The notes under the pieces: generated by a model
The model's input: the letters and a program-made list of their open reading frames with translations, nothing else
Databases searched by the model: none
Told to the model about the DNA's origin: nothing
Assembly: GCF_023369555.1 (NCBI RefSeq)
Contig: NZ_JACJVC010000010.1
Coordinates: 1-64,000, forward strand
Source: Actinomyces sp. AC-20-1
GTDB taxonomy: Bacteria; Actinomycetota; Actinomycetes; Actinomycetales; Actinomycetaceae
DNA length: 64,000 bases
Reading direction: 5' to 3'
Made by a program: the position numbers and the translations under genes
Shown: piece after piece, positions 1 through 64,000 of the stretch
How the letters are laid out: each line of letters begins with the position of its first letter
How positions within the stretch are numbered: the stretch's first letter is position 1

Positions 1-256
1 CCACCCACCACGGGTGAACCGGCTCTCGCTCTACACCCACACACCAACAACACAACCCCACAACGGGGGCGCGCGCGAACAGACACGACACCACCACAGC
101 CAGTCCACCAACGAACCACCACACACCCGAGCACATCCGCCGTCGAGTGCACTCAACACCACAGGCACCAGACCACCAGTCGGCCATCCGAGGTCGATAG
201 TCTGTGGCCAGACGCCTGTTGACGGGCACCACCACACACGTGAATGAGAGATAAGC
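1..256. other. Non-coding leader region, C/A-rich
   Basis: No convincing gene is seen. The + strand is dominated by CA, CCA and ACC runs with few G residues over the first 180 bases, unlike the coding sequence that follows, and short ORFs here look like by-products of that composition. A TAGTCT hexamer at 198-203 is a possible -10 element for the next gene, but I see no matching -35. A GAGAGATAAG stretch just before 257 could act as a ribosome binding site. In M. tuberculosis the corresponding interval follows tyrS and lprJ; those genes would lie outside this window. Confidence 0.5.
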
Positions 257-1705
257 ATGGCTGACGACAGGGGACAGGGCGCCCGTCGACCGAGGCAGAA
301 CGGGAACAGGGACCGCCACGGTTTCACTCCCCGTCGTTCCAGCGACTCCGGACAGGGACGTTCCTACGGCGAGCGTCGGTCCTACGGTGACCGCGACGGT
401 CAGCGTCGCTCCTATGGTGACGGTGAGCGCCGGCCCTACGGCGGCGATGGCGGCCGGCGCCGCTCCTATGAGGACCGTGAGGGCCAGCATCGCTCGTACG
501 GTGATCGCGACGGTCAGCGTCGCTCCTACGGCGACCGGGACCGAGGTCAGGAACGCCCATACGGTAACCGGGACGGCGGCCAGCGTCGGTCCTACGGCGA
601 CGGCGAGCGTCGCTCCTATGGTGACGGTGAGCGCCGGCCCTACGGCGGCGATGGCGGCCAGCGCCGTTCCTACGGCCGACGCGACGACCGCAAGGGCGGG
701 CCGCGCGGAGGCCGCTTCAGCCGCGACGACCGCCGTGGCTCCCGTCCTCCCCAGCGTCAGCGAGTCCCGGAGCCCCGCGTCCCGGAGGACGTCGTGCCCC
801 AGGACCTCGACCCCTCGGCACGGCGCGAGCTCCGCGCACTCGGACGCGCCAACGCCGAGAACGTCTCCCGGCACCTCGTCATGGTCCAGCGCCTGCTCGA
901 CACCGACCCCGAGCTTGCCTACCAGCACGCCCGCTACGCCGCCTCCCACGCCGGACGCATCGCCGTCGTCCGCGAGTCGGCAGGCATCGCGGCCTACCTC
1001 TCCGGCCACTACGTCGAGGCGCTGCGAGACATCCGCGCCGCGCGCCGCCTCTCCGGCCTCGACCTCCACAGGGCCATCGAGGCCGACTGCGAGCGCGCCC
1101 TCGGCCACCTCGGCCGGGCACTCAAGGCCGCAGCCGAGGCGGACCCCAGCCAGCTCGACGACGTCGAGGAGGCCGAGATCGCCATGGTCGTCTCGGGCGT
1201 CAGGCACGAGATGGGCGAGACCGAGCTCGGTCTCGTCGTCATCGAGGAGGCCATCATGATGTTCCGCGGAGACCGCGAGACCCTGCGCCGCCTCCACTCC
1301 GTGCGCGCCGACCGGCTCGAGGAGCTGGGGCGCGTCGAGGAGGCGCAGGCGGTGCGCGAGCGCATCGGCGAGGGCCCCGAGGCCCAGCCCGAGGACGTCG
1401 CCGTCTACGACATGGAGGACGAGTCCGACGACGAGACCCCGGACCCCGCCGGCACCGCTGAGGCCATGGCCCCCGAGACCGCCCCGGACGCACAGGCTGC
1501 CGAGCCCTCGGACGAGGACGCCGCCGCCACCGAGGCCGACTCCGACGAGGAGAGCAGCCTCCCCTCCGAGGAGGTCTCCGACGATGAGGACGAGGCCTGG
1601 ACAGGCTCCTTCGCCCAGCGGGTCGAGGCGGAGATGGCCGAGCTGCTCGGCGAGGACGGTCCCGACGCCGAGGTCGCCGACGACCGCCCGCACGACGAGG
1701 ACTGA
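257..1705 (+). CDS. TPR-like protein with disordered RSYGD-rich N-terminus and acidic C-terminus (Rv1691-type position)
   Basis: A 482-residue protein in three parts. Residues 1-170 are low complexity, built from repeats such as RRSYGDRDGQ, RRPYGGDGG and RRSYGDGE, strongly basic and aromatic (R, Y, G, D, S). Residues about 175-375 are Ala/Leu/Arg/Glu helical repeats (ARRELRALGRANAENVSRHL, LAYQHARYAASHAGRIAVV) that look like tetratricopeptide repeats. Residues 385-482 are a highly acidic tail rich in Asp, Glu, Ala and Pro. It is the first gene of a block matching M. tuberculosis Rv1691-Rv1698, where Rv1691 is a conserved TPR-like protein of unknown role. The next start follows after 4 nt, so they are probably cotranscribed. 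Function is unknown. The N-terminus resembles RGG/YG-rich disordered segments that bind RNA or self-associate, but that is inference only. Confidence 0.85.
   Translation: MADDRGQGARRPRQNGNRDRHGFTPRRSSDSGQGRSYGERRSYGDRDGQRRSYGDGERRPYGGDGGRRRSYEDREGQHRSYGDRDGQRRSYGDRDRGQERPYGNRDGGQRRSYGDGERRSYGDGERRPYGGDGGQRRSYGRRDDRKGGPRGGRFSRDDRRGSRPPQRQRVPEPRVPEDVVPQDLDPSARRELRALGRANAENVSRHLVMVQRLLDTDPELAYQHARYAASHAGRIAVVRESAGIAAYLSGHYVEALRDIRAARRLSGLDLHRAIEADCERALGHLGRALKAAAEADPSQLDDVEEAEIAMVVSGVRHEMGETELGLVVIEEAIMMFRGDRETLRRLHSVRADRLEELGRVEEAQAVRERIGEGPEAQPEDVAVYDMEDESDDETPDPAGTAEAMAPETAPDAQAAEPSDEDAAATEADSDEESSLPSEEVSDDEDEAWTGSFAQRVEAEMAELLGEDGPDAEVADDRPHDED
402..659 (+). repeat. In-frame direct repeats encoding the RSYGD/RPYGGDGG segment
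   Basis: An exact 54-bp sequence is present at 402-455 and again at 606-659, 204 bp (68 codons) apart and in frame. Shorter imperfect units encoding RRSYGDRDGQ or RRSYGDGE fill the space between and around them (about 370-690). Such long identical stretches can expand or contract by slippage or recombination without breaking the reading frame. Confidence 0.9.
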
Positions 1706-1709
1706 CCCG

Positions 1710-2819
1710 ATGACCGGCGTCCAGTCCCTCAGCGCCCCCGGCGCACCCAGCGGGCCAGCCGTCCTGCTGGGCTCCGCACTGCCCCTCGCACAGGCCTACG
1801 ACTGCGCCCTGCTCGACCTCGACGGCGTCTGCTTCGCCGGCGAGGCCGAGGTCCCCCACGCCGCCGACTCGGTCAACGGGGCACGAGCCTCAGGCATGCG
1901 GCTCACCTTCGTCACCAACAACGCCTCCCGCGCCCCGCAGACCGTCGTCGACAAGCTCGCCCGCAACCGCATCCAGGCCCAGACCACCGAGGTCTTCTCC
2001 GCCGCCATGGACGCCGCGGCGCTCCTGCGCGAGCACCTGGAGCCCGGCGCCAAGGTCCTCGTCGTCGGCGGCGAGGGCGTGCGCCAGGCACTGACCGACG
2101 AGGGCTTCGTCGTCGTCGGCTCCGCCACTGACGCACCCGCCGCCGTCGTCCAGGGCTGGGACCCCGCCGTGGACTGGGCCATGCTCTCCGAGGGCTGCTA
2201 CGCCATCACCGCCGGAGCGCTCCACGTCGCCACCAACACGGACGCGACCCTGCCCACCGAGCGCGGCTTCGCCCTGGGCAACGGCAGCCTCGTGCGGGCC
2301 GTCGCCAACGCCACCGGCAAGGACTTCCTCTCCGCAGGCAAGCCCCACCCCGGCATCTACCAGCGCGCTCTGCGGCGCTCGGGCGGCACCCGGCCCCTCG
2401 CCGTCGGCGACCGCCTCAACACGGACCTCACGGGCGCACGCGCCTGCGCCATCCCCGGCATGCACGTGCTCACCGGAGTCAGCTCCGCCCGCGACGTCAT
2501 CCTCGCCGACCCCGCCGAGCGCCCCTCCTACGTCCACACCGACCTCAGAGGCCTGCTTGAGCCCCACCCGCAGCCCAGCCGGGACCCCCAGGGCACCTGG
2601 CACTGCGCCGCCTCCACCGCACGCGTGACCGACGACGGCGTCCTCGAGGTCGACGGCACCCCCCTGACCGGTGCCAGCGCCACCCTCGGCCTCAACGCCT
2701 ACCGCGCCCTCATCAGCGCCGCCTGGGAGCGCCAGGACACCGCCCGCGCCACGGGCTCCACCACCGGCGTCATCACGGTCCCCCGGATCACCGTCACCCA
2801 CGAGGTCGGCCAGCCGTGA
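1710..2819 (+). CDS. HAD-superfamily IIA phosphatase (NagD-like)
   Basis: A 369-residue haloacid dehalogenase phosphatase. Motif I LLDLDGVCF has the catalytic pair DLDG at residues 36-39, motif II is FVTNNAS near 67-73, motif III Lys lies in GKPHPGIY near 210, and motif IV is VGDRLNTDLTGA near 232. The NagD/IIA class typically dephosphorylates small phosphorylated metabolites such as p-nitrophenyl phosphate, glycolate or glycerol phosphates; the substrate here is unknown. The last 80 or so residues extend beyond the core fold. An upstream in-frame ATG at 1584 would lie inside the previous gene, so the ATG at 1710, 4 nt after the previous stop, is preferred. It is followed at once by the small gene before tlyA, as Rv1692 is in mycobacteria. 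Confidence 0.88.
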   Translation: MTGVQSLSAPGAPSGPAVLLGSALPLAQAYDCALLDLDGVCFAGEAEVPHAADSVNGARASGMRLTFVTNNASRAPQTVVDKLARNRIQAQTTEVFSAAMDAAALLREHLEPGAKVLVVGGEGVRQALTDEGFVVVGSATDAPAAVVQGWDPAVDWAMLSEGCYAITAGALHVATNTDATLPTERGFALGNGSLVRAVANATGKDFLSAGKPHPGIYQRALRRSGGTRPLAVGDRLNTDLTGARACAIPGMHVLTGVSSARDVILADPAERPSYVHTDLRGLLEPHPQPSRDPQGTWHCAASTARVTDDGVLEVDGTPLTGASATLGLNAYRALISAAWERQDTARATGSTTGVITVPRITVTHEVGQP

Positions 2820-3052
2820 GCCCCACGGCGTCGGGCCCCCGCCCGGCTCCACCCACCGGAGCACCACGTCCCGTCCCCGCCCCACCGCGCGCGGCCGCGG
2901 CCCACGCGACCGCCTCCCGGCTCGACCAGGCGGGCGAGCGCCTGAGGCAACGGCTCGCCGAGATCAGCGACCTGCCCCTCGAGGAGCGGGCCGCCGTCCT
3001 CGCCTCCGTCCACGAGGACCTCACCGCCGTCCTGCGCGGGGCGGAGGACTGA
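2816..3052 (+). CDS. Small conserved protein between HAD phosphatase and tlyA
   Basis: A 78-residue protein starting at a GTG that overlaps the preceding stop by 4 nt (GTGA), a sign of translational coupling. The first 35 residues are Pro/Ala-rich and probably disordered. The rest is a charged helix-forming segment (RLDQAGERLRQRLAEI, LEERAAVLASVHEDL). No known catalytic motif is visible. A short gene occupies the same slot in mycobacteria (Rv1693, between Rv1692 and tlyA), so conserved position supports it as real. Function is unknown. Confidence 0.7.
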   Translation: MSPTASGPRPAPPTGAPRPVPAPPRAAAAHATASRLDQAGERLRQRLAEISDLPLEERAAVLASVHEDLTAVLRGAED

Positions 3053-3053
3053 C

Positions 3054-3926
3054 ATGGCCAGGCTCATCCGCATCGACTCCGAGCTCGTGCGCCGCGGCCT
3101 GGCGCGCTCACGCGCCCACGCCGCCCAGATGGTCACCGACGGCCATGTCACCCTCGACGGCGCAGTCGTCACCAAGCCCGCACGGCAGGTCGACCCCGCA
3201 CAGGCCATCGAGGTCGTCACCCCCAGCGGGGACGACTACGTCTCACGCGGCGCCCACAAGCTCGCCGGCGCCCTCGACGCCCTCACCGAGCGCGGTACCG
3301 CCCCTCGCGTCGAGGGCCGCAGGTGCCTCGACGCCGGAGCCTCCACCGGAGGCTTCACCGACGTGCTCCTGCGCCGCGGCGCCGCCCACGTCGTCGCCGT
3401 CGACGTCGGCTACGGACAGCTCGCCTGGTCCCTGCAGTCCGACGCGCGCGTCACCGTCCTGGACCGCGCCAACGTCCGTACCCTCGACCCGGCCGCCGTC
3501 GCGCCCGCACCGGAGCTCGTCGTCGGCGACCTCTCCTTCATCTCCCTCACCCTCGTCCTGCCCGCCCTCGTGGCCGCCGCTGCCGATGACGCCGACCTCC
3601 TGCTCATGGTCAAGCCCCAGTTCGAGGTCGGCAAGGAGCGCCTGGGCCACGGGGGAGTCGTGCGCGACCCGGAGCTGCACGTCGAGACCGTCCTGACCGT
3701 CGCCGGGGCCGCCCACGGCCTCGGGCTGGGGGTTGAGGCCGTCGTCGCCTCCCCGCTGCCCGGCCCCGCAGGCAACGTCGAGTACTTCATCTCCATGCAC
3801 GCCGGGCGCCTCGGCGGCGACGACGACCTCACCGGCGAGGCCCTGAGGGCCGAGGCCCGCCGCGCCGTGGAGCAGGGCCCAGCCGGGGGCGCCGGCCACC
3901 GTGCCCGTGACAGGAGGAACCCGTGA
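3054..3926 (+). CDS. tlyA: TlyA-type 2'-O-ribose rRNA methyltransferase
   Basis: A 290-residue protein. Residues 3-60 form an S4 RNA-binding domain (RIDSELVRRGLARSRAHAAQ, VTLDGAVVTKPARQV). An FtsJ/RrmJ-like SAM methyltransferase domain follows, with SAM motif LDAGASTGGFTDVLL near 93-107, the catalytic-type Lys in SRGAHKLAGALD, the Asp in VVGDLSFISL, and the Lys in MVKPQFEVGKE. TlyA of mycobacteria 2'-O-methylates 16S C1409 and 23S C1920, and its loss gives capreomycin resistance. The same role here is likely. The ATG is 1 nt after the previous stop, and the gene overlaps the NAD kinase start by 4 nt, so this is one transcription unit. Confidence 0.93.
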   Translation: MARLIRIDSELVRRGLARSRAHAAQMVTDGHVTLDGAVVTKPARQVDPAQAIEVVTPSGDDYVSRGAHKLAGALDALTERGTAPRVEGRRCLDAGASTGGFTDVLLRRGAAHVVAVDVGYGQLAWSLQSDARVTVLDRANVRTLDPAAVAPAPELVVGDLSFISLTLVLPALVAAAADDADLLLMVKPQFEVGKERLGHGGVVRDPELHVETVLTVAGAAHGLGLGVEAVVASPLPGPAGNVEYFISMHAGRLGGDDDLTGEALRAEARRAVEQGPAGGAGHRARDRRNP

Positions 3927-4828
3927 CCGCCACCCCGACCCCCCGCCGCGTGCTCGTCCTCCAGCGCGAGCACAACGACCAGCCCGTCCCCGCCTCCCGC
4001 CGCACCGGCTCCACCGCCCTCGTCGGGGAGCGGGTGCGCCGGGCCCTGCGCTCCCACGGCGTCCAGCCCGTCGCCCCCGGGGACGGCGGCGCCGACCTCG
4101 TCCTCGTCCTCGGCGGTGACGGCACGATCCTGCGCGCCTGCGAGATCGCCCGCGACCTCGACGTCCCGCTCGTCGGCATCAACACAGGGCACGTCGGCTT
4201 CCTGGCGGAGGCGGACCCGGACGACGTCGAGCAGGTCGTCACCGACCTCGTCGCCGGCCGTTACACCGTCGACGAGCGCATGACTATCGAGGTCGAGGTC
4301 GAGACCCCCGACGGCAAGGTCACCCACGGCTGGGCGCTCAACGAGGCGGCCCTGGAGAAGCGCGACCGCGCCCGCATGCTCGAGATCGCCGTCGGCGTCG
4401 ACGGCCAGGCCGTGTCCTCCTTCGGCTGCGACGGCCTGCTCCTGGCCACACCCACCGGCTCCACCGCCTACGCCTTCTCCGCCGGCGGCCCCGTCATCTG
4501 GCCCGAGGTCGAGGCCCTGCTGCTCGTGCCCATCGCCGCCCACGCCCTGTTCACCCGCCCCCTCGTCGTCGGGCCCCGCTCCTGCCTCGAGGTCAGGGTC
4601 CGGGAGACCGGCCTGCAGCAGGCGGAGATCTGGTGCGACGGGCGCCGGATGCTGCCCGTGCCGCCCCACAGCGTCATCCGCGTGCGCCGAGGCGAGCGCA
4701 ACGTGCGCCTGGCCCGTCTCAACGACGCCCCCTTCTCCGAGCGCCTCGTGCGCAAGTTCTCCCTGCCGGTGGCCGGGTGGCGGGAGACCACCGGGGCCGT
4801 CCCCTCCCACGAGGACGGCGCCTCGTGA
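3923..4828 (+). CDS. nadK: NAD kinase
   Basis: A 301-residue ATP/polyphosphate-NAD kinase that phosphorylates NAD+ to NADP+ in the cytoplasm. The diagnostic GGDGT motif lies near residues 63-67 (VLGGDGTILRACE), followed by GINTGHVGFLAEA. The NE/D motif is NEAALEKRDRARM, and the conserved glycine-rich motif is CDGLLLATPTGSTAYAFSAG. Length is normal for the family. The GTG start overlaps the tlyA stop by 4 nt and its own stop overlaps the recN start, the same tlyA-ppnK-recN order as in M. tuberculosis (Rv1694-Rv1696). Confidence 0.95.
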   Translation: MTATPTPRRVLVLQREHNDQPVPASRRTGSTALVGERVRRALRSHGVQPVAPGDGGADLVLVLGGDGTILRACEIARDLDVPLVGINTGHVGFLAEADPDDVEQVVTDLVAGRYTVDERMTIEVEVETPDGKVTHGWALNEAALEKRDRARMLEIAVGVDGQAVSSFGCDGLLLATPTGSTAYAFSAGGPVIWPEVEALLLVPIAAHALFTRPLVVGPRSCLEVRVRETGLQQAEIWCDGRRMLPVPPHSVIRVRRGERNVRLARLNDAPFSERLVRKFSLPVAGWRETTGAVPSHEDGAS

Positions 4829-6663
4829 TCGAGTCCCTGCACATCGAGGACCTCGGCGTCATCGAGCGGGCCGACCTGCGCCTGAGCCCCGGCCTGACCG
4901 CTCTCACCGGTGAGACCGGCGCGGGCAAGACCATGGTGCTCACCTCCCTGGGCCTGCTGCTCGGCCAGCGCGCCGAGAGCACCATCGTGCGCACCGGCAC
5001 CGAGCGCACGCTCGTCGAGGGCACCTTCGCCCTCGACCCGGGCTCCCGCGCCGCCCAGCGCGCCCTCGACGCCGGCGCCGAGCTCGACGACGACCTCCTC
5101 ATCGCCTCACGCACCGTCCCCGCCACCGGGCGCTCGCGCGCCCACCTCGGCGGACGCTCCGTGCCCTCCGGCATCCTGACGGAGGTCGGGGCCCAGCTCG
5201 TGAGCGTCCACGGCCAGGCCGACCAGCTGCGCCTGCGCTCGGCCTCCGCCCAGCGCGCCGCCCTCGACTCTCTCGGCGGCAGCGGCCACACCGCCCTGTG
5301 CCGCCGCTACGCCGAGGCCTACCGCGCCCTCCAGCGCTGCGAGCAGGACCTCGCCGACTGGCAGGCCGACGCCGAGGACCGGGCCGCCGAGGCCGCCCGC
5401 CTGCGCCACTGGCTCGAGGCCGTCGAGGAGACCGCCCCCCAGCCCGGGGAGGATGCCGCCCTCACCCTCGAGGCCGAGCGCCTGGACCACGCCGAGGACC
5501 TGCGCCTGGCCGCCGGGTCCGCCCGCACCGCGCTGGCCGGCGACGAGGACCTGCCCGGGGAGTCTCCCGACGTCCTCGCCCTCATCGCCCACGCCGAGCG
5601 GGCCCTGGCCCCCGTCGCCGACATCGACCCGGTCCTGGCCGAGTTGGCCGGGCGCGCCCGGCAGCTGTCCGTCCTCGCCGCCGACACCGCCTCCGACCTG
5701 GGCGAGTACCTCGCCTCCCTCGACGCCGACCCCGCCCGCCTTGCCTGGGTCCAGGACCGTCGCGGCGAGCTCGCCCGCCTGCTCAAGGAGGTCGGCGGCC
5801 CCGAGGACCAGGTCGACGACGTCGACACCCTCCTCGCCTTCTGCGAGCGCGCCGCCGAGCGCCTGGCGCGGATCGACGGGCCCGAGGACACCGCCACCGC
5901 GCTCACCGCCCAGCGCGACGCCGCCCGTGACGAGCTCGGTGCCATCGCCCGCGAGCTGACGGCCGCCCGCACCGCCCTGGCCGGCCGCCTCGAGGCGGCG
6001 GTCACCGCCGAGCTCGAGGGCCTGCAGATGAAGGGGGCGCGCCTCGTCGTCGCCCTCGAGGCCCTGGACGAGCCGGGCCCCACCGGCGCGGAGACCGTCG
6101 CCCTTCTGCTGTCCCCGCACCCCGGGGCCCCCGCCCTGCCGCTCGGCAAGGGCGCCTCCGGCGGTGAGCTCAGCCGCATCATGCTCGCCCTCGAGGTGGT
6201 GCTCGCCGAGACCTCGCGGGCCGCCCAGGGGCAGTCCGGTCAGTCCAGACAGTCCAGCGGGCCCGGTCAGTCCGGGCACGACGGGCACCAGCGCACCCTC
6301 GTCTTCGACGAGATCGACGCCGGGGTCGGGGGGCGCGCCGCACGCGAGATCGGGCGCCGCCTCGCCCGCCTCGCTCGCAGCCACCAGGTGGTGGTCGTCA
6401 CCCACCTGGCCCAGGTCGCCGCCTGGGCCGACACCCAGCTCGTCGTCCACAAGGAGCAGGCACCCGGGGACCGTCAGGACGGCGCGCACCGCGACAGCCC
6501 CGCCACCGCGGGCCGGACCCGCACCCGGGTCCTCGACGTGCGTGGCGAGGACAGGGTGCGTGAGCTCGCCCGCATGCTCTCCGGCCACGAGGACTCCGAC
6601 GCCGCCCTGCGCCACGCCGCTGAGCTGCTTGACGAGGCCCGCGTGGCACAATCCCAGGCGTGA
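4825..6663 (+). CDS. recN: DNA repair protein RecN
   Basis: A 612-residue SMC-like ATPase for double-strand break repair. Walker A GETGAGKT is at residues 29-36, the ABC signature GASGGELSR is near 442, Walker B FDEIDAGVGG near 495, and the H-loop is in VVVTHLAQVAAW. A long Glu/Ala/Arg-rich coiled-coil region sits between the two ATPase halves. The GTG at 4825 overlaps the NAD kinase stop by 4 nt; an in-frame ATG at 4633 lies inside nadK and gives non-homologous sequence. A Gln/Ser/Gly low-complexity insert (QSGQSRQSSGPGQSGHDGH) separates the signature from Walker B, and a second polar insert follows the H-loop (near 550-575). These make it somewhat longer than typical RecN (about 550-590). 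Confidence 0.93.
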   Translation: MIESLHIEDLGVIERADLRLSPGLTALTGETGAGKTMVLTSLGLLLGQRAESTIVRTGTERTLVEGTFALDPGSRAAQRALDAGAELDDDLLIASRTVPATGRSRAHLGGRSVPSGILTEVGAQLVSVHGQADQLRLRSASAQRAALDSLGGSGHTALCRRYAEAYRALQRCEQDLADWQADAEDRAAEAARLRHWLEAVEETAPQPGEDAALTLEAERLDHAEDLRLAAGSARTALAGDEDLPGESPDVLALIAHAERALAPVADIDPVLAELAGRARQLSVLAADTASDLGEYLASLDADPARLAWVQDRRGELARLLKEVGGPEDQVDDVDTLLAFCERAAERLARIDGPEDTATALTAQRDAARDELGAIARELTAARTALAGRLEAAVTAELEGLQMKGARLVVALEALDEPGPTGAETVALLLSPHPGAPALPLGKGASGGELSRIMLALEVVLAETSRAAQGQSGQSRQSSGPGQSGHDGHQRTLVFDEIDAGVGGRAAREIGRRLARLARSHQVVVVTHLAQVAAWADTQLVVHKEQAPGDRQDGAHRDSPATAGRTRTRVLDVRGEDRVRELARMLSGHEDSDAALRHAAELLDEARVAQSQA

Positions 6664-7883
6664 GGAACCCGTTCCGCAAGCAGACGGCGTCGGACCCCGA
6701 GCGCCCCAGCGGCGTGGTCCGGGTGGACGCGCGCACCAAGAAGCTGACCAAGAGGATCCAGGTCGGTGAGGTCGCCGTCATCGACCACACCGACCTCGAC
6801 CGGGTCGCCGCCGAGGCCCTGGTCGAGGCCGGGCCCGTCGCCGTCCTCAACGCCGCACCCTCCGTCTCCGGCCGCTACCCCAACCTCGGCCCCGGCATCC
6901 TCCTCGATGCCGGCATCCCCCTCGTCGACGACCTCGGCCCCGACGTCATGCGCCTGCGCGAGGGCCAGCGCGTCGTCGTCGACCTCAGTGACGGCGAGGC
7001 CCGCGGCGCCGTCCGCCTGCTCGGCTCCGACGACGTCCTCGCCCAGGGCACCGTCCAGACCGCCCAGAGCGTCGCCGACTCCATGGAGGCCGCCAAGGAG
7101 GGGCTGGCCGTCCAGCTCGAGGCCTTCGCCGCCAACACCATGGAGTACATGCGCGGCGAGAGGGACCTGCTGCTCAACGGCGTCGGCATGCCGGACGTGC
7201 GCACCCCCATGAGCGGGCGCCACGTCCTGGTCGTCGTGCGCGGCTACTCCTACAAGGAGGACCTGGCGGCCCTGCGCCCCTACATCCGCGAGTACAAGCC
7301 CGTCATCATCGGCGTCGACGGCGGCGCGGACGCCGTCCTCGAGGCCGGATTCACGCCCCACATGATCGTCGGCGACATGGACTCGGTCTCGGACAAGGCG
7401 CTGCGCTGCGGTGCCGAGGTCATCGTCCACGCCTACCGCGACGGGCACGCCCCCGGGCTCAAGCGCGTCGAGGAGCTGGGCGTGGAGCACCTCGTCTTCG
7501 CCGCCACGGGCACCAGCGAGGACATCGCCATGCTCCTGGCCGACGCCGCCGGCGCCGAGCTCATCGTCGCCCTGGGCACGCACGCGACCCTGCTCGAGTT
7601 CCTCGACAAGGGGCGCGCGGGCATGTCCTCCACCTTCCTCACCCGGCTCAAGGTCGGCGGGCGCCTCATCGACGCCAAGGGCGTCTCACGGCTCTACCGC
7701 ACCCGCATCTCCGGCTGGCAGCTGCTGCTGCTGGCACTGTCCGGGCTCGTCGCCCTCTTCGTCGCCCTCGCCTTCACACCGGCCGGCCAGACCTTCCTCG
7801 GCCTGTCCGGCGCCGTGTGGGACGAGCTCCTGACCTTCCTCCGCTCGCTGGTCGGCCTCGCGCCGGACAGCCCCTCCGTCTGA
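6660..7883 (+). CDS. steA: SteA-like cytokinesis/cell-envelope protein (thiamine pyrophosphokinase-like fold, C-terminal TM)
   Basis: A 407-residue protein matching the SteA family (Rv1697; Cg1603 of C. glutamicum). The central part, near 185-330, resembles a thiamin pyrophosphokinase catalytic domain (IIGVDGGADAVLEAGFTPHM, VGDMDSVSDKALR). A single strongly hydrophobic helix lies near 353-375 (LLLLALSGLVALFVALAF), with a short extracytoplasmic tail. In corynebacteria SteA and SteB form a membrane complex at the division site that activates peptidoglycan hydrolysis through RipA. The GTG start overlaps the recN stop by 4 nt, and steB follows 45 nt downstream, so the pair is intact. Confidence 0.85.
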   Translation: MRNPFRKQTASDPERPSGVVRVDARTKKLTKRIQVGEVAVIDHTDLDRVAAEALVEAGPVAVLNAAPSVSGRYPNLGPGILLDAGIPLVDDLGPDVMRLREGQRVVVDLSDGEARGAVRLLGSDDVLAQGTVQTAQSVADSMEAAKEGLAVQLEAFAANTMEYMRGERDLLLNGVGMPDVRTPMSGRHVLVVVRGYSYKEDLAALRPYIREYKPVIIGVDGGADAVLEAGFTPHMIVGDMDSVSDKALRCGAEVIVHAYRDGHAPGLKRVEELGVEHLVFAATGTSEDIAMLLADAAGAELIVALGTHATLLEFLDKGRAGMSSTFLTRLKVGGRLIDAKGVSRLYRTRISGWQLLLLALSGLVALFVALAFTPAGQTFLGLSGAVWDELLTFLRSLVGLAPDSPSV

Positions 7884-7928
7884 GCAGACGCCGTCACGCA
7901 CCCGAAGACCACGACAGGCACACAGATC

Positions 7929-8954
7929 ATGATCGACTTCCGCTACCACCTCGTCTCGCTCATCTCCGTCTTCCTCGCCCTGGCCGTCGGCGTCGTGCTC
8001 GGCGCCGGCCCGCTGCAGAACTCGCTGGGCACCGCGCTCAACGACCAGGTCTCCTCCCTGCGCGAGGACCGCAACCAGACCCAGGCACGCCTCGAGGCCA
8101 CCGAGAGCGCCGTCAACGAGCGCGACGAGTACATCATGTCCGCCGCCTCCTCCCTCCTGCCCGGCACGCTCCAGGGACGCGCCATCGCCCTCGTCATCCT
8201 GCCCGGGGCGCTGGGCGAGGACATCGACGCGACCTCCGCCGCCCTCGCGGAGGCCGGCGCCACCGTCGTCGGCCGCGTGAGCCTCACCAGCGCCTGGGTG
8301 CAGTCCTCCCGGGCCACCTACCGCTCCACCTACTCCGGCTCCGTCGCCGGGTACCTGGGCGGTGCCGCCTCCTCCGCCGAGGCCAACACCGTCCTGGGCC
8401 AGGCCCTGGCCGCCACCCTGACCGGCACGGACCAGAACGCCTCGACGCTCAGCGGCATGCTCACCGCCTCCGCCCAGGGGGCGGACCCGCTCATGACCGT
8501 CGACGCCGAGCTCACCGCACCGGCGGACGGCGTCGTCGTCATCGGCCCGCGTGCGAGCGAGACCGACGAGGACGGGGCCAGCGCCACCCCGACCGACGCC
8601 GAGGACCCCGCCGCCTGGACCGAGGCCATGGTGGGCCTCGCCTCGGCCGTGCCCACACTCGTCCTGGGCTCCGCGGAGGCGGGCACCGACCTCGTCGCCG
8701 GGCTGCGCACCGCCGCCGCACCCGTGTCCACCGTCGACTCCGTGGGCCAGGCCGCCGCCACGGTCTCCGTGCCCCTGGCCCTGGCCGAGGCCCTTGCCGG
8801 GGGGCGGGGCCACTACGGCTTCGACGACGGGGCCGACGCCGTCATGCCGGACGTCCCCGAGCCCACCGCCCAGGCGACGGGCCAGCCTGCTGAGCAGGCC
8901 CAGCCCGCTGCCGACCCGGCCCAGGCCCAGCCCTCCGAGGGGAGCGAGGGCTGA
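7929..8954 (+). CDS. steB: SteB/MctB-type envelope protein ('copper transporter' family)
   Basis: A 341-residue protein with the family N-terminus MIDFRYHLVSLISVFLALAV, giving one TM helix at residues 8-28. It is followed by a coiled-coil stretch (LNDQVSSLREDRNQTQARLE) and a mostly beta/alpha extracytoplasmic domain. The C-terminal 40 residues are Pro/Ala/Gln-rich. Rv1698 (MctB) was described as a porin-like copper-efflux protein; the corynebacterial homologue (SteB) was later shown to partner SteA in cell separation. The sequence favours the SteB reading, because one N-terminal helix plus coiled coil does not look like a beta-barrel. It is probably cotranscribed with steA. Confidence 0.85.
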   Translation: MIDFRYHLVSLISVFLALAVGVVLGAGPLQNSLGTALNDQVSSLREDRNQTQARLEATESAVNERDEYIMSAASSLLPGTLQGRAIALVILPGALGEDIDATSAALAEAGATVVGRVSLTSAWVQSSRATYRSTYSGSVAGYLGGAASSAEANTVLGQALAATLTGTDQNASTLSGMLTASAQGADPLMTVDAELTAPADGVVVIGPRASETDEDGASATPTDAEDPAAWTEAMVGLASAVPTLVLGSAEAGTDLVAGLRTAAAPVSTVDSVGQAAATVSVPLALAEALAGGRGHYGFDDGADAVMPDVPEPTAQATGQPAEQAQPAADPAQAQPSEGSEG

Positions 8955-8989
8955 GGCCCGGCAGCGCCCGGCACCCGCAGGCACGGCCC

Positions 8990-8995
8990 TAGCCT
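8990..8995 (+). promoter_or_regulatory. -10 element TAGCCT for a leaderless start
   Basis: TAGCCT ends 6 nt before the ATG at 9002. This spacing places the transcription start at or next to the start codon. No clear -35 hexamer is visible. The same arrangement recurs before nine other genes in the window. Confidence 0.6.
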
Positions 8996-9001
8996 GAGCC
9001 C

Positions 9002-9952
9002 ATGAGCACCCGAGCCACCACGCTGCCCGGCCCCCGTGGGCCACGGGCCCCCGTCGCCCTCATGGCCCTGACCGCGACCCTCCTGGGCAGCCGGGCCCTG
9101 CGCGCGCCGCGCTGGACCAAGAAGCACCTGGAGCGCACGAACTACCACGGCCGCACCGTGAGCCTGCGCGGAGGGGTCGGTGTCGCCCTCGGCACGCTCA
9201 CCGCCCCCTCCTGCGCCGGGGCCGTGCTCCACGACGCCGCCCGCCCTCGCACCGCGCTGCCCGCGGTCGCGGGCGTCGTCGCCGCCTCGGCCGGCGGGCT
9301 GGCCGGGCTGGTGGACGACCTCGACGCCGGGGCGCACGACGGCGACGCTCCCGCCAAGGGCCTGCGCGGCCACCTCGGCGCCCTGCGCGAGGGTCGGGTG
9401 ACCACCGGGGCCCTCAAGATCGCCGTCATCGGTGCCGGTGCGGTGGTCGCCGGGGGCCTCCTGGCGGCCGGGCGCCGCCCCGAGGAGGGGGCGCGAGGCG
9501 CGCGTGCAGCGGTCGGTGGGGCGGCCTGGGCGGTGGACGCGGCGACGAGCGCCGTCGTCATCGCCTCCTGGGCGAATGTCCACAACCTCCTCGACCTGCG
9601 CCCGGGCCGGGCCCTCAAGGCCGCCGCCCTGCTGTCGGTGCCACTCGTCGTCGCCCCGGGGCCCCGGGCGGCCGCCTGCCGGGCGCTGGCCACGGGGGCC
9701 CTGGCCACCTCGGTGGCTGCGCTGCCCGAGGACCTGGGCGAGGACACGATGCTGGGCGACACCGGCTCCAACGCCCTCGGCGCCCTCGTGGGCACCGCCC
9801 TGGCGGCCCACCCGGCCGTCGGCCTGCGCACGGTCGCCGCCCTGGTCGGCACGGGTCTCGTGCTCGCCAGCGAGAAGGTGTCCTTCAGCGGGGTCATCGC
9901 CCGTACCCCGCTCCTCAACGCCCTCGACACCCTGGGACGCCGTGCGCGCTGA
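9002..9952 (+). CDS. MraY/WecA-like polyprenyl-phosphate sugar-phosphate transferase homologue
   Basis: A 316-residue polytopic membrane protein. Motifs match a diverged glycosyltransferase family 4 (MraY/WecA) enzyme: TNYHGRTVSLRGG near 43-55, the Asp pair in AGLVDDLDAG near 102, KGLRGHLGALREGRVTTG near 120, NVHNLLDLRPGRALK near 195, and MLGDTGSNALGALVG near 251. Enzymes of this superfamily move a phospho-sugar from a nucleotide sugar to a polyprenyl phosphate at the cytoplasmic membrane face. Substrate is unknown. The protein lies between steB and a MurJ-like flippase gene, with its last 11 nt overlapping the latter. With the GT4 gene downstream this suggests assembly of a lipid-linked saccharide. 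The ATG is chosen because a -10 hexamer sits exactly 6 nt upstream. Confidence 0.75.
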   Translation: MSTRATTLPGPRGPRAPVALMALTATLLGSRALRAPRWTKKHLERTNYHGRTVSLRGGVGVALGTLTAPSCAGAVLHDAARPRTALPAVAGVVAASAGGLAGLVDDLDAGAHDGDAPAKGLRGHLGALREGRVTTGALKIAVIGAGAVVAGGLLAAGRRPEEGARGARAAVGGAAWAVDAATSAVVIASWANVHNLLDLRPGRALKAAALLSVPLVVAPGPRAAACRALATGALATSVAALPEDLGEDTMLGDTGSNALGALVGTALAAHPAVGLRTVAALVGTGLVLASEKVSFSGVIARTPLLNALDTLGRRAR

Positions 9953-11618
9953 GACCAGCCCGGCACCGGCCGGTGACGAGGACAGCCGGCCGGCGGGCGG
10001 CCGGGCCGGCGGGGGACTTGCCGGAGCCGCGGGGGGCGTCGCCGGCCTCACCCTCGTCTCACGGGCCCTCGGCTTCCTGCGCTGGGTCGTGCAGGCCTCC
10101 ACAGTCGGTGCCGGCACCGTCGCCGGCGCCTACGCCACCGCCAACCAGGTCCCCAACGTGCTCTACGAGGTCGTCGTCGGCGGCGCCCTGGCGGCCACGG
10201 TTGTCCCCCTGCTCGCGGCGGGGATCCAACGGGGTGAGACCGGGAGGACGAGCCGCACCGTCAACGGCCTGCTCGGCCTCGTGCTCGTGGTCCTCGTGCC
10301 CCTGGGCGCCCTGCTCGCCCTGGCCGCGGACCCGGTGGCGGGCCTCTTCCCCGTGTCCGTCGGCACCGACCCCGGGGCCCAGCGCGAGCTCGTCGCCTCC
10401 TTCCTGCGCATGTTCGCGCTCCAGGTGCCCCTCTACGGCATCGGCGTCGTCCTCACCGGGGCGCTGCAGGCCCACGGGTGCTTCACCTGGCCCGCGCTCA
10501 CCCCCATCGCCTCCAGCCTCGTCGTCATGGCCGCCTACGGCGCCTACGGGGTGATGACGGGAGGAAGGGACAGCGCCGGTCCCGCCGCCCTGCAGGTGCT
10601 CGGCTGGGGCACCACCGCTGGGGTCGCCGCCCTGAGCCTGCCGCTGCTGTGGCCGGCCCGCAGGCTGGGTCTGACCCTGCGGCCGAGCCTGCGCCTGGAC
10701 AGGGGGGTCCTGAGGCGGGTCCTGCAGCTGGGGGGCGCGGGCCTGCTCACCCTCCTGACGCAGCAGCTGAGCGTCCTCGTCGTCCTGGCCATGGCCCGCG
10801 CCGGCGGCGAGGCGGGCACCGTCGCCGTCTACCAGTACACCCAGGCCGTCTACCTCCTGCCGCACGCCGTGCTCGTCGTCCCGGTGGCCACCGTCCTCTA
10901 CCCGCGTCTGTCGGCCGTCTTCGACGGCGCCGGGCCGGCTCCCACCGCGGCACGGGCGCTGGCCGGCACCTCCACCGCGCTCGTCGTCGCCGTGGCCACT
11001 GCGGGCGCGGGCGCGCTGCTGGCCGTCAGCCCGGCCGCTGAGCGGTTCTTCGGCCTGCTCACCGACGTCGACGGCATGTCCCGGGCGCTGGCGGCCCTCG
11101 CCCCTGCGCTGGTCGGCTACGCGCTGCTCCACCAGGTCACCCGCGTCCTGTTCGCGGCCGGTTGCGCCCGGGGCGCCGCCCTCGCTGCGAGCACGGGGTG
11201 GCTGAGCGTCACCATCGTCTCCGTGCTCGCCGTCCGCCTGGCCGCACCCGGCGGGGGCGACGGCGCCGCCACCCTCCTGGCCCTGTCGGCGGGGCTGAGC
11301 ACCGGCATGTGCGTGGCCGGGACGGCGCTGCTCACGGCCCTGGCCCGCGCCCTGGGACCCTCCGTCCTGCGCCCGGTGCTCCGGTGCCTGGCGGCCGCGC
11401 TGCCCGTCGCCGCCGCCGGGGGCCTGGTCTGCCGCATACTCGTGGACAGGACGGCGAGCACCGCCTGGGCGCTCGTCCTCGCGCTGCTCACGGCGCTCCT
11501 CGTCGCGGCGGCGACGCTCGGAGCCGTCGCCGCTGTGGACCGGGACCTGCTGCCGGTGCTGCGGGGGCGGGCGCACGGCACCGGCACCCTCACCACACCG
11601 AGCCAGGAGAACGGATGA
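9942..11618 (+). CDS. MurJ/MviN-like lipid flippase
   Basis: A 558-residue MOP-superfamily membrane protein with about 14 hydrophobic segments. The family N-terminus is visible as LVSRALGFLRWVVQASTVGA near 40, then AYATANQVPNVLYEVVVGGA, the equivalent of the AFxxAfriPNllrrlfgeGA signature of MurJ. MurJ flips lipid II across the membrane. The main actinobacterial murJ usually lies elsewhere and carries a C-terminal pseudokinase domain, which this protein lacks, so this may be a second, specialised flippase. The GTG at 9942 is favoured because it overlaps the end of the preceding gene and gives a family-like N-terminus; the in-frame ORF extends further upstream into that gene. The stop overlaps the next ATG by 4 nt. 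Confidence 0.85.
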   Translation: MRAETSPAPAGDEDSRPAGGRAGGGLAGAAGGVAGLTLVSRALGFLRWVVQASTVGAGTVAGAYATANQVPNVLYEVVVGGALAATVVPLLAAGIQRGETGRTSRTVNGLLGLVLVVLVPLGALLALAADPVAGLFPVSVGTDPGAQRELVASFLRMFALQVPLYGIGVVLTGALQAHGCFTWPALTPIASSLVVMAAYGAYGVMTGGRDSAGPAALQVLGWGTTAGVAALSLPLLWPARRLGLTLRPSLRLDRGVLRRVLQLGGAGLLTLLTQQLSVLVVLAMARAGGEAGTVAVYQYTQAVYLLPHAVLVVPVATVLYPRLSAVFDGAGPAPTAARALAGTSTALVVAVATAGAGALLAVSPAAERFFGLLTDVDGMSRALAALAPALVGYALLHQVTRVLFAAGCARGAALAASTGWLSVTIVSVLAVRLAAPGGGDGAATLLALSAGLSTGMCVAGTALLTALARALGPSVLRPVLRCLAAALPVAAAGGLVCRILVDRTASTAWALVLALLTALLVAAATLGAVAAVDRDLLPVLRGRAHGTGTLTTPSQENG

Positions 11619-12736
11619 AGAGCACCGCCCATGACACGCCCGCCCGGCAGCTGAGGGTGCTGGAGCTGGCCGGCTCCGCCGCCGGGGGCGTGCGGGCCCA
11701 CCTGGCCGACTGCGCCCGCCTCCTGAGCGCAGGAGGACATGACGTCGTCGTCGCCGCCCCGGCCGCGGTCACCACCGGGGCGGACCTGGGGGGCGCGCGC
11801 GCCCGTGACCTGGAGATCGGCCCCCGACCCAGCCCCGGGGACGCCGCCCTCGTCAGCCGTATCGCCTACCTCGCGCGGCACGCCGACGCCGTCCACGCCC
11901 ACGGCCTGCGCGCCGGCGCCCTGGCCGCCCTCGCCCTGGGGCCGCGCCGTCGCCGTCGCCTCGTCGTCACCCTGCACAACCGGCCCGTCGGGGGACGGTC
12001 CACCACCGTCATCGGGGCCCGCCTGGAGGCGCTCGTGGCCGCCCGGGCCGACGCGGTGCTCGCCGTCAGCCCCGACCTCGCCGAGAACGTGCGCCGACGG
12101 GGGGCGCAGGACGTGGAGATCGCGGTCATCCCCGCCCCCACCCGGCTCAGTGGAGCCGCGGCCCCCGTCGCCTCCTCGATCGAGTCCGCCTGGCACGGCG
12201 CCGACCTCAGGCTCCTCACCGTGGCCCGGCTCGCACCCCAGAAGGGGCTCGACACGCTCCTGGACGCCGCCGCCCTGCTCGCCGAGCGCCTGCCCGCCTC
12301 CCAGGGCAGGCTCGTGTGGGCGGTGGCGGGCGCGGGCCCCCTCGAGGCCGTCCTGACCGGGCGGATCGCCTCCGAGAACCTGCCCGTGCGCCTGCTCGGG
12401 CGCCGCGAGGACGTCGCCGTGCTCATGCGGGCGGCGGACGTCGTCGTGCAGACCAGCCAGTGGGAGGGCCAGCCCCTCACCATCCAGGAGGCGCTGCGCG
12501 CCGGGGCCGCCGTCGTCGCCACGGACGTCGGCGGGACGGCCGTGACCGCGGGCGGGGGAGCGGTGCTCGTCGAGCCGAGCGCCGAGGCTCTGGCCCAGGC
12601 CGTCCACCACCTCCTGACGGACACCGCGGCGCTGGCCCGGGCGCGGGACGCCTCCCGGGAGGCTGCGGCCTCGCTGCCCGGTGAGCAGGCGCTCACCGCC
12701 CAGCTCGAGCGGGTCCTGCGGGGCGCCGGGGTCTGA
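11615..12736 (+). CDS. GT4-family (GT-B fold) glycosyltransferase
   Basis: A 373-residue glycosyltransferase. The N-terminal acceptor-side motif is AAGGVRAHLADCARLL near 22-37, and mid-protein is LLTVARLAPQKGLDTLLDAA near 205, where the donor domain begins. The C-terminal donor-binding motif is EGQPLTIQEALRAGAAVVAT near 288, equivalent to the EGxPxxxxEAxxxG (EX7E) motif of GT4 enzymes. These transfer a sugar from NDP-sugar to a lipid-linked or small acceptor; donor and acceptor cannot be read from sequence. The ATG overlaps the MurJ-like stop (ATGA), so the two are translationally coupled, supporting one pathway with the MraY-like gene. An in-frame extension to 11162 falls inside the flippase gene and was rejected. 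Confidence 0.88.
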   Translation: MKSTAHDTPARQLRVLELAGSAAGGVRAHLADCARLLSAGGHDVVVAAPAAVTTGADLGGARARDLEIGPRPSPGDAALVSRIAYLARHADAVHAHGLRAGALAALALGPRRRRRLVVTLHNRPVGGRSTTVIGARLEALVAARADAVLAVSPDLAENVRRRGAQDVEIAVIPAPTRLSGAAAPVASSIESAWHGADLRLLTVARLAPQKGLDTLLDAAALLAERLPASQGRLVWAVAGAGPLEAVLTGRIASENLPVRLLGRREDVAVLMRAADVVVQTSQWEGQPLTIQEALRAGAAVVATDVGGTAVTAGGGAVLVEPSAEALAQAVHHLLTDTAALARARDASREAAASLPGEQALTAQLERVLRGAGV

Positions 12737-12747
12737 GCGGACGACCG

Positions 12748-12753
12748 TAGACT
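12748..12753 (+). promoter_or_regulatory. Possible -10 TAGACT before the NUDIX gene
   Basis: TAGACT lies 11 nt after the glycosyltransferase stop and 49 nt before the NUDIX start. It could give a leader of about 40 nt that carries the clear GAGGAGG site at 12792-12798. No good -35 is seen. Confidence 0.35.
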
Positions 12754-12802
12754 CGACGCCGGACGCGCGCCGGCGGGGTGCGCCCCAGGTTGAGGAGGAC
12801 GT

Positions 12803-13486
12803 ATGGGCGGGTACCCGACCGGCAGCGCCGGGCAGCTGAGGGACGAGCGGGACGTGCGCCCGGTCTCCGGGACCGTGAGGGCGTGGACCGGGCCGATCTG
12901 CGCGGTCGACGACGAGCTCGTGCACCTGGCGCCCGAGGAGGCGCCCGTGCGGCGCCAGACCGTCCTGCACCACGACGCCGTCACGGTCGTCGCCCTGCGC
13001 GAGGGCCAGGAGTCCTCCCAGGAGGATGGCGCGGCCGAGATCCTCATGGTGCGCCAGTACCGTCATCCCGTGCGCGCCCGCCTGTGGGAGATCCCGGCGG
13101 GCCTGCTCGACGTCGAGGACGAGGAGCCCGTGGTGGCGGCTCAGCGCGAGCTGGCCGAGGAGACCGATCATGAGGCGGCGCGCTGGCACGTGCTCGCCGA
13201 CTACTTCGCCTCCCCGGGCTTCACGACCGAGGGCGTGCGCTGCTTCCTCGCCCGGGACCTGAGCGTCCTGACCGCTGACCGGCGCACCGTGCGCGAGGCG
13301 GAGGAGGCCGAGTTCGTGCCCGCATGGTTCCGGCTGGACGACGTCGTGACGGCCGTCCTCGGCGGCGGTGTCCACAACCCGGCGACCGTCGTCGGGGCGC
13401 TGGCCGCGCAGCGCGCCCGGGACCTGGGGTGGCGGGGCCTGCGCGAGCCCGACGCCCCTCGGCTGAACAGCCCCGTGAGCCTGTAG
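12803..13486 (+). CDS. NUDIX hydrolase, ADP-ribose pyrophosphatase type
   Basis: A 227-residue NUDIX enzyme. The Nudix box is in PAGLLDVEDEEPVVAAQREL followed by AEETDHEAA, at about residues 99-125. The core RELxEE is intact, but the usual first Glu is Asp and the Gly after EET is Asp. PAGLL before the box and the RQYRHPV motif upstream (MVRQYRHPVRARLWEI) are typical of ADP-ribose pyrophosphatases, which split ADP-ribose into AMP and ribose-5-phosphate. Rv1700, in the matching M. tuberculosis neighbourhood, is of this type. A strong GAGGAGG precedes the ATG by 4 nt. Confidence 0.9.
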   Translation: MGGYPTGSAGQLRDERDVRPVSGTVRAWTGPICAVDDELVHLAPEEAPVRRQTVLHHDAVTVVALREGQESSQEDGAAEILMVRQYRHPVRARLWEIPAGLLDVEDEEPVVAAQRELAEETDHEAARWHVLADYFASPGFTTEGVRCFLARDLSVLTADRRTVREAEEAEFVPAWFRLDDVVTAVLGGGVHNPATVVGALAAQRARDLGWRGLREPDAPRLNSPVSL

Positions 13487-13497
13487 GGGCACGGCGC

Positions 13498-13513
13498 CCC
13501 GGGCGCGCCCGGG
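13498..13513. terminator. GC-rich palindrome after the NUDIX gene
   Basis: CCCGGGCGCGCCCGGG is a perfect 16-bp palindrome 11 nt after the NUDIX stop, and GGGGC/GCCCC lies just before it. It could fold as a short terminator hairpin. There is no T run, and the effective loop would be tight, so confidence is limited. Confidence 0.4.
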
Positions 13514-13551
13514 AACCCGAGATGCGGTGCCCGCATGTCGGTCACCTCACG

Positions 13552-13567
13552 TTAAACGATTGACGAA
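13552..13567. promoter_or_regulatory. LacI-type operator half-match upstream of lacI-1
   Basis: TTAAACGATTGACGAA resembles the palindromes at 18934 and 18977: the right half CGATTGAC is identical and the left half is degenerate (TTAAACG against TCAATCG). It overlaps the putative -35 of the lacI-1 promoter, so autoregulation is plausible. Confidence 0.45.
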
Positions 13568-13588
13568 TCCGGGGGTCGCGTCCACACT
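13560..13588 (+). promoter_or_regulatory. Putative sigma70-type promoter of lacI-1
   Basis: -35 TTGACG (13560-13565), a 17-nt spacer, then -10 CACACT (13583-13588). The -35 lies within the operator-like sequence at 13552-13567. The start codon follows about 50 nt downstream. Confidence 0.45.
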
Positions 13589-13637
13589 GGGCTCACGAGT
13601 GAGCGCTCGGGACGTGAGGACGCGTGAGGAGGCGATG

Positions 13638-14645
13638 ATGCCCAACCTGGCCGAGGTGGCGCAGCGCGCGAAGGTGTCCACCGCCACCGCCTCGCTCGTC
13701 CTGTCCGGAAAGGACGTCGGCCGGGTCTCGCGCGCGACGGCCAAGCGCGTGCTCAGGGCCGCCACGGAGATCGGCTACGTGCGCAACGCCCTCGCCGCCG
13801 GCATGCGCAGCGGCCGCACCTCGTGCCTGGGCGTCGTCGCCGAGGGCGTCCTGTCCACCCCCTACGCCGTCGACATGATCAAGGCGGTCCTCACCGCCGC
13901 CGCCGAGCACGGGTGGTCCGTCATCCTCAACGACACCGGCGACGAGGGGCAGCGGGCCCACGAGGCCGTCCAGGAGATGCTCTCGCGCCAGGTCGACCAC
14001 GTCATCCAGGCGGCCATGTACCACCGGCGGGTCGACGTGCCCTCCGACCTGCCCGACGTCGTCGTCCTCAACGGCTTCGCCGACAGGCCGGGCGTGCCCT
14101 GCGTCGTGCCCGACGAGACCCGGGCGGCCTTCGAGGCGACCGAGCACCTCATCGCCCTCGGCCATACGCGCATCGCCCACATCACCGACACCTCGGGCGT
14201 GGTCGCCGTCGGGCTTCGCCTGCGCGGCTACCGCGACGCCCTGGAGGCCCACGCCATCGCCTACGACGAGCGCCGGGTCATCCGCGGCGGGGACGCGCCC
14301 GAGCAGGCCGACGCCTCGGCCCGCAGGCTGCTGGCCCTCAGACCGAGGCCGACGGCGGTCTTCTGCTTCAACGACGGCATGGCCGCCGGCGTCTACCGCC
14401 AGGCGTACCGCGCCGGCCTGCGCATCCCCGAGGACCTGTCCGTCGTCGGCTTCGACGACCTCACCCTCATCTCCACCAACCTCGACCCCGGCCTGACCAC
14501 GATGCGGCTGCCGCACTACGAGATGGCCGACTGGCTCACCAGAGCCGTCATCAACGACGGCCCCGGCGGCCTGCACAGCGGCATCACCCGGATGCCGTGC
14601 CGCATGGTTCACCGCGGCTCGACGGCGCCACCGCTCACGGCGTGA
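13638..14645 (+). CDS. LacI-family transcriptional regulator (fructan locus, lacI-1)
   Basis: A 335-residue repressor. The N-terminal helix-turn-helix NLAEVAQRAKVSTATASLVL is followed by the hinge-type segment ATAKRVLRAATEIGYVRN; a periplasmic-binding-protein-like sensor domain makes up the rest (VVGFDDLTLISTNLDPGLTT near its end). Two ATGs lie side by side at 13635 and 13638; GAGGAGG at 13626-13632 is better spaced for the second. The gene opens the fructan locus and reads towards the binding protein and permeases. The recognition helix departs from the common TVSRVLN (TASLVLS here), hinting at unusual operator specificity. The effector is unknown. Confidence 0.9.
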   Translation: MPNLAEVAQRAKVSTATASLVLSGKDVGRVSRATAKRVLRAATEIGYVRNALAAGMRSGRTSCLGVVAEGVLSTPYAVDMIKAVLTAAAEHGWSVILNDTGDEGQRAHEAVQEMLSRQVDHVIQAAMYHRRVDVPSDLPDVVVLNGFADRPGVPCVVPDETRAAFEATEHLIALGHTRIAHITDTSGVVAVGLRLRGYRDALEAHAIAYDERRVIRGGDAPEQADASARRLLALRPRPTAVFCFNDGMAAGVYRQAYRAGLRIPEDLSVVGFDDLTLISTNLDPGLTTMRLPHYEMADWLTRAVINDGPGGLHSGITRMPCRMVHRGSTAPPLTA

Positions 14646-14746
14646 CGCCGACCCCACGGACTCCGTCCCGGCCGGGACGGCGATCACCGCGTCCGGGCGC
14701 GCGAGCCCGGCGCTCACCCACCAGGTGACACACAAAGGAGTGCCCC

Positions 14747-16039
14747 ATGCTCACCAACCGTCGCACCTTCATCGGACTCAGCGCCGGCGCCGCCGTGGCC
14801 GCCACGCTCGCCGCCTGCTCCTCGCAGGCGGGCTCGGGGTCCTCCGGCTCCGGAGGCATCACCCTGTGGACCCACAACGGTGGCAACACCGAGGAGCTCG
14901 AGGTCGTCAATGCCGCGGTCACGGCCTTCAACGAGGCCAACCCCGACACCCCCGTGACACTCAAGTCCTTCCCCCAGGAGTCCTACAACGACTCCATCGC
15001 CGCCGCCGCCGTCAGCGGGGACCTGCCCGACATCCTCGACCTGGACGGCCCGATCATGCCCAACTGGGCGTGGGCCGGCTACCTCGCCCCGCTGAGCATC
15101 TCCGCCGATCTGGAGAGTTCCATCATGGACTCCGCCAAGGGCTACTGGAACGACACGCTCTACTCCGTCGGCCCCTACGACACCTCACTGTGCTTCCTCG
15201 CCCGCAAGTCGGCCATCGACGCCACCGGCCTGAGGATCCCCACGGTGGACGAGCCCTGGACCGGTGAGGAGTTCAACGACGCGCTGGCCAAGCTCGGCGC
15301 CCTGGAGCAGTACGACTTCGCCATCGACTTCTCCAACGCCGACGGCGCGGAGTGGTGGCCCTACGGCTACGCCCCCATGCTCCAGTCCTTCGGCGGCGAC
15401 CTCATCGACCGTCGGACCTTCGAGACGGCCGACGGCTTCCTCAACAACGACAAGGCCATCGCCTGGGGCACGTGGTTCCAGTCCTGCTTCGCCCAGGGCT
15501 ACGCCTCCCAGACGCCCAGCACCGACGGCCAGGACTTCCTCCAGGGCCGGGTGCCGCTGTACTACGCGGGAGGCTGGAAGGTCCTGCAGGCCCAGGAGGC
15601 CTTCGGCCAGGACGAGGTCCTCATCCTCCCGCCCGTGGACTTCGGCGAGGGCGCCCACGTCGGCGGCGGCTCCTGGCAGTGGGGCGTGTCCTCGACCTCC
15701 TCCAACCCCGAGGCCGCCAACAAGTTCATCGGGTTCCTCATGCAGGACGAGTACCTCGTGAGGTACTCCAACGCCATCGGCACCTTCCCCTCGGTTGAGT
15801 CCGCCACGCCCAAGACCGACTACTACGGCGAGGGCAAGCCGCTGGAGCCCGTCTACGAGATCGGCAAGAAGTACGCCCTGCTGCGCCCGGCCACCCCCGG
15901 CTACAAGGTCATCTCCTCCATCTTCGACAAGGCGGCCCGGGACATCGTCTCGGGGGCCGACGTCAAGACGACCCTCGACCAGGCCGTCAAGGACATCGAC
16001 GCCGACATCACCTCCAACAACGGCTACAAGGCCTCCTGA
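14747..16039 (+). CDS. Sugar ABC transporter substrate-binding lipoprotein 1
   Basis: A 430-residue family-1-type extracellular solute-binding protein. The signal peptide has a twin-arginine pattern (NRRTFIGLSAG) and a lipobox LAAC with Cys24 as lipidation site, so it is anchored outside the membrane. Body motifs such as ITLWTHNGGNTEELEVVN and VPLYYAGGWKVLQ are typical of carbohydrate-binding subunits. AAGGAG precedes the ATG by 7 nt. It is followed 3 nt later by the first permease, forming binding protein - permease - permease - glycosidase. No ATPase gene is present in the locus. The glycosidases nearby suggest a fructo-oligosaccharide, but the sugar is inferred. Confidence 0.9.
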   Translation: MLTNRRTFIGLSAGAAVAATLAACSSQAGSGSSGSGGITLWTHNGGNTEELEVVNAAVTAFNEANPDTPVTLKSFPQESYNDSIAAAAVSGDLPDILDLDGPIMPNWAWAGYLAPLSISADLESSIMDSAKGYWNDTLYSVGPYDTSLCFLARKSAIDATGLRIPTVDEPWTGEEFNDALAKLGALEQYDFAIDFSNADGAEWWPYGYAPMLQSFGGDLIDRRTFETADGFLNNDKAIAWGTWFQSCFAQGYASQTPSTDGQDFLQGRVPLYYAGGWKVLQAQEAFGQDEVLILPPVDFGEGAHVGGGSWQWGVSSTSSNPEAANKFIGFLMQDEYLVRYSNAIGTFPSVESATPKTDYYGEGKPLEPVYEIGKKYALLRPATPGYKVISSIFDKAARDIVSGADVKTTLDQAVKDIDADITSNNGYKAS

Positions 16040-16042
16040 GTT

Positions 16043-16957
16043 ATGGCCGCCACGACACGGCCTCGCGCGCAGCGCTCCGCAACGCTGCGCAGGGAGGCTC
16101 GCACCGCCTGGCTGATGAGCTCGCCGGCGCTCATCCTGCTGCTCCTCTTCATGGGCGTCCCCATCCTCCTGACCTTCCTGCTGTCCTTCACCAACACCCG
16201 TCTCATCTCACCCAACCCCCCGGCCTTCATCGGGCTGGACAACTTCGTGCGCGCCTTCGCCCACGACCCGACCTTCATCCGCTCGCTGCTCAACACGGCC
16301 CTCTTTGCCCTCGTCGTCGTGCCCTGCCAGTCCGCTCTGGCGCTGGCGCTCGCCCTCCTGGTCAACCAGAAGGTCAAGGGCGTCACCGCCTTCCGCACCA
16401 TGATCTTCATGCCGGTGGTGACCTCGATGGTGGTGGTCTCCATCCTGTGGAGCTTCTTCTACGAGGACGACGGCCTGTTCAACTCCGTGCTCAACACGCT
16501 CACCGGCGGGGGATGGACCGCCGTGGCGTGGCTCAACGAGCCCGGCACGGCCATGCCCGCCATCATCGTCCTGTCGATCTGGCAGGCGGTGGGGCTGCAC
16601 ATGATCATCTGGCTGTCCGGGCTCCAGGGCATCGACCCGGCCCTCTACGAGGCGGCCGACCTCGACGGCGTCAACGGCTGGCAGCGTTTCCGCTACGTCA
16701 CCTGGCCGGGGCTCCACTCGACGATGGTCTTCATCCTCGTGACCATCACCATCGCGGCACTGGGGCTGTTCGTCCAGGTCGACGTCATGACCTCCGGCGG
16801 CCCCCAGGACGCTACCTCGACACTCGTCTACCACGCGGTGCGCAAGGGCTACCGGGAGCAGGACATGGGGTACGGAAGCGCGATCTCGCTCATCTTCTTC
16901 CTCGCCGTCCTGACCATCAGCCTCATCCAGCGCAGGCTCACACGGGAGAAGGACTGA
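16043..16957 (+). CDS. Sugar ABC transporter permease 1 (MalF/UgpA-type)
   Basis: A 304-residue inner-membrane subunit with six predicted TM helices, the first at about 30-52 (LILLLLFMGVPILLTFLLSF). The EAA loop that contacts the ATPase reads YEAADLDGVNGWQRFRYVTW near 210. Its ATG is 3 nt after the binding-protein stop and its own stop is 1 nt before the next gene, so expression is tightly coupled. Confidence 0.92.
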   Translation: MAATTRPRAQRSATLRREARTAWLMSSPALILLLLFMGVPILLTFLLSFTNTRLISPNPPAFIGLDNFVRAFAHDPTFIRSLLNTALFALVVVPCQSALALALALLVNQKVKGVTAFRTMIFMPVVTSMVVVSILWSFFYEDDGLFNSVLNTLTGGGWTAVAWLNEPGTAMPAIIVLSIWQAVGLHMIIWLSGLQGIDPALYEAADLDGVNGWQRFRYVTWPGLHSTMVFILVTITIAALGLFVQVDVMTSGGPQDATSTLVYHAVRKGYREQDMGYGSAISLIFFLAVLTISLIQRRLTREKD

Positions 16958-16958
16958 C

Positions 16959-17900
16959 ATGAGCGCACACACCTCCGCCTCCCGGGACACCGCCCCCGGG
17001 CGCACCGGTCGCCGCCGGGGCCGCGCCGCCACCAGACGCCGCTTGGTGGTGCTGACCTACATCGGTCTGATCGTGGCCGCCGTGGTGGCGGTCTTCCCCC
17101 TGCTGTTCATGATCTTCTCGTCCTTGAAACCGGACCGGCAGATCTTCGCTGACCTGGGCACGCTGCGGGCCTTCCTGCCGGTGGGCGACCTGAGCCTGGA
17201 CAACTACCAGGGCGTCTTCGTGCGGGTCCCGGCCGCCCAGTTCATCCGCAACAGCGTCATCGTCACGGTCTGCATCGTCCTGCTCGGGCTCGTCGTCAAC
17301 TCCATGATCGGTTTCGCGATCTCCCGGATGCGCTGGCGGGGCAAGAACCTCGTGCTGTCGCTCGTGCTGGCCACGCTCATGGTGCCCTTCGAGACCATTG
17401 CCGTGCCCCTGGTCTTCTGGGTGGCGAAGCTGCCCTCCCTCCAGTGGGTCGTCGACGGCTTCCTGGTCAAGCAGGGGATGCTCAACACGTACCAGGTGCA
17501 GATCCTGCCGTACGTGGCCAACGCGCTGGCGATCTTCCTCTTCGCCCAGCACTTCGGGGACATCCCCAAGGAGATCGATGAGGCGGCCCGCGTCGACGGC
17601 GCCGGCTGGTTCACGATCTACCGCAGGATCATCGTGCCCCTGTCCGCACCGACCTTCGCCACCGTCGCGATCATCATGATGCTGCCCGCCTGGAACTCCT
17701 ACCTGTGGCCGCTCATGGTGGTCCAGGAGGAGAGCCTGAGGCCGGTGTCGGTGGGCATGCAGTACTTCTTCCAGCTCAACCCCGTGTGGGGTCAGATCAT
17801 GGCCTACGGAACCCTCATCACCGTGCCCATGCTCATCCTGTTCATCATCTTCCAGCGCTCCTTCGTCCAGTCCCTCGCGGGCACGGCGGTCAAGGGCTGA
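16959..17900 (+). CDS. Sugar ABC transporter permease 2 (MalG/UgpE-type)
   Basis: A 313-residue permease. A basic N-terminus (RTGRRRGRAATRRR) precedes the first TM helix near 28-50, and six helices are expected. The EAA loop is DEAARVDGAGWFTIYRRIIV near 207. It pairs with the preceding permease to form the channel. The glycosidase gene begins 10 nt after its stop, linking transport to hydrolysis. Confidence 0.92.
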   Translation: MSAHTSASRDTAPGRTGRRRGRAATRRRLVVLTYIGLIVAAVVAVFPLLFMIFSSLKPDRQIFADLGTLRAFLPVGDLSLDNYQGVFVRVPAAQFIRNSVIVTVCIVLLGLVVNSMIGFAISRMRWRGKNLVLSLVLATLMVPFETIAVPLVFWVAKLPSLQWVVDGFLVKQGMLNTYQVQILPYVANALAIFLFAQHFGDIPKEIDEAARVDGAGWFTIYRRIIVPLSAPTFATVAIIMMLPAWNSYLWPLMVVQEESLRPVSVGMQYFFQLNPVWGQIMAYGTLITVPMLILFIIFQRSFVQSLAGTAVKG

Positions 17901-17910
17901 GGGGCGGGCC

Positions 17911-18825
17911 ATGGCTCTGTCCCTGCCGGACCACTGGCTGTGGGACCACTGGGTCCTCGACGACGGGTCCCGCTACCACCTGTTCTTCCTGCGGGCCTCG
18001 CGGGCGCTGCACGACCCGGACAGGCGCCACCGGCGCGCCTCACTGGGGCACGCGGTCTCCGACGACGCCCGGCACTGGACGCTGCTTCCCGACGCCCTGG
18101 TGCACTCGGACCCGCCCGCCTGGGACGACCTGGCGGTGTGGACCGGCTCGACCGTCCTCGCGCCGGACGGCAGGATGCGGGTCTTCTACACCGGCATCAG
18201 CCGGGGCGAGGACGGCGCGGTGCAGCGCATCGGCTGGGCCGACAGCGATGACGGCCGGACCTTCCACCGCACCTGCGCCGAGCCCCTGGAGGCGGATCCG
18301 CGCTGGTACAGCACCCTGGGTGACGATGGTGCGACCGAGGAGCACTGGCGCGACCCCTTCGTCTTCGAGCACGAGGGGCAGTGGCACATGCTCATCACCG
18401 CGCGCGCCCGCGGGGTGCAGGTGCTGTGCTCGGGGGTCGTCGCTCATGCCGTCTCCGAGGACCTGGACCACTGGCGGGTGTGTGAGCCGCTGACGGCCCC
18501 GAGTGTCTTCGGTCAGCTGGAGGTGAGCCAGTCGCGGACCGTGGACGGCCACCACTACCTCGTGTTCTCGTGCGGTCGGGACGTCCAGGCGCAGCCGTGC
18601 CCCGGCACCGTGTGGGTCGCCGAGGGGCAGGGGCCGTTGGGCCCCTGGGACGTCGACGGCGCCCGGTACGTCGAGCCCACGCACCTGTACGGGGGGCAGC
18701 TCTTCGCCCTGCGCGACGGGGGCTGGGCGCTGACCGCCTTCGACGACCGCCGGGACGGCGTCTTCCAGGGCGTCGCCCCGGACCCGATCGCGTGGGAGGA
18801 GGTCGTGCTCACGGCGCGTCCGTGA
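17911..18825 (+). CDS. Beta-propeller glycosidase, GH32/GH68-like (cytoplasmic)
   Basis: A 304-residue single-domain protein without signal peptide. The N-terminal motif LPDHWLWDHWVLDDGSRYHL places a candidate nucleophile Asp12 in a WDxW setting closer to GH68 than to the WMNDPNG of classic GH32. The transition-state motif RDPF lies near 147 (EEHWRDPFVFEHEGQ). A candidate acid/base Glu is in YVEPTHLYGGQLF near 252. There is no C-terminal beta-sandwich, so it is shorter than invertases and levanases (about 450-500). It ends the first transport operon and is followed by a terminator-like hairpin. Hydrolysis of an imported fructoside is the likeliest role, but the family is poorly characterised. 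Confidence 0.75.
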   Translation: MALSLPDHWLWDHWVLDDGSRYHLFFLRASRALHDPDRRHRRASLGHAVSDDARHWTLLPDALVHSDPPAWDDLAVWTGSTVLAPDGRMRVFYTGISRGEDGAVQRIGWADSDDGRTFHRTCAEPLEADPRWYSTLGDDGATEEHWRDPFVFEHEGQWHMLITARARGVQVLCSGVVAHAVSEDLDHWRVCEPLTAPSVFGQLEVSQSRTVDGHHYLVFSCGRDVQAQPCPGTVWVAEGQGPLGPWDVDGARYVEPTHLYGGQLFALRDGGWALTAFDDRRDGVFQGVAPDPIAWEEVVLTARP

Positions 18826-18861
18826 GCGCTCCGCCCGGGACCGGTGGGTCCCAGGGCCGTG

Positions 18862-18897
18862 CGGGTGGGCCCGGCGCCTCGGCGTCGGGCCCACCCG
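18862..18897 (+). terminator. Terminator hairpin after the first fructan operon
   Basis: CGGGTGGGCCCGGCGCC and GGCGTCGGGCCCACCCG form a 17-bp arm pair with one G-U wobble around a very short loop. It lies 37 nt after the glycosidase stop and upstream of the operator-promoter region. No T run follows. Confidence 0.65.
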
Positions 18898-18933
18898 TGC
18901 GTGGGGGAGGAGACCCGAGGGCCCCGAAACCCG

Positions 18934-18951
18934 TGATCAATCGATTGACCG
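18934..18951. promoter_or_regulatory. LacI-type operator O1 (upstream)
   Basis: TGATCAATCGATTGACCG contains the 12-bp perfect palindrome TCAATCGATTGA with the central CG typical of LacI-family sites. It matches the perfect operator at 18977 in 16 of 18 positions and overlaps the putative -35. Confidence 0.75.
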
Positions 18952-18974
18952 ACGGGGGAGGAGGAGTGTAGCCT
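18945..18974 (+). promoter_or_regulatory. Putative promoter of the second fructan operon
   Basis: -35 TTGACC (18945-18950), an 18-nt spacer, then -10 TAGCCT (18969-18974). Operator O1 overlaps the -35, and operator O2 begins 2 nt after the -10 across the expected start site, a classic repression geometry. Confidence 0.6.
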
Positions 18975-18976
18975 TC

Positions 18977-18994
18977 TGATCAATCGATTGATCA
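18977..18994. promoter_or_regulatory. LacI-type operator O2, perfect 18-bp palindrome
   Basis: TGATCAATCGATTGATCA is a perfect 18-bp inverted repeat with central CG. Its centre is 43 bp from that of O1, close to four helical turns, so two repressor dimers could bind on one face of the DNA or a tetramer could bridge them. Confidence 0.85.
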
Positions 18995-19007
18995 CGAGGG
19001 AGTGACC

Positions 19008-20426
19008 GTGCATCACGACATCTTCTTCAGGCCGGATCCCCACTGGGTGGGGGACGTCATCCCATGGACCGACGGCAATGAGATCCGCCTGTACTACCTG
19101 CTCGAGCGGCGCCAGGAGCCGCGCCCCGGCACCCCGTGGCACCTGGCGGTGACCCGCGACCTCGTCCACTACGAGGACTGCGGCGAGGCGCTGCCGTCAG
19201 GAGGGGCCGAGGCCGAGGACCTCAACGCCTACACCGGCAGCGTCGTCCAGGACGACTCGGGCCTCTACCACCTCTTCTACACCGCCAACAACCCCTCGCG
19301 CCTGAGCGCCGACGGCCGCTCCGTCCAGCTCGTCGCCCACGCGACGAGCACCGACATGCGGACCTGGACCAAGCGCCCCGAGGACACCTTCGGGGCGCCG
19401 ACCGGGTACGACCCCGCCGACTGGCGCGACCCGCACGTCTACCGCGTGCCCGGCGAGGACCACTGGAGCCTCGTGCTCGCCGCCCGCCACCTTGAGGGCC
19501 CCGAGCGTCGACGCGGCGTCGTCGCCCGGCTCGTCAGCAGCGACCTCAGGCAGTGGCGCCCCGTCGAGCCGCTGTGGGACCCGCACCGCTTCGTCACCCA
19601 GGAGTGCCCCGAGGTCTTCCGCATCGGCCAGTGGTGGTACCTCGTGTACTCGGAGTTCACCGACCGCTTCGTCACGCGCTACCGGATCTCGCGCAGCCCG
19701 CAGGGCCCCTGGCAGGCGCCGGAGCGCGACACCCTCGACGGTCGCGGCTTCTACGCCGCCAAGTCGGTCGACTGGCACGGGCGGCGCCTCTTCTTCGGCT
19801 GGATCGCCTCCCGCCGGGGAGCCAAGGACGACGGCCCATGGCTGTGGGCGGGCACCATGGCCTGCCTCGAGGCGGTGCAGGCTCCGGACGGAACCCTCGA
19901 CATGAGGATCCCCGAGGAGGTTCTGCGCTCCTACAGCGAGCCGCTGAGCGAGGCGGACGCACCGGTGAGCGTGCAGGCGCCCACGTCATACGCCTGCCGG
20001 GTCCTGACCCCCGACACCGGCGAGGACGTGCGCATCAGCGCCGACCTGGAGTGGACGCCCGGCACCCGCGAGATCTCGCTGCTGCTGCGCACGGACGCCA
20101 GCGGGGAGACCGGCTACGTGCTCCGGCTCGAACCGGCGCAGCGCCGCATGGTGCTCGACCGGTGGCCGCGCCGTGAGCCGGGCCCCGAGCAGTGGCACCT
20201 CGCCGGCGACGTGCCGCACTTCATCGAGCTGGAGAGACCGGTGCCCCTCGACGGCGGACGCGTCCACCTCGACGTCATCTCCAGCAAGGAGCTGCTGCAG
20301 TGCTGCGTGGACAGGGCCGTCGTCCTGTCGACCAGCGCCTACGCACGTACCACCGGACGCGTGGGCATCGCCGCGCTGGACGGCACAGTCACACTCACCT
20401 CTCTCCGAACCTACACACGTCCCTAA
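19008..20426 (+). CDS. GH32-family beta-fructosidase-like enzyme (cytoplasmic)
   Basis: A 472-residue protein with no signal peptide. An N-terminal five-bladed propeller is followed by a C-terminal beta-sandwich from about residue 320. The first motif is WVGDVIPWTDG with candidate nucleophile Asp16, replacing the canonical WMNDPNG. The second motif is DWRDPHVYRV near 138. The third, TQECPEVFRIG near 197, carries the acid/base Glu of GH32. It probably releases fructose from imported oligosaccharides. GTG 19008 is preferred over GTG 19002 because GAGGGAG at 18996-19002 is then 5 nt upstream. It is the first gene behind the double-operator promoter, and a second binding-protein gene follows. Confidence 0.82.
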   Translation: MHHDIFFRPDPHWVGDVIPWTDGNEIRLYYLLERRQEPRPGTPWHLAVTRDLVHYEDCGEALPSGGAEAEDLNAYTGSVVQDDSGLYHLFYTANNPSRLSADGRSVQLVAHATSTDMRTWTKRPEDTFGAPTGYDPADWRDPHVYRVPGEDHWSLVLAARHLEGPERRRGVVARLVSSDLRQWRPVEPLWDPHRFVTQECPEVFRIGQWWYLVYSEFTDRFVTRYRISRSPQGPWQAPERDTLDGRGFYAAKSVDWHGRRLFFGWIASRRGAKDDGPWLWAGTMACLEAVQAPDGTLDMRIPEEVLRSYSEPLSEADAPVSVQAPTSYACRVLTPDTGEDVRISADLEWTPGTREISLLLRTDASGETGYVLRLEPAQRRMVLDRWPRREPGPEQWHLAGDVPHFIELERPVPLDGGRVHLDVISSKELLQCCVDRAVVLSTSAYARTTGRVGIAALDGTVTLTSLRTYTRP

Positions 20427-20455
20427 CACCTGCTGTCTTTCAAAGGAGAACAGAC

Positions 20456-21805
20456 ATGGACATCAAGCGCTCCCACTTCCTCGCCCTGGCGGCCATGGCC
20501 ATGGCCGCCCCCGCCCTGGCGGCCTGCACCGCGGGCAGCACACCCTCCGGTGAGCCGGCCGTCATCGACCCCGAGGGCGAGATCAAGCCGCGGGAGATCA
20601 CGTGGCTGCTGTCACGTGCCGCCGATGGCGCCGTCATCACCACGATGCAGGAGATCGCGCAGGAGTACGCCGAGGAGCACCCCGGCTTCAAGCTGATGCT
20701 CATCACCACTCCCGACCGCCCCTCCTACATCCAGAAGTACGAGACCCTGGCGGCGGCGAACAAGCTGCCCGAGCTCTTCGACACGGATGCCACCCCCTTC
20801 GCCCAGCGGCTCGCCAAGCAGAACCGGATGGTGGATGTGGCGGCGCTGCTCGACAGCTTCGGGATCACGGCCGACTACCGCCCCTCGGCTCTCGACTACC
20901 AGCGTTTCGACGACGGGTCGCTCTACATGATCCCGCTGGAGTACGGCATCGAGGTGTTCTGGTACAACAAGGTGCTCTTCGCGGCCGCCGGGGTCGAGGT
21001 GCCCACCTCCCTCGACGACTTCCCCGAGCTGTGCAAGAAGCTCGCCGCCTCCGGCGTCACCCCCATCGCCCTCGACGGGCTCGACGGCTGGCCGCTGGAG
21101 AGGTGGGTGGCGTACCAGCCCTTCCGGGTCGCCGGCGAGGACTACATCAAGAGCCTGAAGAAGGCCCAGGCCTCCTTCAGCGACGACCCCGGGCGGAAGA
21201 TGGCGCAGTGGCTCCATGACCTGGGGACCGCCGGCGCCTTCCAGCAGGGATTCTCCTCCGTCGGCTACACCGACGCGCAGAACCTCTTCACGTCGGGCAA
21301 GGCGGCGATCTACAACATGGGCACCTGGGAGCTGCCGAGCCTGGCCACCACACAGCTGCCCGAGGAGCTCCAGGAGAACATCGGGTTCTTCACCCTGCCG
21401 ACCGTGGTCGGAGGCAAGACCGAGGCGAACGAGTACGTGGCGCCGTCGGGAATCGGTGTGGCCGTCAACGCCGCCACCTACGACCCCCTCATCCACGACT
21501 TCCTCAAGTTCGCCCTGGGGCGCTACCCCGAGAAGTACGCCGCCACCGGTCTCATGGGACCGACGACGGTGGAGCCCGTCATCCCGGACAATGCGCTGCC
21601 CATCTACCAGGAGGCCATCGACGAGGCGGCGAAGGTCACGGGGACCGCACTCATGCCGTGGGACACCCAGCTCGACCCCACCACCAACACCAAGCTCGTC
21701 CAGGAGCAGGTGCTGCTCGTCCAGGGCGACATCAGTGTCGACGAGTTCATCTCAACGATGGACGCGGCCCTGTCCGAGAACGCCCCCGCCTACTTCGGCG
21801 AGTAA
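20456..21805 (+). CDS. Sugar ABC transporter substrate-binding lipoprotein 2
   Basis: A 449-residue solute-binding lipoprotein. The signal sequence is DIKRSHFLALAAMAMAAP with lipobox LAAC and Cys24. Body motifs YNKVLFAAAGVEVPTSLDDF and IYNMGTWELPSLA are typical of oligosaccharide-binding proteins. AAAGGAG precedes the ATG by 8 nt; an in-frame start at 20192 would lie inside the GH32 gene and was rejected. Sequence similarity to binding protein 1 appears low, so the two transporters probably recognise different chain lengths or linkages. Confidence 0.9.
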   Translation: MDIKRSHFLALAAMAMAAPALAACTAGSTPSGEPAVIDPEGEIKPREITWLLSRAADGAVITTMQEIAQEYAEEHPGFKLMLITTPDRPSYIQKYETLAAANKLPELFDTDATPFAQRLAKQNRMVDVAALLDSFGITADYRPSALDYQRFDDGSLYMIPLEYGIEVFWYNKVLFAAAGVEVPTSLDDFPELCKKLAASGVTPIALDGLDGWPLERWVAYQPFRVAGEDYIKSLKKAQASFSDDPGRKMAQWLHDLGTAGAFQQGFSSVGYTDAQNLFTSGKAAIYNMGTWELPSLATTQLPEELQENIGFFTLPTVVGGKTEANEYVAPSGIGVAVNAATYDPLIHDFLKFALGRYPEKYAATGLMGPTTVEPVIPDNALPIYQEAIDEAAKVTGTALMPWDTQLDPTTNTKLVQEQVLLVQGDISVDEFISTMDAALSENAPAYFGE

Positions 21806-21887
21806 CGGCACCGCACAGCCCGTCTCGGTGGGGGCGGCTCGCCGTCCCCACCGAGCCCCTGCCCCACGACGGAACCAGAAGGCACTC

Positions 21888-22766
21888 ATGCTTCCTCACC
21901 GCTCACGGATGTCCGTGCTCATCTTCCTCCTGCCGCCCGTCCTCCTGTTCGGAGGAGGCGTGCTCATGCCCATCGGCCAGTCCCTGGTCCTCAGCTTCTT
22001 CAAGTGGGACGGCATCACGGCGATGCAGTTCGTCGGCCTCGACAACTACACGAGAATGCTCACCGGCGACCCGACCTTCTGGAAGGCCTTCGTCAACCAG
22101 CTGGTCTACCTCGCGATCTGCGTGGTCATCCAGATGGGCGCCGGGCTGGGCATCGCCTGCCTGCTGCTGACGGTCACACGGGGCCGCGAGGTCCTCAAGG
22201 TCATGTACCTCATGCCGGCCGTCATCTCGACAACCGCCATCGCGCTGCTCTTCCAGCGGATCTACTCCTACGACCCGACGGGTCTCGTCAACGGCCTGCT
22301 GTCCGCGGTCGGCCTGGACGCGCTCGCGCGCCCCTGGCTCTCGGACGTGCACACGGTGCTGGCAGCCGTGTCGGTGCCCGAGGGATGGCGGTTCCTGGGG
22401 CTCTACACGATCATCCTCTACGCCGCGCTGCTGTCGGTGCCCAAGGAGCTCGAGGAGGCCGCGCGCCTGGACGGCGCCAACGCCTGGCAGGTGTTCACCA
22501 AGATCCGCTTCCCGCACATCCGTCCGGTATGGGCCACCACGCTCGTCATGGTCGTCACCTACGGCCTGCGCGGCTTCGACATCCCGTACCTCCTGACCAA
22601 CGGGGGCCCCGGGCAGTCCTCCGAGCTGGTCACCACCTACATGTACAAGACGGCCTTCGTGAGCACGAACTACGGCTACGCCTCCGCGATCTCGGTGTTC
22701 ATCGTCATCGAGTGCCTCGTCGCCGTCGCCGTCATCTTCGGACTCATCCGGAAGGGGAACGACTGA
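21888..22766 (+). CDS. Sugar ABC transporter permease 3 (MalF/UgpA-type)
   Basis: A 292-residue six-TM permease. The first helix is SVLIFLLPPVLLFGGGVLMP, and the EAA loop is EEAARLDGANAWQVFTKIRF near 189. The in-frame ORF runs upstream into the binding-protein gene. The ATG at 21888 is chosen because AGAAGG precedes it and it gives the normal family N-terminus. An 82-nt gap separates it from the binding-protein stop, and the next permease starts 1 nt after its own stop. Confidence 0.92.
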   Translation: MLPHRSRMSVLIFLLPPVLLFGGGVLMPIGQSLVLSFFKWDGITAMQFVGLDNYTRMLTGDPTFWKAFVNQLVYLAICVVIQMGAGLGIACLLLTVTRGREVLKVMYLMPAVISTTAIALLFQRIYSYDPTGLVNGLLSAVGLDALARPWLSDVHTVLAAVSVPEGWRFLGLYTIILYAALLSVPKELEEAARLDGANAWQVFTKIRFPHIRPVWATTLVMVVTYGLRGFDIPYLLTNGGPGQSSELVTTYMYKTAFVSTNYGYASAISVFIVIECLVAVAVIFGLIRKGND

Positions 22767-22767
22767 T

Positions 22768-23673
22768 ATGGCCGACTCCACGACCCGCACGGCCGCACGG
22801 GTGCTGCCCCTGCGCACCGACCTTCCCGCCCCGGTGCGCACCAAGCGCCTGCGCACCGCGCAGATCATCCACCGGCTGCTGCTGGGGCTGGTCCTCATCA
22901 TCCAGGTCTACCCCTTCCTGTGGCTCATCCTCACCTCCGTGAGAGCCCCGGAGGACTTCGCGTCGAGCAGCCCCTTCGGTCTGCCGCAGTCCTTCACGCT
23001 CGACAACTTCGCGCGCGCCTTCGAGCAGGGGGCGGTAGCGACGTACATCGCCAACAGCGCCATCGTGACGATCGGCTCCTGCGCCCTCATCGTCATCTGC
23101 GGGATGACGGGGGCCTACGCCATCCAGGTGCTCGGCTTCACCGGTGCCGGCCTCGTGCGCGGCGTGTTCCTCACCGGCATCGTCGTGCCCGTCCAGATCG
23201 CGCTCGTCCCCTTGTTCATCGACTACTCCAGGATCGGCCTGCTCGACACGCACCTGGCGATCATCCTCCCGCTGGCCGGCTTCGCCCTGCCGATGTCCCT
23301 GTTCCTCTTCATGTCCTTCTTCAGCTACATCCCCCGGGAGATCTATGAGGCGGCCTCCATCGACGGGGCCGGCCCCTACCGCATCTTCGCCCGGATCACG
23401 CTGCCGATGTCGCTCAACACCGTCATCACGGTGGTCATGGTCAACGCGATCTTCATCTGGAACGAGTTCGTCTTCGCCAACACCTTCGTGCTGTCCGAGG
23501 GCCTCAAGACCATCCCCCTGGGGCTGCAGAACTACATCGGTAACATGGGCAAGACCGACTGGACGGCGACTTTCGCAGCGGTGTCTGTGACGGTCACGCC
23601 GCTGCTGCTCGCCTTCCTCGTGCTCAACAAGGCGATGATCTACGGGCTTGAGAGCGGTTCCACGAAGGGGTGA
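22768..23673 (+). CDS. Sugar ABC transporter permease 4 (MalG/UgpE-type)
   Basis: A 301-residue permease with a 35-residue cytoplasmic N-terminus, then six predicted TM helices starting at IIHRLLLGLVLIIQVYPFLW. The EAA loop is YEAASIDGAGPYRIFARITL near 193. Partner of the preceding permease in the second importer. Like the first importer it has no ATPase gene nearby, so a shared MsmK-type ATPase encoded elsewhere is likely. Confidence 0.92.
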   Translation: MADSTTRTAARVLPLRTDLPAPVRTKRLRTAQIIHRLLLGLVLIIQVYPFLWLILTSVRAPEDFASSSPFGLPQSFTLDNFARAFEQGAVATYIANSAIVTIGSCALIVICGMTGAYAIQVLGFTGAGLVRGVFLTGIVVPVQIALVPLFIDYSRIGLLDTHLAIILPLAGFALPMSLFLFMSFFSYIPREIYEAASIDGAGPYRIFARITLPMSLNTVITVVMVNAIFIWNEFVFANTFVLSEGLKTIPLGLQNYIGNMGKTDWTATFAAVSVTVTPLLLAFLVLNKAMIYGLESGSTKG

Positions 23674-23679
23674 GTGAGC

Positions 23680-24702
23680 ATGCGCATGGAGGTCGGCGGG
23701 GAGCCGAGGGTCACGATGAAGCAGGTGGCGCTTGAGGCGGGCGTCTCGGTCACCACCGTGTCGCACGTGGTCAACAACAAGCGCGGGGTGAGGATCGGCC
23801 CGGACGCCAGACGGCGCGTGCTCGAAGCGGTGGACCGCCTGGGATACCGGACCAACGCCCTGGCCAAGACGCTGGTGAAGGGGAGCAGCCCGTTCATCGG
23901 GCTCCTGTCCGACTCGATCGCCTCGACACCCTTCGCGGGCCAGATCGTCCGGGGCGCTCAGGACGCCGCGTGGCAGCACGGGCACATCCTGCTGGTCGCC
24001 AACACCGAGGGCAACGCCGAGGCCGAGGAGCGCGCCATCTCCATGATGCTCCAGTACAAGGTGCGCGGCATCCTGTTCTCCCGCTGGTACCACCGCGATG
24101 TCACGCCTCCGACGTCTCTGCGGGAGACGAGCACCGTCCTCGTCAACTGCTACGACGACGCCGGTGACCACACCTGCGTCGTGCCCGACGAGGTCGGTGG
24201 CGGGCGCCGGGCCGCGCAGACGCTCATCCGCGCGGGGCACCGGCGCATCGCGCTCATCAACACGACATCGCCGTCGCCGGCCCGCACCGGGCGCCTCGAG
24301 GGCTACCGCCGGGCCCTGGAGGCGGCGGGCATCGTCTTCCGCCAGGAGCTCGTCTGGGACGCCCAGCCCGACCAGGAGGGCGGATACGCCTCCGCCGAGC
24401 GCCTGCTCGCCACGGGCGCCACGGCGGTGTGCTGCCACAACGACCGCGTCGCGATGGGGCTCTACGACGCACTGCGCGAGCGCGGTCTGTCCGTGCCCAC
24501 CGACATGTCCGTCGTGGGCTTCGACAACCAGGAGGTCATCGCCGGTCATCTCCACCCTCCCCTGTCCACCGTGGCACTGCCGCACTACAAGCTGGGCGTG
24601 GCCGGCGTGCGGATCCTGCTCGGACTCGACGACGTCCCCGCCGACGGCCGCGTCGAGATCGAGTGCCCCAGCGTTGTGAGGAGCTCCGTGCTCACCCTGT
24701 GA
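23680..24702 (+). CDS. LacI-family transcriptional regulator (fructan locus, lacI-2)
   Basis: A 340-residue repressor. The helix-turn-helix is TMKQVALEAGVSVTTVSHVV near 9-28 with the family-typical TVSHVVN, followed by a sugar-sensing domain ending in VVGFDNQEVIAGHLHPPLST. GTG 23674 and ATGs 23680 and 23686 are all in frame; GAAGGGG at 23664-23670 is compatible with the first two. It is cotranscribed with the second importer and sits before the exported GH32. The perfect palindrome at 18977 is a likely target of this protein or of lacI-1; the sequence does not decide which. Confidence 0.88.
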   Translation: MRMEVGGEPRVTMKQVALEAGVSVTTVSHVVNNKRGVRIGPDARRRVLEAVDRLGYRTNALAKTLVKGSSPFIGLLSDSIASTPFAGQIVRGAQDAAWQHGHILLVANTEGNAEAEERAISMMLQYKVRGILFSRWYHRDVTPPTSLRETSTVLVNCYDDAGDHTCVVPDEVGGGRRAAQTLIRAGHRRIALINTTSPSPARTGRLEGYRRALEAAGIVFRQELVWDAQPDQEGGYASAERLLATGATAVCCHNDRVAMGLYDALRERGLSVPTDMSVVGFDNQEVIAGHLHPPLSTVALPHYKLGVAGVRILLGLDDVPADGRVEIECPSVVRSSVLTL

Positions 24703-24716
24703 CCCTCAACCCTCAG

Positions 24717-24738
24717 CCCCGGGGGCACACGCCCCGGG
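24717..24738 (+). other. Intercistronic GC hairpin between lacI-2 and the exported GH32
   Basis: CCCCGGGG at 24717-24724 and again at 24731-24738 can pair across a short A/C loop. It lies between two co-directional genes and could reduce read-through or stabilise the upstream message. Confidence 0.4.
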
Positions 24739-24760
24739 GTGCGTCTCGAAGGAGAGAACC

Positions 24761-26347
24761 GTGTCCCTGCCCATGCACAATGACCGTCCCCTCGCCGCCC
24801 CCGTGGTGTCACGACGCACGGTGCTCGAGCTCGCCGGGGTCTGCTCGGTGGCGGCAGCGGGCGCCGGCGCCACCGCCTACGCGGCGCCGGCGTCGCAGCG
24901 CGCCGTGTTCCACATGACCCCGCCACGGGGATGGCTCTGCGACCCCCAGCGTCCGATCCAGTACCGCGGACGCACATGGCTGTACTACCTCCACTCCGAC
25001 ACCAACTACGGCGACGGCGGCTGGGACGTCGCGACGACGACGGACCTCGTCCACTTCTGCGACAACTCGGTGGCGATCCCCCTGCAGCCCGGGTTCCCGG
25101 TGTGGACAGGGTCGGCCGTCGTCGACGAGCGGAACACCGCGGGCTTCGGGGCGGGCGCCGTCGTCGTGCTTGCCACCCAGCCGACCGGGGGCGTGCGCCG
25201 CAAGCAGGAGCAGTACCTGTACTGGTCCCACGACGGCCGCACCTTCACCCGCCACGACGCGCCGGTCATCGTCAACCTCGACGGCGACGCCGCGCAGTCG
25301 CCCGAGGAGATCGAGAACGCCGAGTGGTTCCGCGATCCCAAGGTCGTGTGGGACGAGGACCGGTCCCAGTGGGTCTGCGTCATCGGACGCCGCAAGTACG
25401 CCTCGATCTACACCTCGACCGATCTGCGCTCCTGGCGGTGGAGCTCCAACTTCGACTACCTCGACGGCACCGTCGCCGACCTCGGCGGGATGGAGTGCCC
25501 CGACATCTTCCGCATGACCGCCGACGACGGCACGCGGCACTGGGTCCTGGCGGCCAGCATGGACGCCTACGGCGCGGGCCTGCCCATGACCTACGCGTAC
25601 TGGGTCGGCGACTGGGACGGCACCCGCTTCACGACGGCGACGCGCAACCCGCAGTGGCTCGACTGGGGGTGGGACTGGTACGCGGCCGTCACCTGGCCCG
25701 ACCCCGCGGACCCCGAGCGCAGGAGGCTCGCGCTGGGGTGGATGAACAACTGGAAGTACGCGGCGCGCGACGTGCCGACCGACACGAGCGACGGGTACAA
25801 CGGGCAGAACTCCGTGGTGCGGTCGCTGACCCTCGCACGACAGCCCGGAGGCTGGTACACGCTGCTGAGCGCACCTGCCGCGGCCCTCGACGAGGCCGCC
25901 TTCGGTGGTGCGGTGCGCATCGCGGACCAGGACGTCACCGGCAGGATCGCGCTGCCGCGCACCGGTCGCGCGTACTCGCTCGAGCTCGACATCGACTGGG
26001 ACGAGGCGACGAATGTCGGGGTGGCGGTCGGCAGCAACGCCGACGACTCCCGGCACACGAATGTCGGCGTGTTCAACGGGCGGGTGTACGTGGACCGCGG
26101 TCCCAGCGACATCCCGGAGTGCTCCTTCCTGCCCTACCGCCAGGCCGAGGCTCCGATCGACCCGGCGGCCAGGCACGTGCGGCTGAGGATCCTGGTCGAC
26201 CGTCAGAGCGTGGAGGTCTTCGTCAACGCGGGCTTCACCGTGCTGTCGCAGCAGGTGTACTTCCGTCAGGGCGATGAGCACGTGCGCCTGTACGCGTACG
26301 GGGGCACCGCACGATTCAGCAACATCGTGTGGAAGGACCCCAGGTGA
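24761..26347 (+). CDS. Exported GH32-family glycosidase (levanase/inulinase-like)
   Basis: A 528-residue enzyme. The N-terminus has a twin-arginine signal (SRRTVLEL then a hydrophobic, Ala-rich segment) with likely cleavage after AYAAP near 43, so it acts outside the cell as a folded protein. The propeller shows FHMTPPRGWLCDPQRPI with candidate nucleophile Asp61 (variant of WMNDPNG), WFRDPKVVWD near 189 and GGMECPDIF near 243 with the acid/base Glu. A C-terminal beta-sandwich ends in VEVFVNAGFTVLSQQ. It likely attacks beta-fructan such as levan or inulin outside, supplying oligosaccharides to the two importers. GTG start with AAGGAGAG upstream. Confidence 0.87.
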   Translation: MSLPMHNDRPLAAPVVSRRTVLELAGVCSVAAAGAGATAYAAPASQRAVFHMTPPRGWLCDPQRPIQYRGRTWLYYLHSDTNYGDGGWDVATTTDLVHFCDNSVAIPLQPGFPVWTGSAVVDERNTAGFGAGAVVVLATQPTGGVRRKQEQYLYWSHDGRTFTRHDAPVIVNLDGDAAQSPEEIENAEWFRDPKVVWDEDRSQWVCVIGRRKYASIYTSTDLRSWRWSSNFDYLDGTVADLGGMECPDIFRMTADDGTRHWVLAASMDAYGAGLPMTYAYWVGDWDGTRFTTATRNPQWLDWGWDWYAAVTWPDPADPERRRLALGWMNNWKYAARDVPTDTSDGYNGQNSVVRSLTLARQPGGWYTLLSAPAAALDEAAFGGAVRIADQDVTGRIALPRTGRAYSLELDIDWDEATNVGVAVGSNADDSRHTNVGVFNGRVYVDRGPSDIPECSFLPYRQAEAPIDPAARHVRLRILVDRQSVEVFVNAGFTVLSQQVYFRQGDEHVRLYAYGGTARFSNIVWKDPR

Positions 26348-26381
26348 CGCCCGCGCTCGCGGGCGAGCACCTCGGGTGACA

Positions 26382-26417
26382 CGGGCGGGTCCGACAGGTC
26401 GGTGTCGGACCCGCTCG
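26382..26417 (+). terminator. Terminator hairpin after the fructan locus
   Basis: GCGGGTCCGACA and TGTCGGACCCGC form a 12-bp perfect stem around GGTCGG, extended by about three more pairs including one wobble. It lies 35 nt after the exported GH32 stop. Confidence 0.75.
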
Positions 26418-26642
26418 CACGTGTGAGGGGGCGGACGGGTGCGCCACACCCCTATTGGTAAGGCAAACCTGCATAAGTCGACCTTCTCATTGGTAAGCGT
26501 GCTGGACACCACGTCACTTCCCGGGGCGGATTCCGCCTGGTGTGAATATCGGCAGGCTCTTCTTGGCTAAAGTGGGATTCGCTAAGGGACGTCCGCAACC
26601 GGCCGTCCCGCCACCGCAGCACGACACCAGGGAGGAGCGGCC
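26418..26642. other. Non-coding regulatory region of the suf operon
   Basis: About 225 nt with no gene, clearly more A+T-rich than its surroundings. It holds the iron-box-like site at 26454, a 9-bp direct repeat ATTGGTAAG at 26454-26462 and 26489-26497 (35 bp apart), and TTGGCTAAAG near 26563 that may belong to the promoter. The exact -35 and -10 cannot be assigned with confidence. Confidence 0.6.
26454..26472. promoter_or_regulatory. DtxR/IdeR-like iron box upstream of sufR
   Basis: ATTGGTAAGGCAAACCTGC matches the 19-bp DtxR consensus TTAGGTTAGGCTAACCTAA at 13 positions, including GGT, the central AGGC and AACCT. It lies 171 nt before the sufR ATG. Iron-dependent control of suf by a DtxR-family repressor is an inference from this match. 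Confidence 0.5.
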
Positions 26643-27380
26643 ATGAGGCAGACCGACGACGAGTCCACCCGGGCCAAGGTCCTCGACCTCATCGTCGAGA
26701 AGGGGCCGGTCTCCGCCGCCCAGCTCGCCAAGGTCCTCTCCCTCACGCCCGCTGCCGTGCGCCGGCACATCACCGCCCTCGAGGAGACCGGCGACATCCA
26801 GGTCCGCGCCCCCGCCGCCCTCGGCAAGCGCGGCCGCGGCCGGCCCGCACGCCACTACGTCGCCACCCCGGGCGCCCACGCCTCCTTCGCCGAGGGCTAC
26901 TCCGACATCGCCAACCGCGCCCTGTCCTACCTCGAGCAGGTCGCCGGGGAGAAGGCCGTCGACTCCTTCGCCGCCGTGCGCGGACGCGACCTCGAGCGCC
27001 GCTACATGCCCGTCGTCGAGGCCGCGGGCAAGGACCCCTCCGACCGCGCCAAGGCGCTGGCCGACGCCCTCACCCTCGACGGCTACGCCGCCTCCATCCG
27101 CGACGTCGGCGACGGCTCCTTCGCCGTCCAGCTCTGCCAGGGACACTGCCCCGTGCGAGAGGTCGCCGGCCAGTTCACCGCCCTGTGCGACGCCGAGACC
27201 CAGGCCTTCGCCCGCCTGCTCGGCGTGCCCGTCCAGCGCCTGGCCACCCTCGCCGGCGGCGCGCACGTGTGCACCACCCACGTCCCCATCGCCATGCCCG
27301 CACTGCGCAAGCGCGCCGTGAGGGCAGCCGCATCTGACACGCGGGGCCACCGGCCCCAGCGAACGGAAGGAACCCGATGA
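26643..27380 (+). CDS. sufR: SufR-type iron-sulfur sensing repressor
   Basis: A 245-residue winged-helix regulator. The N-terminal helix-turn-helix is [20 protein letters not shown] near 23-42, followed by a basic wing [13 protein letters not shown]. Four cysteines in the C-terminal half (C165, C169, C182, C210; LCQGHCP, LCDAE, HVCTTH) are suited to bind an Fe-S cluster, as in SufR of cyanobacteria and Rv1460 of M. tuberculosis, which repress suf when holding cluster. It is first gene of the operon and its stop overlaps the sufB ATG by 4 nt. GGGAGGAGC precedes the start. Confidence 0.9.
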
Positions 27381-28816
27381 CCGCACCCACGACCGACAAG
27401 CCGCGTCCCACTGACGACGAGATCATCGACTCGATCTCGACGCAGTACGACTTCGGCTGGCACGACTCCGACGAGGCCGGCGCCAACGCCAGGCGCGGGC
27501 TCGACGAGCAGGTTGTGAGGGAGATCTCCGCCATCAAGGGTGAGCCCGAGTGGATGCTCGCCAAGCGCCTCAAGGCCTACGAGATCTTCGAGCGCAAGCC
27601 CATGCCCACCTGGGGCGTGGACCTGTCCGACCTCGACATGGACTCGGTCAAGTACTACGTGCGCGCCACGGACCGCCCCGCCACCTCCTGGGACGACCTG
27701 CCCGAGGACATCAAGAACACCTACGACCGCATCGGCATCCCCGAGGCCGAGCGCGAGCGCCTGGTCGCAGGCGTCGCCGCCCAGTACGAGTCCGAGGTCG
27801 TCTACCACCAGATCCGCGAGGACCTGGAGAAGCAGGGCGTCATCTTCGTCGACACCGACACCGCGGTGAAGGAGTACCCCGAGCTCGTCCAGGAGTACTT
27901 CGGCACCGTCATCCCCGCCGGCGACAACAAGTTCGCCGCCCTCAACACGGCCGTGTGGTCCGGCGGCTCCTTCATCTACGTCCCCAAGGGCGTCCACGTC
28001 GAGATCCCGCTGCAGGCCTACTTCCGCATCAACACGGAGAACATGGGCCAGTTCGAGCGCACCCTCATCATCGCCGACGAGGACTCCTACGTGCACTACG
28101 TCGAGGGCTGCACCGCGCCGATCTACTCCACGGACTCCCTGCACTCGGCCATCGTCGAGATCATCGTCAAGAAGAACGCCCGCGTGCGCTACACGACGAT
28201 CCAGAACTGGTCCACCAACGTGTGGAACCTCGTCACCCAGCGCGCCACCTGCGCCGAGGGCGCCACCATGGAGTGGATCGACGGCAACATGGGCTCCAAG
28301 CGCAACATGAAGTACCCGGCCGTCTACCTCATGGGACCCCACTCGCGCGGCGAGGCCCTGTCCATCGCCTTCGCCGGCGCCGGCCAGCACCAGGACACCG
28401 GAGCCAAGATGGTCCACATGGCCCCCCACACCTCGAGCCACATCGTCTCGAAGTCCGTGGCCCGCCACGGAGGGCGCTCCGGCTACCGCGGCCTCGTCCA
28501 GGTGATGAGGAACGCCCGCCACTCCAAGTCCAACGTCCTGTGCGACGCCCTGCTCGTGGACGAGATCTCCCGCTCCGACACCTACCCCTACGTCGACGTG
28601 CGCACCGACGACGTCGAGATGGGCCACGAGGCCACCGTGTCGAAGGTGAGCGCGGACCAGCTTTTCTACCTCATGCAGCGCGGGCTGACCGAGACCGAGG
28701 CCATGGCCACCATCGTGCGCGGCTTCGTCGAGCCGATCGCCCGGGAGCTGCCCATGGAGTACGCCCTCGAGCTCAACCGGCTCATCGAGCTCCAGATGGA
28801 GAACTCGGTCGGCTGA
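27377..28816 (+). CDS. sufB: Fe-S cluster scaffold protein SufB
   Basis: A 479-residue SufB. Recognisable segments are [40 protein letters not shown], and near the C-terminus [20 protein letters not shown] and [20 protein letters not shown]. SufB forms the SufBC2D complex that assembles Fe-S clusters in the cytoplasm using sulfur from SufS/SufU. Length is normal and no intein interrupts it, unlike the mycobacterial gene. It overlaps sufR by 4 nt, and sufD follows 67 nt later. Confidence 0.96.
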
Positions 28817-28883
28817 CGCCACCGGCCCTCCCACAGTCTCACCCCACCGACCTGCCAGCCACCCTGGCCAAGGAGCACACTCC

Positions 28884-30122
28884 ATGCCACTGTCCACCGA
28901 CCACTCCCGGGCGGCCCTCGACGGAGCCCACTCCCACGGCGCCCCGCAGGCCCGCTACGTCTCCTCCCGGGCTGAGCGCCCCACCTCCTTCGACCCGGCC
29001 GAGATCCCGGTCCCGCGCGGGCGCGAGGAGGAGTGGCGCTTCACCCCCATGCGGCGCTTCAGGCCCCTGTTCGACCTCGAGGCCGTCACCGCCGGCACCA
29101 CCACCGGCTCCGTGAGCGTCGACGTCGATGCCCCCGTCGGCGTCACCGTCGAGCAGGTCGCCCGCGACGACGCCCGGCTGGGCACCGTCGGGGCCCCCTC
29201 CGACCGCGCCGGCGTCGTCGCCTGGGCCGCCTTCCAGACGGCGACCTGCGTCAGCCTCGACGAGGGTGCCGAGCTCGAGCGCGCCGTGCGCGTGACCACC
29301 ACCGGCCACGAGGAGCCCGGTGACGAGGGCCTGGCCCGCCCCGCCGCCTCCCACCTGCTCGTCAGCGCCCGCAAGGGCTCGCGCGGCACCGTCGTGCTGT
29401 CCCACACCGGCACCGCCGCCCTGACCCAGACCGTCGAGGTCGTCGTCGAGCCCACGGCCGAGCTCACCCTCGTGACCGTGCAGGACTGGCAGGACGACGC
29501 CGTCCACGCCTCCAACCACCGCGTGCGCGTCCACGGCGGCGGCAGCCTCAAGCACGTCGTCGTCTCCCTGGGCGGCGACGTGCGCATCAGCTCTGACCTC
29601 GGCTTCTCCGGCGAGGGCGGGCGCATCGAGGCCTTCGGCGTCTACTTCACCGACGCCGGCCAGCACCAGGAGCACCGCCCCTACGTCGCCCACACCGAGC
29701 CCCACTGCTACTCGCGCGTGACCTACAAGGGCGCCCTCCAGGGGGACAACGCCCACGCCGTGTGGGTCGGCGACTGCCTCATCGGCGCCGCCGCCCGGGG
29801 GACGGACACCTACGAGCTCAACCGCAACCTCGTCCTCACCGAGGGCGCGAAGGCCGACTCCATCCCCAACCTCGAGATCGAGAACGGCCAGATCGAGGGG
29901 GCCGGCCACGCCAGCGCCACCGGCCGCTTCGACGACGAGCAGCTGTTCTACCTGTGCGCCCGCGGCATCCCCGAGGTCGAGGCCCGCCGCCTCGTCGTCC
30001 TGGGCTTCTTCAACGAGATCGTCACCGAGATCGGCGTGCCCGAGGTCGAGGAGACCCTCATGGCCGCCATCGAGAAGGAGCTCGAGCTCTCCGGCCTCAT
30101 CGAGGCCCGTGAGCAGGCCTGA
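28884..30122 (+). CDS. sufD: Fe-S cluster assembly protein SufD
   Basis: A 412-residue SufD, paralogue of SufB. The N-terminal segment EIPVPRGREEEWRFTPMRRF and the C-terminal GHASATGRFDDEQLFYLCAR are typical. It completes the SufBC2D scaffold and is linked to iron entry. AAGGAG precedes the ATG by 8 nt. sufC follows 42 nt downstream. Confidence 0.95.
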   Translation: MPLSTDHSRAALDGAHSHGAPQARYVSSRAERPTSFDPAEIPVPRGREEEWRFTPMRRFRPLFDLEAVTAGTTTGSVSVDVDAPVGVTVEQVARDDARLGTVGAPSDRAGVVAWAAFQTATCVSLDEGAELERAVRVTTTGHEEPGDEGLARPAASHLLVSARKGSRGTVVLSHTGTAALTQTVEVVVEPTAELTLVTVQDWQDDAVHASNHRVRVHGGGSLKHVVVSLGGDVRISSDLGFSGEGGRIEAFGVYFTDAGQHQEHRPYVAHTEPHCYSRVTYKGALQGDNAHAVWVGDCLIGAAARGTDTYELNRNLVLTEGAKADSIPNLEIENGQIEGAGHASATGRFDDEQLFYLCARGIPEVEARRLVVLGFFNEIVTEIGVPEVEETLMAAIEKELELSGLIEAREQA

Positions 30123-30164
30123 GCCCGCCCCACCAGACGTCACCCTTAGCACCGAAAGCGAACA

Positions 30165-30914
30165 ATGAGCACCCTCGAGATCAAGAACCTCCACGTCCAG
30201 GTCGCCACCAACGACGGCCCCAAGCCGATCCTCAAGGGCGTGGACCTCACCGTCGACTCCCGTGAGGTCCACGCCATCATGGGCCCCAACGGCTCCGGCA
30301 AGTCCACCCTGGCCTACTCCATCGCCGGCCACCCCGACTACGAGGTCACCGACGGCCAGGTCCTGCTCGACGGCGTCGACCTGCTCGAGATGAGCGTCGA
30401 CGAGCGCGCCCGCGCCGGCCTCTTCCTCGCCATGCAGTACCCCGTCGAGGTCCCGGGCGTCACCGTCTCCAGCTTCCTGCGCACCGCCAAGACGGCCATC
30501 GACGGCCAGGCCCCCAAGGTCCGCTCCTGGGTCGGCGAGGTCAAGGGCGCCATGGAGCGCCTGCGCATGGACGAGTCCTTCTCCCAGCGCGACGTCAACG
30601 CCGGCTTCTCCGGCGGTGAGAAGAAGCGCTTCGAGATCCTCCAGATGGAGCTGCTGGCACCCCGCTTCGCCGTGCTGGACGAGACCGACTCGGGTCTCGA
30701 CGTCGACGCCCTGCGCATCGTCGCCGAGGGTGTCAACCGCCTGCACGAGGCCTCCGACGCCGGCTTCCTCCTCATCACCCACTACACGCGCATCCTGCGC
30801 TACATCAAGCCCAGCCACGTGCACGTCTTCGTTGACGGCCGTGTCGCCGAGCAGGGCGGCCCCGAGCTCGCCGACCGCCTGGAGGAGGAGGGCTACGACC
30901 GCTTCCTCAAGTGA
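30165..30914 (+). CDS. sufC: Fe-S assembly ATPase SufC
   Basis: A 249-residue ABC-type ATPase. Walker A GPNGSGKST lies near residues 40-48, the signature FSGGEKKRFEI near 147, and Walker B FAVLDETDSGLD near 166. It drives conformational change of the SufBD scaffold and is soluble, not a transporter. The order sufB-D-C-S-U is the usual actinobacterial arrangement. A 130-nt gap with GC hairpins separates it from sufS. Confidence 0.96.
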   Translation: MSTLEIKNLHVQVATNDGPKPILKGVDLTVDSREVHAIMGPNGSGKSTLAYSIAGHPDYEVTDGQVLLDGVDLLEMSVDERARAGLFLAMQYPVEVPGVTVSSFLRTAKTAIDGQAPKVRSWVGEVKGAMERLRMDESFSQRDVNAGFSGGEKKRFEILQMELLAPRFAVLDETDSGLDVDALRIVAEGVNRLHEASDAGFLLITHYTRILRYIKPSHVHVFVDGRVAEQGGPELADRLEEEGYDRFLK

Positions 30915-30982
30915 GGCCCGGGCCGGCAGACGACCGTCCTCCCGGCCCGGTCCCACCCGAGCCAGCCCGCCAGGCCCTCCCC

Positions 30983-31008
30983 GTGCGGGGCCGCCACCGG
31001 CCCCGCAC
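30983..31008 (+). other. Intercistronic hairpin between sufC and sufS
   Basis: GTGCGGGGCC and GGCCCCGCAC form a perfect 10-bp stem with a GCCACC loop, about 70 nt after the sufC stop. A weaker GGGCCGG/CCGGCCC pair lies just upstream (30920-30948). These may partly terminate or process the suf message. Confidence 0.55.
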
Positions 31009-31044
31009 ACCCTCGGCCCCACCACCAGTGAAGGCACCACGCCC

Positions 31045-32385
31045 ATGAGCCAGCAGAGCGCAGCCCAGCCCCTCACCGAGGACGAGGTCGCCGCCGTGCG
31101 CGCCGACTTCCCCTACCTCGACCGCCCCGCGCGCGGTGGGCTCGAGCTCGCCTACCTCGACTGGGGCGCCACCAGCCAGAAGCCGGCCTGCGTCATCGAG
31201 CGCGAGGCCGAGTTCTACCGGATGAGCAACGGGGCCGCGGGCCGCTCCACCTACCAGATCGCCGACGAGGCGACGGCCGCCTGGGACGACGCCCACGAGG
31301 ACGTCGCCGCCCTCGTGGGAGCGCGTGCGAGCCAGGTCGTCTTCACCAAGAACGCCACCGAGGCCGTCAACCTCGTGGCACTGGCCATCGGCCACGCCAG
31401 CGCGGGGCGCCCCGCCGCCCGCGGAGGCGCCGGCGCCGGTGACGGGGACCCCTCGCGCCGCCTGGTCCTGGCCGAGGGCGACGAGGTGCTCGTCTCCCGC
31501 GCTGAGCACCACGCCAACCTCGTGCCCTGGCAGGAGCTGTGCGCGCGCACCGGCGCGCGCCTGCGCTGGCTCGACCTCACCGAGGACGGCCGCGTCGACG
31601 CCGGCGCCGAGGCGGTGGCCCGCGTGGTCACCGAGCGCACCCGCGTCATCGCCCTCACCCACGCCTCCAACGTCACCGGCGCGCTCACCCCGCTGGGGGC
31701 CGTCCTCGCGGCCGCGCGCGCCGTCGGCGCCCTCGTCCTGCTCGACACCTGCCAGTCCGGCGCGCACGTCCCCCTCGACTTCGCCGCGCTGGCCGCTGCC
31801 GGGGTCGACGCCATGGTCCTGTCCAGCCACAAGATGCTGGGCCCCACCGGCATCGGCGCCCTCGTGGCCACTGAGGAGCTGATCGAGGCCATGCCCCCGG
31901 TCCTCACCGGAGGCTCCATGATCGAGGTCGTCACCATGGAGTCCTCCACCTACATGCCCGGCCCCGCCCGCTTCGAGGCCGGCTCCCAGCCCCTGGCCCA
32001 GGCCGCCGGCTGGGCCACCGCCGCCGGCTACCTCGCCTCGCTGGGGCTGGACCGCCTGCACGCGGGGGAGAGGGTGCTCACGCAGCGGGCCCTGGACGGG
32101 CTCTCCATCGTGGAGGGGGTGCGGGTCCTGGGCCCCACGGCCACCACCGACCGGCTGGGCGTCATTGCCTTCAGCGTCGAGGGCGTCCACCCGCACGACG
32201 TCGGGCAGGTGCTCGACGCCGCCGGCGTGGCCGTGCGCACCGGGCACCACTGCGCCCAGCCGATCCACGCCGCCTTCGGGGTCCACTCCTCCTCGCGCGT
32301 ATCCTTCGGCCCGACGACGACCCCCCAGGAGGTTGACCGCTTCCTGCGGGCCGTCGACTCCGTCCGCCCCTACTTCGGAAGGTGA
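31045..32385 (+). CDS. sufS: Cysteine desulfurase SufS
   Basis: A 446-residue class V aminotransferase-fold desulfurase that removes sulfur from cysteine using PLP. The PLP-binding Lys is in LSSHKMLGPTGIGA near 263, and the catalytic Cys is in RTGHHCAQPIH near 403. The loop around the Cys is the SufS (group II) type that hands persulfide to SufU. An insert (GRPAARGGAGAGDGDPSRR) near 128-146 is low complexity. The in-frame ORF extends upstream to 30616 inside sufC; ATG 31045 gives the family N-terminus. The stop lies 2 nt before the sufU ATG. Confidence 0.95.
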   Translation: MSQQSAAQPLTEDEVAAVRADFPYLDRPARGGLELAYLDWGATSQKPACVIEREAEFYRMSNGAAGRSTYQIADEATAAWDDAHEDVAALVGARASQVVFTKNATEAVNLVALAIGHASAGRPAARGGAGAGDGDPSRRLVLAEGDEVLVSRAEHHANLVPWQELCARTGARLRWLDLTEDGRVDAGAEAVARVVTERTRVIALTHASNVTGALTPLGAVLAAARAVGALVLLDTCQSGAHVPLDFAALAAAGVDAMVLSSHKMLGPTGIGALVATEELIEAMPPVLTGGSMIEVVTMESSTYMPGPARFEAGSQPLAQAAGWATAAGYLASLGLDRLHAGERVLTQRALDGLSIVEGVRVLGPTATTDRLGVIAFSVEGVHPHDVGQVLDAAGVAVRTGHHCAQPIHAAFGVHSSSRVSFGPTTTPQEVDRFLRAVDSVRPYFGR

Positions 32386-32387
32386 GC

Positions 32388-32855
32388 ATGAACGACCTCG
32401 ACCAGCTCTACCAGCAGGTCATCCTCGACCACTCGCGCGAGCGCCACGGCGCCGGAGCGCTCACCGACCCGCACGCCCAGTCCCACCAGGTCAACCCGAC
32501 CTGCGGGGACGAGGTCACCCTCGGTGTGCGGGTCGTGGACGGGCGCGTCGAGGCCGTCGGCTGGGAGGGCGAGGGCTGCTCCATCTCCCAGGCCTCGATC
32601 TCCATCATGCACGACCTCGTCGACGGCGCCGACCTGGCCACGGTCGCACGCCTGGAGCGGGAGTTCGACGCGCTCATGCACTCGCGCGGCAAGGGCGTGG
32701 ACGAGGCGGTCCTGGACGACCTGGAGGACGCCGCCGCCTTCGAGGGCACCTCGAAGTACCCCAACCGCGTCAAGTGCGCCCTGCTGGGCTGGATGGCCCT
32801 CAAGGACGCGCTCGCGCAGGCCGGCGCCGCCCTGCCGGAGCCCGACGGCCTGTGA
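32388..32855 (+). CDS. sufU: SufU-type zinc sulfurtransferase
   Basis: A 155-residue SufU. The zinc/sulfur ligands are C39 with D41 in NPTCGDEV, C64 in GEGCSISQAS and C130 in NRVKCALLGW. It accepts persulfide sulfur from SufS and passes it to SufBCD. GTG 32382 is also in frame; the ATG at 32388 is better spaced behind GAAGGTGA. It directly follows sufS, supporting a functional pair. Confidence 0.95.
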   Translation: MNDLDQLYQQVILDHSRERHGAGALTDPHAQSHQVNPTCGDEVTLGVRVVDGRVEAVGWEGEGCSISQASISIMHDLVDGADLATVARLEREFDALMHSRGKGVDEAVLDDLEDAAAFEGTSKYPNRVKCALLGWMALKDALAQAGAALPEPDGL

Positions 32856-32922
32856 GCGACCCTGACCCTGGGCGGCCGGCCTGCGCCATACTGTGCACAG
32901 ACCACCACCGTGAGGAGAACCC

Positions 32923-33309
32923 ATGAGCGAGACCACCGCCCCGGACCCCGCCGGGACCGACAACCCGATGGCCGCCCAGCACGTGCCCGCCGCCCCCGCT
33001 GACGTCGACGTCGCCGCGGTCGAGGAGGCCCTGCGCGACGTCATCGACCCCGAGCTCGGCATCAACGTCGTCGACCTCGGCCTGCTCTACGGAGTCAACA
33101 TCGAGCCGGACGGCACCGTCGTCCTCGACATGACGCTGACGACGGCGGCCTGCCCGCTCACGGACGTCATCGAGGAGCAGGCCTCCCAGGCCCTGGCCCT
33201 CATCGCGGACAACGTGCGCATCCAGTGGGTGTGGCTGCCGCCGTGGGGCCCGGACAAGATCACCCCCGAGGGCCGCGAGCAGCTGCGCGCCCTGGGCTTC
33301 AACGTCTGA
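32923..33309 (+). CDS. sufT: SufT-type DUF59/MIP18 Fe-S maturation protein
   Basis: A 128-residue metal-sulfur cluster biosynthetic protein. The core is EEALRDVIDPELGINVVDLG near 28-47 and TLTTAACPLTDVIEEQ near 75, where the conserved Cys in TxAAC lies. DUF59 proteins assist Fe-S delivery to certain clients. It closes the suf operon, 67 nt after sufU. CATACT at 32887-32892 may allow some independent transcription. The first 25 residues are a variable, probably disordered extension. A strong terminator follows. Confidence 0.93.
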   Translation: MSETTAPDPAGTDNPMAAQHVPAAPADVDVAAVEEALRDVIDPELGINVVDLGLLYGVNIEPDGTVVLDMTLTTAACPLTDVIEEQASQALALIADNVRIQWVWLPPWGPDKITPEGREQLRALGFNV

Positions 33310-33314
33310 GTGAC

Positions 33315-33346
33315 GCGGGGCGCCGTCCGCGGTGACGGCGCCCCGC
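33315..33346. terminator. Strong terminator hairpin after the suf operon
   Basis: GCGGGGCGCCGTC and GACGGCGCCCCGC make a perfect 13-bp stem with a CGCGGT loop, 5 nt after the sufT stop and 11 nt beyond the end of the converging pseudogene. Its symmetry would serve both strands. Confidence 0.85.
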
Positions 33347-33357
33347 TGCGCTCCGGC

Positions 33358-34088
33358 TCACAGCCCGGAGCCGGCCACCGCGAAGGTGTCGCAGGCTTGC
33401 ACCGAGCCCTGCTCCATGCCGACGGTGAACCAGCGCACGCGCTGCTCGGAGGAGCCGTGGGTCCACGAGTCCGCGTCGACCTGGCTGCCCGAGCGCTCCT
33501 GGATGTGGTCGTCACCGACCGCCTCGGCGGCGTCGAGCGCGGTGCGCACCTCCTCCCGGGTGGGCTCGACCAGGAAGGGCACCCCCGTGTCCGGGTCGAC
33601 GGTGGAGGCCGCGTAGTGCACCCACACGCCGGCGTAGCAGTCCGCCTGCAGCTCCAGGCGCACCGAGTCGCTGGTGGCTCCGGTGCCGGAGCGGTCGGCG
33701 GCGCGCATCGTGCCCAGCAGGTTCTGGATGTGGTGCCCGAACTCGTGGGCGACGATGTACTCCTGTGCCAGCGGGGTGTCAGCGGCCCCGAGCACGGACT
33801 CCATCTGGCTGAAGAAGCTCATGTCGAGGTAGACGGTGGAGTCGCCCGGGCAGTAGAAGGGCCGGGCCCGACGGCGGAGGAGGCCGTCCCGCAGGCCGAG
33901 CTGATCCGGGTGCCGTCCCACAGGTGGAAGTCGGGGGCGGCGTAGGCGGTGCCCGTCTGGGCGGCCAGCTGCTCGCCCCACACCGCGTCCAGCGACTCGG
34001 CGGTCGAGACCATTCGGCACTGGGTGTGGTCGTTGGCCGCCTGGCCGGAGGTGCACATGGGGCCTCGCGTCGGGGAGAGGGGCGGCAC
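33358..34088 (-). pseudogene. Decayed neutral zinc metallopeptidase (YpfJ/KPN_02809-type)
   Basis: Two frames are needed to read this gene. The upstream part encodes CTSGQAANDHTQCRMVSTAE through ISSACGTASSAVGP. The downstream part resumes with FYCPGDSTVYLDMSFF, keeps the zinc motif HEFGHHIQNLLG and Glu ligand region ELQADCYAGVW, and runs to the stop at 33358. The break is a 5-bp tandem duplication: GGGCC at 33859-33863 and again at 33864-33868. Removing one copy restores the family motif SSAVGPFYCP exactly. The N-terminal membrane anchor and linker (roughly 60-80 residues) are absent because the pyrD start region abuts at 34089. Hence it is both truncated and frameshifted. A sequencing error could explain the frameshift but not the missing N-terminus. 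Confidence 0.85.
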
Positions 34089-34122
34089 CTGGGCCGTCGG
34101 TCCCGCCCAGCATAGGCGCGGG

Positions 34123-34128
34123 TACCCT
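34123..34128 (+). promoter_or_regulatory. -10 element TACCCT of leaderless pyrD
   Basis: TACCCT ends 6 nt before the GTG at 34135, so transcription should start at the initiation codon. No ribosome binding site is present upstream of this GTG, consistent with leaderless translation. Confidence 0.65.
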
Positions 34129-34134
34129 GGTGCC

Positions 34135-35181
34135 GTGCTCTACCACCTGCTGTACTCGACCGTGCTCACTCGCATCGACCCCGAGGTCATCCACGACGTC
34201 GTCGTGCGCGGCCTCGGCGTCGCCCAGCGGGTCCCCTTCGCCCGCGACGTCATCCGCCAGGCCTTCGGGCGCCGCCCGGCCTTCCCCGTCCCCAGCAGCA
34301 ACCAGGGCGGCCCCCTCGCCCGGCCCGTGCCCGGGGTCCTCGGCCTGGCCGCGGGCATGGACAAGGAGGGCGAGGTCGTCGAGGCCATGGACATGCTCGG
34401 CTTCGGCTTCGTCGAGGTCGGTACCTTCACCGCCCAGCCGCAGCCCGGCAACGACAAGCCCCGCATGTGGCGCTACCCGCACATGCGCGCCATCCGCAAC
34501 CGCATGGGCTTCAACAACCACGGTGCGGACGCCGCCGCCCGCCGCCTGCGCGAGCTGCGCTCGAGCGTGCGCGGGCGCAGCATCGTCGTCGGGGCCAATA
34601 TCGGCAAGACCAAGGCCGTCGCCCTCGCCGACGCGGTGGAGGACTACCGCTACTCCGCCTCCCGCGTGGCCCGCTGGGTGGACTACCTCGTGGTCAACGT
34701 CTCCAGCCCCAACACCCCGGGACTGCGCACCCTGCAGGACGTCGAGACGCTGCGCCCCATCCTCGCCGCCGTGCGCGAGGCGGCGGACGCCGCCGCGCAC
34801 CGCCACGTGCCGCTCCTGGTCAAGATCGCCCCGGACCTCGCCGACGAGGACGTCGACGCCGTCGCCGACCTCGTGCTCGACATGGGGCTCGACGGCGTGG
34901 TCGCCACGAACACGACCATCGACCACGACCTCGGTGAAGGGGGTCTGTCCGGCGCCCCGCTGCTGCCACGCTCCCTGGAGGTCGTGCGCCGCCTGCGCGC
35001 CCGGCTGGGGGAGGAGCCGGCCATCATCGGTGTCGGCGGCATCTCCTCCGTCATGGACGCCGAGCTCATGCTCGACGCCGGGGCGGACCTGCTCCAGGCC
35101 TACACGGCCTTCATCTACAACGGCCCCGCCTGGCCGGGCCGCCTCAACCGGGCGCTGGCCACCACCCGCCGCGCCCGGTGA
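34135..35181 (+). CDS. pyrD: Dihydroorotate dehydrogenase (quinone), class 2
   Basis: A 348-residue PyrD oxidising dihydroorotate to orotate in pyrimidine synthesis. The N-terminal helices LYHLLYSTVLTRIDPEVIHD are the membrane-associated extension of class 2 enzymes. FMN/substrate motifs are GFGFVEVGTFTAQPQPGN near 88, NRMGFNNHGADA near 122 and the base region NVSSPNTPGLRTLQ near 188 with the class 2 Ser. IGVGGISSVMDAELMLDAGA near 300 binds FMN phosphate. The GTG at 34135 is supported by the -10 element 6 nt upstream. It overlaps the MFS gene by 4 nt. Confidence 0.95.
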   Translation: MLYHLLYSTVLTRIDPEVIHDVVVRGLGVAQRVPFARDVIRQAFGRRPAFPVPSSNQGGPLARPVPGVLGLAAGMDKEGEVVEAMDMLGFGFVEVGTFTAQPQPGNDKPRMWRYPHMRAIRNRMGFNNHGADAAARRLRELRSSVRGRSIVVGANIGKTKAVALADAVEDYRYSASRVARWVDYLVVNVSSPNTPGLRTLQDVETLRPILAAVREAADAAAHRHVPLLVKIAPDLADEDVDAVADLVLDMGLDGVVATNTTIDHDLGEGGLSGAPLLPRSLEVVRRLRARLGEEPAIIGVGGISSVMDAELMLDAGADLLQAYTAFIYNGPAWPGRLNRALATTRRAR

Positions 35182-36497
35182 GCGCCCGGGGGACGGCCAC
35201 CGGGCTGCGCACCCTGGTGACGGCCGCGGGAGCCTCCTTCCTCCTGGCCGGTTTCCTCGGCAGGCTGCCCGCGGCCATGAACCAGCTCGGGCTGCTGCTC
35301 ATCGTCTCCGCCTCGGGCCGGGGGCTCGCCCTCGCCGGGGCGACGGTGGCCGCCGTCGGGCTCGGCACCGCCCTGTCCGCCCCCGTCATCGGTCGTCTCG
35401 TCGACCGCTACGGGCCCGTGCCCGTCCTGGCCGGCGCCGTGCTCCTGCAGGTGGCGGGGCTGGCGGGGGTGCTCGTGTGCCTCGATCGGCCTCTTCCCGG
35501 CACGGTGGTGCTCGCCTGCGCGGGGCTCGTCGGGCTCGCCAACCCGCAGGCCGGGTCCATCACCCGGGCCACGTGGTCCGCCCTCTCACGGCGTGAGGAG
35601 GACCCCTCCCGCTCCCTCGGGATCATCCGCTCCGGCCTCGGCCTCGAGTCGGCCGCTGACGAGGTGAGCTTCGTCGTCGGGCCCGTGAGCGTGGGCGCCC
35701 TGGTCGCCCTGCTCGGTGCCCAGGGGGCGATGGCGGGCCTCATGGTGAGCACCGCGGTGGGCGAGGGGCTGCTCATCGCCTGGCTGCTGAGCCGCCCCGG
35801 CCTGCTCGGCCCTGCACGGCGCACCCCTCCCACCGGCCCGGGTGGCGGACCCGCCGACGGCAGGGGCCCTGGCAGCACTGTCAGCCCTGCCAGCCCTGAT
35901 GGGGCCGCCACCACCGGCACGCCCTGGCGGTCGCTGGCCCCCGTGCTGCTGGCCATCACCGCCGTCGGCGTCGTCTTCGGCACCACGCAGACCGCGCTCA
36001 CCGCCGTCCACACCGCCCACGGCACCCCCGGGCTCACCGGCCCCGTCTACGGCAGCATGGGACTGACCAGCGCCCTGGCCGGACTGCTCACCCCGTCATG
36101 GCCCCGCAGCCCCGCGACGAAGATGGTCACCGGCGGCCTGCTCGTCGCCGTCGGCTCCGCCGCCCTCATGACGGTCCCCGCAACAGCGGCCACCGTCGCG
36201 GTCATCCTCCTCATGGGCGCCGGCGTCGGCACCACGCTGGTGACCGCCTACACCCTCCTCGAGGCGCAGGCGGCGGGCGGGCGGGTCACCAGCCTCATGA
36301 CCCTCGGGGCGACCGCCAACATCCTCGGCGTCTCCGCCGCCAGCGTCGTCACCGGGCTGCTCGGGCACAACCTCCACGCGGGCAACGCCCCGGCCGTGGC
36401 CGCCGGGCTCGTGCTCGTCGTCGTCGGCGCCCGGGCCCTGCCGCTCAGGCGCGGCTCGCGGCCTCCTGCTCCGCCCTGCGCGACGGCGAGCGCGTGA
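35178..36497 (+). CDS. Major facilitator superfamily transporter
   Basis: A 439-residue membrane protein with about 12 TM helices. The loop between helices 2 and 3 carries the MFS motif GRLVDRYGPVPVLAGA near 73-88. A longer Pro/Gly-rich cytoplasmic loop lies near 215-250 between the two halves. The substrate cannot be predicted. The start GTG overlaps the pyrD stop by 4 nt. The 3' end overlaps the converging aldo/keto reductase gene by 53 nt. Confidence 0.88.
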   Translation: MSARGTATGLRTLVTAAGASFLLAGFLGRLPAAMNQLGLLLIVSASGRGLALAGATVAAVGLGTALSAPVIGRLVDRYGPVPVLAGAVLLQVAGLAGVLVCLDRPLPGTVVLACAGLVGLANPQAGSITRATWSALSRREEDPSRSLGIIRSGLGLESAADEVSFVVGPVSVGALVALLGAQGAMAGLMVSTAVGEGLLIAWLLSRPGLLGPARRTPPTGPGGGPADGRGPGSTVSPASPDGAATTGTPWRSLAPVLLAITAVGVVFGTTQTALTAVHTAHGTPGLTGPVYGSMGLTSALAGLLTPSWPRSPATKMVTGGLLVAVGSAALMTVPATAATVAVILLMGAGVGTTLVTAYTLLEAQAAGGRVTSLMTLGATANILGVSAASVVTGLLGHNLHAGNAPAVAAGLVLVVVGARALPLRRGSRPPAPPCATASA

Positions 36498-37473
36498 GGG
36501 CCGGGTCCCGCTCGACGACCTCGCCGAGCACCGTGTCAATGGCGTCCATGACGTCCTGACCCAGCACGGCGCCCGAGGCCTTGACGTTCTCCACCAGCTG
36601 CTCCGGGCGCGAGGCTCCCACGAGCGCTGCCGAGACGTTCGGGTTCTGCAGCACCCACGCCACCGCCAGCTGCGCCATGGTGAGGCCCGCCTCCTGGGCC
36701 ACCGGACGCAGGCCCTGCACCGCGGTGAGCACACGCTCCTGGAGCCAGTGGGCGATCATCCGCCTGCCGCCCTTGTCATCCGTCGCGCGCGAGCCGGCCG
36801 GCGGCTGCGCACCCGGAAGGTACTTGCCGGAGAGCACGCCCTCCGCCATCGGCGACCACACGACCTGGCCCATCCCCAGCTCGGCGCAGGCCGGCACCAC
36901 CTCGGCCTCGATGACGCGCCACAGCATCGAGTACTGCGGCTGGTTCGACACGAGGCGGAAGCCCATCTGCGTCGCCAGCTCCTGGCCCGCACGGATCTGC
37001 TGCGCCGTCCACTCCGAGACCCCCACGTACAGGGCCTTGCCCGAGCGCACCACGTCCGCGAAGGCGCTGATCGTCTCCTCCAGCGGGGTGGAGTCGTCGA
37101 AGCGGTGCGCCTGGAGCAGGTCCACGTAGTCCGTGCCCAGACGGCGCAGCGAGCCCTCCAGGCCCCGCAGGATGTGCTTGCGCGAGAGCCCCGAGTCGTT
37201 GGCGCCCTTGGCGTCGATCGGGAAGTACACCTTGGTGAAGATCTCCAGGCCGTCGCGCCGCTGCCCCTTGAGCGCCCGCCCCAGGACCTCCTCCGCCTTG
37301 GTGTTGGCGTAGGTGTCCGCCGTGTCGAAGCTCGTGATGCCCAGGTCCAGGGCCGTGCGCACGCACTCGATGGCGGTGTCGGCCTCCACCTGGGAGCCGT
37401 GGGTGAGCCAGTTGCCGTAGGTGATCTCCGTGACGCGCAGGCCGGAGCTGCCGAGATTGCGGTAAGCGACCAT
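36445..37473 (-). CDS. Aldo/keto reductase, Kv-beta/YghZ-type
   Basis: A 342-residue NADPH-dependent oxidoreductase with TIM-barrel fold. The catalytic tetrad is visible: D50 and Y55 in SFDTADTYANTKAEE, K81 in IFTKVYFP, H123 in LLQAHRFDD. The C-terminal cofactor region ALVGASRPEQLVENVKAS matches the potassium-channel beta-subunit-like group. The physiological carbonyl substrate is unknown. The ATG lies 6 nt after a TAGGGT -10 hexamer, so it is probably leaderless. The last 17 codons run over the end of the converging MFS gene, giving a basic, Ala-rich tail. Confidence 0.9.
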   Translation of the reverse strand: MVAYRNLGSSGLRVTEITYGNWLTHGSQVEADTAIECVRTALDLGITSFDTADTYANTKAEEVLGRALKGQRRDGLEIFTKVYFPIDAKGANDSGLSRKHILRGLEGSLRRLGTDYVDLLQAHRFDDSTPLEETISAFADVVRSGKALYVGVSEWTAQQIRAGQELATQMGFRLVSNQPQYSMLWRVIEAEVVPACAELGMGQVVWSPMAEGVLSGKYLPGAQPPAGSRATDDKGGRRMIAHWLQERVLTAVQGLRPVAQEAGLTMAQLAVAWVLQNPNVSAALVGASRPEQLVENVKASGAVLGQDVMDAIDTVLGEVVERDPALTRSPSRRAEQEAASRA

Positions 37474-37479
37474 ACGGCC

Positions 37480-37485
37480 ACCCTA
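37480..37485 (-). promoter_or_regulatory. -10 element TAGGGT of leaderless aldo/keto reductase gene
   Basis: On the minus strand TAGGGT ends exactly 6 nt before the ATG whose first base is 37473. No ribosome binding site lies between. Confidence 0.6.
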
Positions 37486-37554
37486 GACGGTGCGCGCGTC
37501 GGGCCACGAGGGTTTCCGTGCGGTGAGGAGCCCCTCGAGGGCACCGGTACGACG

Positions 37555-37586
37555 ACGGGCCCGCCCACCGGGGTGGACGGGCCCGT
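37555..37586 (-). terminator. Terminator hairpin after the DUF3043 gene
   Basis: ACGGGCCCGCCCACC and GGTGGACGGGCCCGT form a 15-bp stem with one mismatch and a very short loop. It lies 20 nt downstream of the DUF3043 stop on the minus strand. Confidence 0.65.
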
Positions 37587-37606
37587 GACACGGGCGGACC
37601 TGCCGC

Positions 37607-38221
37607 TCAGGACGGGAACTGCCCCCGCCCGACCTGCGGCTTGGGCTGGCGCCAGCGGCGGGTCGTGAAGCAGCGGCCGAACACGTACCAGGCGATCATG
37701 CCCTTGGCGCGCACCTCCTCACGCCCGAACTTCTTGTACAGCTGGCCGCGCACGCGGTACCAGCACCACACGGCGTCCACCAGCGCCAGGGCCAGCAGCC
37801 CGTAGATCGCGGTGAGCACCCAGAAGGAGATCGTCGCCATCATCGTCGTCGAGCGGATCGACAGGCCCACGATGACGAGCAGCATGAGCAGCGAGGCCGG
37901 CAGGAACAGCTCGCCCAGGGACCAGCGCGCGTCGATGTAGTCACGGACGTAGCGACGCACCGGTCCTTTGTCCCGCACGGGCAGGTAGCGGTCGTCGCCG
38001 GTGATCATCGCGATGCGCTGGCGCTCCCAGGCGGCGTCCTCCCGGGCGCGCTGCTCGCGCTTGGCGGCCTTGCGGTCCGCGGGCACCACCGGGTGCAGGC
38101 CACGCGCCTGCGCCTCCTTGCGCTTGGGCGTCGGGCGTCCCTTGCCGACGCTCCTCGTGCTCTCGACGGCTGCGGACGACGGGGCGGGCGCCTGGCCCTT
38201 GTCCTTCTTGAACAGGTTCAC
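37607..38221 (-). CDS. DUF3043 membrane protein
   Basis: A 204-residue actinobacterial protein. The N-terminal 85 residues are basic and soluble (KGRPTPKRKEAQARGLHPVV, DRKAAKREQRAREDAAWERQ). Two TM helices follow near 118-140 and 150-172 (FLPASLLMLLVIVGLSI, FWVLTAIYGLLALALVDAVW), and a basic tail RRWRQPKPQVGRGQ. DUF3043 proteins are widespread in actinobacteria and have no assigned role. GTG at 38221 is chosen over the in-frame GTG at 38227 because TAGCCT ends 6 nt before it; 38227 would directly abut the -10. It diverges from the M20 peptidase gene. Confidence 0.85.
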   Translation of the reverse strand: MNLFKKDKGQAPAPSSAAVESTRSVGKGRPTPKRKEAQARGLHPVVPADRKAAKREQRAREDAAWERQRIAMITGDDRYLPVRDKGPVRRYVRDYIDARWSLGELFLPASLLMLLVIVGLSIRSTTMMATISFWVLTAIYGLLALALVDAVWCWYRVRGQLYKKFGREEVRAKGMIAWYVFGRCFTTRRWRQPKPQVGRGQFPS

Positions 38222-38227
38222 CCGCAC

Positions 38228-38233
38228 AGGCTA
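38228..38233 (-). promoter_or_regulatory. -10 element TAGCCT of leaderless DUF3043 gene
   Basis: On the minus strand TAGCCT ends 6 nt before the GTG at 38221. It lies where the -35 of the divergent M20 promoter should fall, so the two promoters interlock. Confidence 0.6.
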
Positions 38234-38248
38234 CCGGCTCGGGAGCGC

Positions 38249-38254
38249 TACCCT
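38249..38254 (+). promoter_or_regulatory. -10 element TACCCT of leaderless M20 peptidase gene
   Basis: TACCCT ends 7 nt before the ATG at 38262. It lies in the expected -35 zone of the divergent DUF3043 promoter. Confidence 0.6.
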
Positions 38255-38261
38255 GCACACC

Positions 38262-39668
38262 ATGCTGACCGTCGACACCGTGCGCTCCCTCGTCCGCTCC
38301 TCCTTCGAGGACATCGTCCACGACCTCACCGAGCTCGTCGCCATCCCCTCGGTGTCCGCCCCCACCCACGACCAGGACCAGGTCCGCCGCAGCGCCGAGC
38401 ACGTGGCCGGCCTGCTGCGCGGTGCCGGCCTGGACGCCGAGGTCCTCAGCGTCACCGGCCCCGACGGCGTGCCCGGCCGCCCGGCCGTCCTGGCCCACCG
38501 CGAGGGCCCCGACGGCGCCCCCCGCGTCCTGCTCTACGCCCACCACGACGTCCAGCCCGTCGGCGACCCCGCTCTGTGGCAGCAGGCGGACCCCTTCACC
38601 GCCGAGCGCCGCGGGCAGCGCCTCTTCGGTCGCGGCACCGCCGACGACGGCGCCGGCGTCATCGCCCACGTCCACGCCCTGCGCCTGCTGGACGAGCTGG
38701 GCGACGGCGAGCTGCCCTGCACCGTCACCGTCTTCATCGAGGGTGAGGAGGAGATCGGCTCACCGTCCTTCGAGAGCTTCCTGCGCACCCACCGCGAGCG
38801 GCTCGAGGCCGACGTCATCGTCGTCGCCGACTCCTCCAACTGGAAGGTCGGCGTGCCCGCGCTCACCACCTCCCTGCGCGGCGTCGTGGGTGTGGACGTG
38901 CGCCTGGACGTGCTCGACCACGCCCTGCACTCCGGCCAGTACGGCGGCCCCGTCCTCGACGCCGTCACCAGCATGTGCCGCCTGGTCGCCACCCTGCACG
39001 ACGAGGCCGGCGACGTCGCTGTCGCGGGCCTCGTCTCGCGCCCCCGCGCCGGAGCCGACTTCCCCGGCTACCCGGAGGAGGACTTCCGCGCGGACGCCGG
39101 CGTGCTCGACGGCGTGCGGCTGGCGGGCACCGGGGACCTCACCGCCTGCCTGTGGACCAAGCCCGCCCTGAGCGTCACCGGCATGGACGTCACCCCCCTG
39201 AGCGTGGCCGGCAACGTCCTGGCCCCCTCCTGCACCGCCCGCCTGTCCATGCGCATCGCCCCCGGACAGGACCCGCAGGCCGCCCTGGCGGCCCTGGCCG
39301 CGCACCTCGAGGCGCACGTGCCCTTCGGCGCCCGCCTGACCCTGTCCTCGGGTGAGGCCGGACCGGCCTTCGACGGCTCCTCCGACAGCCCCGCGGGCCG
39401 GGCCGCCCGCTGGGCGCTCACCGAGGCCTTCGGTGAGGACTGCGTGGACATCGGCCAGGGTGGCTCCATCCCCTTCATCGCCACCCTGAAGGAGACCTTC
39501 CCCCAGGCGCAGGTCCTCGTCACCGGTATCGAGGACCCCGACACCCGCGCCCACAGCGAGGACGAGTCCATGCACCTGGGCGACCTCGAGCGCGTCGTCA
39601 CCGCCGAGGCCCTGCTGCTGGCGCGCCTGGGCGGCGCCCTCGAGGGCCAGGACGGCCTGGGGGCCTGA
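38262..39668 (+). CDS. M20-family zinc dipeptidase
   Basis: A 468-residue metallopeptidase. Zinc-site motifs are LYAHHDVQPVGD (H94, D96), FGRGTADDGAGV near 123-134 and the catalytic Glu pair in FIEGEEEIGSPSFE near 159. The late His is in HSEDESMHLGDLE near 438. The dimerisation domain lies in the middle (about 200-315). It probably cleaves dipeptides in the cytoplasm; there is no signal peptide. An in-frame start at 38001 was rejected because ATG 38262 follows a -10 hexamer at leaderless distance and gives the family N-terminus. The next gene begins 3 nt after its stop. Confidence 0.9.
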   Translation: MLTVDTVRSLVRSSFEDIVHDLTELVAIPSVSAPTHDQDQVRRSAEHVAGLLRGAGLDAEVLSVTGPDGVPGRPAVLAHREGPDGAPRVLLYAHHDVQPVGDPALWQQADPFTAERRGQRLFGRGTADDGAGVIAHVHALRLLDELGDGELPCTVTVFIEGEEEIGSPSFESFLRTHRERLEADVIVVADSSNWKVGVPALTTSLRGVVGVDVRLDVLDHALHSGQYGGPVLDAVTSMCRLVATLHDEAGDVAVAGLVSRPRAGADFPGYPEEDFRADAGVLDGVRLAGTGDLTACLWTKPALSVTGMDVTPLSVAGNVLAPSCTARLSMRIAPGQDPQAALAALAAHLEAHVPFGARLTLSSGEAGPAFDGSSDSPAGRAARWALTEAFGEDCVDIGQGGSIPFIATLKETFPQAQVLVTGIEDPDTRAHSEDESMHLGDLERVVTAEALLLARLGGALEGQDGLGA

Positions 39669-39671
39669 GCG

Positions 39672-40859
39672 GTGCGGGTCCTGCTCGCCTGCGGGCCCAT
39701 GCACCCCGAGCCCCGGGGCGTGCCCCTGCCCGCCCTCGGGCTCGGTGCCGGAGCCGTCGCCCGGGCCCTGGCCACCGGGTGGGCCCGCGCGCGCCCGGAC
39801 GACCTGCTCACCCTCCTGCCACTGCCCGACGGCGGACCCGGCAGCGCCCGGGCCGTGGCGCCGGCGCGGGTGCGCTCGCACCGGGTCCTCGCTGCGCCCG
39901 GTCCCCTCGGGGACCCCCGCGAGGCCGACCTCATCCGCCTGGAGCCCGCAGCGGGCCCGGGCGCTCCTGAGCGCCGGCCCGCCGCCCGCGCCTGGTTCCT
40001 CGACGCCGCCCGGCTCGCGGGCCTGCCCGAGGACCGGGCCGTGGCCGCCCGTGAGGTGCTGGAGGGCACCACCGGCGGGCTCGGCCTCGCCACCGCCCAG
40101 GCGCTGCGGCTCACGCGGCCGGGGGACAGCCTCGTCATCGGGCTGGCCCGCAGCGCCGTCCACGACGGCGGTGCCGGGCTCCTCGACGCCCTCGGCGGTG
40201 CATCGGCCGCACGCGGTCTCATGGAGGGGCGCGACGTCGTCCTTGCCCTCGCCGACGGGGTCTCCCTGGGTGGCATGTCCGGTGCCGGGCAGGCCCTGAG
40301 CGGGCTCACGGGCCTGGCCCCCGAGCAGGCCCAGGAGACCGACCGCGCCGTCTGCGCCACCGCCTCCCGGCTGGTGACCGGGCTCGACGGGCCGCGTCCG
40401 GGGGCGCCTGCCCTCCTGGCCGGGCAGCAGCCGCGGGAGCGCAGGCTCGCCGTCTCCTCCTGGGGGACTGGCGCCGGCGGCGGAGCGGCGATGGTGCTGC
40501 GGGCCCTGGGTGCCCGCGCCCTGCCCGGTGCCCGGGTCATGGCCCGTCTCCTGGGGGTCGAGGCTGAGGCCGGTGCCCAGGACCTGCTGGTGACCGCCCA
40601 GGGGGAGGCCTACGACGTGCTGGCGGACAGCGTGCCGGTCGTCGTCGGGCAGGCCGCCGTGCGCAGCGCGCTGCCCGCCGTGCTCGTCACCGGCCGGTCC
40701 CTCGTCCCGCGCGGCGAGCTGGCCGAGGCCGGAATCGTCTCCCTCGCGCCGCTGCAGGCGGCCGCGGCGGACCCCGCCTGGGACGAGGGCGGGCCGCAGG
40801 CCCTCGTCGGACGGCTGGAGGCGATGGGGGAGCGGCTGGCCCGCACCTGGTCGCGCTGA
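39672..40859 (+). CDS. Diverged glycerate-kinase-like protein
   Basis: A 395-residue protein aligned by eye with the type I glycerate kinase family. GLGLATAQALRLTRPGDSLV and LARSAVHDGGAGLLDALGG match the family's G-S-ATNDGGxGxxxALG region, and LPDGGPGSARAV stands where DGGEGT is expected. The later catalytic motif VTGEGxxD is replaced by VTAQGEAYDVL. The invariant acidic residues are thus partly missing, so kinase activity is doubtful. Ala, Gly and Leu dominate the sequence. It starts with GTG 3 nt after the M20 peptidase and is probably cotranscribed. It may be a conserved non-enzymatic paralogue or may act on another substrate. Confidence 0.6.
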   Translation: MRVLLACGPMHPEPRGVPLPALGLGAGAVARALATGWARARPDDLLTLLPLPDGGPGSARAVAPARVRSHRVLAAPGPLGDPREADLIRLEPAAGPGAPERRPAARAWFLDAARLAGLPEDRAVAAREVLEGTTGGLGLATAQALRLTRPGDSLVIGLARSAVHDGGAGLLDALGGASAARGLMEGRDVVLALADGVSLGGMSGAGQALSGLTGLAPEQAQETDRAVCATASRLVTGLDGPRPGAPALLAGQQPRERRLAVSSWGTGAGGGAAMVLRALGARALPGARVMARLLGVEAEAGAQDLLVTAQGEAYDVLADSVPVVVGQAAVRSALPAVLVTGRSLVPRGELAEAGIVSLAPLQAAAADPAWDEGGPQALVGRLEAMGERLARTWSR

Positions 40860-40917
40860 CAGCGCCCGGCCGCGTGCCCTGCCCCTGAGACCAGGGTCCG
40901 CAGGGTCCCGAGGAGCC

Positions 40918-41934
40918 TCAGCGCCCGGCCGGGGCGGGCGCGGCCGAGCCGCGCACGATGAGGTCGGGGAGGAAGAGCATCTCCGCGTCCGGCACCTCCT
41001 CGCCTGCGATGGCGTTGAGCAGGCTGGTGACCGCCGCCCGGCTGATGGCCGTCACCGGCTGGCGCACGGTGGTCAGCGGCGGGTCCGTCATGGGGATGAG
41101 CGGGGAGTCGTCGTAGCCGATGACCGACAGGTCCTGCGGAACCTCAAGGCCCGCGGCGCGCGCCCCCTGGATGGCCCCCAGTGCCATGAGGTCCGAGCCG
41201 CAGACCACGGCCGTGCACCCCTGCTCCAGCAGCGCCCGGACCGCGCTCGCCCCGCCCTCGTAGGTGTAGAGGCGCTCGACGACCCGCAGCGGCTCCTCGG
41301 GCAGGTGGGCGCGCATGGCGTCCTGGTAGCCGGCGCGCTTGCGCTGGGCGGGCACCATGCGGGTGGGGCCCGTCGCCAGCCCGATGCGCCGGTGCCCCAG
41401 GCTCACGAGGTGCTCCACGGCGATGCGCGAGGACACGCGGTCGTCGGTGGTGAAGCCCGGCGCCTTGATGGTCGGGGCGTTGCCGTTGATCGTCACCAGG
41501 GGCACGCCGCGCTCACGCAGCCGCTGGTAGCGGGTGACGTCACCGGTGGTGTCGGAGTGCCGCCCGGACACGAAGACGATCCCGGCCACGCCACGGTCCA
41601 CCAGCATCTCGATGTACTCGTCCTCACTGGTGCCGCCCGGCGTCTGCGTGCACAGCAGGGGGATGTGCCCGCTGGCGGCGAGCAGCTGCTCGATCTCCTG
41701 GGCGTACATGGGGAAGATCGGGTTGCTCAGCTCCGGCACGACGAGGCCGACCAGGCCGCGGGAGGCCTGGTGAAGGGTCTCGGGACGCTCATAGCCGAGA
41801 AGGTCGAGGGCCACGAGCACCTGCCTGCGGGTGACGTCGGCGACGTTGGCCTTGCCGTTGAGGACCCGGGAGACGGTCGCCGTCGAGACACCGGCCTGCT
41901 CGGCGATGTCAGTCAGGGTGATGCGCTGAGGCAC
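40918..41934 (-). CDS. malR: LacI-family regulator of the maltose locus (MalR-like)
   Basis: A 338-residue repressor. The helix-turn-helix is TLTDIAEQAGVSTATVSRVL near 7-26, the hinge GYERPETLHQASRGLVGLVV, then a ligand-binding domain ending with VIGYDDSPLIPMTDPPLTTV. The N-terminus MPQRITLTDIAEQAGVS requires the GTG at 41934; the longer in-frame ORF reaches into the GH13 gene in an unrelated frame. It overlaps the GH13 gene by 26 nt and is last gene of the maltose cluster. The likely target is the inverted repeat at 47987-47999 in the malE promoter, and maltose or maltodextrin the likely inducer (inference). Confidence 0.88.
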   Translation of the reverse strand: MPQRITLTDIAEQAGVSTATVSRVLNGKANVADVTRRQVLVALDLLGYERPETLHQASRGLVGLVVPELSNPIFPMYAQEIEQLLAASGHIPLLCTQTPGGTSEDEYIEMLVDRGVAGIVFVSGRHSDTTGDVTRYQRLRERGVPLVTINGNAPTIKAPGFTTDDRVSSRIAVEHLVSLGHRRIGLATGPTRMVPAQRKRAGYQDAMRAHLPEEPLRVVERLYTYEGGASAVRALLEQGCTAVVCGSDLMALGAIQGARAAGLEVPQDLSVIGYDDSPLIPMTDPPLTTVRQPVTAISRAAVTSLLNAIAGEEVPDAEMLFLPDLIVRGSAAPAPAGR

Positions 41935-43939
41935 GTGAGTCTCCGTTCTCGGTGGGTGGGGCCGGGCGCGCTGGCACGGCCGGCTCGAGCACGACGACCG
42001 CGGAGCCGGGGCCCCGGACGGACAGGTCGAGCGCTCCACTCTCACCGTAGACGATAGCGACCCCGTCGAAGGCCGTCGCCGCGCCCGTGCCGCGGGCGTG
42101 CAGCGCTGCCAGGGGCAGCCGCAGGGGCGCGGTGGCGCAGCGGGCCAGGACGACGAGGACGTCACCGGCCGGGTGGGTGCGCACCCAGGCGACGACGTCG
42201 TCGCCGGCGTGGACCCAGCGCAGCCCGCCCCGTCGCAGGGCCGGCAGCGACCGGCGCAGGGCCGACAGCTGCCGGTAGCGCTCGAGGACGACGCGGTCCA
42301 CCGGGCCCCATGAGCCGTGGTCGGCCAGCTCGGTGGGGTGGTGGCTGCCCGTGGGCGCCGGCGACCACGGGATGGTGGTGCGCGAGTGCTCACCGGTGCG
42401 CCCGGTGGCGCCTAGCTCGTCCCCGGCGAAGACGGTGGGCACGCCCGGGGCGGTGAACAGGGCCGTGGCCGCCACCAGGTGGGCGTCGCGGGAGCCGACG
42501 ACGGTGCGCACGCGCGGGGTGTCGTGGGAGGACAGCAGGTTCATGGAGCGGGCCACCGAGGTGGCGGGCATGTGCGCGTGGTAGGAGCGCACCCCGCGGA
42601 CCACCGCGTTGCCGGGCCGGTGGGGGATCGCGGTGGGGATGCCGAGCCAGGTGAGGGCGTCGGCGGGGTCGGGGTCGGACAGCCAGGACCACAGGGGGCG
42701 GGTGAAGCCGACGTAGCTCATGGTGCCGTGCCAGCCGGTGCCCTCCAGGTCGCGGCTGGCGTCGTGCCCGTGCTCGGCGACGAGCCACAGCGGGCGCCCT
42801 GTGTCCGCCTCGACCTCGGCCATGGTGGCGCGCATGTCGGCCGCCACCTGGTGGTTGAGGTCGACCGGGCCGTGGCGGCCGGTCATGTTGGCCACGTCGG
42901 TGCGCCAGCCGTCGGCGTTGAAGGGCTCGGTGAGCCAGTGCGCGGTCACGGAGCCCGGGCCGCGCAGGAGCCGGTCGCGCAGCAGCCCGGAGCGGTGGTC
43001 GAGCTTGGGCAGGCTGGGCACGTCCAGCCAGGCGGCGTAGTCGTCGGGGTGGTGACGGAAGGAGTAGAAGGAGGCCTCGGGGGCGTGGGGGTCGGCGACG
43101 GCGCTGCGGAACCACTCGTGGGCGTCACCGGTGTGGTTGGTGGTCAGGTCCAGCAGCAGGCGCATGCCGCGCGTGTGAAGGGCGCGGGACAGGCGCTCCA
43201 GGGCCTCGTCGCCGCCCAGCAGCGGGTCGACGTGCGCGAAGCTCACCGAGTCGTAGCGGTGCACGGAGCGGGCCTGGAAGACGGGGGTGAGGTAGACGGT
43301 GTCGACGCCGAGCCCCTGGAGGTAGTCGAGGTGGTCGACCACCCCGTCCAGGTCCCCGCCGTACCAGGCGGTGCCGGTCGCGTCGCCGGCGACGGGCGGC
43401 TCGTCGAGCCAGCCGCGGGGCTCCGCCCAGGCAGGGGCCCGGCGTGAGCGAGGGTCGGTGTGCCGGGCGAAGCGGTCGGGGAAGACCTGGTACACGACGG
43501 CGTCGAGCACCCAGTCGGGGCCGGTGTCCTGCGACAGGACGGCGAAGTCGGTGGCGTCGGCGGGGTCGTGGTCGACCGTGCCCGCGGCCGTGACCCACAG
43601 GTAGGGCTCGGCGGCCCCCGGCTCCAGCAGCAGGAAGCGGTAGCGGTTGAGCGGGTTGACCAGGCGGACCGGACCGTGCCACCAGGTGCCGGCACCATCG
43701 TCGGCGACCCGCTCCATGAGGGTGATGGCGGGCTCGCCGTCGACGACCTGGCGCAGCACCACCTGCTCGGGGTCCAGCCCGGCCGGCACCCACAGGCGGG
43801 CGGTGAGCACGGCACCGGGCTCGCGGTGGCCCACCAGGTAGGAGGGTCCGGTGTCGTGGTGCGGCTCGGCCAGGCAGGACCCGGCCACCACCCCCGAAGG
43901 GGCGGCGCCGGGACGTGCCTGGCCGAGCCTGCTGGCCAC
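41909..43939 (-). CDS. GH13 alpha-glucan hydrolase (neopullulanase/cyclomaltodextrinase-like)
   Basis: A protein of about 676 residues with all four GH13 motifs: LLLDLTTNHTGD, the nucleophile region FNADGWRTDVANM, the acid/base region LWLVAEHGHD and NLLSSHDTPRV. A 130-residue beta-sandwich domain precedes the barrel (ARLWVPAGLDPEQVVLRQVV), as in neopullulanases and cyclomaltodextrinases. There is no signal peptide, so it acts on imported maltodextrin. GTG 43939, 5 nt after the malG stop, is taken as start; GTGs at 43891 and 43888 are also in frame, so the N-terminus is uncertain by about 17 residues. A much longer open frame to 45568 only reads antisense-free space through malG and malF. Confidence 0.88.
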   Translation of the reverse strand: MASRLGQARPGAAPSGVVAGSCLAEPHHDTGPSYLVGHREPGAVLTARLWVPAGLDPEQVVLRQVVDGEPAITLMERVADDGAGTWWHGPVRLVNPLNRYRFLLLEPGAAEPYLWVTAAGTVDHDPADATDFAVLSQDTGPDWVLDAVVYQVFPDRFARHTDPRSRRAPAWAEPRGWLDEPPVAGDATGTAWYGGDLDGVVDHLDYLQGLGVDTVYLTPVFQARSVHRYDSVSFAHVDPLLGGDEALERLSRALHTRGMRLLLDLTTNHTGDAHEWFRSAVADPHAPEASFYSFRHHPDDYAAWLDVPSLPKLDHRSGLLRDRLLRGPGSVTAHWLTEPFNADGWRTDVANMTGRHGPVDLNHQVAADMRATMAEVEADTGRPLWLVAEHGHDASRDLEGTGWHGTMSYVGFTRPLWSWLSDPDPADALTWLGIPTAIPHRPGNAVVRGVRSYHAHMPATSVARSMNLLSSHDTPRVRTVVGSRDAHLVAATALFTAPGVPTVFAGDELGATGRTGEHSRTTIPWSPAPTGSHHPTELADHGSWGPVDRVVLERYRQLSALRRSLPALRRGGLRWVHAGDDVVAWVRTHPAGDVLVVLARCATAPLRLPLAALHARGTGAATAFDGVAIVYGESGALDLSVRGPGSAVVVLEPAVPARPAPPTENGDSRASAHHPD

Positions 43940-43944
43940 GGGGC

Positions 43945-44859
43945 TCAGCCCTTGACAGCGCCGGCGGTGGCGCCGCCGACAATGTACTTCTGCAGGTACT
44001 GGAACAGGGCGATGACCGGGATCATCGTCATGACGGCGCCGGCGGCGAACAGGCCCAGGTTGTTGGAGCGGTCGCCCGAGAGCATGCCGTACAGACCCAC
44101 GGCGAGGGTCTTCTTGGAGTCGTCGGTCAGGAAGATCGAGCCCAGGAGGAACTCGGAGATGATGCCGACGAAGGCCAGCAGGAAGGTGGTGGCCAGGATC
44201 GGCTTGAGTGAGGGCAGCAGGATCTTGGAGAAGACCTGCCAGTGGGTGCAGCCGTCGAGGATGGCCGCCTCGTCCAGGGACTTCGGGATGGTGTCGAAGG
44301 TCCCCTTGATGAGCCACACCTGGCCCAGCGCCCCGCCCATGAGGGCCAGGCAGTAGCCGGTGAGGGTGTTGAGGCCGATGCCCGGGATGATCGTGCCGAT
44401 GTCGGAGATCATGTTGTAGATGGCGATCATCGACAGTGTCGCCGGGAACATCATGATGAGCAGCAGGGCCAGCAGGCCGCCGCGACGGCCCTTGAAGCGG
44501 AAGCGGCTGAAGGCGTAGGCGGCCAGCACCGACAGGAAGATCTGCACGGCGGCCACGACGGCGCACACCACGAGGGTGTTGGCGTACCAGCGGACGAAGG
44601 GGCCCTTGCCGCCGGACAGCAGCGTCTCGTAGTGCACGAAGGACACCTGCGTGGGGATGAGGCTCGTCGAGGCGACGGTGCCCACGGGGTTGAGCGAGGC
44701 GCTGATGACGTACAGCACCGGGAAGGCGGCGAAGGCCAGGGCGAGGACGCCCACCAGGTGGCGCCATCCGACCTCGGCGAACCACCGTCCGAAGGACATG
44801 TGGTTCTGCTGGGGCTTGTCTGCCTTGGATGAGGCCGATGTCGTGTTCTGAGTGGTCAT
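43945..44859 (-). CDS. malG: Maltose/maltodextrin ABC permease MalG
   Basis: A 304-residue permease. The N-terminal 30 residues are polar, the first helix is near 33-55, and six TM helices are expected. The EAA loop DEAAILDGCTHWQVFSKILL lies near 193, and the C-terminus is FQYLQKYIVGGATAGAVKG, a typical MalG ending. It pairs with MalF. A 21-nt gap separates it from malF; no malK-type ATPase gene is present. Confidence 0.94.
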   Translation of the reverse strand: MTTQNTTSASSKADKPQQNHMSFGRWFAEVGWRHLVGVLALAFAAFPVLYVISASLNPVGTVASTSLIPTQVSFVHYETLLSGGKGPFVRWYANTLVVCAVVAAVQIFLSVLAAYAFSRFRFKGRRGGLLALLLIMMFPATLSMIAIYNMISDIGTIIPGIGLNTLTGYCLALMGGALGQVWLIKGTFDTIPKSLDEAAILDGCTHWQVFSKILLPSLKPILATTFLLAFVGIISEFLLGSIFLTDDSKKTLAVGLYGMLSGDRSNNLGLFAAGAVMTMIPVIALFQYLQKYIVGGATAGAVKG

Positions 44860-44880
44860 GGTCGTACTTCCTTCCGGGCC

Positions 44881-46464
44881 TCAGTTGACGTCCTCGAGCG
44901 CGCGGGTCGCCCGGAACTGGATGGCGGCGAGCACGCCGGTGATGACGAACAGGATGACGGAGACCGCAGAGGCGAAGCCGTAGTCGGCGCCGGCACCGCC
45001 GAAGGCGATGCGGTAGACCACGGAGATGAGGATGTCCGTGCCGCCGCGGATGTACTCGCCCTCGCCGAAGGGGCCACCGCGCGTGAGCAGCTGGATGGCG
45101 TTGAAGTTGTTGAAGTTGAAGGCGAAGGTGCTCACCAGCAGCGGGGCGACGGAGACCAGCAGCAGGGGGGTGGTGATCCGCGTGGTGGTCTGCCAGCCGT
45201 TGGCGCCGTCGATCCTGGCGGCCTCCTTCAGGTCCCCGGAGATCGACTGCAGGGCGCCGGTGCACACGATGAACATGTAGGGGAAGCCCATCCAGGTGTT
45301 GGTCAGCAGCACGGCCACCTTCGCCCAGGTCGGGTCGCCCAGCCAGTTGATGCTCAGGTGCAGGGCGTCGTTGATGAGGCCGAAGTCCTTGTTGTAGAAG
45401 TTCGACCAGATGAGCAGGGAGATGAAGCCGGGCACCGCGTAGGGCAGCAGGAGGAAGGAGCGGTAGAGCTTCTTGCCGCGCACGCGGTCGTCGTTGAGGG
45501 TCAGGGCCAGGAAGTAGCCGACGAGGAAGGTCAGGAGCATCGAGCCGCCGGCGAAGACCAGGGTCCACACGAAGGCGCCGCCGAGCTGCTTGATGAGGGA
45601 GGTGTTGGTGAACAGGTCCCTGAAGTTGGCCAGGCCGACGTTCTGCAGCCAGGACTGGGCGAGCCGGTTGCCGTTGGCGTCCACGAAGTACTCGGACTTG
45701 CCGACCTTCTGGACGCTGTAGGTGCTTCCCGAGAGCATGTCGGTGATGGTGTCGGTGGCCTCGTCGTAGACCATCGTCTTGGTGCCCTCGAAGGCGTTGC
45801 GCACGCCCTGGACCTTGATGGCCGAGTCCTCGGAGACGGACAGGGTCAGGGCGCTGATCGCCTCGTAGTTGTCGTTGATCTCCTGGGGGGTCAGGACGCT
45901 GTAGCCCTCGGCCTCGGTGACGAAGCCGTCCGTGACGGTGACGTCACCGGCCTTGGCCTGGCGCACGGTCTCGCCGTCGGCCCCGAAGAGGACCTCGTTG
46001 GTGTCCGGGTCGACCAGGAAGAGTGAGTAGGGGCCCTCGTCGGCGCTGCCGGTGGTGGCCACGGTGAGGTTGTAGATGGGGGAGTCGGCCGTCTGCTGGA
46101 CCGAGTTGTTGGTGATCGCGGTGATCGCCTCCTCCTTGGTCCCCCGGAAGCCGTCACCGAAGTTCGTGAAGGCGGTCTGCACCGTGAGCACGATCGGGAT
46201 GATGAGGAAGACGGCCAGGAAGAACGTGCCCGGGAAGACGTACTTGGCGGGGACGAAGCGCTTGGTGGAGTACAGGGCGAAGATCGCCAGGGTGGCCAGG
46301 ACGACGACCGTGAGCCACATCCACATCTGGAACTGGATGAGCAGGGGGACGAGGTAGATCGCCACGGAGAGGGCGGCCCCGAGGAGGAGGACACGACCGA
46401 GCAGCGACCGAATCGTCGAGGTCCTCTCCTTCGGGCCGCTCGCGTTGGTGAGGGCGGACGACAT
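44881..46464 (-). CDS. malF: Maltose/maltodextrin ABC permease MalF
   Basis: A 527-residue permease. After two N-terminal helices and a third near 80-100 it carries a large extracytoplasmic insert of about 170 residues (from TNFGDGFRGTKEEAITAITN to LAQSWLQNVGLANFRDLF). This matches the P2 loop of E. coli MalF, which touches the binding protein. The EAA loop is KEAARIDGANGWQTTTRITT near 435. The ATG at 46464 follows GGAAAGGAACAG; an in-frame start at 46542 lacks a site. Two hairpins separate it from malE. Confidence 0.95.
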   Translation of the reverse strand: MSSALTNASGPKERTSTIRSLLGRVLLLGAALSVAIYLVPLLIQFQMWMWLTVVVLATLAIFALYSTKRFVPAKYVFPGTFFLAVFLIIPIVLTVQTAFTNFGDGFRGTKEEAITAITNNSVQQTADSPIYNLTVATTGSADEGPYSLFLVDPDTNEVLFGADGETVRQAKAGDVTVTDGFVTEAEGYSVLTPQEINDNYEAISALTLSVSEDSAIKVQGVRNAFEGTKTMVYDEATDTITDMLSGSTYSVQKVGKSEYFVDANGNRLAQSWLQNVGLANFRDLFTNTSLIKQLGGAFVWTLVFAGGSMLLTFLVGYFLALTLNDDRVRGKKLYRSFLLLPYAVPGFISLLIWSNFYNKDFGLINDALHLSINWLGDPTWAKVAVLLTNTWMGFPYMFIVCTGALQSISGDLKEAARIDGANGWQTTTRITTPLLLVSVAPLLVSTFAFNFNNFNAIQLLTRGGPFGEGEYIRGGTDILISVVYRIAFGGAGADYGFASAVSVILFVITGVLAAIQFRATRALEDVN

Positions 46465-46524
46465 TGTCTGTTCCTTTCCGTGCCGTCGGCGCGGGCACGC
46501 AGCGGCATCGATGGGCAGGGAGGG

Positions 46525-46542
46525 GTGCCCGCTCACGGGCAC
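46525..46542 (-). other. Small hairpin in the malE-malF intergenic region
   Basis: GTGCCCG and CGGGCAC pair around CTCA, a 7-bp stem lying between the larger hairpin at 46590 and the malF start. Confidence 0.5.
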
Positions 46543-46589
46543 GGGGGAGAGACCGGACCACTGGTACGGCTCGGTTGGGGTGAAGGGGG

Positions 46590-46627
46590 CGTCGGGGGCC
46601 GGCGCGTGTCTGCGCCGGCCCCCGACG
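46590..46627 (-). other. Large intercistronic hairpin after malE (partial terminator or mRNA stabiliser)
   Basis: CGTCGGGGGCCGGCGC and GCGCCGGCCCCCGACG make a perfect 16-bp stem with a 6-nt loop, starting 9 nt after the malE stop on the minus strand. Because malF and malG continue downstream, it probably lowers their expression relative to malE, or protects the malE mRNA 3' end, as the malE-malF palindromes do in E. coli. Confidence 0.75.
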
Positions 46628-46636
46628 GTGCGGGAC

Positions 46637-47923
46637 TCAGCCCGCGATGGCCGACTTGATCTCCTCGCCGGCGCTCGTCATGGTGCTCGCGGGGTCGGAG
46701 CCGCCGATGATGTTGGCCTGCGCCTTGCCCAGCGGGGACCAGATCTCCGACATCTCGGGGATGGAGGGCATCGGGTCGGCGTTGTCACTGGCCAGGGTGG
46801 CGAAGGTGACCATGTCCGGGTACTCGGCCTTGAGCTCCTCGGCCAGGTCCTTCTGGACCGGCGGGAGCTGGTTGAGGTCGAACATCGCGCGGGTGATGGT
46901 GGTGTCCTTGACGACATCGGTGACGAAGGTCTGGGCGAAGGCGGCGTTCTTGCCCTTGGAGGCGACGTAGAAGGCGTTGACGCCGGCGAAGGGGCGGGCC
47001 TCGTTCATCCCCTCGAAGCCGGGGATCTGGGTGACCGCGTAGTCGATGCCGGCGTTGACGACGTCGGCCAGGGCCCAGGGGCCGGACACCAGGTACGGGG
47101 CCTTGCCCTCGGTGAACAGCGAGATCGCGTTGTCGCCGGTGATGGAGGTCCTCAGGACGCCCGCGGCGCCGAGCTCGCCGATCTTGGCGGCGGCCGCCAG
47201 GGAGCCCTCGCCGCCGACACCCAGGTCCTGCGGGTTGAGGGAGCCGTCGGCGTTCTTGCCGAACAGGTAGCCGCCACCGGAGGTGTAGAGGGGCTGCATG
47301 TGGTAGGCGTCGCCGGCCTCGCCGACGGGCAGCGACAGGACCGCGTCGGTGCCCGCGGCCTGACCGGCGGCCACGAGCTCCTCGATCGTGGTGGGGGCGG
47401 TCACGGAGGTCAGGGCCTTGTTGACGAACAGGGCCAGGGTCTCGACGGCGTAGGGGACCGCGTAGGTCTGGCCGTCGTAGGTGACGGCGTTGAGGCCGAC
47501 CTCGGCGATGTTGGACTTGGCCGCCTCGGACAGCGTGACCGGGGAGATGGAGCTGTTCTGGACGAGGTTGCCGATCCAGTCGTGGGCGCCCAGCACGACG
47601 TCGGGGCCGTTGCCGGCCTGGTTGGCCGTGACGAAGGTCGACTGGATCTCGTTGGCCACGGTCTGCACGGCCACGGTGATGCCCTGCGCCTCGCCCCACT
47701 TGGTGGCGGCCTCCCTCAGGGAGTTCGCCTTCTTCTCGTCGGCCCAGATGACCAGGTCGGCGTTGGGGTCGCGCACGAGGGCGTCGTCGGAGGGGGCGGC
47801 CTCGGCGGAGTCGGCCCCTCCGGAGGGGGTGGGGCTGTCGGAGCCGCCGGAGCAGGCGGCTGCGGCGGTGAGGGTGGCGGCGATGGCCGTGAGGGACAGG
47901 AAAGACCTGCGGTTAAGAGACAC
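46637..47923 (-). CDS. malE: Maltose/maltodextrin-binding lipoprotein MalE
   Basis: A 428-residue solute-binding protein. The signal peptide has a twin-arginine motif NRRSFLSLTAIAATL and ends in a lipobox with Cys24 (AAACSGG). A Ser/Pro/Gly/Asp linker follows. The body (ADLVIWADEKKANSLREAAT, NQAGNGPDVVLGAHDWIGNL, LFTEGKAPYLVSGPWALADV) matches maltose-binding proteins. Start GTG with GAAGGAGAA upstream. It is the first gene after the malE promoter. Confidence 0.95.
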   Translation of the reverse strand: MSLNRRSFLSLTAIAATLTAAAACSGGSDSPTPSGGADSAEAAPSDDALVRDPNADLVIWADEKKANSLREAATKWGEAQGITVAVQTVANEIQSTFVTANQAGNGPDVVLGAHDWIGNLVQNSSISPVTLSEAAKSNIAEVGLNAVTYDGQTYAVPYAVETLALFVNKALTSVTAPTTIEELVAAGQAAGTDAVLSLPVGEAGDAYHMQPLYTSGGGYLFGKNADGSLNPQDLGVGGEGSLAAAAKIGELGAAGVLRTSITGDNAISLFTEGKAPYLVSGPWALADVVNAGIDYAVTQIPGFEGMNEARPFAGVNAFYVASKGKNAAFAQTFVTDVVKDTTITRAMFDLNQLPPVQKDLAEELKAEYPDMVTFATLASDNADPMPSIPEMSEIWSPLGKAQANIIGGSDPASTMTSAGEEIKSAIAG

Positions 47924-47971
47924 CGTGATTCTCCTTCGAATCAGAGTAGGGGAAGGCCCTGCAGTGAAAAC

Positions 47972-48000
47972 AATGTAACGTCCCCGTGCAAGCCTTGCAA
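47972..48000 (-). promoter_or_regulatory. malE promoter
   Basis: On the minus strand: -35 TTGCAA (48000-47995), a 17-nt spacer, and -10 TACATT (47977-47972). This gives a leader of about 40 nt with a good ribosome binding site before the malE GTG. Confidence 0.7.
47987..47999. promoter_or_regulatory. LacI/MalR-type operator overlapping the malE -35
   Basis: TGCAAGCCTTGCA is a perfect inverted repeat (TGCAAG, C, CTTGCA). It covers most of the -35 and the first part of the spacer, so binding there would block RNA polymerase. TTGCAAG-type repeats are known at maltose-regulator sites of other actinobacteria. Confidence 0.6.
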
Positions 48001-48046
48001 GCGTGTGGACAGCCTACAGCCAAGAGTGGCGGCTGTCACACGCTTG
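47998..48046. terminator. Long inverted repeat between the degenerate GH13 gene and malE
   Basis: CAAGCGTGTGGACAGCC and GGCTGTCACACGCTTG form a 16-bp stem with one bulged base around a 16-nt loop. It begins 12 nt after the stop of the upstream (minus-strand) GH13-like gene, so it may be that gene's terminator. It also reaches into the malE -35, so it could be read as an operator arm pair. Confidence 0.6.
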
Positions 48047-48058
48047 GCTCGCCCCGGA

Positions 48059-49282
48059 TCAGGCGACGGTCGCCGCGTGCAGCCACACCGTCGTCGTCGG
48101 CGGCACCACGACCCTGCCGTCCGCCTGGCCGAGCAGCTGGGAGGACAGCAGCACCTCGGCGTGCTCCGGCAGGGACACCGGCTCCGCCGTCGTGTTGACC
48201 AGCACGAGCACGTCACGCACGAGCAGCGTGAGGACCTCCCGGGCGCACCAGTCCAGGCCCGTGACGAAGGCGAGGGGGGCCGAGGCCAGGCGGCGCTCCT
48301 CGCGAAGCCACGTCGCGTGACGCACCGTCGCCAACGGCGAGCCGAACAGGGCCCCCTGCTCGGCCGCGTGCTCGTTGACGAGGTCCTGGACCTCCCGGGG
48401 CGAGGAGGGCCTGAGCACGTCCGGCAGCGAGACCTCGTCGCCCTGACGCAGGTACACCGAGCCCGGCAGCGCCAGCATGAGCGCCTGGAGGGCCAGGGCC
48501 CGCTGCTCGCGCACCTCCGGCTGGGTGAACCAGCGCCGGCCGTCCCCGGGGTCCGTGGTGGCGTCAAGGACGTGGCTGGGCAGGCAGCGCCACACGGGAG
48601 GGGCGCCGTAACGGTCGTGCTCGGCCAGTGAGCGGGTGAGGTGGCGCGTCATCGAGCCGGCGTCCCAGCGCACGAGCATGAGAGCGTCGTCGCGCAGGTG
48701 GTGCAGCCAGTCCTCCTGGAAGTGGCGCCGCCACGTCTCGGGGTAGTCCGCGGAGACGTCCGCCCCCAGCACCCCGTCCTCCGCGTAGGAGGCCAGTAGG
48801 CCGTGCAGGAGGTTGAGGTACTCGGTCAGCTGGGCCAGGTCCGTGGCCTCGGTGACCTCCGGGGGGATGATGGTGCCCAGGTCGATCCCGTCCGCCCCCG
48901 CCGCGAGGAAAGCCTCCGCACGCTCGAGCAGGCCGTCGCCCTCACGCTCACGACCGACGACGATGCGCCGGTCCTCGCCCGCGTGCGGGCCCGTCACCGG
49001 CCCCAGCGCCCCCGAGATGCGCAGCAGCAGGCGCAGCCCGCGCTCGTGCGCCGCCTCGGCCAGGGCCGCGACCGCCGCTGACTCGGCGGGCACGTCGACC
49101 AGGCCAGGGCGCATGAGGACGGTGTTGAGGCCGAGGGAGCGCACGTGGTCGAGCACGCCGTGCATCTGCGCCAGGTCCTCGGCACCGAGCTCGGAGGAGG
49201 CGATCTCGTACACGAGGGCCTTGCGCCACCACTCCAGCGGACTGTTCTGCACTCGGTGCACGAGAGTCGTCGTGGTCGTCAC
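48059..49282 (-). CDS. Degenerate GH13-like protein, probably catalytically inactive
   Basis: A 407-residue protein with the GH13 start LEWWRKALVYEIASSELGAE and barrel layout (LDHVRSLGLNTVLMRPGLVD, AGADGIDLGTIIPPE). At the nucleophile motif GFRLD the sequence is GIDLG, so Arg and the catalytic Asp are missing. The acid/base Glu region reads LGADVSADYPE, and the NHD motif becomes PSHVLDATTD. The C-terminal beta domain is kept. It may bind maltodextrin without hydrolysing it, for sensing or storage, or be decaying. GTG 49282 with AAGGGAG upstream is preferred over the longer frame to 49429. It lies upstream of malE on the same strand. Confidence 0.72.
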   Translation of the reverse strand: MTTTTTLVHRVQNSPLEWWRKALVYEIASSELGAEDLAQMHGVLDHVRSLGLNTVLMRPGLVDVPAESAAVAALAEAAHERGLRLLLRISGALGPVTGPHAGEDRRIVVGREREGDGLLERAEAFLAAGADGIDLGTIIPPEVTEATDLAQLTEYLNLLHGLLASYAEDGVLGADVSADYPETWRRHFQEDWLHHLRDDALMLVRWDAGSMTRHLTRSLAEHDRYGAPPVWRCLPSHVLDATTDPGDGRRWFTQPEVREQRALALQALMLALPGSVYLRQGDEVSLPDVLRPSSPREVQDLVNEHAAEQGALFGSPLATVRHATWLREERRLASAPLAFVTGLDWCAREVLTLLVRDVLVLVNTTAEPVSLPEHAEVLLSSQLLGQADGRVVVPPTTTVWLHAATVA

Positions 49283-49410
49283 GCGAGCCGCTCCCTTCTC
49301 TCCGGGCCGTAGCCCGCAGCCGGGTCCCCTAGCCGCCAGCCCGGACACCGACGGGACCGGGTGCCTGACGGCCCCGGGGAACCCTGCGGTCATAGTAGCG
49401 TGCCCCTGCG

Positions 49411-49416
49411 TAGGCT
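49411..49416 (+). promoter_or_regulatory. -10 element TAGGCT of leaderless dgt
   Basis: TAGGCT ends 6 nt before the ATG at 49423. Confidence 0.6.
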
Positions 49417-49422
49417 TGGCCC

Positions 49423-50736
49423 ATGTCAAGACCCGAGCACGCAGGTGCTGCCGCCAGCAGCGAGGACACCGGCGACCTCATCGGCTACCGGGGCCACGAC
49501 GTCGAGCGCTACGTCCCCGAGCCCGCCAAGAACCCGCAGCGCACCCCCTTCGAGCGCGACCGCGCCCGCGTGCTGCACTCCTCGGGCCTGCGCCGCCTGG
49601 GCGCCAAGACCCAGGTGCTGGGCCCCTCCAGCGACGACTTCGTGCGCACCCGCCTGACCCACTCCCTCGAGGTGGCCCAGGTGGGCCGCTCGATCGGCCA
49701 GGCGCTGGGCTGCGACCCCGACGTCGTCGACACCGCCTGCCTCGCCCACGACCTGGGCCACCCGCCCTACGGGCACAACGGGGAGAAGGCCCTGGACGTC
49801 GTCGCCGCCTCCATCGGCGGCTTCGAGGGCAACGCCCAGACCATGCGGCTGGTCACCCGCCTCGAGCCCAAGAGCCTCGACGCCGCCGGCCGTAGCGTCG
49901 GCCTCAACCTCACCCGGGCGAGCCTGGACGCCATCGCGAAGTACCCGTGGGCCAGGGGCGAGGGCCCCGGCGGGCCCGAGGGCAGGAGCGCGCGCAAGTA
50001 CGGCTGCTACGACGACGACCTGGCCGTCTTCACCTGGATGCGCCAGGGCGCCCCCGTCCACCGCCGCTGCCTCGAGGCGCAGGTGATGGACCTGTCCGAC
50101 GACGTCGGCTACTCCGTCCACGACGTCGAGGACGCCATCGCCCTGGGGCGCATGGACCCCGCCGCCGTCACGGCCGACGCCGAGGCCCAGGCCATCGTCG
50201 ACGCCACCCGGGACTGGTACGGGCCGGGCACCAGCGCCGACCGCCTCGGCGCGGCCTGGCAGCGCCTGACCGGCGCCGGCTTCTGGATCCACGGCTACAC
50301 CGGCTCGCCCCGGGACGCGGCGGGCCTGAAGAACCTCACGAGCCAGCTCATCGGCCGCTTCGTGTCCGCCGTCGCCGCCGCCACACGTGAGGTCTTCGGC
50401 GACGGGCCCCTGTCGCGCTACGAGGCGGACCTCGTCATCCCCGAGGACACGGCCGACGAGATCCTGGTGCTCAAGGGCGCGGCCGTGCGCTACGTCATGG
50501 CGCCGCGCGAGCACGAGCCCGTCTACCTGCGCCAGCGCACCGAGCTCTTCGACCTCGCCGACGTCCTCACCGAGTCGGGCGACCGCCACCTCGAGCCCGT
50601 CTTCGCCCACGCCTGGCGCGAGGCCGGTGACGAGGCCGGGCGCCTGCGCGCCGTCGTCGACCAGCTCGCCTCCCTCACCGACACCTCCGCGCGCCAGTGG
50701 CACGCCCGCCTGTGCGGGATGCTCTCCGAGGTCTGA
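49423..50736 (+). CDS. dgt: dGTP triphosphohydrolase-like HD protein
   Basis: A 437-residue HD-domain enzyme of the deoxyguanosinetriphosphate triphosphohydrolase family, which splits dNTPs into deoxynucleoside and triphosphate. Metal ligands are H80 in RTRLTHSLEVAQ, the HD pair at 109-110 in CLAHDLGHPPYGHNGE, and the late Asp in QVMDLSDDVGYSVHDVED near 225. The family usually sits beside dnaG in actinobacteria, as here. Leaderless start is supported by the -10 hexamer 6 nt upstream. dnaG follows after 63 nt with its own promoter. Confidence 0.92.
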   Translation: MSRPEHAGAAASSEDTGDLIGYRGHDVERYVPEPAKNPQRTPFERDRARVLHSSGLRRLGAKTQVLGPSSDDFVRTRLTHSLEVAQVGRSIGQALGCDPDVVDTACLAHDLGHPPYGHNGEKALDVVAASIGGFEGNAQTMRLVTRLEPKSLDAAGRSVGLNLTRASLDAIAKYPWARGEGPGGPEGRSARKYGCYDDDLAVFTWMRQGAPVHRRCLEAQVMDLSDDVGYSVHDVEDAIALGRMDPAAVTADAEAQAIVDATRDWYGPGTSADRLGAAWQRLTGAGFWIHGYTGSPRDAAGLKNLTSQLIGRFVSAVAAATREVFGDGPLSRYEADLVIPEDTADEILVLKGAAVRYVMAPREHEPVYLRQRTELFDLADVLTESGDRHLEPVFAHAWREAGDEAGRLRAVVDQLASLTDTSARQWHARLCGMLSEV

Positions 50737-50787
50737 GCGCTGTCCACAGCCCCCGGGGCCCGACGTCGTCGCCCGCGCCCGCCCGTC

Positions 50788-50793
50788 TAGGAT
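50788..50793 (+). promoter_or_regulatory. -10 element TAGGAT of leaderless dnaG
   Basis: TAGGAT ends 6 nt before the ATG at 50800. Confidence 0.65.
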
Positions 50794-50799
50794 GAGGCC

Positions 50800-52797
50800 A
50801 TGGCGGGACTCATCAAGCGCGAGGACATCGAGGCCGTGCGCGAGCGCGCCAGGATCGAGGACGTCGTCGGAGAGCACGTCACCCTCAAGAGCGGCGGCGT
50901 CGGCTCCATGAAGGGGCTGTGCCCCTTCCACGACGAGCGCACCCCCTCCTTCAACGTCCGCCCGCAGCTGGGACTGTGGCACTGCTTCGGCTGCGGCGAG
51001 GGCGGCGACGTCATCGCCTTCGTCCAGAAGGTCAACCACCTCGGCTTCACCGAGGCCGTCGAGTACCTGGCCGGGCGCGTCGGCGTCCAGCTGCGCTACG
51101 AGGACGGCGGCGGCCAGGTGCGCCGCGGCGTCGAGCCCGGCACCCGCCAGCGCCTGCTCGAGGCCAACCGCGTCGCCGAGGAGTGGTTCCGCGCCCAGCT
51201 CAGCCCCACCAACCCCGCGGCCGCCGGCGCCGGCAGGTTCCTGTTCGGGCGCGGCTTCGACGCCGCCGCCCTGGCGCACTTCGGGGTCGGCTACGCCCCG
51301 GCCGGCTGGGACAACCTCGCCCAGCACCTGCGCTCCAAGGGCTTCACCGAGAAGGAGCTCGTCGACTCCGGCCTGTGCGGCCAGGGGGGTGCCGGCGGCG
51401 GCCGCGTCTACGACCGCTTCCGCGACCGCGTCATGTGGCCCATCCGCGACGTCACCGGCGCCACCGTCGGCTTCGGCGGCCGGCGCCTGTCCGATGAGGA
51501 CCCGAGCGTGCCCAAGTACCTCAACACCCCCGAGACCGCCATCTACCACAAGGGCCAGGTCCTCTACGGCCTCGACCTGGCCAAGAGGAGCATCGCCCGG
51601 GACCGGCGCGTCGTCGTCGTCGAGGGCTACACCGACGTCATGGCCGCCCACCTGTCCGGAGTCGAGTGCGCCGTCGCCACCTGCGGCACCGCCTTCGGCG
51701 AGGACCACGTGCGCATCGTGAGGCGACTGCTGGGCGACGCCGCCGACCCCTCCGCCGGGGTCCTCATGGGCAACCGGGTGCGCGGCGGGGAGGTCGTCTT
51801 CACCTTCGACGGCGACGCCGCCGGGCGCAAGGCCGCCCTGCGCGCCTACGGCGAGGACCAGCACTTCGCCGCCCAGACCTTCGTCGCCGTCGACCCCAAC
51901 GGCCTGGACCCCTGCGACCTGCGCCTGCAGGAGGGGGCCGACGGCATCCCGCGCCTGCTCGAGCGCCGCAAGCCCCTCTTCGAGTTCGTCATCCGCACCT
52001 CGCTGGCCTCCTTCGACCTCGACACGGCCGAGGGGCGCGTGCGGGGCCTGCGCACCGCGGCCCCGGTGGTCGCCGGCATCCGCGACCGGGCGCTGCGCCG
52101 CGAGTACACGCGCAGGCTCGCCGGCTGGCTCGCCCTGCCCGAGCGGGAGGTCCTGGGCGCCGTCCAGGCCGCCGAGCGGCGCGGCGGCGGCGACCTCGCG
52201 CCCCAGGACGAGGCCCTGCCCGGCGGTGGGGCGCGCCCCGCCCTCTCGCCCGCCCAGGACAGGGTCACGGCCCTCGAGCGGCAGGTCCTGGCCGTCATGG
52301 TCCAGATGCCGCTGGTCGCCTCGCGCGCCGGCGCAGACGCCATCGAGCCCGCGGCCTTCGTCGACCCGGTCCACCGCGCGGCCTTCGAGGCCCTTGAGGC
52401 CGCCGGGGGCGTCGACCGCGCCGAGCAGGAGGTCCAGTCGCTGACCGCGGGCGGGGCCGGCCGCGAGGCCGTCGAGCGCACGGCCGTCGGCCGCTGGGTC
52501 GAGCAGGTGCGGCTGGGGGCGGCCCCCGAGGTGGACAACGCCCTGACCGCGCTGGCCGTCGTCGAGCTGCCCCTGGCGCTGCGCCGTGACGCCAACGGCG
52601 TGGTGGACGAGGCCTCCGTCGAGCGCTACGCGCGCGAGGTCATCACCTCCCTGGCCCGTATGGGCGTCAACCGGCGCCTGACCGAGCTGAGGGGGCGCCA
52701 GCGGCGCATGTCGCCCGAGGACGAGGGCTACCGGGAGGTCTTCGAGGAGATCATCGGCCTGGAGAACCGGCGCATCCAGCTGAGCCAGCCGGTCTGA
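50800..52797 (+). CDS. dnaG: DNA primase DnaG
   Basis: A 665-residue primase that makes RNA primers at the replication fork. The N-terminal CHC2 zinc finger has C41, H44, C62 and C65 (LCPFHDERTPSF, LWHCFGCGEGGD). The catalytic RNAP-basic domain follows, then TOPRIM with VVVEGYTDVMAAHLSGVECA near 269 and FTFDGDAAGRKAAL near 334. The C-terminal 200 residues are the helicase-binding region. It is a separate unit from dgt, and a bidirectional terminator follows. Confidence 0.96.
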   Translation: MAGLIKREDIEAVRERARIEDVVGEHVTLKSGGVGSMKGLCPFHDERTPSFNVRPQLGLWHCFGCGEGGDVIAFVQKVNHLGFTEAVEYLAGRVGVQLRYEDGGGQVRRGVEPGTRQRLLEANRVAEEWFRAQLSPTNPAAAGAGRFLFGRGFDAAALAHFGVGYAPAGWDNLAQHLRSKGFTEKELVDSGLCGQGGAGGGRVYDRFRDRVMWPIRDVTGATVGFGGRRLSDEDPSVPKYLNTPETAIYHKGQVLYGLDLAKRSIARDRRVVVVEGYTDVMAAHLSGVECAVATCGTAFGEDHVRIVRRLLGDAADPSAGVLMGNRVRGGEVVFTFDGDAAGRKAALRAYGEDQHFAAQTFVAVDPNGLDPCDLRLQEGADGIPRLLERRKPLFEFVIRTSLASFDLDTAEGRVRGLRTAAPVVAGIRDRALRREYTRRLAGWLALPEREVLGAVQAAERRGGGDLAPQDEALPGGGARPALSPAQDRVTALERQVLAVMVQMPLVASRAGADAIEPAAFVDPVHRAAFEALEAAGGVDRAEQEVQSLTAGGAGREAVERTAVGRWVEQVRLGAAPEVDNALTALAVVELPLALRRDANGVVDEASVERYAREVITSLARMGVNRRLTELRGRQRRMSPEDEGYREVFEEIIGLENRRIQLSQPV

Positions 52798-52871
52798 GCC
52801 CGCCGCCCAGGGGGCGGACGGTGCCTGCGGGCCGGAGCCGGCAGCCGGTGCCGGGGACGCCCGGGGACGAC

Positions 52872-52900
52872 GGAGGCCCGGTCCTCAGGACCGGGCCTCC
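52872..52900. terminator. Bidirectional terminator between dnaG and tRNA-Asn
   Basis: GGAGGCCCGGTCC and GGACCGGGCCTCC form a perfect 13-bp stem with TCA loop. It lies 74 nt after dnaG and 3 nt beyond the CCA end of the converging tRNA. Confidence 0.85.
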
Positions 52901-52903
52901 GGG

Positions 52904-52978
52904 TGGCTCCCGCGGCTGGACTCGAACCAGCAACCGTTCGATTAACAGTCGAGTGCTCTGCCATTGAGCTACGCGGGA
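52904..52978 (-). tRNA. tRNA-Asn(GTT), CCA encoded
   Basis: On the minus strand a full cloverleaf reads from TCCCGCG (acceptor) through GCTCAATGGCAGAGC (D arm), CTCGACTGTTAATCGAA (anticodon arm, anticodon GTT), and GCTGGTTCGAGTCCAGC (T arm with GTTCGAG), to CGCGGGA, discriminator G and an encoded CCA. The first pair of the anticodon stem is a C-A mismatch. It stands alone between dnaG and a hypothetical gene. Confidence 0.96.
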
Positions 52979-53039
52979 ATCGCGCTGGGCGCGGGTAGAA
53001 CTCTAGCAACCGCGCCCGAGGGCGTCGAATCGGCCTCAT

Positions 53040-53693
53040 TCAGGGGATCGGCGGAATCCCGGGAGAATCGGTGCGTGTGGGCAGCCCCACACCGTCGTGG
53101 ACCCGGCGCAGGAGCGCCTGGACCTCATCCGGGAAGCCCGCCACGCCCTCGGAGCGCGCCCCGGGCTCCAGGACGGTGTACAGCCCGCCGTCCTCCGCCC
53201 GGCGCACCGAGGCGGTCAACCGCACCCCGCTGGGCAGGGTGGTCGAGACGTGGTGGACGATCATGGCCTCCACCCGCTCGCGCAGGCAGCGCAGGAAGGG
53301 TGCCTCGTCCACCTCGCGAACCTCCTCGAGGGGCCCCCGCGCGTCCGCGCCCACCTCGTAGCGCAGCACCGGCGGCACGTGCACCCGCCTCTCGGCGCTC
53401 TCGCCGAGCAGCCGGAGCGTGAGCACGCGCTCCTCGGCGTCCCAGGACGCCCGGGTCAGGCGGTCCCAGCTCAGGCGCTCGGGCAGCGGCAGCGCCATCG
53501 CGTCGCCCGCAGTGCTGAGCGCCAGCAGCGCGGCCGGGGTGGACACGAGCCAGCAGGCCCCCTCCGAGCCGACGGGCACCGCCCCCAGCACACGCGTGCC
53601 CCGGCCGAGGTCGCGCAGGAGGGCCTGCGGTGGGACGGCGGTGGCGCGGGCCCTGCGGGAGGGGCGCAGACGGGGCAGGCGGGGCAGCGGCAT
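53040..53693 (-). CDS. Hypothetical protein, beside tRNA-Asn and def
   Basis: A 217-residue soluble protein I do not recognise. It has a basic N-terminus ([16 protein letters not shown]), then a mixed alpha/beta body with [40 protein letters not shown] and [20 protein letters not shown]. There is no signal peptide or TM helix. The layout of short strands, a repeated SWDxxxRASWD-like stretch and a helix near 130-145 is typical of a small conserved actinobacterial family. The ATG follows TAGCCT by 6 nt, so the start is probably leaderless. It diverges from def. Confidence 0.75.
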
Positions 53694-53699
53694 ACGCGC

Positions 53700-53705
53700 A
53701 GGCTA
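53700..53705 (-). promoter_or_regulatory. -10 element TAGCCT of the leaderless hypothetical gene
   Basis: On the minus strand TAGCCT ends 6 nt before the ATG at 53693. Confidence 0.6.
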
Positions 53706-53739
53706 CCGGCGCCCCGCCGCGTGCCCAGCGCGCACGTGC

Positions 53740-53745
53740 GAGGAT
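53740..53745 (+). promoter_or_regulatory. -10-like element GAGGAT before def
   Basis: GAGGAT ends 6 nt before the def ATG at 53752. The first base departs from the TANNNT pattern, but the spacing matches the other leaderless genes. Confidence 0.4.
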
Positions 53746-53751
53746 GTCCCC

Positions 53752-54243
53752 ATGGCACATCGCGACATCCGCATCATCGGCGACCCCGTCCTGCGCACGG
53801 AGTGCGACTGGATCACCGACATCGACGACTCCGTCAAGCAGCTCGTCGAGGACCTGCTCGAGAACGTCGACGCCGAGGGTCGTGCGGGCCTGGCCGCCAA
53901 CCAGATCGGCGTCGGCCTGCGCGCCTTCTCCTGGAACATCGACGGCGAGATCGGCTACATCCTCAACCCCCGGATCCAGGAGCTCGACTTCGACGAGTAC
54001 CAGGACGGCGATGAGGGCTGCCTGTCCGTGCCGGACCTGTGGTACCCCACCAAGCGGGCCTGGTACGCGCGCGCCGTCGGCATGGACCTGGACGGCAAGG
54101 AGGTCGTCGTCGAGGGGGAGGAGCTCATGGGCCGCTGCATCCAGCACGAGTGCGACCACCTGGACGGGCACCTCTACCTCGACCGCCTGGACCGCCGCAC
54201 CCGCGCCAAGGCGATGAGGGACCTGCGGGCCAAGGGGCTCTGA
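53752..54243 (+). CDS. def: Peptide deformylase
   Basis: A 163-residue metalloenzyme that removes the N-formyl group from nascent proteins. Motif 1 is GLAANQIGV at 46-54, motif 2 EGCLSVP with metal ligand C90, motif 3 QHECDHLDG with HECDH at 132-136 and catalytic E133. Length is normal for an actinobacterial type. The in-frame ORF extends to 53419 over the divergent gene; ATG 53752 gives the family N-terminus. A strong hairpin follows the gene. Confidence 0.95.
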
Positions 54244-54290
54244 GGGGCTGCGGACGAGTCGCTGCTCGAAGCCCGTCGGCTGGCGGGCGC

Positions 54291-54329
54291 GTGGGCGGGC
54301 GCGCCGGGTGGACCGGCGCGCCCGCCCAC
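54291..54329 (+). terminator. Strong terminator hairpin after def
   Basis: GTGGGCGGGCGCGCCGG and CCGGCGCGCCCGCCCAC make a perfect 17-bp stem with a GTGGA loop. Its right arm overlaps the expected -35 region of the next gene's promoter. Confidence 0.85.
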
Positions 54330-54337
54330 GTCATACT
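54309..54337 (+). promoter_or_regulatory. Possible promoter of the DUF3145 gene
   Basis: TGGACC (54309-54314), a 17-nt spacer, then CATACT (54332-54337). The -35 lies inside the def terminator hairpin. It would give a leader of about 86 nt. Confidence 0.35.
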
Positions 54338-54429
54338 GGTGGGGCACGCCGCGTGCGTCATGAGGACCGCTGGTTCCGGCTCGAGAACGTTGGGGAAGAC
54401 GACTCTCGAACCACAGGAGGCGATCCGTC

Positions 54430-54930
54430 GTGAACGGTGCTTACACCCGCGGTGTACTTTTCGTGCACTCTGCGCCCCGCGCGCTGTGCCCGCACATCGA
54501 GTGGGCCGCCGCCGAGGCCCTGGGCGCCCGCGCGCACCTGGACTGGACCGAGCAGCCCGCGGCCCCCGGCATGATGCGGGCCGAGACCAGCTGGGTCGGC
54601 CCGGTCGGCACCGGCGCCCGTCTCACCAGCGCCCTGCGCGGCTGGGCGAACCTGCGCTACGAGGTGACCGAGGAGGCCTCGCCCGGCACCGACGGCGGAC
54701 GCTGGTCCCACACGCCCGACCTCGGCATCTTCCACGCCCAGACGGACGCGCACGGCAACGTCGTCGTCCCCGAGGACCGTGTGCGGGCCGCGCTCCTGCA
54801 CGCCGACGAGCCCGCGGTCATGCGCCGCGAGCTCGACCTCGCCCTCGGCCAGGCCTGGGACGACGAGCTCGAGCCCTTCCGCTACGCCGGGGCCGGGGCC
54901 CCCGTGCGCTGGCTCCACCGGGTCGGCTGA
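54430..54930 (+). CDS. DUF3145 family protein
   Basis: A 166-residue protein matching DUF3145, an actinobacterial family of unknown function. Typical segments are TRGVLFVHSAPRALCPHIEW near 6-25, MMRAETSWVGPVGTGARLTS near 48-67, LRYEVTEEASPGTDGGRWSH and LGIFHAQTDAHGNVVVPEDR. There is no signal peptide or TM helix; the conserved His and Cys (VHSAPRALCPH) could form a metal site, which is speculation. The GTG is preceded by AGGAGG. It converges on the fab cluster. Confidence 0.85.
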   Translation: MNGAYTRGVLFVHSAPRALCPHIEWAAAEALGARAHLDWTEQPAAPGMMRAETSWVGPVGTGARLTSALRGWANLRYEVTEEASPGTDGGRWSHTPDLGIFHAQTDAHGNVVVPEDRVRAALLHADEPAVMRRELDLALGQAWDDELEPFRYAGAGAPVRWLHRVG

Positions 54931-54965
54931 GCCTCCCGGCCCCACCGCCCAGCGGGCCGGCTCTC

Positions 54966-56228
54966 TCAGGCCGTGAAGGCCAGGGCCACGTCGTGCCCGC
55001 CGAAGCCGAAGGACGTGCTCACCGCCACCCGCAGCCCGGGTGCCCGGCGCCCCCCGGGGCCCACGACGTCCAGGCCCGTCGCCGAGACCTCCGTGTCGAT
55101 CCCAGCCGGCAGCAGCGTCGGCGGCAGCCACCCCTCGACGAGCGCCATGACGGCCAGCACCGCCTCAAGACCGCCCGCGCCGCCCAGAAGGTGGCCGGTG
55201 GAGGACTTCGTCGCCGAGACCGCGGCGACCGGGACCGTGCGTGCCAGGACCCGCGCCTCGACGACGTCGCCGGCCGGCGTCGAGGTCGCGTGGGCGTTGA
55301 CGTGCCCCACCTCGGCCGGGTCGATCCCCCCGCGCCCCAGGGCCAGGCGCAGGGCCCGCTCCTGCTCGGCGCCACTGGGCTCCGGCCGGGCCACGTCGTA
55401 GCCGTCAGCCGTCACCCCGGCGCCCGCCAGCACCGCCAGGACCGCGGCGCCGCGCGCCGCCGCGTGCTCGGCCGCCTCGAGGACGAGCACGCCCGCGCCC
55501 TCACCCAGGACGAAGCCGTCACGGTCCGGCGCGAAGGGCCGCGAGGCCGTTGCCGGCTCCTCGTTGCGGGTGGACAGGGCCCTCATCGCCGCGAAGGCCG
55601 CCACCGTCATCGGGTGCAGGGCCGCGTCCGTGCCGCCGGCGACGACGACGTCGGCCCGGTCCAGGGCGATGAGGTCCGCCGCGTGGGCGATCGCCTCCGC
55701 GCCCGAGGCGCAGGCCGAGACGGGCGCGTGGACGCCGGCCCTGGCCCCCAGCTCGATGCCGACCGTGGCCGCGGGGGCGTTGGGCATGAGGGCGGGCACC
55801 GCCGTCGGCAGGACCCGCCGCGGGCCCCGCTCCCTCAAGGCGTCCCAGGCCTGGATGACGGAGAGCACCGGCCCCATGCCGGGGGAGAGGGACACCGCCA
55901 GGCGCTCACCGCTCACCCGCGAGGCCAGGGCCTCGCCACCGGCCTGGGCCCAGGCCTCACGGGCGGCCAGCAGCGCGCACTGGCTGGCGCGGTCCAGACG
56001 GCGCAGCTCGCGGGGCGTGAGCAGCGCGGACGGGGCGACGGCGAGCGGCGCCGCGATCCTCACGGGCAGGCCGAGCTCCTCGGCCCAGCCCGCGTCGATG
56101 GCGCGCACAGCCGTGCGCGAGGCGCGCAGCGCCTGCCAGGTCCCGGCGACGTCGCCCGCGAGCGGGTTCGTGGTCCCCAGGCCGGTGACGACCGCGGCGC
56201 GCGGTGGCAGCGAGGCGGCGTCGAGCAC
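54966..56228 (-). CDS. fabF: Beta-ketoacyl-ACP synthase II (KasA/FabF-type)
   Basis: A 420-residue condensing enzyme of type II fatty-acid synthesis. The catalytic triad is C173 (VSACASGAEAI), H313 (NAHATSTPAGD) and H346 (KSSTGHLLGGAG). It elongates acyl-ACP with malonyl-ACP. The GTG start lies 7 nt after the acpP stop, so acpP-fabF are coupled. The gene is last in the fabD-acpP-fabF operon, the same order as M. tuberculosis fabD-acpM-kasA. Confidence 0.93.
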   Translation of the reverse strand: MLDAASLPPRAAVVTGLGTTNPLAGDVAGTWQALRASRTAVRAIDAGWAEELGLPVRIAAPLAVAPSALLTPRELRRLDRASQCALLAAREAWAQAGGEALASRVSGERLAVSLSPGMGPVLSVIQAWDALRERGPRRVLPTAVPALMPNAPAATVGIELGARAGVHAPVSACASGAEAIAHAADLIALDRADVVVAGGTDAALHPMTVAAFAAMRALSTRNEEPATASRPFAPDRDGFVLGEGAGVLVLEAAEHAAARGAAVLAVLAGAGVTADGYDVARPEPSGAEQERALRLALGRGGIDPAEVGHVNAHATSTPAGDVVEARVLARTVPVAAVSATKSSTGHLLGGAGGLEAVLAVMALVEGWLPPTLLPAGIDTEVSATGLDVVGPGGRRAPGLRVAVSTSFGFGGHDVALAFTA

Positions 56229-56235
56229 GCCGGCC

Positions 56236-56487
56236 TCAGCCCTTCTGGGAGGACACGAGCGCGACGAGGGAGCCGACCGTCGGCAGTGTCGGGATGAGGG
56301 AGTCGTCCAGCGCGACGCCGAAGCGCTCCTCCACCTGGGTGGCGATGGTGAGCAGGCCCAGCGAGTCGATGTCGAGGTCGTCGGCGAAGCGGGAGGCCTC
56401 GCTCACCGCGCTCACGTCCACGCCGGCCTCCTCCGCGGTGATCTCGAGGACGGCGGTGAGGACGTCGGTGCTGGTCTCATCGGCCAT
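56236..56487 (-). CDS. acpP: Acyl carrier protein
   Basis: An 83-residue acidic helical carrier. The phosphopantetheine site is S42 in DLDIDSLGLL. It carries growing acyl chains for FabD and FabF. It lacks the long C-terminal extension of mycobacterial AcpM. GAAGGAGCC precedes the ATG. A 142-nt gap separates it from fabD, with no fabH gene in between. Confidence 0.95.
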   Translation of the reverse strand: MADETSTDVLTAVLEITAEEAGVDVSAVSEASRFADDLDIDSLGLLTIATQVEERFGVALDDSLIPTLPTVGSLVALVSSQKG

Positions 56488-56629
56488 GGTGGCTCCTTCG
56501 GCTGGGACGGGCCCGCGAGGGCCCGGCAGGGGCTGGACGCCGTGCCCGGGGGCTCGGCGCGTCGGGCGGTCCGCCCGGTCCGGGACGATTGTCCCTCATC
56601 GGCGGTGGTGCGCGTGACCGGCTACGCCC

Positions 56630-57595
56630 TCAGCCCAGGGCAGTGAGCCCGACCCCCGGCAGGCCGCGCCGGGCCAGGCCCGCCAGTGCCCGGGAGGGAG
56701 CCAGCACCACGGCCTCCACGGTGCCCAGGGCGAGCAGCCGCTCCTGGGCGAGGTCCCAGCGCACCGGCGCCGTCAGCTTGCCCGCCAGTGCCTCGAGAAG
56801 CACCCGCGACGAGGCGCCGACCGGGTGGAGACCACCGGTCGCGTCATCGACCACGGGGCGCATCAGGGGCCGCTCGGGCAGGGTGCTGACCTCCTGCGCC
56901 AGCGCCGGGGCCGCCCCCGCCATCGCGGGGCAGTGGAAGGGGCCGGCGACCTCGAGGGGCACGAGCCGGGCCCGGGTGGGAGGAACCAGTCGTGCCATGG
57001 CCTCGAAGGTCCCGGAGGCCACGACCTGCTGCGCGCCGTTGACGTTCGCCACGGTCAGCCCCGCGGCCCTGATCCCCGCGAGCACGGCCTCACGGTCCCC
57101 GCCGACGACGGCGGTCATCCCTCCCAGGCGGGTTCCGTCGTCGGCCGTGCAGCAGGGCTCCATGGCCCGGCCGCGCACCGCTGCCAGCCGCACCGCCTCG
57201 AGCGGGGTGAGCGCGCCCGCGAGGGCCAGCGCGGTGACGGAGCCCAGCGAGTGGCCGGCGACGACGGTGCCCGGCTGCGGGCCGGCCACGGCCACCTGCG
57301 CGTCCTCGGCCGGGACGAGCAGCTCCGCGCGCAGCGCGCTCAGCAACGAGACGAGCACCGTGAGCGGCTGGGCCGCGTGCGTGCCGAGCGGGTCGCCGTC
57401 GGGGCTCTCGGCGGACTGCCTCACCAGCTCCGGCAGGTCGAGGCCGCAGACCCCGCTCGCCTGCGCCACGAGCCGCCCGACGGCCCGGGAGACCTCATCC
57501 GACCGGGTGGGCTCCCGCCCCGGGAAATCCGTCTCGGTGCCGGGCAGCAGTGCCTGCGGCCGTGAGCCCTGCCCCGGGCACAGGACGGCGCGCAC
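56630..57595 (-). CDS. fabD: Malonyl-CoA:ACP transacylase
   Basis: A 321-residue FabD that loads malonate onto ACP. N-terminal VLCPGQGSRPQ is the variant of FPGQGSQ; the active Ser116 is in VVAGHSLGSV, and His221 in GPFHCPAM completes the dyad. The GTG at 57595 is 2 nt after the regulator stop, so they are coupled. A longer in-frame ORF to 57682 overlaps the regulator gene and was rejected. The gene is followed by acpP and fabF. Confidence 0.93.
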   Translation of the reverse strand: MRAVLCPGQGSRPQALLPGTETDFPGREPTRSDEVSRAVGRLVAQASGVCGLDLPELVRQSAESPDGDPLGTHAAQPLTVLVSLLSALRAELLVPAEDAQVAVAGPQPGTVVAGHSLGSVTALALAGALTPLEAVRLAAVRGRAMEPCCTADDGTRLGGMTAVVGGDREAVLAGIRAAGLTVANVNGAQQVVASGTFEAMARLVPPTRARLVPLEVAGPFHCPAMAGAAPALAQEVSTLPERPLMRPVVDDATGGLHPVGASSRVLLEALAGKLTAPVRWDLAQERLLALGTVEAVVLAPSRALAGLARRGLPGVGLTALG

Positions 57596-57597
57596 CC

Positions 57598-58776
57598 TCA
57601 GTCCTCCCGCCCAGCCGCCAGCCGGGCGACGATGACCGCCATGTGGAGCATGAGGCCGTCGCGGGCGTCGGTGGCGTCCCACCCGACCTGCTCAGCGACC
57701 CGGCCCAGGCGGTAGCGCACCGTGTTGGCGTGCACGAACAAGGCCCTCGCCGTCGCCTCGAGGCTGCCGCCCAGGGCGAGGTAGGTGGCGACCGTCTCCT
57801 CGAAGGGCTCGCCCATGGCGTGCAGGGGAGCGCCGACGAGGGCGGAGATCTGCTCGACGGCGAGCGCGTCGCCGTTGAGCAGCCGCTCGGGCAGGAGGTC
57901 GTCGGCGTGGACGGGGTTGGGCGCCTGGGCCCAGCCCGCCCGGGCGTGCAGCCCCGCCAGCGCCGAGCGCAGTGAGCGCCCCGCCTGGGCCACGCCCGGC
58001 ACGACAGGACCGATGACAGCCGGGCCGCCCAGGCGCTCGGCCACCTGGCCGGCGACGCGGTCGATGGCCCGCTCGGGCGCCTCCCCGGGGCCCTGGGAGG
58101 AGACCGAGCCGCCGAGGATGATGATGACGGACTCGCCGCGCACGGACACGAGGCAGTCGGAGGCCACCTGGCGGCAGTGGTGGCGCAGGCGGGAGACCGC
58201 CAGCGCGTCGAGCACCGCCCTGGCGGCGACGGCGACGACGGGCCCGGAGCCGGACCACCCGGCGGAGCCGGCGCGGGTGGCGGCGTCCTCGGGGGAGTCG
58301 TGGAGCATGGCGTCCACCGCCACCGACTCCAGGCGCGCGTCCCAGGCGCCACGGGCCTCTGCCGCGCGCGCGTAGACCTCCGCGGCGGCGAAGCCGACGT
58401 CGCGCCCGAAGGTGAGCACGAGGATCGTCACCCGGTCCCGCATGTCCTCGGGCACGGTCTGCGGGGCCTCCTCGACGACGACGTCGAGCACGCTGCGCAC
58501 GAGGGCGAGCGTCTGCTCCAGCGTGATCGTGCCCGTCAGGGCGGCGGGGGCGACGGAGAAGATCTGGGAGGGGGCCACGGCGGTCTGTGGGTTCTCGACC
58601 ATGTCGACGAACATCGTCACGCCCAGGCGCGCGACCTTCTCGATCTGGCGGCGCGGGGCCTCCGGCAGGGTGCGGTACCAGGGGTGGGCGGAGCTGATGC
58701 GGTCGATGCAGTGCTCGATGATCGTGTCCTGCGCCCGGCGCAGGGCCGCCACCGCGGGAGGGCTCAGCTCGTTCAT
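57598..58776 (-). CDS. PucR-family transcriptional activator of fatty-acid synthesis (FasR/MabR-type)
   Basis: A 392-residue regulator. The C-terminal helix-turn-helix of the PucR family is EATARALFVHANTVRYRLGR, then VAEQVGWDATDARDGLMLHM. The central GGDEF-like/ligand domain precedes it. It sits directly upstream of fabD, as FasR does in Streptomyces and MabR (Rv2242) in M. tuberculosis, both controllers of the fab operon. Several ATGs lie in frame; the one at 58776 is 7 nt after TACGAT, fitting a leaderless start. It diverges from aspA. Confidence 0.88.
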   Translation of the reverse strand: MNELSPPAVAALRRAQDTIIEHCIDRISSAHPWYRTLPEAPRRQIEKVARLGVTMFVDMVENPQTAVAPSQIFSVAPAALTGTITLEQTLALVRSVLDVVVEEAPQTVPEDMRDRVTILVLTFGRDVGFAAAEVYARAAEARGAWDARLESVAVDAMLHDSPEDAATRAGSAGWSGSGPVVAVAARAVLDALAVSRLRHHCRQVASDCLVSVRGESVIIILGGSVSSQGPGEAPERAIDRVAGQVAERLGGPAVIGPVVPGVAQAGRSLRSALAGLHARAGWAQAPNPVHADDLLPERLLNGDALAVEQISALVGAPLHAMGEPFEETVATYLALGGSLEATARALFVHANTVRYRLGRVAEQVGWDATDARDGLMLHMAVIVARLAAGRED

Positions 58777-58783
58777 GCCTCTC

Positions 58784-58789
58784 ATCGTA
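58784..58789 (-). promoter_or_regulatory. -10 element TACGAT of leaderless PucR-type gene
   Basis: On the minus strand TACGAT ends 7 nt before the ATG at 58776. It would drive the whole regulator-fabD-acpP-fabF unit. Confidence 0.55.
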
Positions 58790-58840
58790 GGCGGCGCCTT
58801 GTAGGAATGCCACAACTCTGTCCGGTCAGCCGGATCCGGT

Positions 58841-58846
58841 TAGGCT
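58841..58846 (+). promoter_or_regulatory. Possible -10 TAGGCT for aspA
   Basis: TAGGCT lies 74 nt before the aspA ATG and would give a leader of about 65 nt carrying GGGAGGG. No clear -35. Confidence 0.4.
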
Positions 58847-58919
58847 TGCTGGCGCCGCCCGTGCCCGGGCGGCGCCGAGTCGATGACACGCGCCGCGAGC
58901 GCGGACGGGAGGGACGACG

Positions 58920-60407
58920 ATGTCTCAGGCCACTCGTACCGAGGAGGACCTGCTCGGCCAGCGGCAGGTCCCGCTGGAGGCCTACTGGGGGATCCACACG
59001 CTGCGCGCCTGCGAGAACTACCGGATCTCCGGCAGCACGGTGGGTGAGGAGCCCGCCTTCGTGCGCGGCATGGTCCAGGTCAAGAAGGCCGCGGCACTGG
59101 CCAACCAGGAGCTCGGCACCCTCAGCGACGAGATCGCCGAGGCGATCGTGTGGGCCTGCGACCAGGTGCTCGAGGCCGGCCGCTGCATGGACCAGTTCCC
59201 CATCGACGTGTTCCAGGGCGGCGCCGGCACCAGCGTCAACATGAACACCAACGAGGTCATCGCCAACCTCGCCCTGGAGCACCTGGGCTACGCCAAGGGC
59301 CGTTACGACGTCGTCAACCCCAACGACCACGTCAACAAGTCCCAGTCCACCAACGACGCCTACCCCTCCGGCTTCCGGCTGGGGCTCTACTCGCGCGTCG
59401 AGGAGCTGGTCGCCGAGCTCGACAGGCTCATCGACGCCTTCCACTCCAAGGGGCTGCAGCTCAAGGACGTGCTCAAGATGGGCCGCACCCAGCTCCAGGA
59501 CGCCGTGCCCATGAGCCTGGGCCAGGAGCTCGAGGCCTTCAGCGTCCTGCTGGGGGAGGAGGTGCCCCGCCTGCGCAACAACTCCGCGCTGCTGCTGGAG
59601 GTCAACCTCGGGGCCACGGCCATCGGCACCGGGCTCAACACCCCTCCCGCCTACCCGCAGACCGCGGTGCGCCACCTCCGGCAGATCACCGGCCTGCCCG
59701 TGCAGGGCGCCGCCAACCTCATGGAGGCCACGAGCGACACGGGCGCCTATGTGTCCATGCACGCCGCGCTCAAGCGCCTGGCCGTCAAGCTCTCGAAGAT
59801 CTGCAACGACCTGCGGCTGCTGTCCTCGGGCCCGCGCGCGGGGCTCGGCGAGATCCGCCTGCCCGAGCGGGCGGCGGGCTCCTCGATCATGCCGGCCAAG
59901 GTCAACCCGGTCATCCCCGAGGTCGTCAACCAGGTGTGCTTCAAGGTCATCGGCAACGACGTCGCCCTCACCTTCGCCGCCGAGGCCGGTCAGCTCCAGC
60001 TCAACGTCATGGAGCCCGTCATCGGGCAGACGAGCCTGGAGTCCATCCGGCTGCTGACCAACGCCATGCGCACCCTGCGCGAGCTGTGCGTCATCGGGAT
60101 CGAGGCCAACGAGGAGGTCTGCCGGCGCCACGTGCTGTCCTCCATCGGGATCGTCACCTACCTCAACGAAGTCATCGGCCACCGCAACGGCGACCTCGTG
60201 GGACGCGAGTGCGTCCGTAGCGGCCGTGACGTGCGCGAGGTGGTCCTCGAGATGGGACTGCTGGACGAGCGGACGCTGGACGACCTGCTCAGCCCGGAGA
60301 ACTTGCTGCACCCCCACTACCGCGACGCCCGCTACTACTCGGGCTCCGACCCGTCGGTGCCCGCCACCGAGGGCAGGGCCGAGGAGGAGCCGGGCCGGAG
60401 CCGGTGA
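58920..60407 (+). CDS. aspA: Aspartate ammonia-lyase
   Basis: A 495-residue member of the fumarase/aspartase superfamily converting aspartate to fumarate and ammonia. The signature [20 protein letters not shown] lies near 321-340; NVNMN-type substrate residues are in [20 protein letters not shown] near 100, and [19 protein letters not shown] near 135. The active-site Ser lies in the SSIMPAK loop. The C-terminal tail is polar and rich in Glu, Arg and Gly. Its ATG follows GGGAGGGAC. It converges on aceE with a bidirectional terminator between them. Confidence 0.93.
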
Positions 60408-60426
60408 GGCTCACGGGCGGATGACG

Positions 60427-60470
60427 GGGGCGGGGCCCGGACCAGCGCGCGCTGGTCCGGGCCCCGCCCC
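60427..60470. terminator. Very strong bidirectional terminator between aspA and aceE
   Basis: GGGGCGGGGCCCGGACCAGC and GCTGGTCCGGGCCCCGCCCC form a perfect 20-bp stem with a GCGC loop. It lies midway between the converging genes. Confidence 0.9.
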
Positions 60471-60494
60471 ACGTCGTCGTGCGACGACCTGCTG

Positions 60495-63251
60495 TCAGGC
60501 GTCGCCGCCGTCGGAGCCGGAGGTGCCGGCGTTGACGTTGGTGAGGTCGTAGCGCGAGATCGCCTGGGCGACCGCGGAGGCGTCGACCTTGCCGTCCCTC
60601 GCCAGGGCCTGCAGCGCCTTGGTGACGACGGAGGCCGAGTCGATGAGGTAGTGGCGCCGGGCCGCCTTGCGGGTGTCGGAGAATCCGAAGCCGTCCGCGC
60701 CCAGCACGTGGTAGGAGCCGGGCACCCAGGGGCGGATGAGGTCCTGCACGGCGTGGTCGTAGTCGCTCGTGGCGACGAAGGGTCCCTGGGCGCCGGAGAG
60801 CCTCTGAGTGAGGTAGGGCACCCGCTGGTCGTCGGGGTTGAGGAAGTTGTGCCGCTCGACCTCCAGGGCCTCACGGCGCAGCTCGCCCCAGGAGGTGACG
60901 GACCAGACGCTGGCGCGCACGCCCCAGTCGTGGGCGAGCATGTCGCGGGCCTCCATGATCCACGGCACCGCGATGCCCGAGGCCAGGAGCTGGACCTCGG
61001 GGCCGTCACCGGCGGGGGCGTCGGCGATCTTGTGGATGCCCTTGATGATGCCCTCGACGTCCACGTCCTCGGGCTCGGCCGGCTGGTGGATGGGCTCGTT
61101 GTACACCGTGAGGTAGTACATGATGTCGCGGTCGCGGGTCTCGTCGGGGCCGTACCAGCGCTGGAGCCCGTCGCGCACGATGTGGCGGATCTCGTAGGCG
61201 TAGGCCGGGTCGTAGGAGGCGAAGGCCTCGTTGGTCCAGGCGATGAGCGGCGAGTGGCCGTCCATGTGCTGGGTGCCCTCGCCCTGGAGGGTCGTGCGTC
61301 CGGCTGTGGCGCCGATGAGGAAGCCGCGCGCGAGCTGGTCGCCCGCGGCCCAGAACTGGTCCGCCGTGCGCTGGAAGCCGAACATCGAGTACAGGATGTA
61401 GACGGGGATCATCGGCTCGCCGTGGGTGGCGTAGCTGGTGCCCGCGACCTGGAAGACGGCGGCGGAGCCGGCCTCGTTGATGCCGGTGTGCATGATCTGG
61501 CCGGAGGTGGACTCGCGGTAGGACAGCATCATCTCGGCGTCCACCGGCGTGTAGTTCTGGCCGAGCGTGTTGTAGATCTTCTTCGTCGGGAACAGGGACT
61601 CCAGGCCGAAGGTGCGCGACTCGTCCGGGACGATCGGCACGATGCGCCGGCCGATGCCCTTGTCCTTGACGAGCTCCTTGAGCAGCTGGACGAAGGCCAT
61701 CGTCGAGGCGACCTCGCGCTTGCCCGAGCCGCCCTTGAGGACGTCGTAGGCCTTGTCGCCCGGCAGCTCGAGGAGCCTGCCGTTGTCGCGGCGCTCGGGG
61801 ACGAAGCCGCCGAGCTGGCGGCGGCGCTCGAGCATGTACAGCAGCGCCGGGTCGTCGTCGGCCGGACGGTAGTAGGGCGGCATCTTCGGGTTGGCCTCGA
61901 GCTGCTCGTCCGTGACCGGGATGTGGAGGCGGTCGCGCAGGCCCTTGAGGTCCTCCAGGGTGAGCTTCTTCATCTGGTGGGTGGCGTTGCGGCCGGCGAA
62001 GTGGGAGCCGAGCAGGTAGCCCTTGACCGTGTGCGCGAGGATGACCGTCGGCTGGCCCTTGTGCTCGGTGGCGGCCTTGTAGGCGGCGTAGACCTTGCGG
62101 AAGTCGTTGCCGCCGCGCTGCAGGGCCCAGATCTCGTCGTCGGTCCAGTCCTTGACGAGCTCGGCGGTGCGCGGGTCGCGGTTGAAGAAGTGCTCGCGCA
62201 CGTAGGCGCCGTCGTTGGCCTTGAAGGCCTGGAAGTCGCCGTCGAGGGTCTCCATCATGAGGTGCTCGAGGGCGTGGTCCTTGTCGGCGGCGAAGAGCTG
62301 GTCCCAGCCGCGGCCCCACATCACCTTGATGACGTTCCAGCCGGCGCCCCGGAAGAAGGCCTCGAGCTCCTGGACGATCTTGCCGTTGCCGCGCACCGGG
62401 CCGTCGAGGCGCTGGAGGTTGCAGTTGACGACGAAGGTGAGGTTGTCGAGCTGCTGGTTGGCCGCGAGCTGGAGCATGCCGCGTGACTCGGGCTCGTCCA
62501 TCTCGCCGTCGCCGAGGAAGGCCCAGGTGTGCTGCTGGGAGGTGTCCTTGATGCCGGCGCCGTGCAGGTACTTGTCGAACCAGGCGTGGTAGATCGCCTC
62601 GGCGGGGCCCAGGCCCATGGAGACGGTGGGGAACTCCCAGAAGTCCTCCATGCGGCGCGGGTGCGGGTAGGAGGGCATGCCGCGGCCCTCGGAGGCCGCC
62701 GGGTGCGAGTACTCCTGGCGGAAGCCGTCGAGGTCCTCCTCGCTCAGACGGCCCTCGAGGAAGGCGCGGGCGTAGTTGCCGGGGGAGGCGTGGCCCTGGA
62801 AGAAGACGTGGTCGCCGCCGCCCGGGTGGTCCTTGCCGCGGAAGAAGTGGTTCATGCCCACCTCGTACAGCGTCGCGGTGGAGGCGTAGGAGGAGATGTG
62901 GCCGCCGACACCGACGCCGGGGCGCTGGGCGCGCGTGACCATGACGGCGGCGTTCCAGCGCAGCCACCGGCGGTAGGTGCGCTCGGTGTCCTCGTCGCCG
63001 GGGAAGTAGGGCTCGTCGACGACGTTGATCGTGTTGACGTAGGGGGTCGTCGTCTGCGTGGGCAGGTTGACGTTCTTCTTGCGCGCCTCGGCGAGCATCG
63101 ACAGGAGGATGAAGCGGGCGCGGGGGGCGCCCTTCTCCTCGATGAGCGCGTCGAGGGAGTCGCGCCACTCCCTGGTCTCCTCGGGGTCGTTGTCGGTGAC
63201 CTTGGTCAGGAGGCCGTCGATGAGCGGCGTGGAGTCGCTGGTCGGGCTCAC
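60495..63251 (-). CDS. aceE: Pyruvate dehydrogenase E1 component, homodimeric (AceE)
   Basis: A 918-residue thiamine-diphosphate enzyme that decarboxylates pyruvate for the pyruvate dehydrogenase complex. The ThDP/Mg motif begins [17 protein letters not shown], continuing to FVVNCNLQR. Other typical segments are [20 protein letters not shown] near 122 and DVMSYRES-type [20 protein letters not shown] near 574. Length is standard. The GTG start is preceded by GAGGGAA. In M. tuberculosis aceE (Rv2241) likewise stands beside the PucR-type regulator and fab genes. Confidence 0.95.
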
Positions 63252-63605
63252 GTGTTCCCTCTTTCCTCGCGTCGGTGCTGAGCGGATCGGGTGGTGGTCG
63301 GTTGTCGGTCGTCCCTGGTGGCTCAGGGCGCGACCGGGCGCGGCCGCGATTGACTGTGCCTACTAATCTACGGCCTTCCGGAGGGTGAAAGACGTCGAGT
63401 CAGGGAAGAAAGTCCCACGTGGCCTGTGAGGTCAGGCACGCGGACAATCCTAGGTGATCCCCGAGGGACCCGTGGCAGGCGCCCGCCCCCTCGCCCTCAC
63501 TTGCACAGCGGCACCCTTGTGCCGTGGACTAAGGGCGTGCGCCGCGACCGCGACGCGCGCCAACCACGCACCAGGGACCGCTGGTCCAGGAAACGGAGAG
63601 ACACA
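63252..63605. other. Divergent non-coding region between aceE and the DUF3052 gene
   Basis: A 354-nt region with no gene. On the minus strand TAGATT at 63370-63365 is the best -10 for aceE. CCACGTGG at 63415-63422 is an 8-bp palindrome. Near 63502-63540 TTGCAC, a small GGCAC/GTGCC hairpin and GGACTAAGG may belong to the DUF3052 promoter. None of these is certain. GGAGAG precedes the GTG at 63606. Confidence 0.5.
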
Positions 63606-64000
63606 GTGACGACCAGAGCAGGCGCGGCCTTCGGCTTCGCCTCCGGCCTCATCATCCAGGAGTTCGGGTACGACGACGACGTCGACCCGGCCCTGCGCCA
63701 GGCCGCCGAGACCGAGACCGGCACCGGACTCGTGGACGAGGACTACGAGGACGTCGCTGACTCCGCCATCGTCTGGTGGCGTGACGACGACGGCGACGTC
63801 GACGACCTCACCGACCTCCTCGTGGACGCCCAGTCGAACCTCGACGGCGACGGCGTCATCTGGGTCCTCACCCCCAAGGCCCGCACCACCGGCGCCGTCC
63901 GGGCCGGGGACGTGGAGGAGGCGGCCCGCACCGCGGGCATGCACGCCACCAGCGCCGCCGCCATGGGTGAGCGCTGGAGCGGCATCCGGGTCTCCAGCCG
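63606..64000 (+). CDS. DUF3052 family protein (partial, runs off the window)
   Basis: The first 131 codons are present and open to the window edge. The protein begins MTTRAGAAFGFASGLIIQEF and continues GYDDDVDPALRQAAETETG, then SAIVWWRDDDGDVDDLTDLL and GVIWVLTPKARTTGAVRAGD. This matches DUF3052, a small conserved actinobacterial family (about 130-145 residues), so only a few residues are missing. M. tuberculosis Rv2239c, near aceE, belongs to it. Function is unknown; the sequence is very acidic. GTG start with GGAGAG upstream. Confidence 0.88.
   Translation, partial: MTTRAGAAFGFASGLIIQEFGYDDDVDPALRQAAETETGTGLVDEDYEDVADSAIVWWRDDDGDVDDLTDLLVDAQSNLDGDGVIWVLTPKARTTGAVRAGDVEEAARTAGMHATSAAAMGERWSGIRVSS

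Follow-up and report, generated by a model that had tools for sequence, protein, structure and literature searches.

The window, a stretch of 64,000 nucleotides from Actinomyces sp. AC-20-1, carries steA and steB next to three genes whose products could apparently assemble a lipid-linked sugar and flip it (Table 1). The initial annotation had described five genes on one strand, three of them joined by overlaps, and all five open reading frames were recovered on the forward strand. The GTG start of steA at 6660 overlaps the stop of recN by 4 bp, the MurJ-like gene starts at GTG 9942 with an 11 bp overlap with the preceding gene, and the junction between the MurJ-like and GT4 genes is a 4-bp ATGA overlap. 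A promoter/terminator scan gave no promoter-like site and a single terminator-like site on the opposite strand. No polymerase or ligase gene was seen among the immediate neighbours in a profile scan.

Table 1. Genes of the steA–steB locus and its conserved neighbours.
Feature	Position	Strand	Basis
recN, conserved left neighbour	4825..6663 (start approximate)	+	TIGR00634 447 bits, match from residue 65 of the longest ORF
steA, cell-separation protein	6660..7883	+	NF040608 496 bits, PF12555, PF04263 (residues 213-248)
steB (mctB)	7929..8954	+	PF11382 229 bits over full length
PNPT of the MraY/WecA/DPAGT1 fold, probable sugar-phosphate transferase of a distinct subfamily	9002..9952	+	Fold, motif NxxNLLDLRPGRALK
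MurJ-like flippase, second and lower-scoring MurJ of the genome	9942..11618	+	PF03023 136 bits, TIGR01695 156 bits
GT4-family (GT-B) glycosyltransferase	11615..12736	+	PF00534 91 bits; E284, E292 invariant
NUDIX hydrolase, conserved right neighbour	12803..13486	+	PF00293 53 bits; synteny

The family assignments made for SteA, SteB, MurJ and the glycosyltransferase were borne out by profile matches. SteA scores 495.9 bits against the equivalog cut-off of 150 for NF040608, SteB 229 against 25.6 for PF11382, and the flippase 136 against 27.4 for PF03023. The glycosyltransferase matches the GT-B profile PF00534 with 91 bits and has an E-x7-E pattern, presumably the GT4 glycosyltransferase motif, of which both glutamates are invariant in alignment A3. 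Like the lipid II flippase MurJ, the MurJ-like protein belongs to PF03023, and all six PDB sequences that it matches at E ≤ 0.001 are MurJ; it differs in lying below the TIGR01695 equivalog cut-off (155.7 against 235.55 bits) and in being a second copy alongside a canonical MurJ. That it lacks a pseudokinase had been taken as a distinguishing mark, which it is not, the open frame that holds the genome's own canonical MurJ being just 625 amino acids long. Fold and family similarity might suggest that the triplet genes are simply diverged housekeeping copies of MraY and MurJ, but there is next to no chance of this and the reading was rejected, as the genome has, besides these, an MraY-type gene, a WecA-type gene and a higher-scoring MurJ.

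Neither Pfam nor NCBIfam yielded a match to the PNPT at E ≤ 0.01, and its profile found nothing among the PDB sequences at E ≤ 10, so that the assignment is carried by the fold together with the motifs. The membrane fold is that of the MraY/WecA/DPAGT1 superfamily, the match having been obtained via re-alignment of Foldseek's own matches. Comparison of the PNPT profile with one built from the genome's own MraY and WecA gave a probability of 0.5%, by itself no evidence of homology, in an alignment that pairs NLLDLRPG with NLADGLDG and MLGDTG with FMGDTG. The aspartates of the DD pair and of GD.G, Asp105, Asp106 and Asp253, are at positions that we take to be the metal ligands in MraY. In contrast to the genome's own MraY and WecA, which both carry the DGLDG nucleotide-binding loop and a C-terminal loop of the HHH or HxHH type, the PNPT has DLRPGR-A-x-K in place of DGLDG, with proline at the position of the second aspartate in all 71 aligned rows. 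The HHH-type (MraY) or HxHH-type (WecA) loop is missing from every listed row covering the region and is replaced by the motif E..SF..VI....L..D..GR. The window protein gives no match to PF00953; for L119, a homologue outside the class, the score is 23.4 bits where 27 would be needed. In a scan of viral contigs no relative was confirmed. On fold and motifs the protein probably transfers sugar phosphates and represents a subfamily of its own. The loss of the DGLDG loop and the HHH-type motif would also suit a non-enzymatic scaffold or sensor within the SteAB membrane complex; this seems very unlikely, given that Asp105, Asp106 and Asp253 are invariant wherever the alignment has sequence at these positions (69 of 71 rows, the other two being gaps) and that the PNPT travels with glycosyltransferases, a flippase and, at some loci, a GT-C-like enzyme. 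Catalytic-type aspartates kept beside a rebuilt nucleotide loop would imply that the sugar donor is unusual and that the product is an envelope sugar-lipid not yet described.

In relatives the arrangement is strongly conserved. Among 69 PNPT-bearing loci from the same class, 30 retrieved by searching with the MurJ-like protein and 39 picked by the PNPT, the order SteA-SteB-PNPT-MurJ-GT4 is seen in 66 (30/30 and 36/39, respectively), two of the three exceptions being cut by a contig end. The MurJ-like gene follows the PNPT in all 69, a count that includes the 30 for which it was the query. Three SteA sequences occur twice in this set (69 SteAs, 66 distinct), so a few genomes were probably fetched twice. 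Sanguibacter and Kineosporia are among the genera that carry the triplet. It co-occurs with steAB in relatives as anticipated in the initial annotation, and neither of the findings named there as fatal, a genome with no second mraY or murJ and relatives with no co-occurrence, was made. Its dedicated pathway of initiation, extension and flipping tied to division is also the reading that we prefer. The triplet as a whole is not what stays constant: of the 34 loci from other classes, 17 have one GT2 and no MurJ-like gene within the fetched stretch, and five have no recognised sugar gene except the PNPT. The constant element is the PNPT, while the sugar transferase and the flippase differ between classes.

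The triplet had also been said to sit in the place of pyrG. This did not hold, as pyrG is present at all 34 loci from other classes, and replacement of pyrG by the triplet was rejected, the gene occurring in 43 of 60 PNPT-bearing loci of the class in which the NUDIX gene is visible. Where present it normally follows the PNPT or the GT4, and in many relatives it lies between GT4 and NUDIX. It is not found there in the window, and no CTP synthase was detectable in this genome. Loci of family f22 keep the recN, pyrG and NUDIX neighbours and have no triplet. At PNPT-less loci generally the MurJ-like and GT4 genes are also missing in 22 of 23, one (L141) keeping GT4. At one locus of family f87 (L166), 3.8 kb of other open reading frames with no profile match lie between steB and pyrG.

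The association of the PNPT with SteA was followed in three samples that overlap in genomes and all come from one phylum, Actinomycetota. In the phylum sample (246 genomes) both are present in 93, the PNPT only in 6, SteA only in 9 and neither in 138; the corresponding numbers are 68, 10, 37 and 82 in the class sample (197 genomes) and 49, 0, 4 and 6 in the sample of relatives (59 genomes). SteA was counted only above the NF040608 cut-off (102 genomes of the phylum sample), the profile also giving short sub-threshold matches (132/246 at E ≤ 0.001). When both are present in the phylum sample they are on one contig in 83 of 93 genomes, and within 8 kb in 77 of these 83. Three of the six genomes with only the PNPT belong to family f21 and three (G110, G113, G213) have short or weak matches. 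The exceptions in the class sample include ten f21 genomes that keep the PNPT without SteA and family f22, presumably that of M. tuberculosis and C. glutamicum, in which the PNPT is absent from all 17 SteA-bearing genomes. The PNPT is a partner of SteA across the phylum, and the sugar-lipid implied by its motifs would extend to a large share of it (99/246 genomes sampled).

SteA combines a TPK-like nucleotide-site motif with a SteA-like C-terminal domain. Its relatives in the PDB are 9hmy and 9hmz, which are presumably the structures published for SteA of M. tuberculosis and C. glutamicum, and it weakly matches pyrophosphokinases (8sd5, E 6e-5, and 3l8m, E 0.007; PF04263). As a yardstick, 61 columns that are conserved in other classes were used, several of which are in the nucleotide-site motif. 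All 69 SteAs of the class that have a PNPT (66 distinct) keep at least 0.95 of these columns, and all 23 that have none, from seven families (f22, f9, f18, f24, f82, f85 and f87), keep at most 0.77. Of the genomes of the class sample with SteA and no PNPT, the 23 include 9 of the 17 from f22 and 8 of the 14 from f24. Set apart before the count were three genomes in which contig ends hide the site (G047, G051 and G205; L139, L140 and L146), four SteA-less f21 genomes, rows shorter than 320 amino acids, including G313 (f93), and two f90 genomes (G356, L170; G429, L169) judged from their loci to be recent losses. In the latter two, of which one has a remnant of the PNPT and the other none, SteA is intact (0.93 and 1.0). 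The flanking genes are barely altered without the PNPT (RecN 0.92–1.0, PyrG 0.97–0.99), although RecN is also slightly lower (p 0.03); NUDIX conservation is 0.83–0.91, no lower than with the PNPT. SteB, with only six columns, was unfit as a control.

On a RecN+PyrG tree the PNPT state changes seven times, and six of six independent pairs agree in linking PNPT loss with lower SteA conservation (sign test p 0.031). The gene tree of SteA brings the PNPT-less sequences together, with one change, which could reflect a transferred variant; three arrangements consistent with the species tree were not rejected by AU tests (p 0.67, 0.25 and 0.60). Thr26, Lys27, His43, Arg194, Asp220, Gly221, Ser242, His257 and Ser286 are present at a fraction of 1.0 in the 69 SteAs with a PNPT and are largely lost without it. 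Many of the eroded sites belong to the TPK-like portion of the cytoplasmic domain and, judging from the match to the TPK motif, would line its pocket. Decay is also seen on the other side: in the SteA-less family f21 the PNPT is eroded, four genomes keeping 0.70–0.83 of 23 conserved columns compared with at least 0.91 at 70 loci with SteA. Where one partner is lost the other decays, and this suggests a tie between cell separation and an undescribed sugar-lipid in the sampled actinobacteria. The erosion also singles out particular SteA residues and points to a substrate or product of the neighbouring pathway as the SteA ligand.

The link could be indirect, the triplet making an envelope glycopolymer that some lineages, such as the arabinogalactan makers, have replaced, with SteA adapting to the changed envelope or divisome. 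Emb arabinosyltransferases are indeed found in all seven f22 PNPT-less genomes tested and in none of 23 others. We nevertheless regard this as improbable, as the same erosion is seen in six further PNPT-less families, Emb is absent from the one genome of these six families that was tested (f24), and many of the eroded sites lie in the TPK-like part of SteA. That SteA is itself an enzyme of the pathway, its TPK/HMPPK-like domain making or modifying the PNPT donor and PNPT-less SteAs having kept only the division role, is a little less doubtful but still unlikely. The pyrophosphokinase matches, the enzyme-like residue set of the PNPT-linked SteAs and the altered donor loop of the PNPT would all fit; against this, the published SteAB work describes a membrane-anchored dimer in complex with SteB, as suits a regulator, and its authors' term is a putative phosphonucleotide-binding protein (PMC12977500).

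We lean, with some reserve, towards reading the triplet as a dedicated lipid-linked sugar pathway and as a functional part of the SteAB cell-separation system. The PNPT would move a sugar-phosphate from a nucleotide sugar to membrane polyprenyl phosphate, as its fold and kept aspartates suggest, GT4 would add a further sugar at the cytoplasmic side and the MurJ-like protein would turn the product outwards. The TPK-like pocket of SteA may bind a nucleotide, a nucleotide sugar or an intermediate of the pathway, its ligand thus originating in the PNPT pathway, and SteA would signal, via SteB, how the pathway stands to the peptidoglycan hydrolase separating the daughter cells. Initiation and flipping of wall polysaccharides by WecA/TagO, a glycosyltransferase and Wzx/MurJ follow the same three-step logic; here the genes form one locus with cell-separation regulators. 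In favour of the dedicated pathway are the PNPT–SteA association, the conserved order, the joint loss of the triplet and the erosion of SteA and PNPT. PMC12977500 is also consistent with it, the pocket of SteA being carbohydrate-binding by prediction, CgSteA being stabilised by GDP or UDP, and the ligand being left open there. Against it, the flippase and GT4 are not universal at loci from other classes, and in the published assay CgSteA still responds to both UDP and GDP. Moreover, as M. tuberculosis and C. glutamicum are the species of the published SteAB work and the PNPT is absent from f22, SteAB can function without it.

In those two species SteB acts on a peptidoglycan hydrolase, as has been published. 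Compared with the SteAB of Corynebacterium and Mycobacterium described in PMC6705760 and PMC12977500, the locus shares steA and steB, and f22 has the same recN, pyrG and NUDIX neighbours; the differences are that f22 lacks the triplet and that its SteA has lost residues near-invariant in the presence of the PNPT. The SteAs of 9hmy and 9hmz also differ at such residues. The joint erosion of SteA and the PNPT suggests that the mycobacterial and corynebacterial structures and genetics describe a derived form. It is tempting, though only as a tentative proposal, to extend this across Actinomycetota: daughter-cell separation may be licensed by a dedicated lipid-linked sugar pathway, the PNPT feeding or generating the ligand of the SteA pocket and SteA acting through SteB on the hydrolase, with mycobacterial and corynebacterial SteAB a stripped-down form from which the pathway and a large part of the ligand site have gone. 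No publication on the triplet or on a link between SteAB and the PNPT was found in the open-access literature; new here are the SteA site conservation that tracks the presence of the PNPT and the PNPT erosion in a SteA-less family. Outside the phylum, SteAB adjoins spo0A in some Clostridia, as noted in PMC12977500.

All five genes proposed in the initial annotation are present as open reading frames at the positions claimed. They encode SteA, SteB, a PNPT-type protein of the MraY/WecA/DPAGT1 fold (probably a sugar-phosphate transferase), a MurJ-like flippase whose closest named matches are from Actinomyces, and a GT4 enzyme, and are bracketed by recN and a NUDIX gene. The claimed overlaps of PNPT with the flippase gene (11 bp) and of the latter with GT4 (4 bp) are real, and recN and steA overlap by 4 bp. 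In the source genome (2.7 Mb, 47 contigs), a PF00953 profile search picked up two further genes, of WecA type and MraY type respectively, and a PF03023 search found a canonical MurJ elsewhere, a stronger match than the MurJ-like protein; PNPT as query matched only itself. As separate MraY-type, WecA-type and MurJ genes exist, the proposal passes its first test, the possibility that these were the genome's only mraY and murJ.

Coordinates of features at the locus and in related sequences
Feature	Sequence	Position	Strand
PNPT gene	window	9002..9952	+
GT4-NUDIX interval, without pyrG	window	12736-12803	
PNPT remnant beside intact SteA	L170 (f90 genome)	8003-7761	
TPK motif (PF04263), containing D220-S242	SteA protein	213-248	

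Among 246 genomes of the phylum, PNPT alignment matches were found in 99 and SteA, over its NF040608 cut-off, in 102, with both in 93 (Fisher p 4.9e-49, which overstates independence because the genomes are related). One contig carries both in 83 of the 93, within 8 kb in 77 of these. SteA occurs without PNPT in nine genomes: seven belong to family f22, one to f24, and in the last, G205, the PNPT site is hidden by a contig end. The class (n=197) and relatives (n=59) samples, which overlap with each other and with the phylum sample, contained both proteins in 68 and 49 genomes, PNPT only in 10 and 0, SteA only in 37 and 4 and neither in 82 and 6, respectively; one of the 68 (G356) has a PNPT remnant only, and contig ends hide the PNPT site in two of the four SteA-only relatives (G047, G051).

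The order SteA-SteB-PNPT-MurJ-GT4 is found at 66 of 69 in-class PNPT-bearing loci (30/30 found with the MurJ-like query, 36/39 with PNPT), contig ends cutting two of the three exceptions. In the stretches fetched for 34 loci of other classes, SteB and pyrG are present in all and SteA in 30. Their sugar enzymes differ from locus to locus: a lone GT2 (17), MurJ, GT4 and an alkaline-phosphatase-like protein (6), MurJ and a GT-C-like protein (2), other mixes (4) or none recognised (5). PNPT is therefore the constant member of the locus across classes. Among the 23 loci with SteA and without PNPT that are scored below, 22 (f9, f22, f24, f82, f85, f87) have none of PNPT, MurJ-like and GT4 at the locus, and only L141 (f18) retains GT4. 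GT4 is also retained at both f90 loci, L169 and L170, and PNPT loss in the latter is apparently recent. Emb arabinosyltransferases were present in 7/7 f22 genomes tested versus 0/23 others, so arabinogalactan makers are one group without the triplet. In L166 (f87), other ORFs lie ahead of pyrG.

The main new result is that SteA is eroded in seven families lacking PNPT. In-class SteAs were scored on 61 columns, each at least 95% conserved in 29 SteAs from PNPT-bearing loci of other classes, none of the scored proteins being used in choosing columns. With PNPT present, the lowest score was 0.95 (69 rows, 66 distinct); without it, the highest was 0.77 (23 rows, seven families), so that the ranges do not overlap when the two f90 genomes are set apart as recent losses, and separation is 23/25 when they are included. 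Scores of 0.93 and 1.0 for the f90 SteAs are what loss of PNPT followed by later erosion of SteA would predict. By the same procedure, the flanking proteins in genomes lacking PNPT scored 0.92-1.0 (RecN, with a small difference between the two groups, p 0.03) and 0.97-0.99 (PyrG), and NUDIX conservation was not below that in PNPT-bearing genomes. S242, K317 and G341 are gone from all 23 eroded SteAs, K27, G221 and S286 from about nine-tenths, and T26, H43, R194, D220, H257 and P265 from most. Changes at some of these positions can be seen in the solved SteA structures 9hmy and 9hmz, where S242, for instance, is replaced by Q or G.

A 50-row RecN+PyrG tree requires seven changes of PNPT state, taken as losses because PNPT is present in other classes, and independent pairs on supported branches agree in 6/6. 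In the SteA gene tree, SteAs lacking a PNPT partner group together with a single change, which would fit a transferred variant. None of three constrained trees following the species tree was rejected (p 0.67, 0.25 and 0.60), and two of them exceed the unconstrained quick tree in likelihood, making long-branch attraction the simpler explanation; some SteAs may have been exchanged. In the reverse case, all ten PNPT-only genomes of the class are from f21 (6-11 Mb). Four of these ten SteA-less genomes were examined: of the 23 columns best conserved in PNPT, their proteins retain 0.70-0.83, compared with at least 0.91 at 70 loci with SteA; they have lost K206 as well as the C-terminal D and G, and retain the Asp triad. 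Being confined to one family, this erosion counts as at most one event. In four genomes of one genus (G005, G012, G014, G029), the SteA match is split into two or three pieces, perhaps through an insertion or frame problem in the N-terminal half.

The genomes thus show association of SteA with PNPT, locus order, joint absence at the locus and co-erosion. PNPT may form a polyprenyl-linked sugar that GT4 would extend and the MurJ-like protein would flip, with SteA reading one of the pathway's nucleotides or intermediates. This scheme as a whole is slightly favoured, and a functional link between SteA and PNPT is much surer. The chief competing reading places SteA among the pathway's enzymes; the data fit enzyme and sensor alike. 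A SteAB study (PMC12977500) predicts carbohydrate binding in a SteA pocket resembling nucleotide sites, reports stabilisation of CgSteA by UDP and GDP, with MtSteA inconclusive, and leaves the ligand open; the words glycosyltransferase, flippase and MurJ are absent from its main text. Mycobacterial SteA (TapA) acts unlike corynebacterial SteA, according to a 2025 preprint (PMC12338722). No earlier report of the triplet was found in the literature searched.

The suggestion that the triplet takes the place of pyrG was not borne out: of 60 in-class loci with a visible NUDIX gene, 43 carry pyrG, and the triplet is therefore no replacement. No CTP synthase (PF06418) was detected in the source genome, controls being positive in 14/14, and the GT4-NUDIX interval likewise lacks pyrG at 12 of 24 loci titled Actinomyces (L038-L061); it is possible that the enzyme was lost or relocated in Actinomyces.

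A large alkaline-phosphatase/sulfatase-like membrane protein is encoded in the PNPT locus of L100, L103, L104, L106, L107, L111, L113, L114, L118, L122, L133, L191, L194 and L198, with Pfam matches weak or absent in four examples scanned. A GT-C-like integral membrane protein, called by eye, is found near PNPT in L107, L109 and L125; lipid-linked sugars are the substrates of GT-C-type enzymes. Between recN and steA, some other-class loci (L107, L108, L119, L120, L126) carry homologues of an M23-peptidase-like gene, assigned from a Pfam scan of L119 only, whose product is a candidate cell-wall hydrolase partner.
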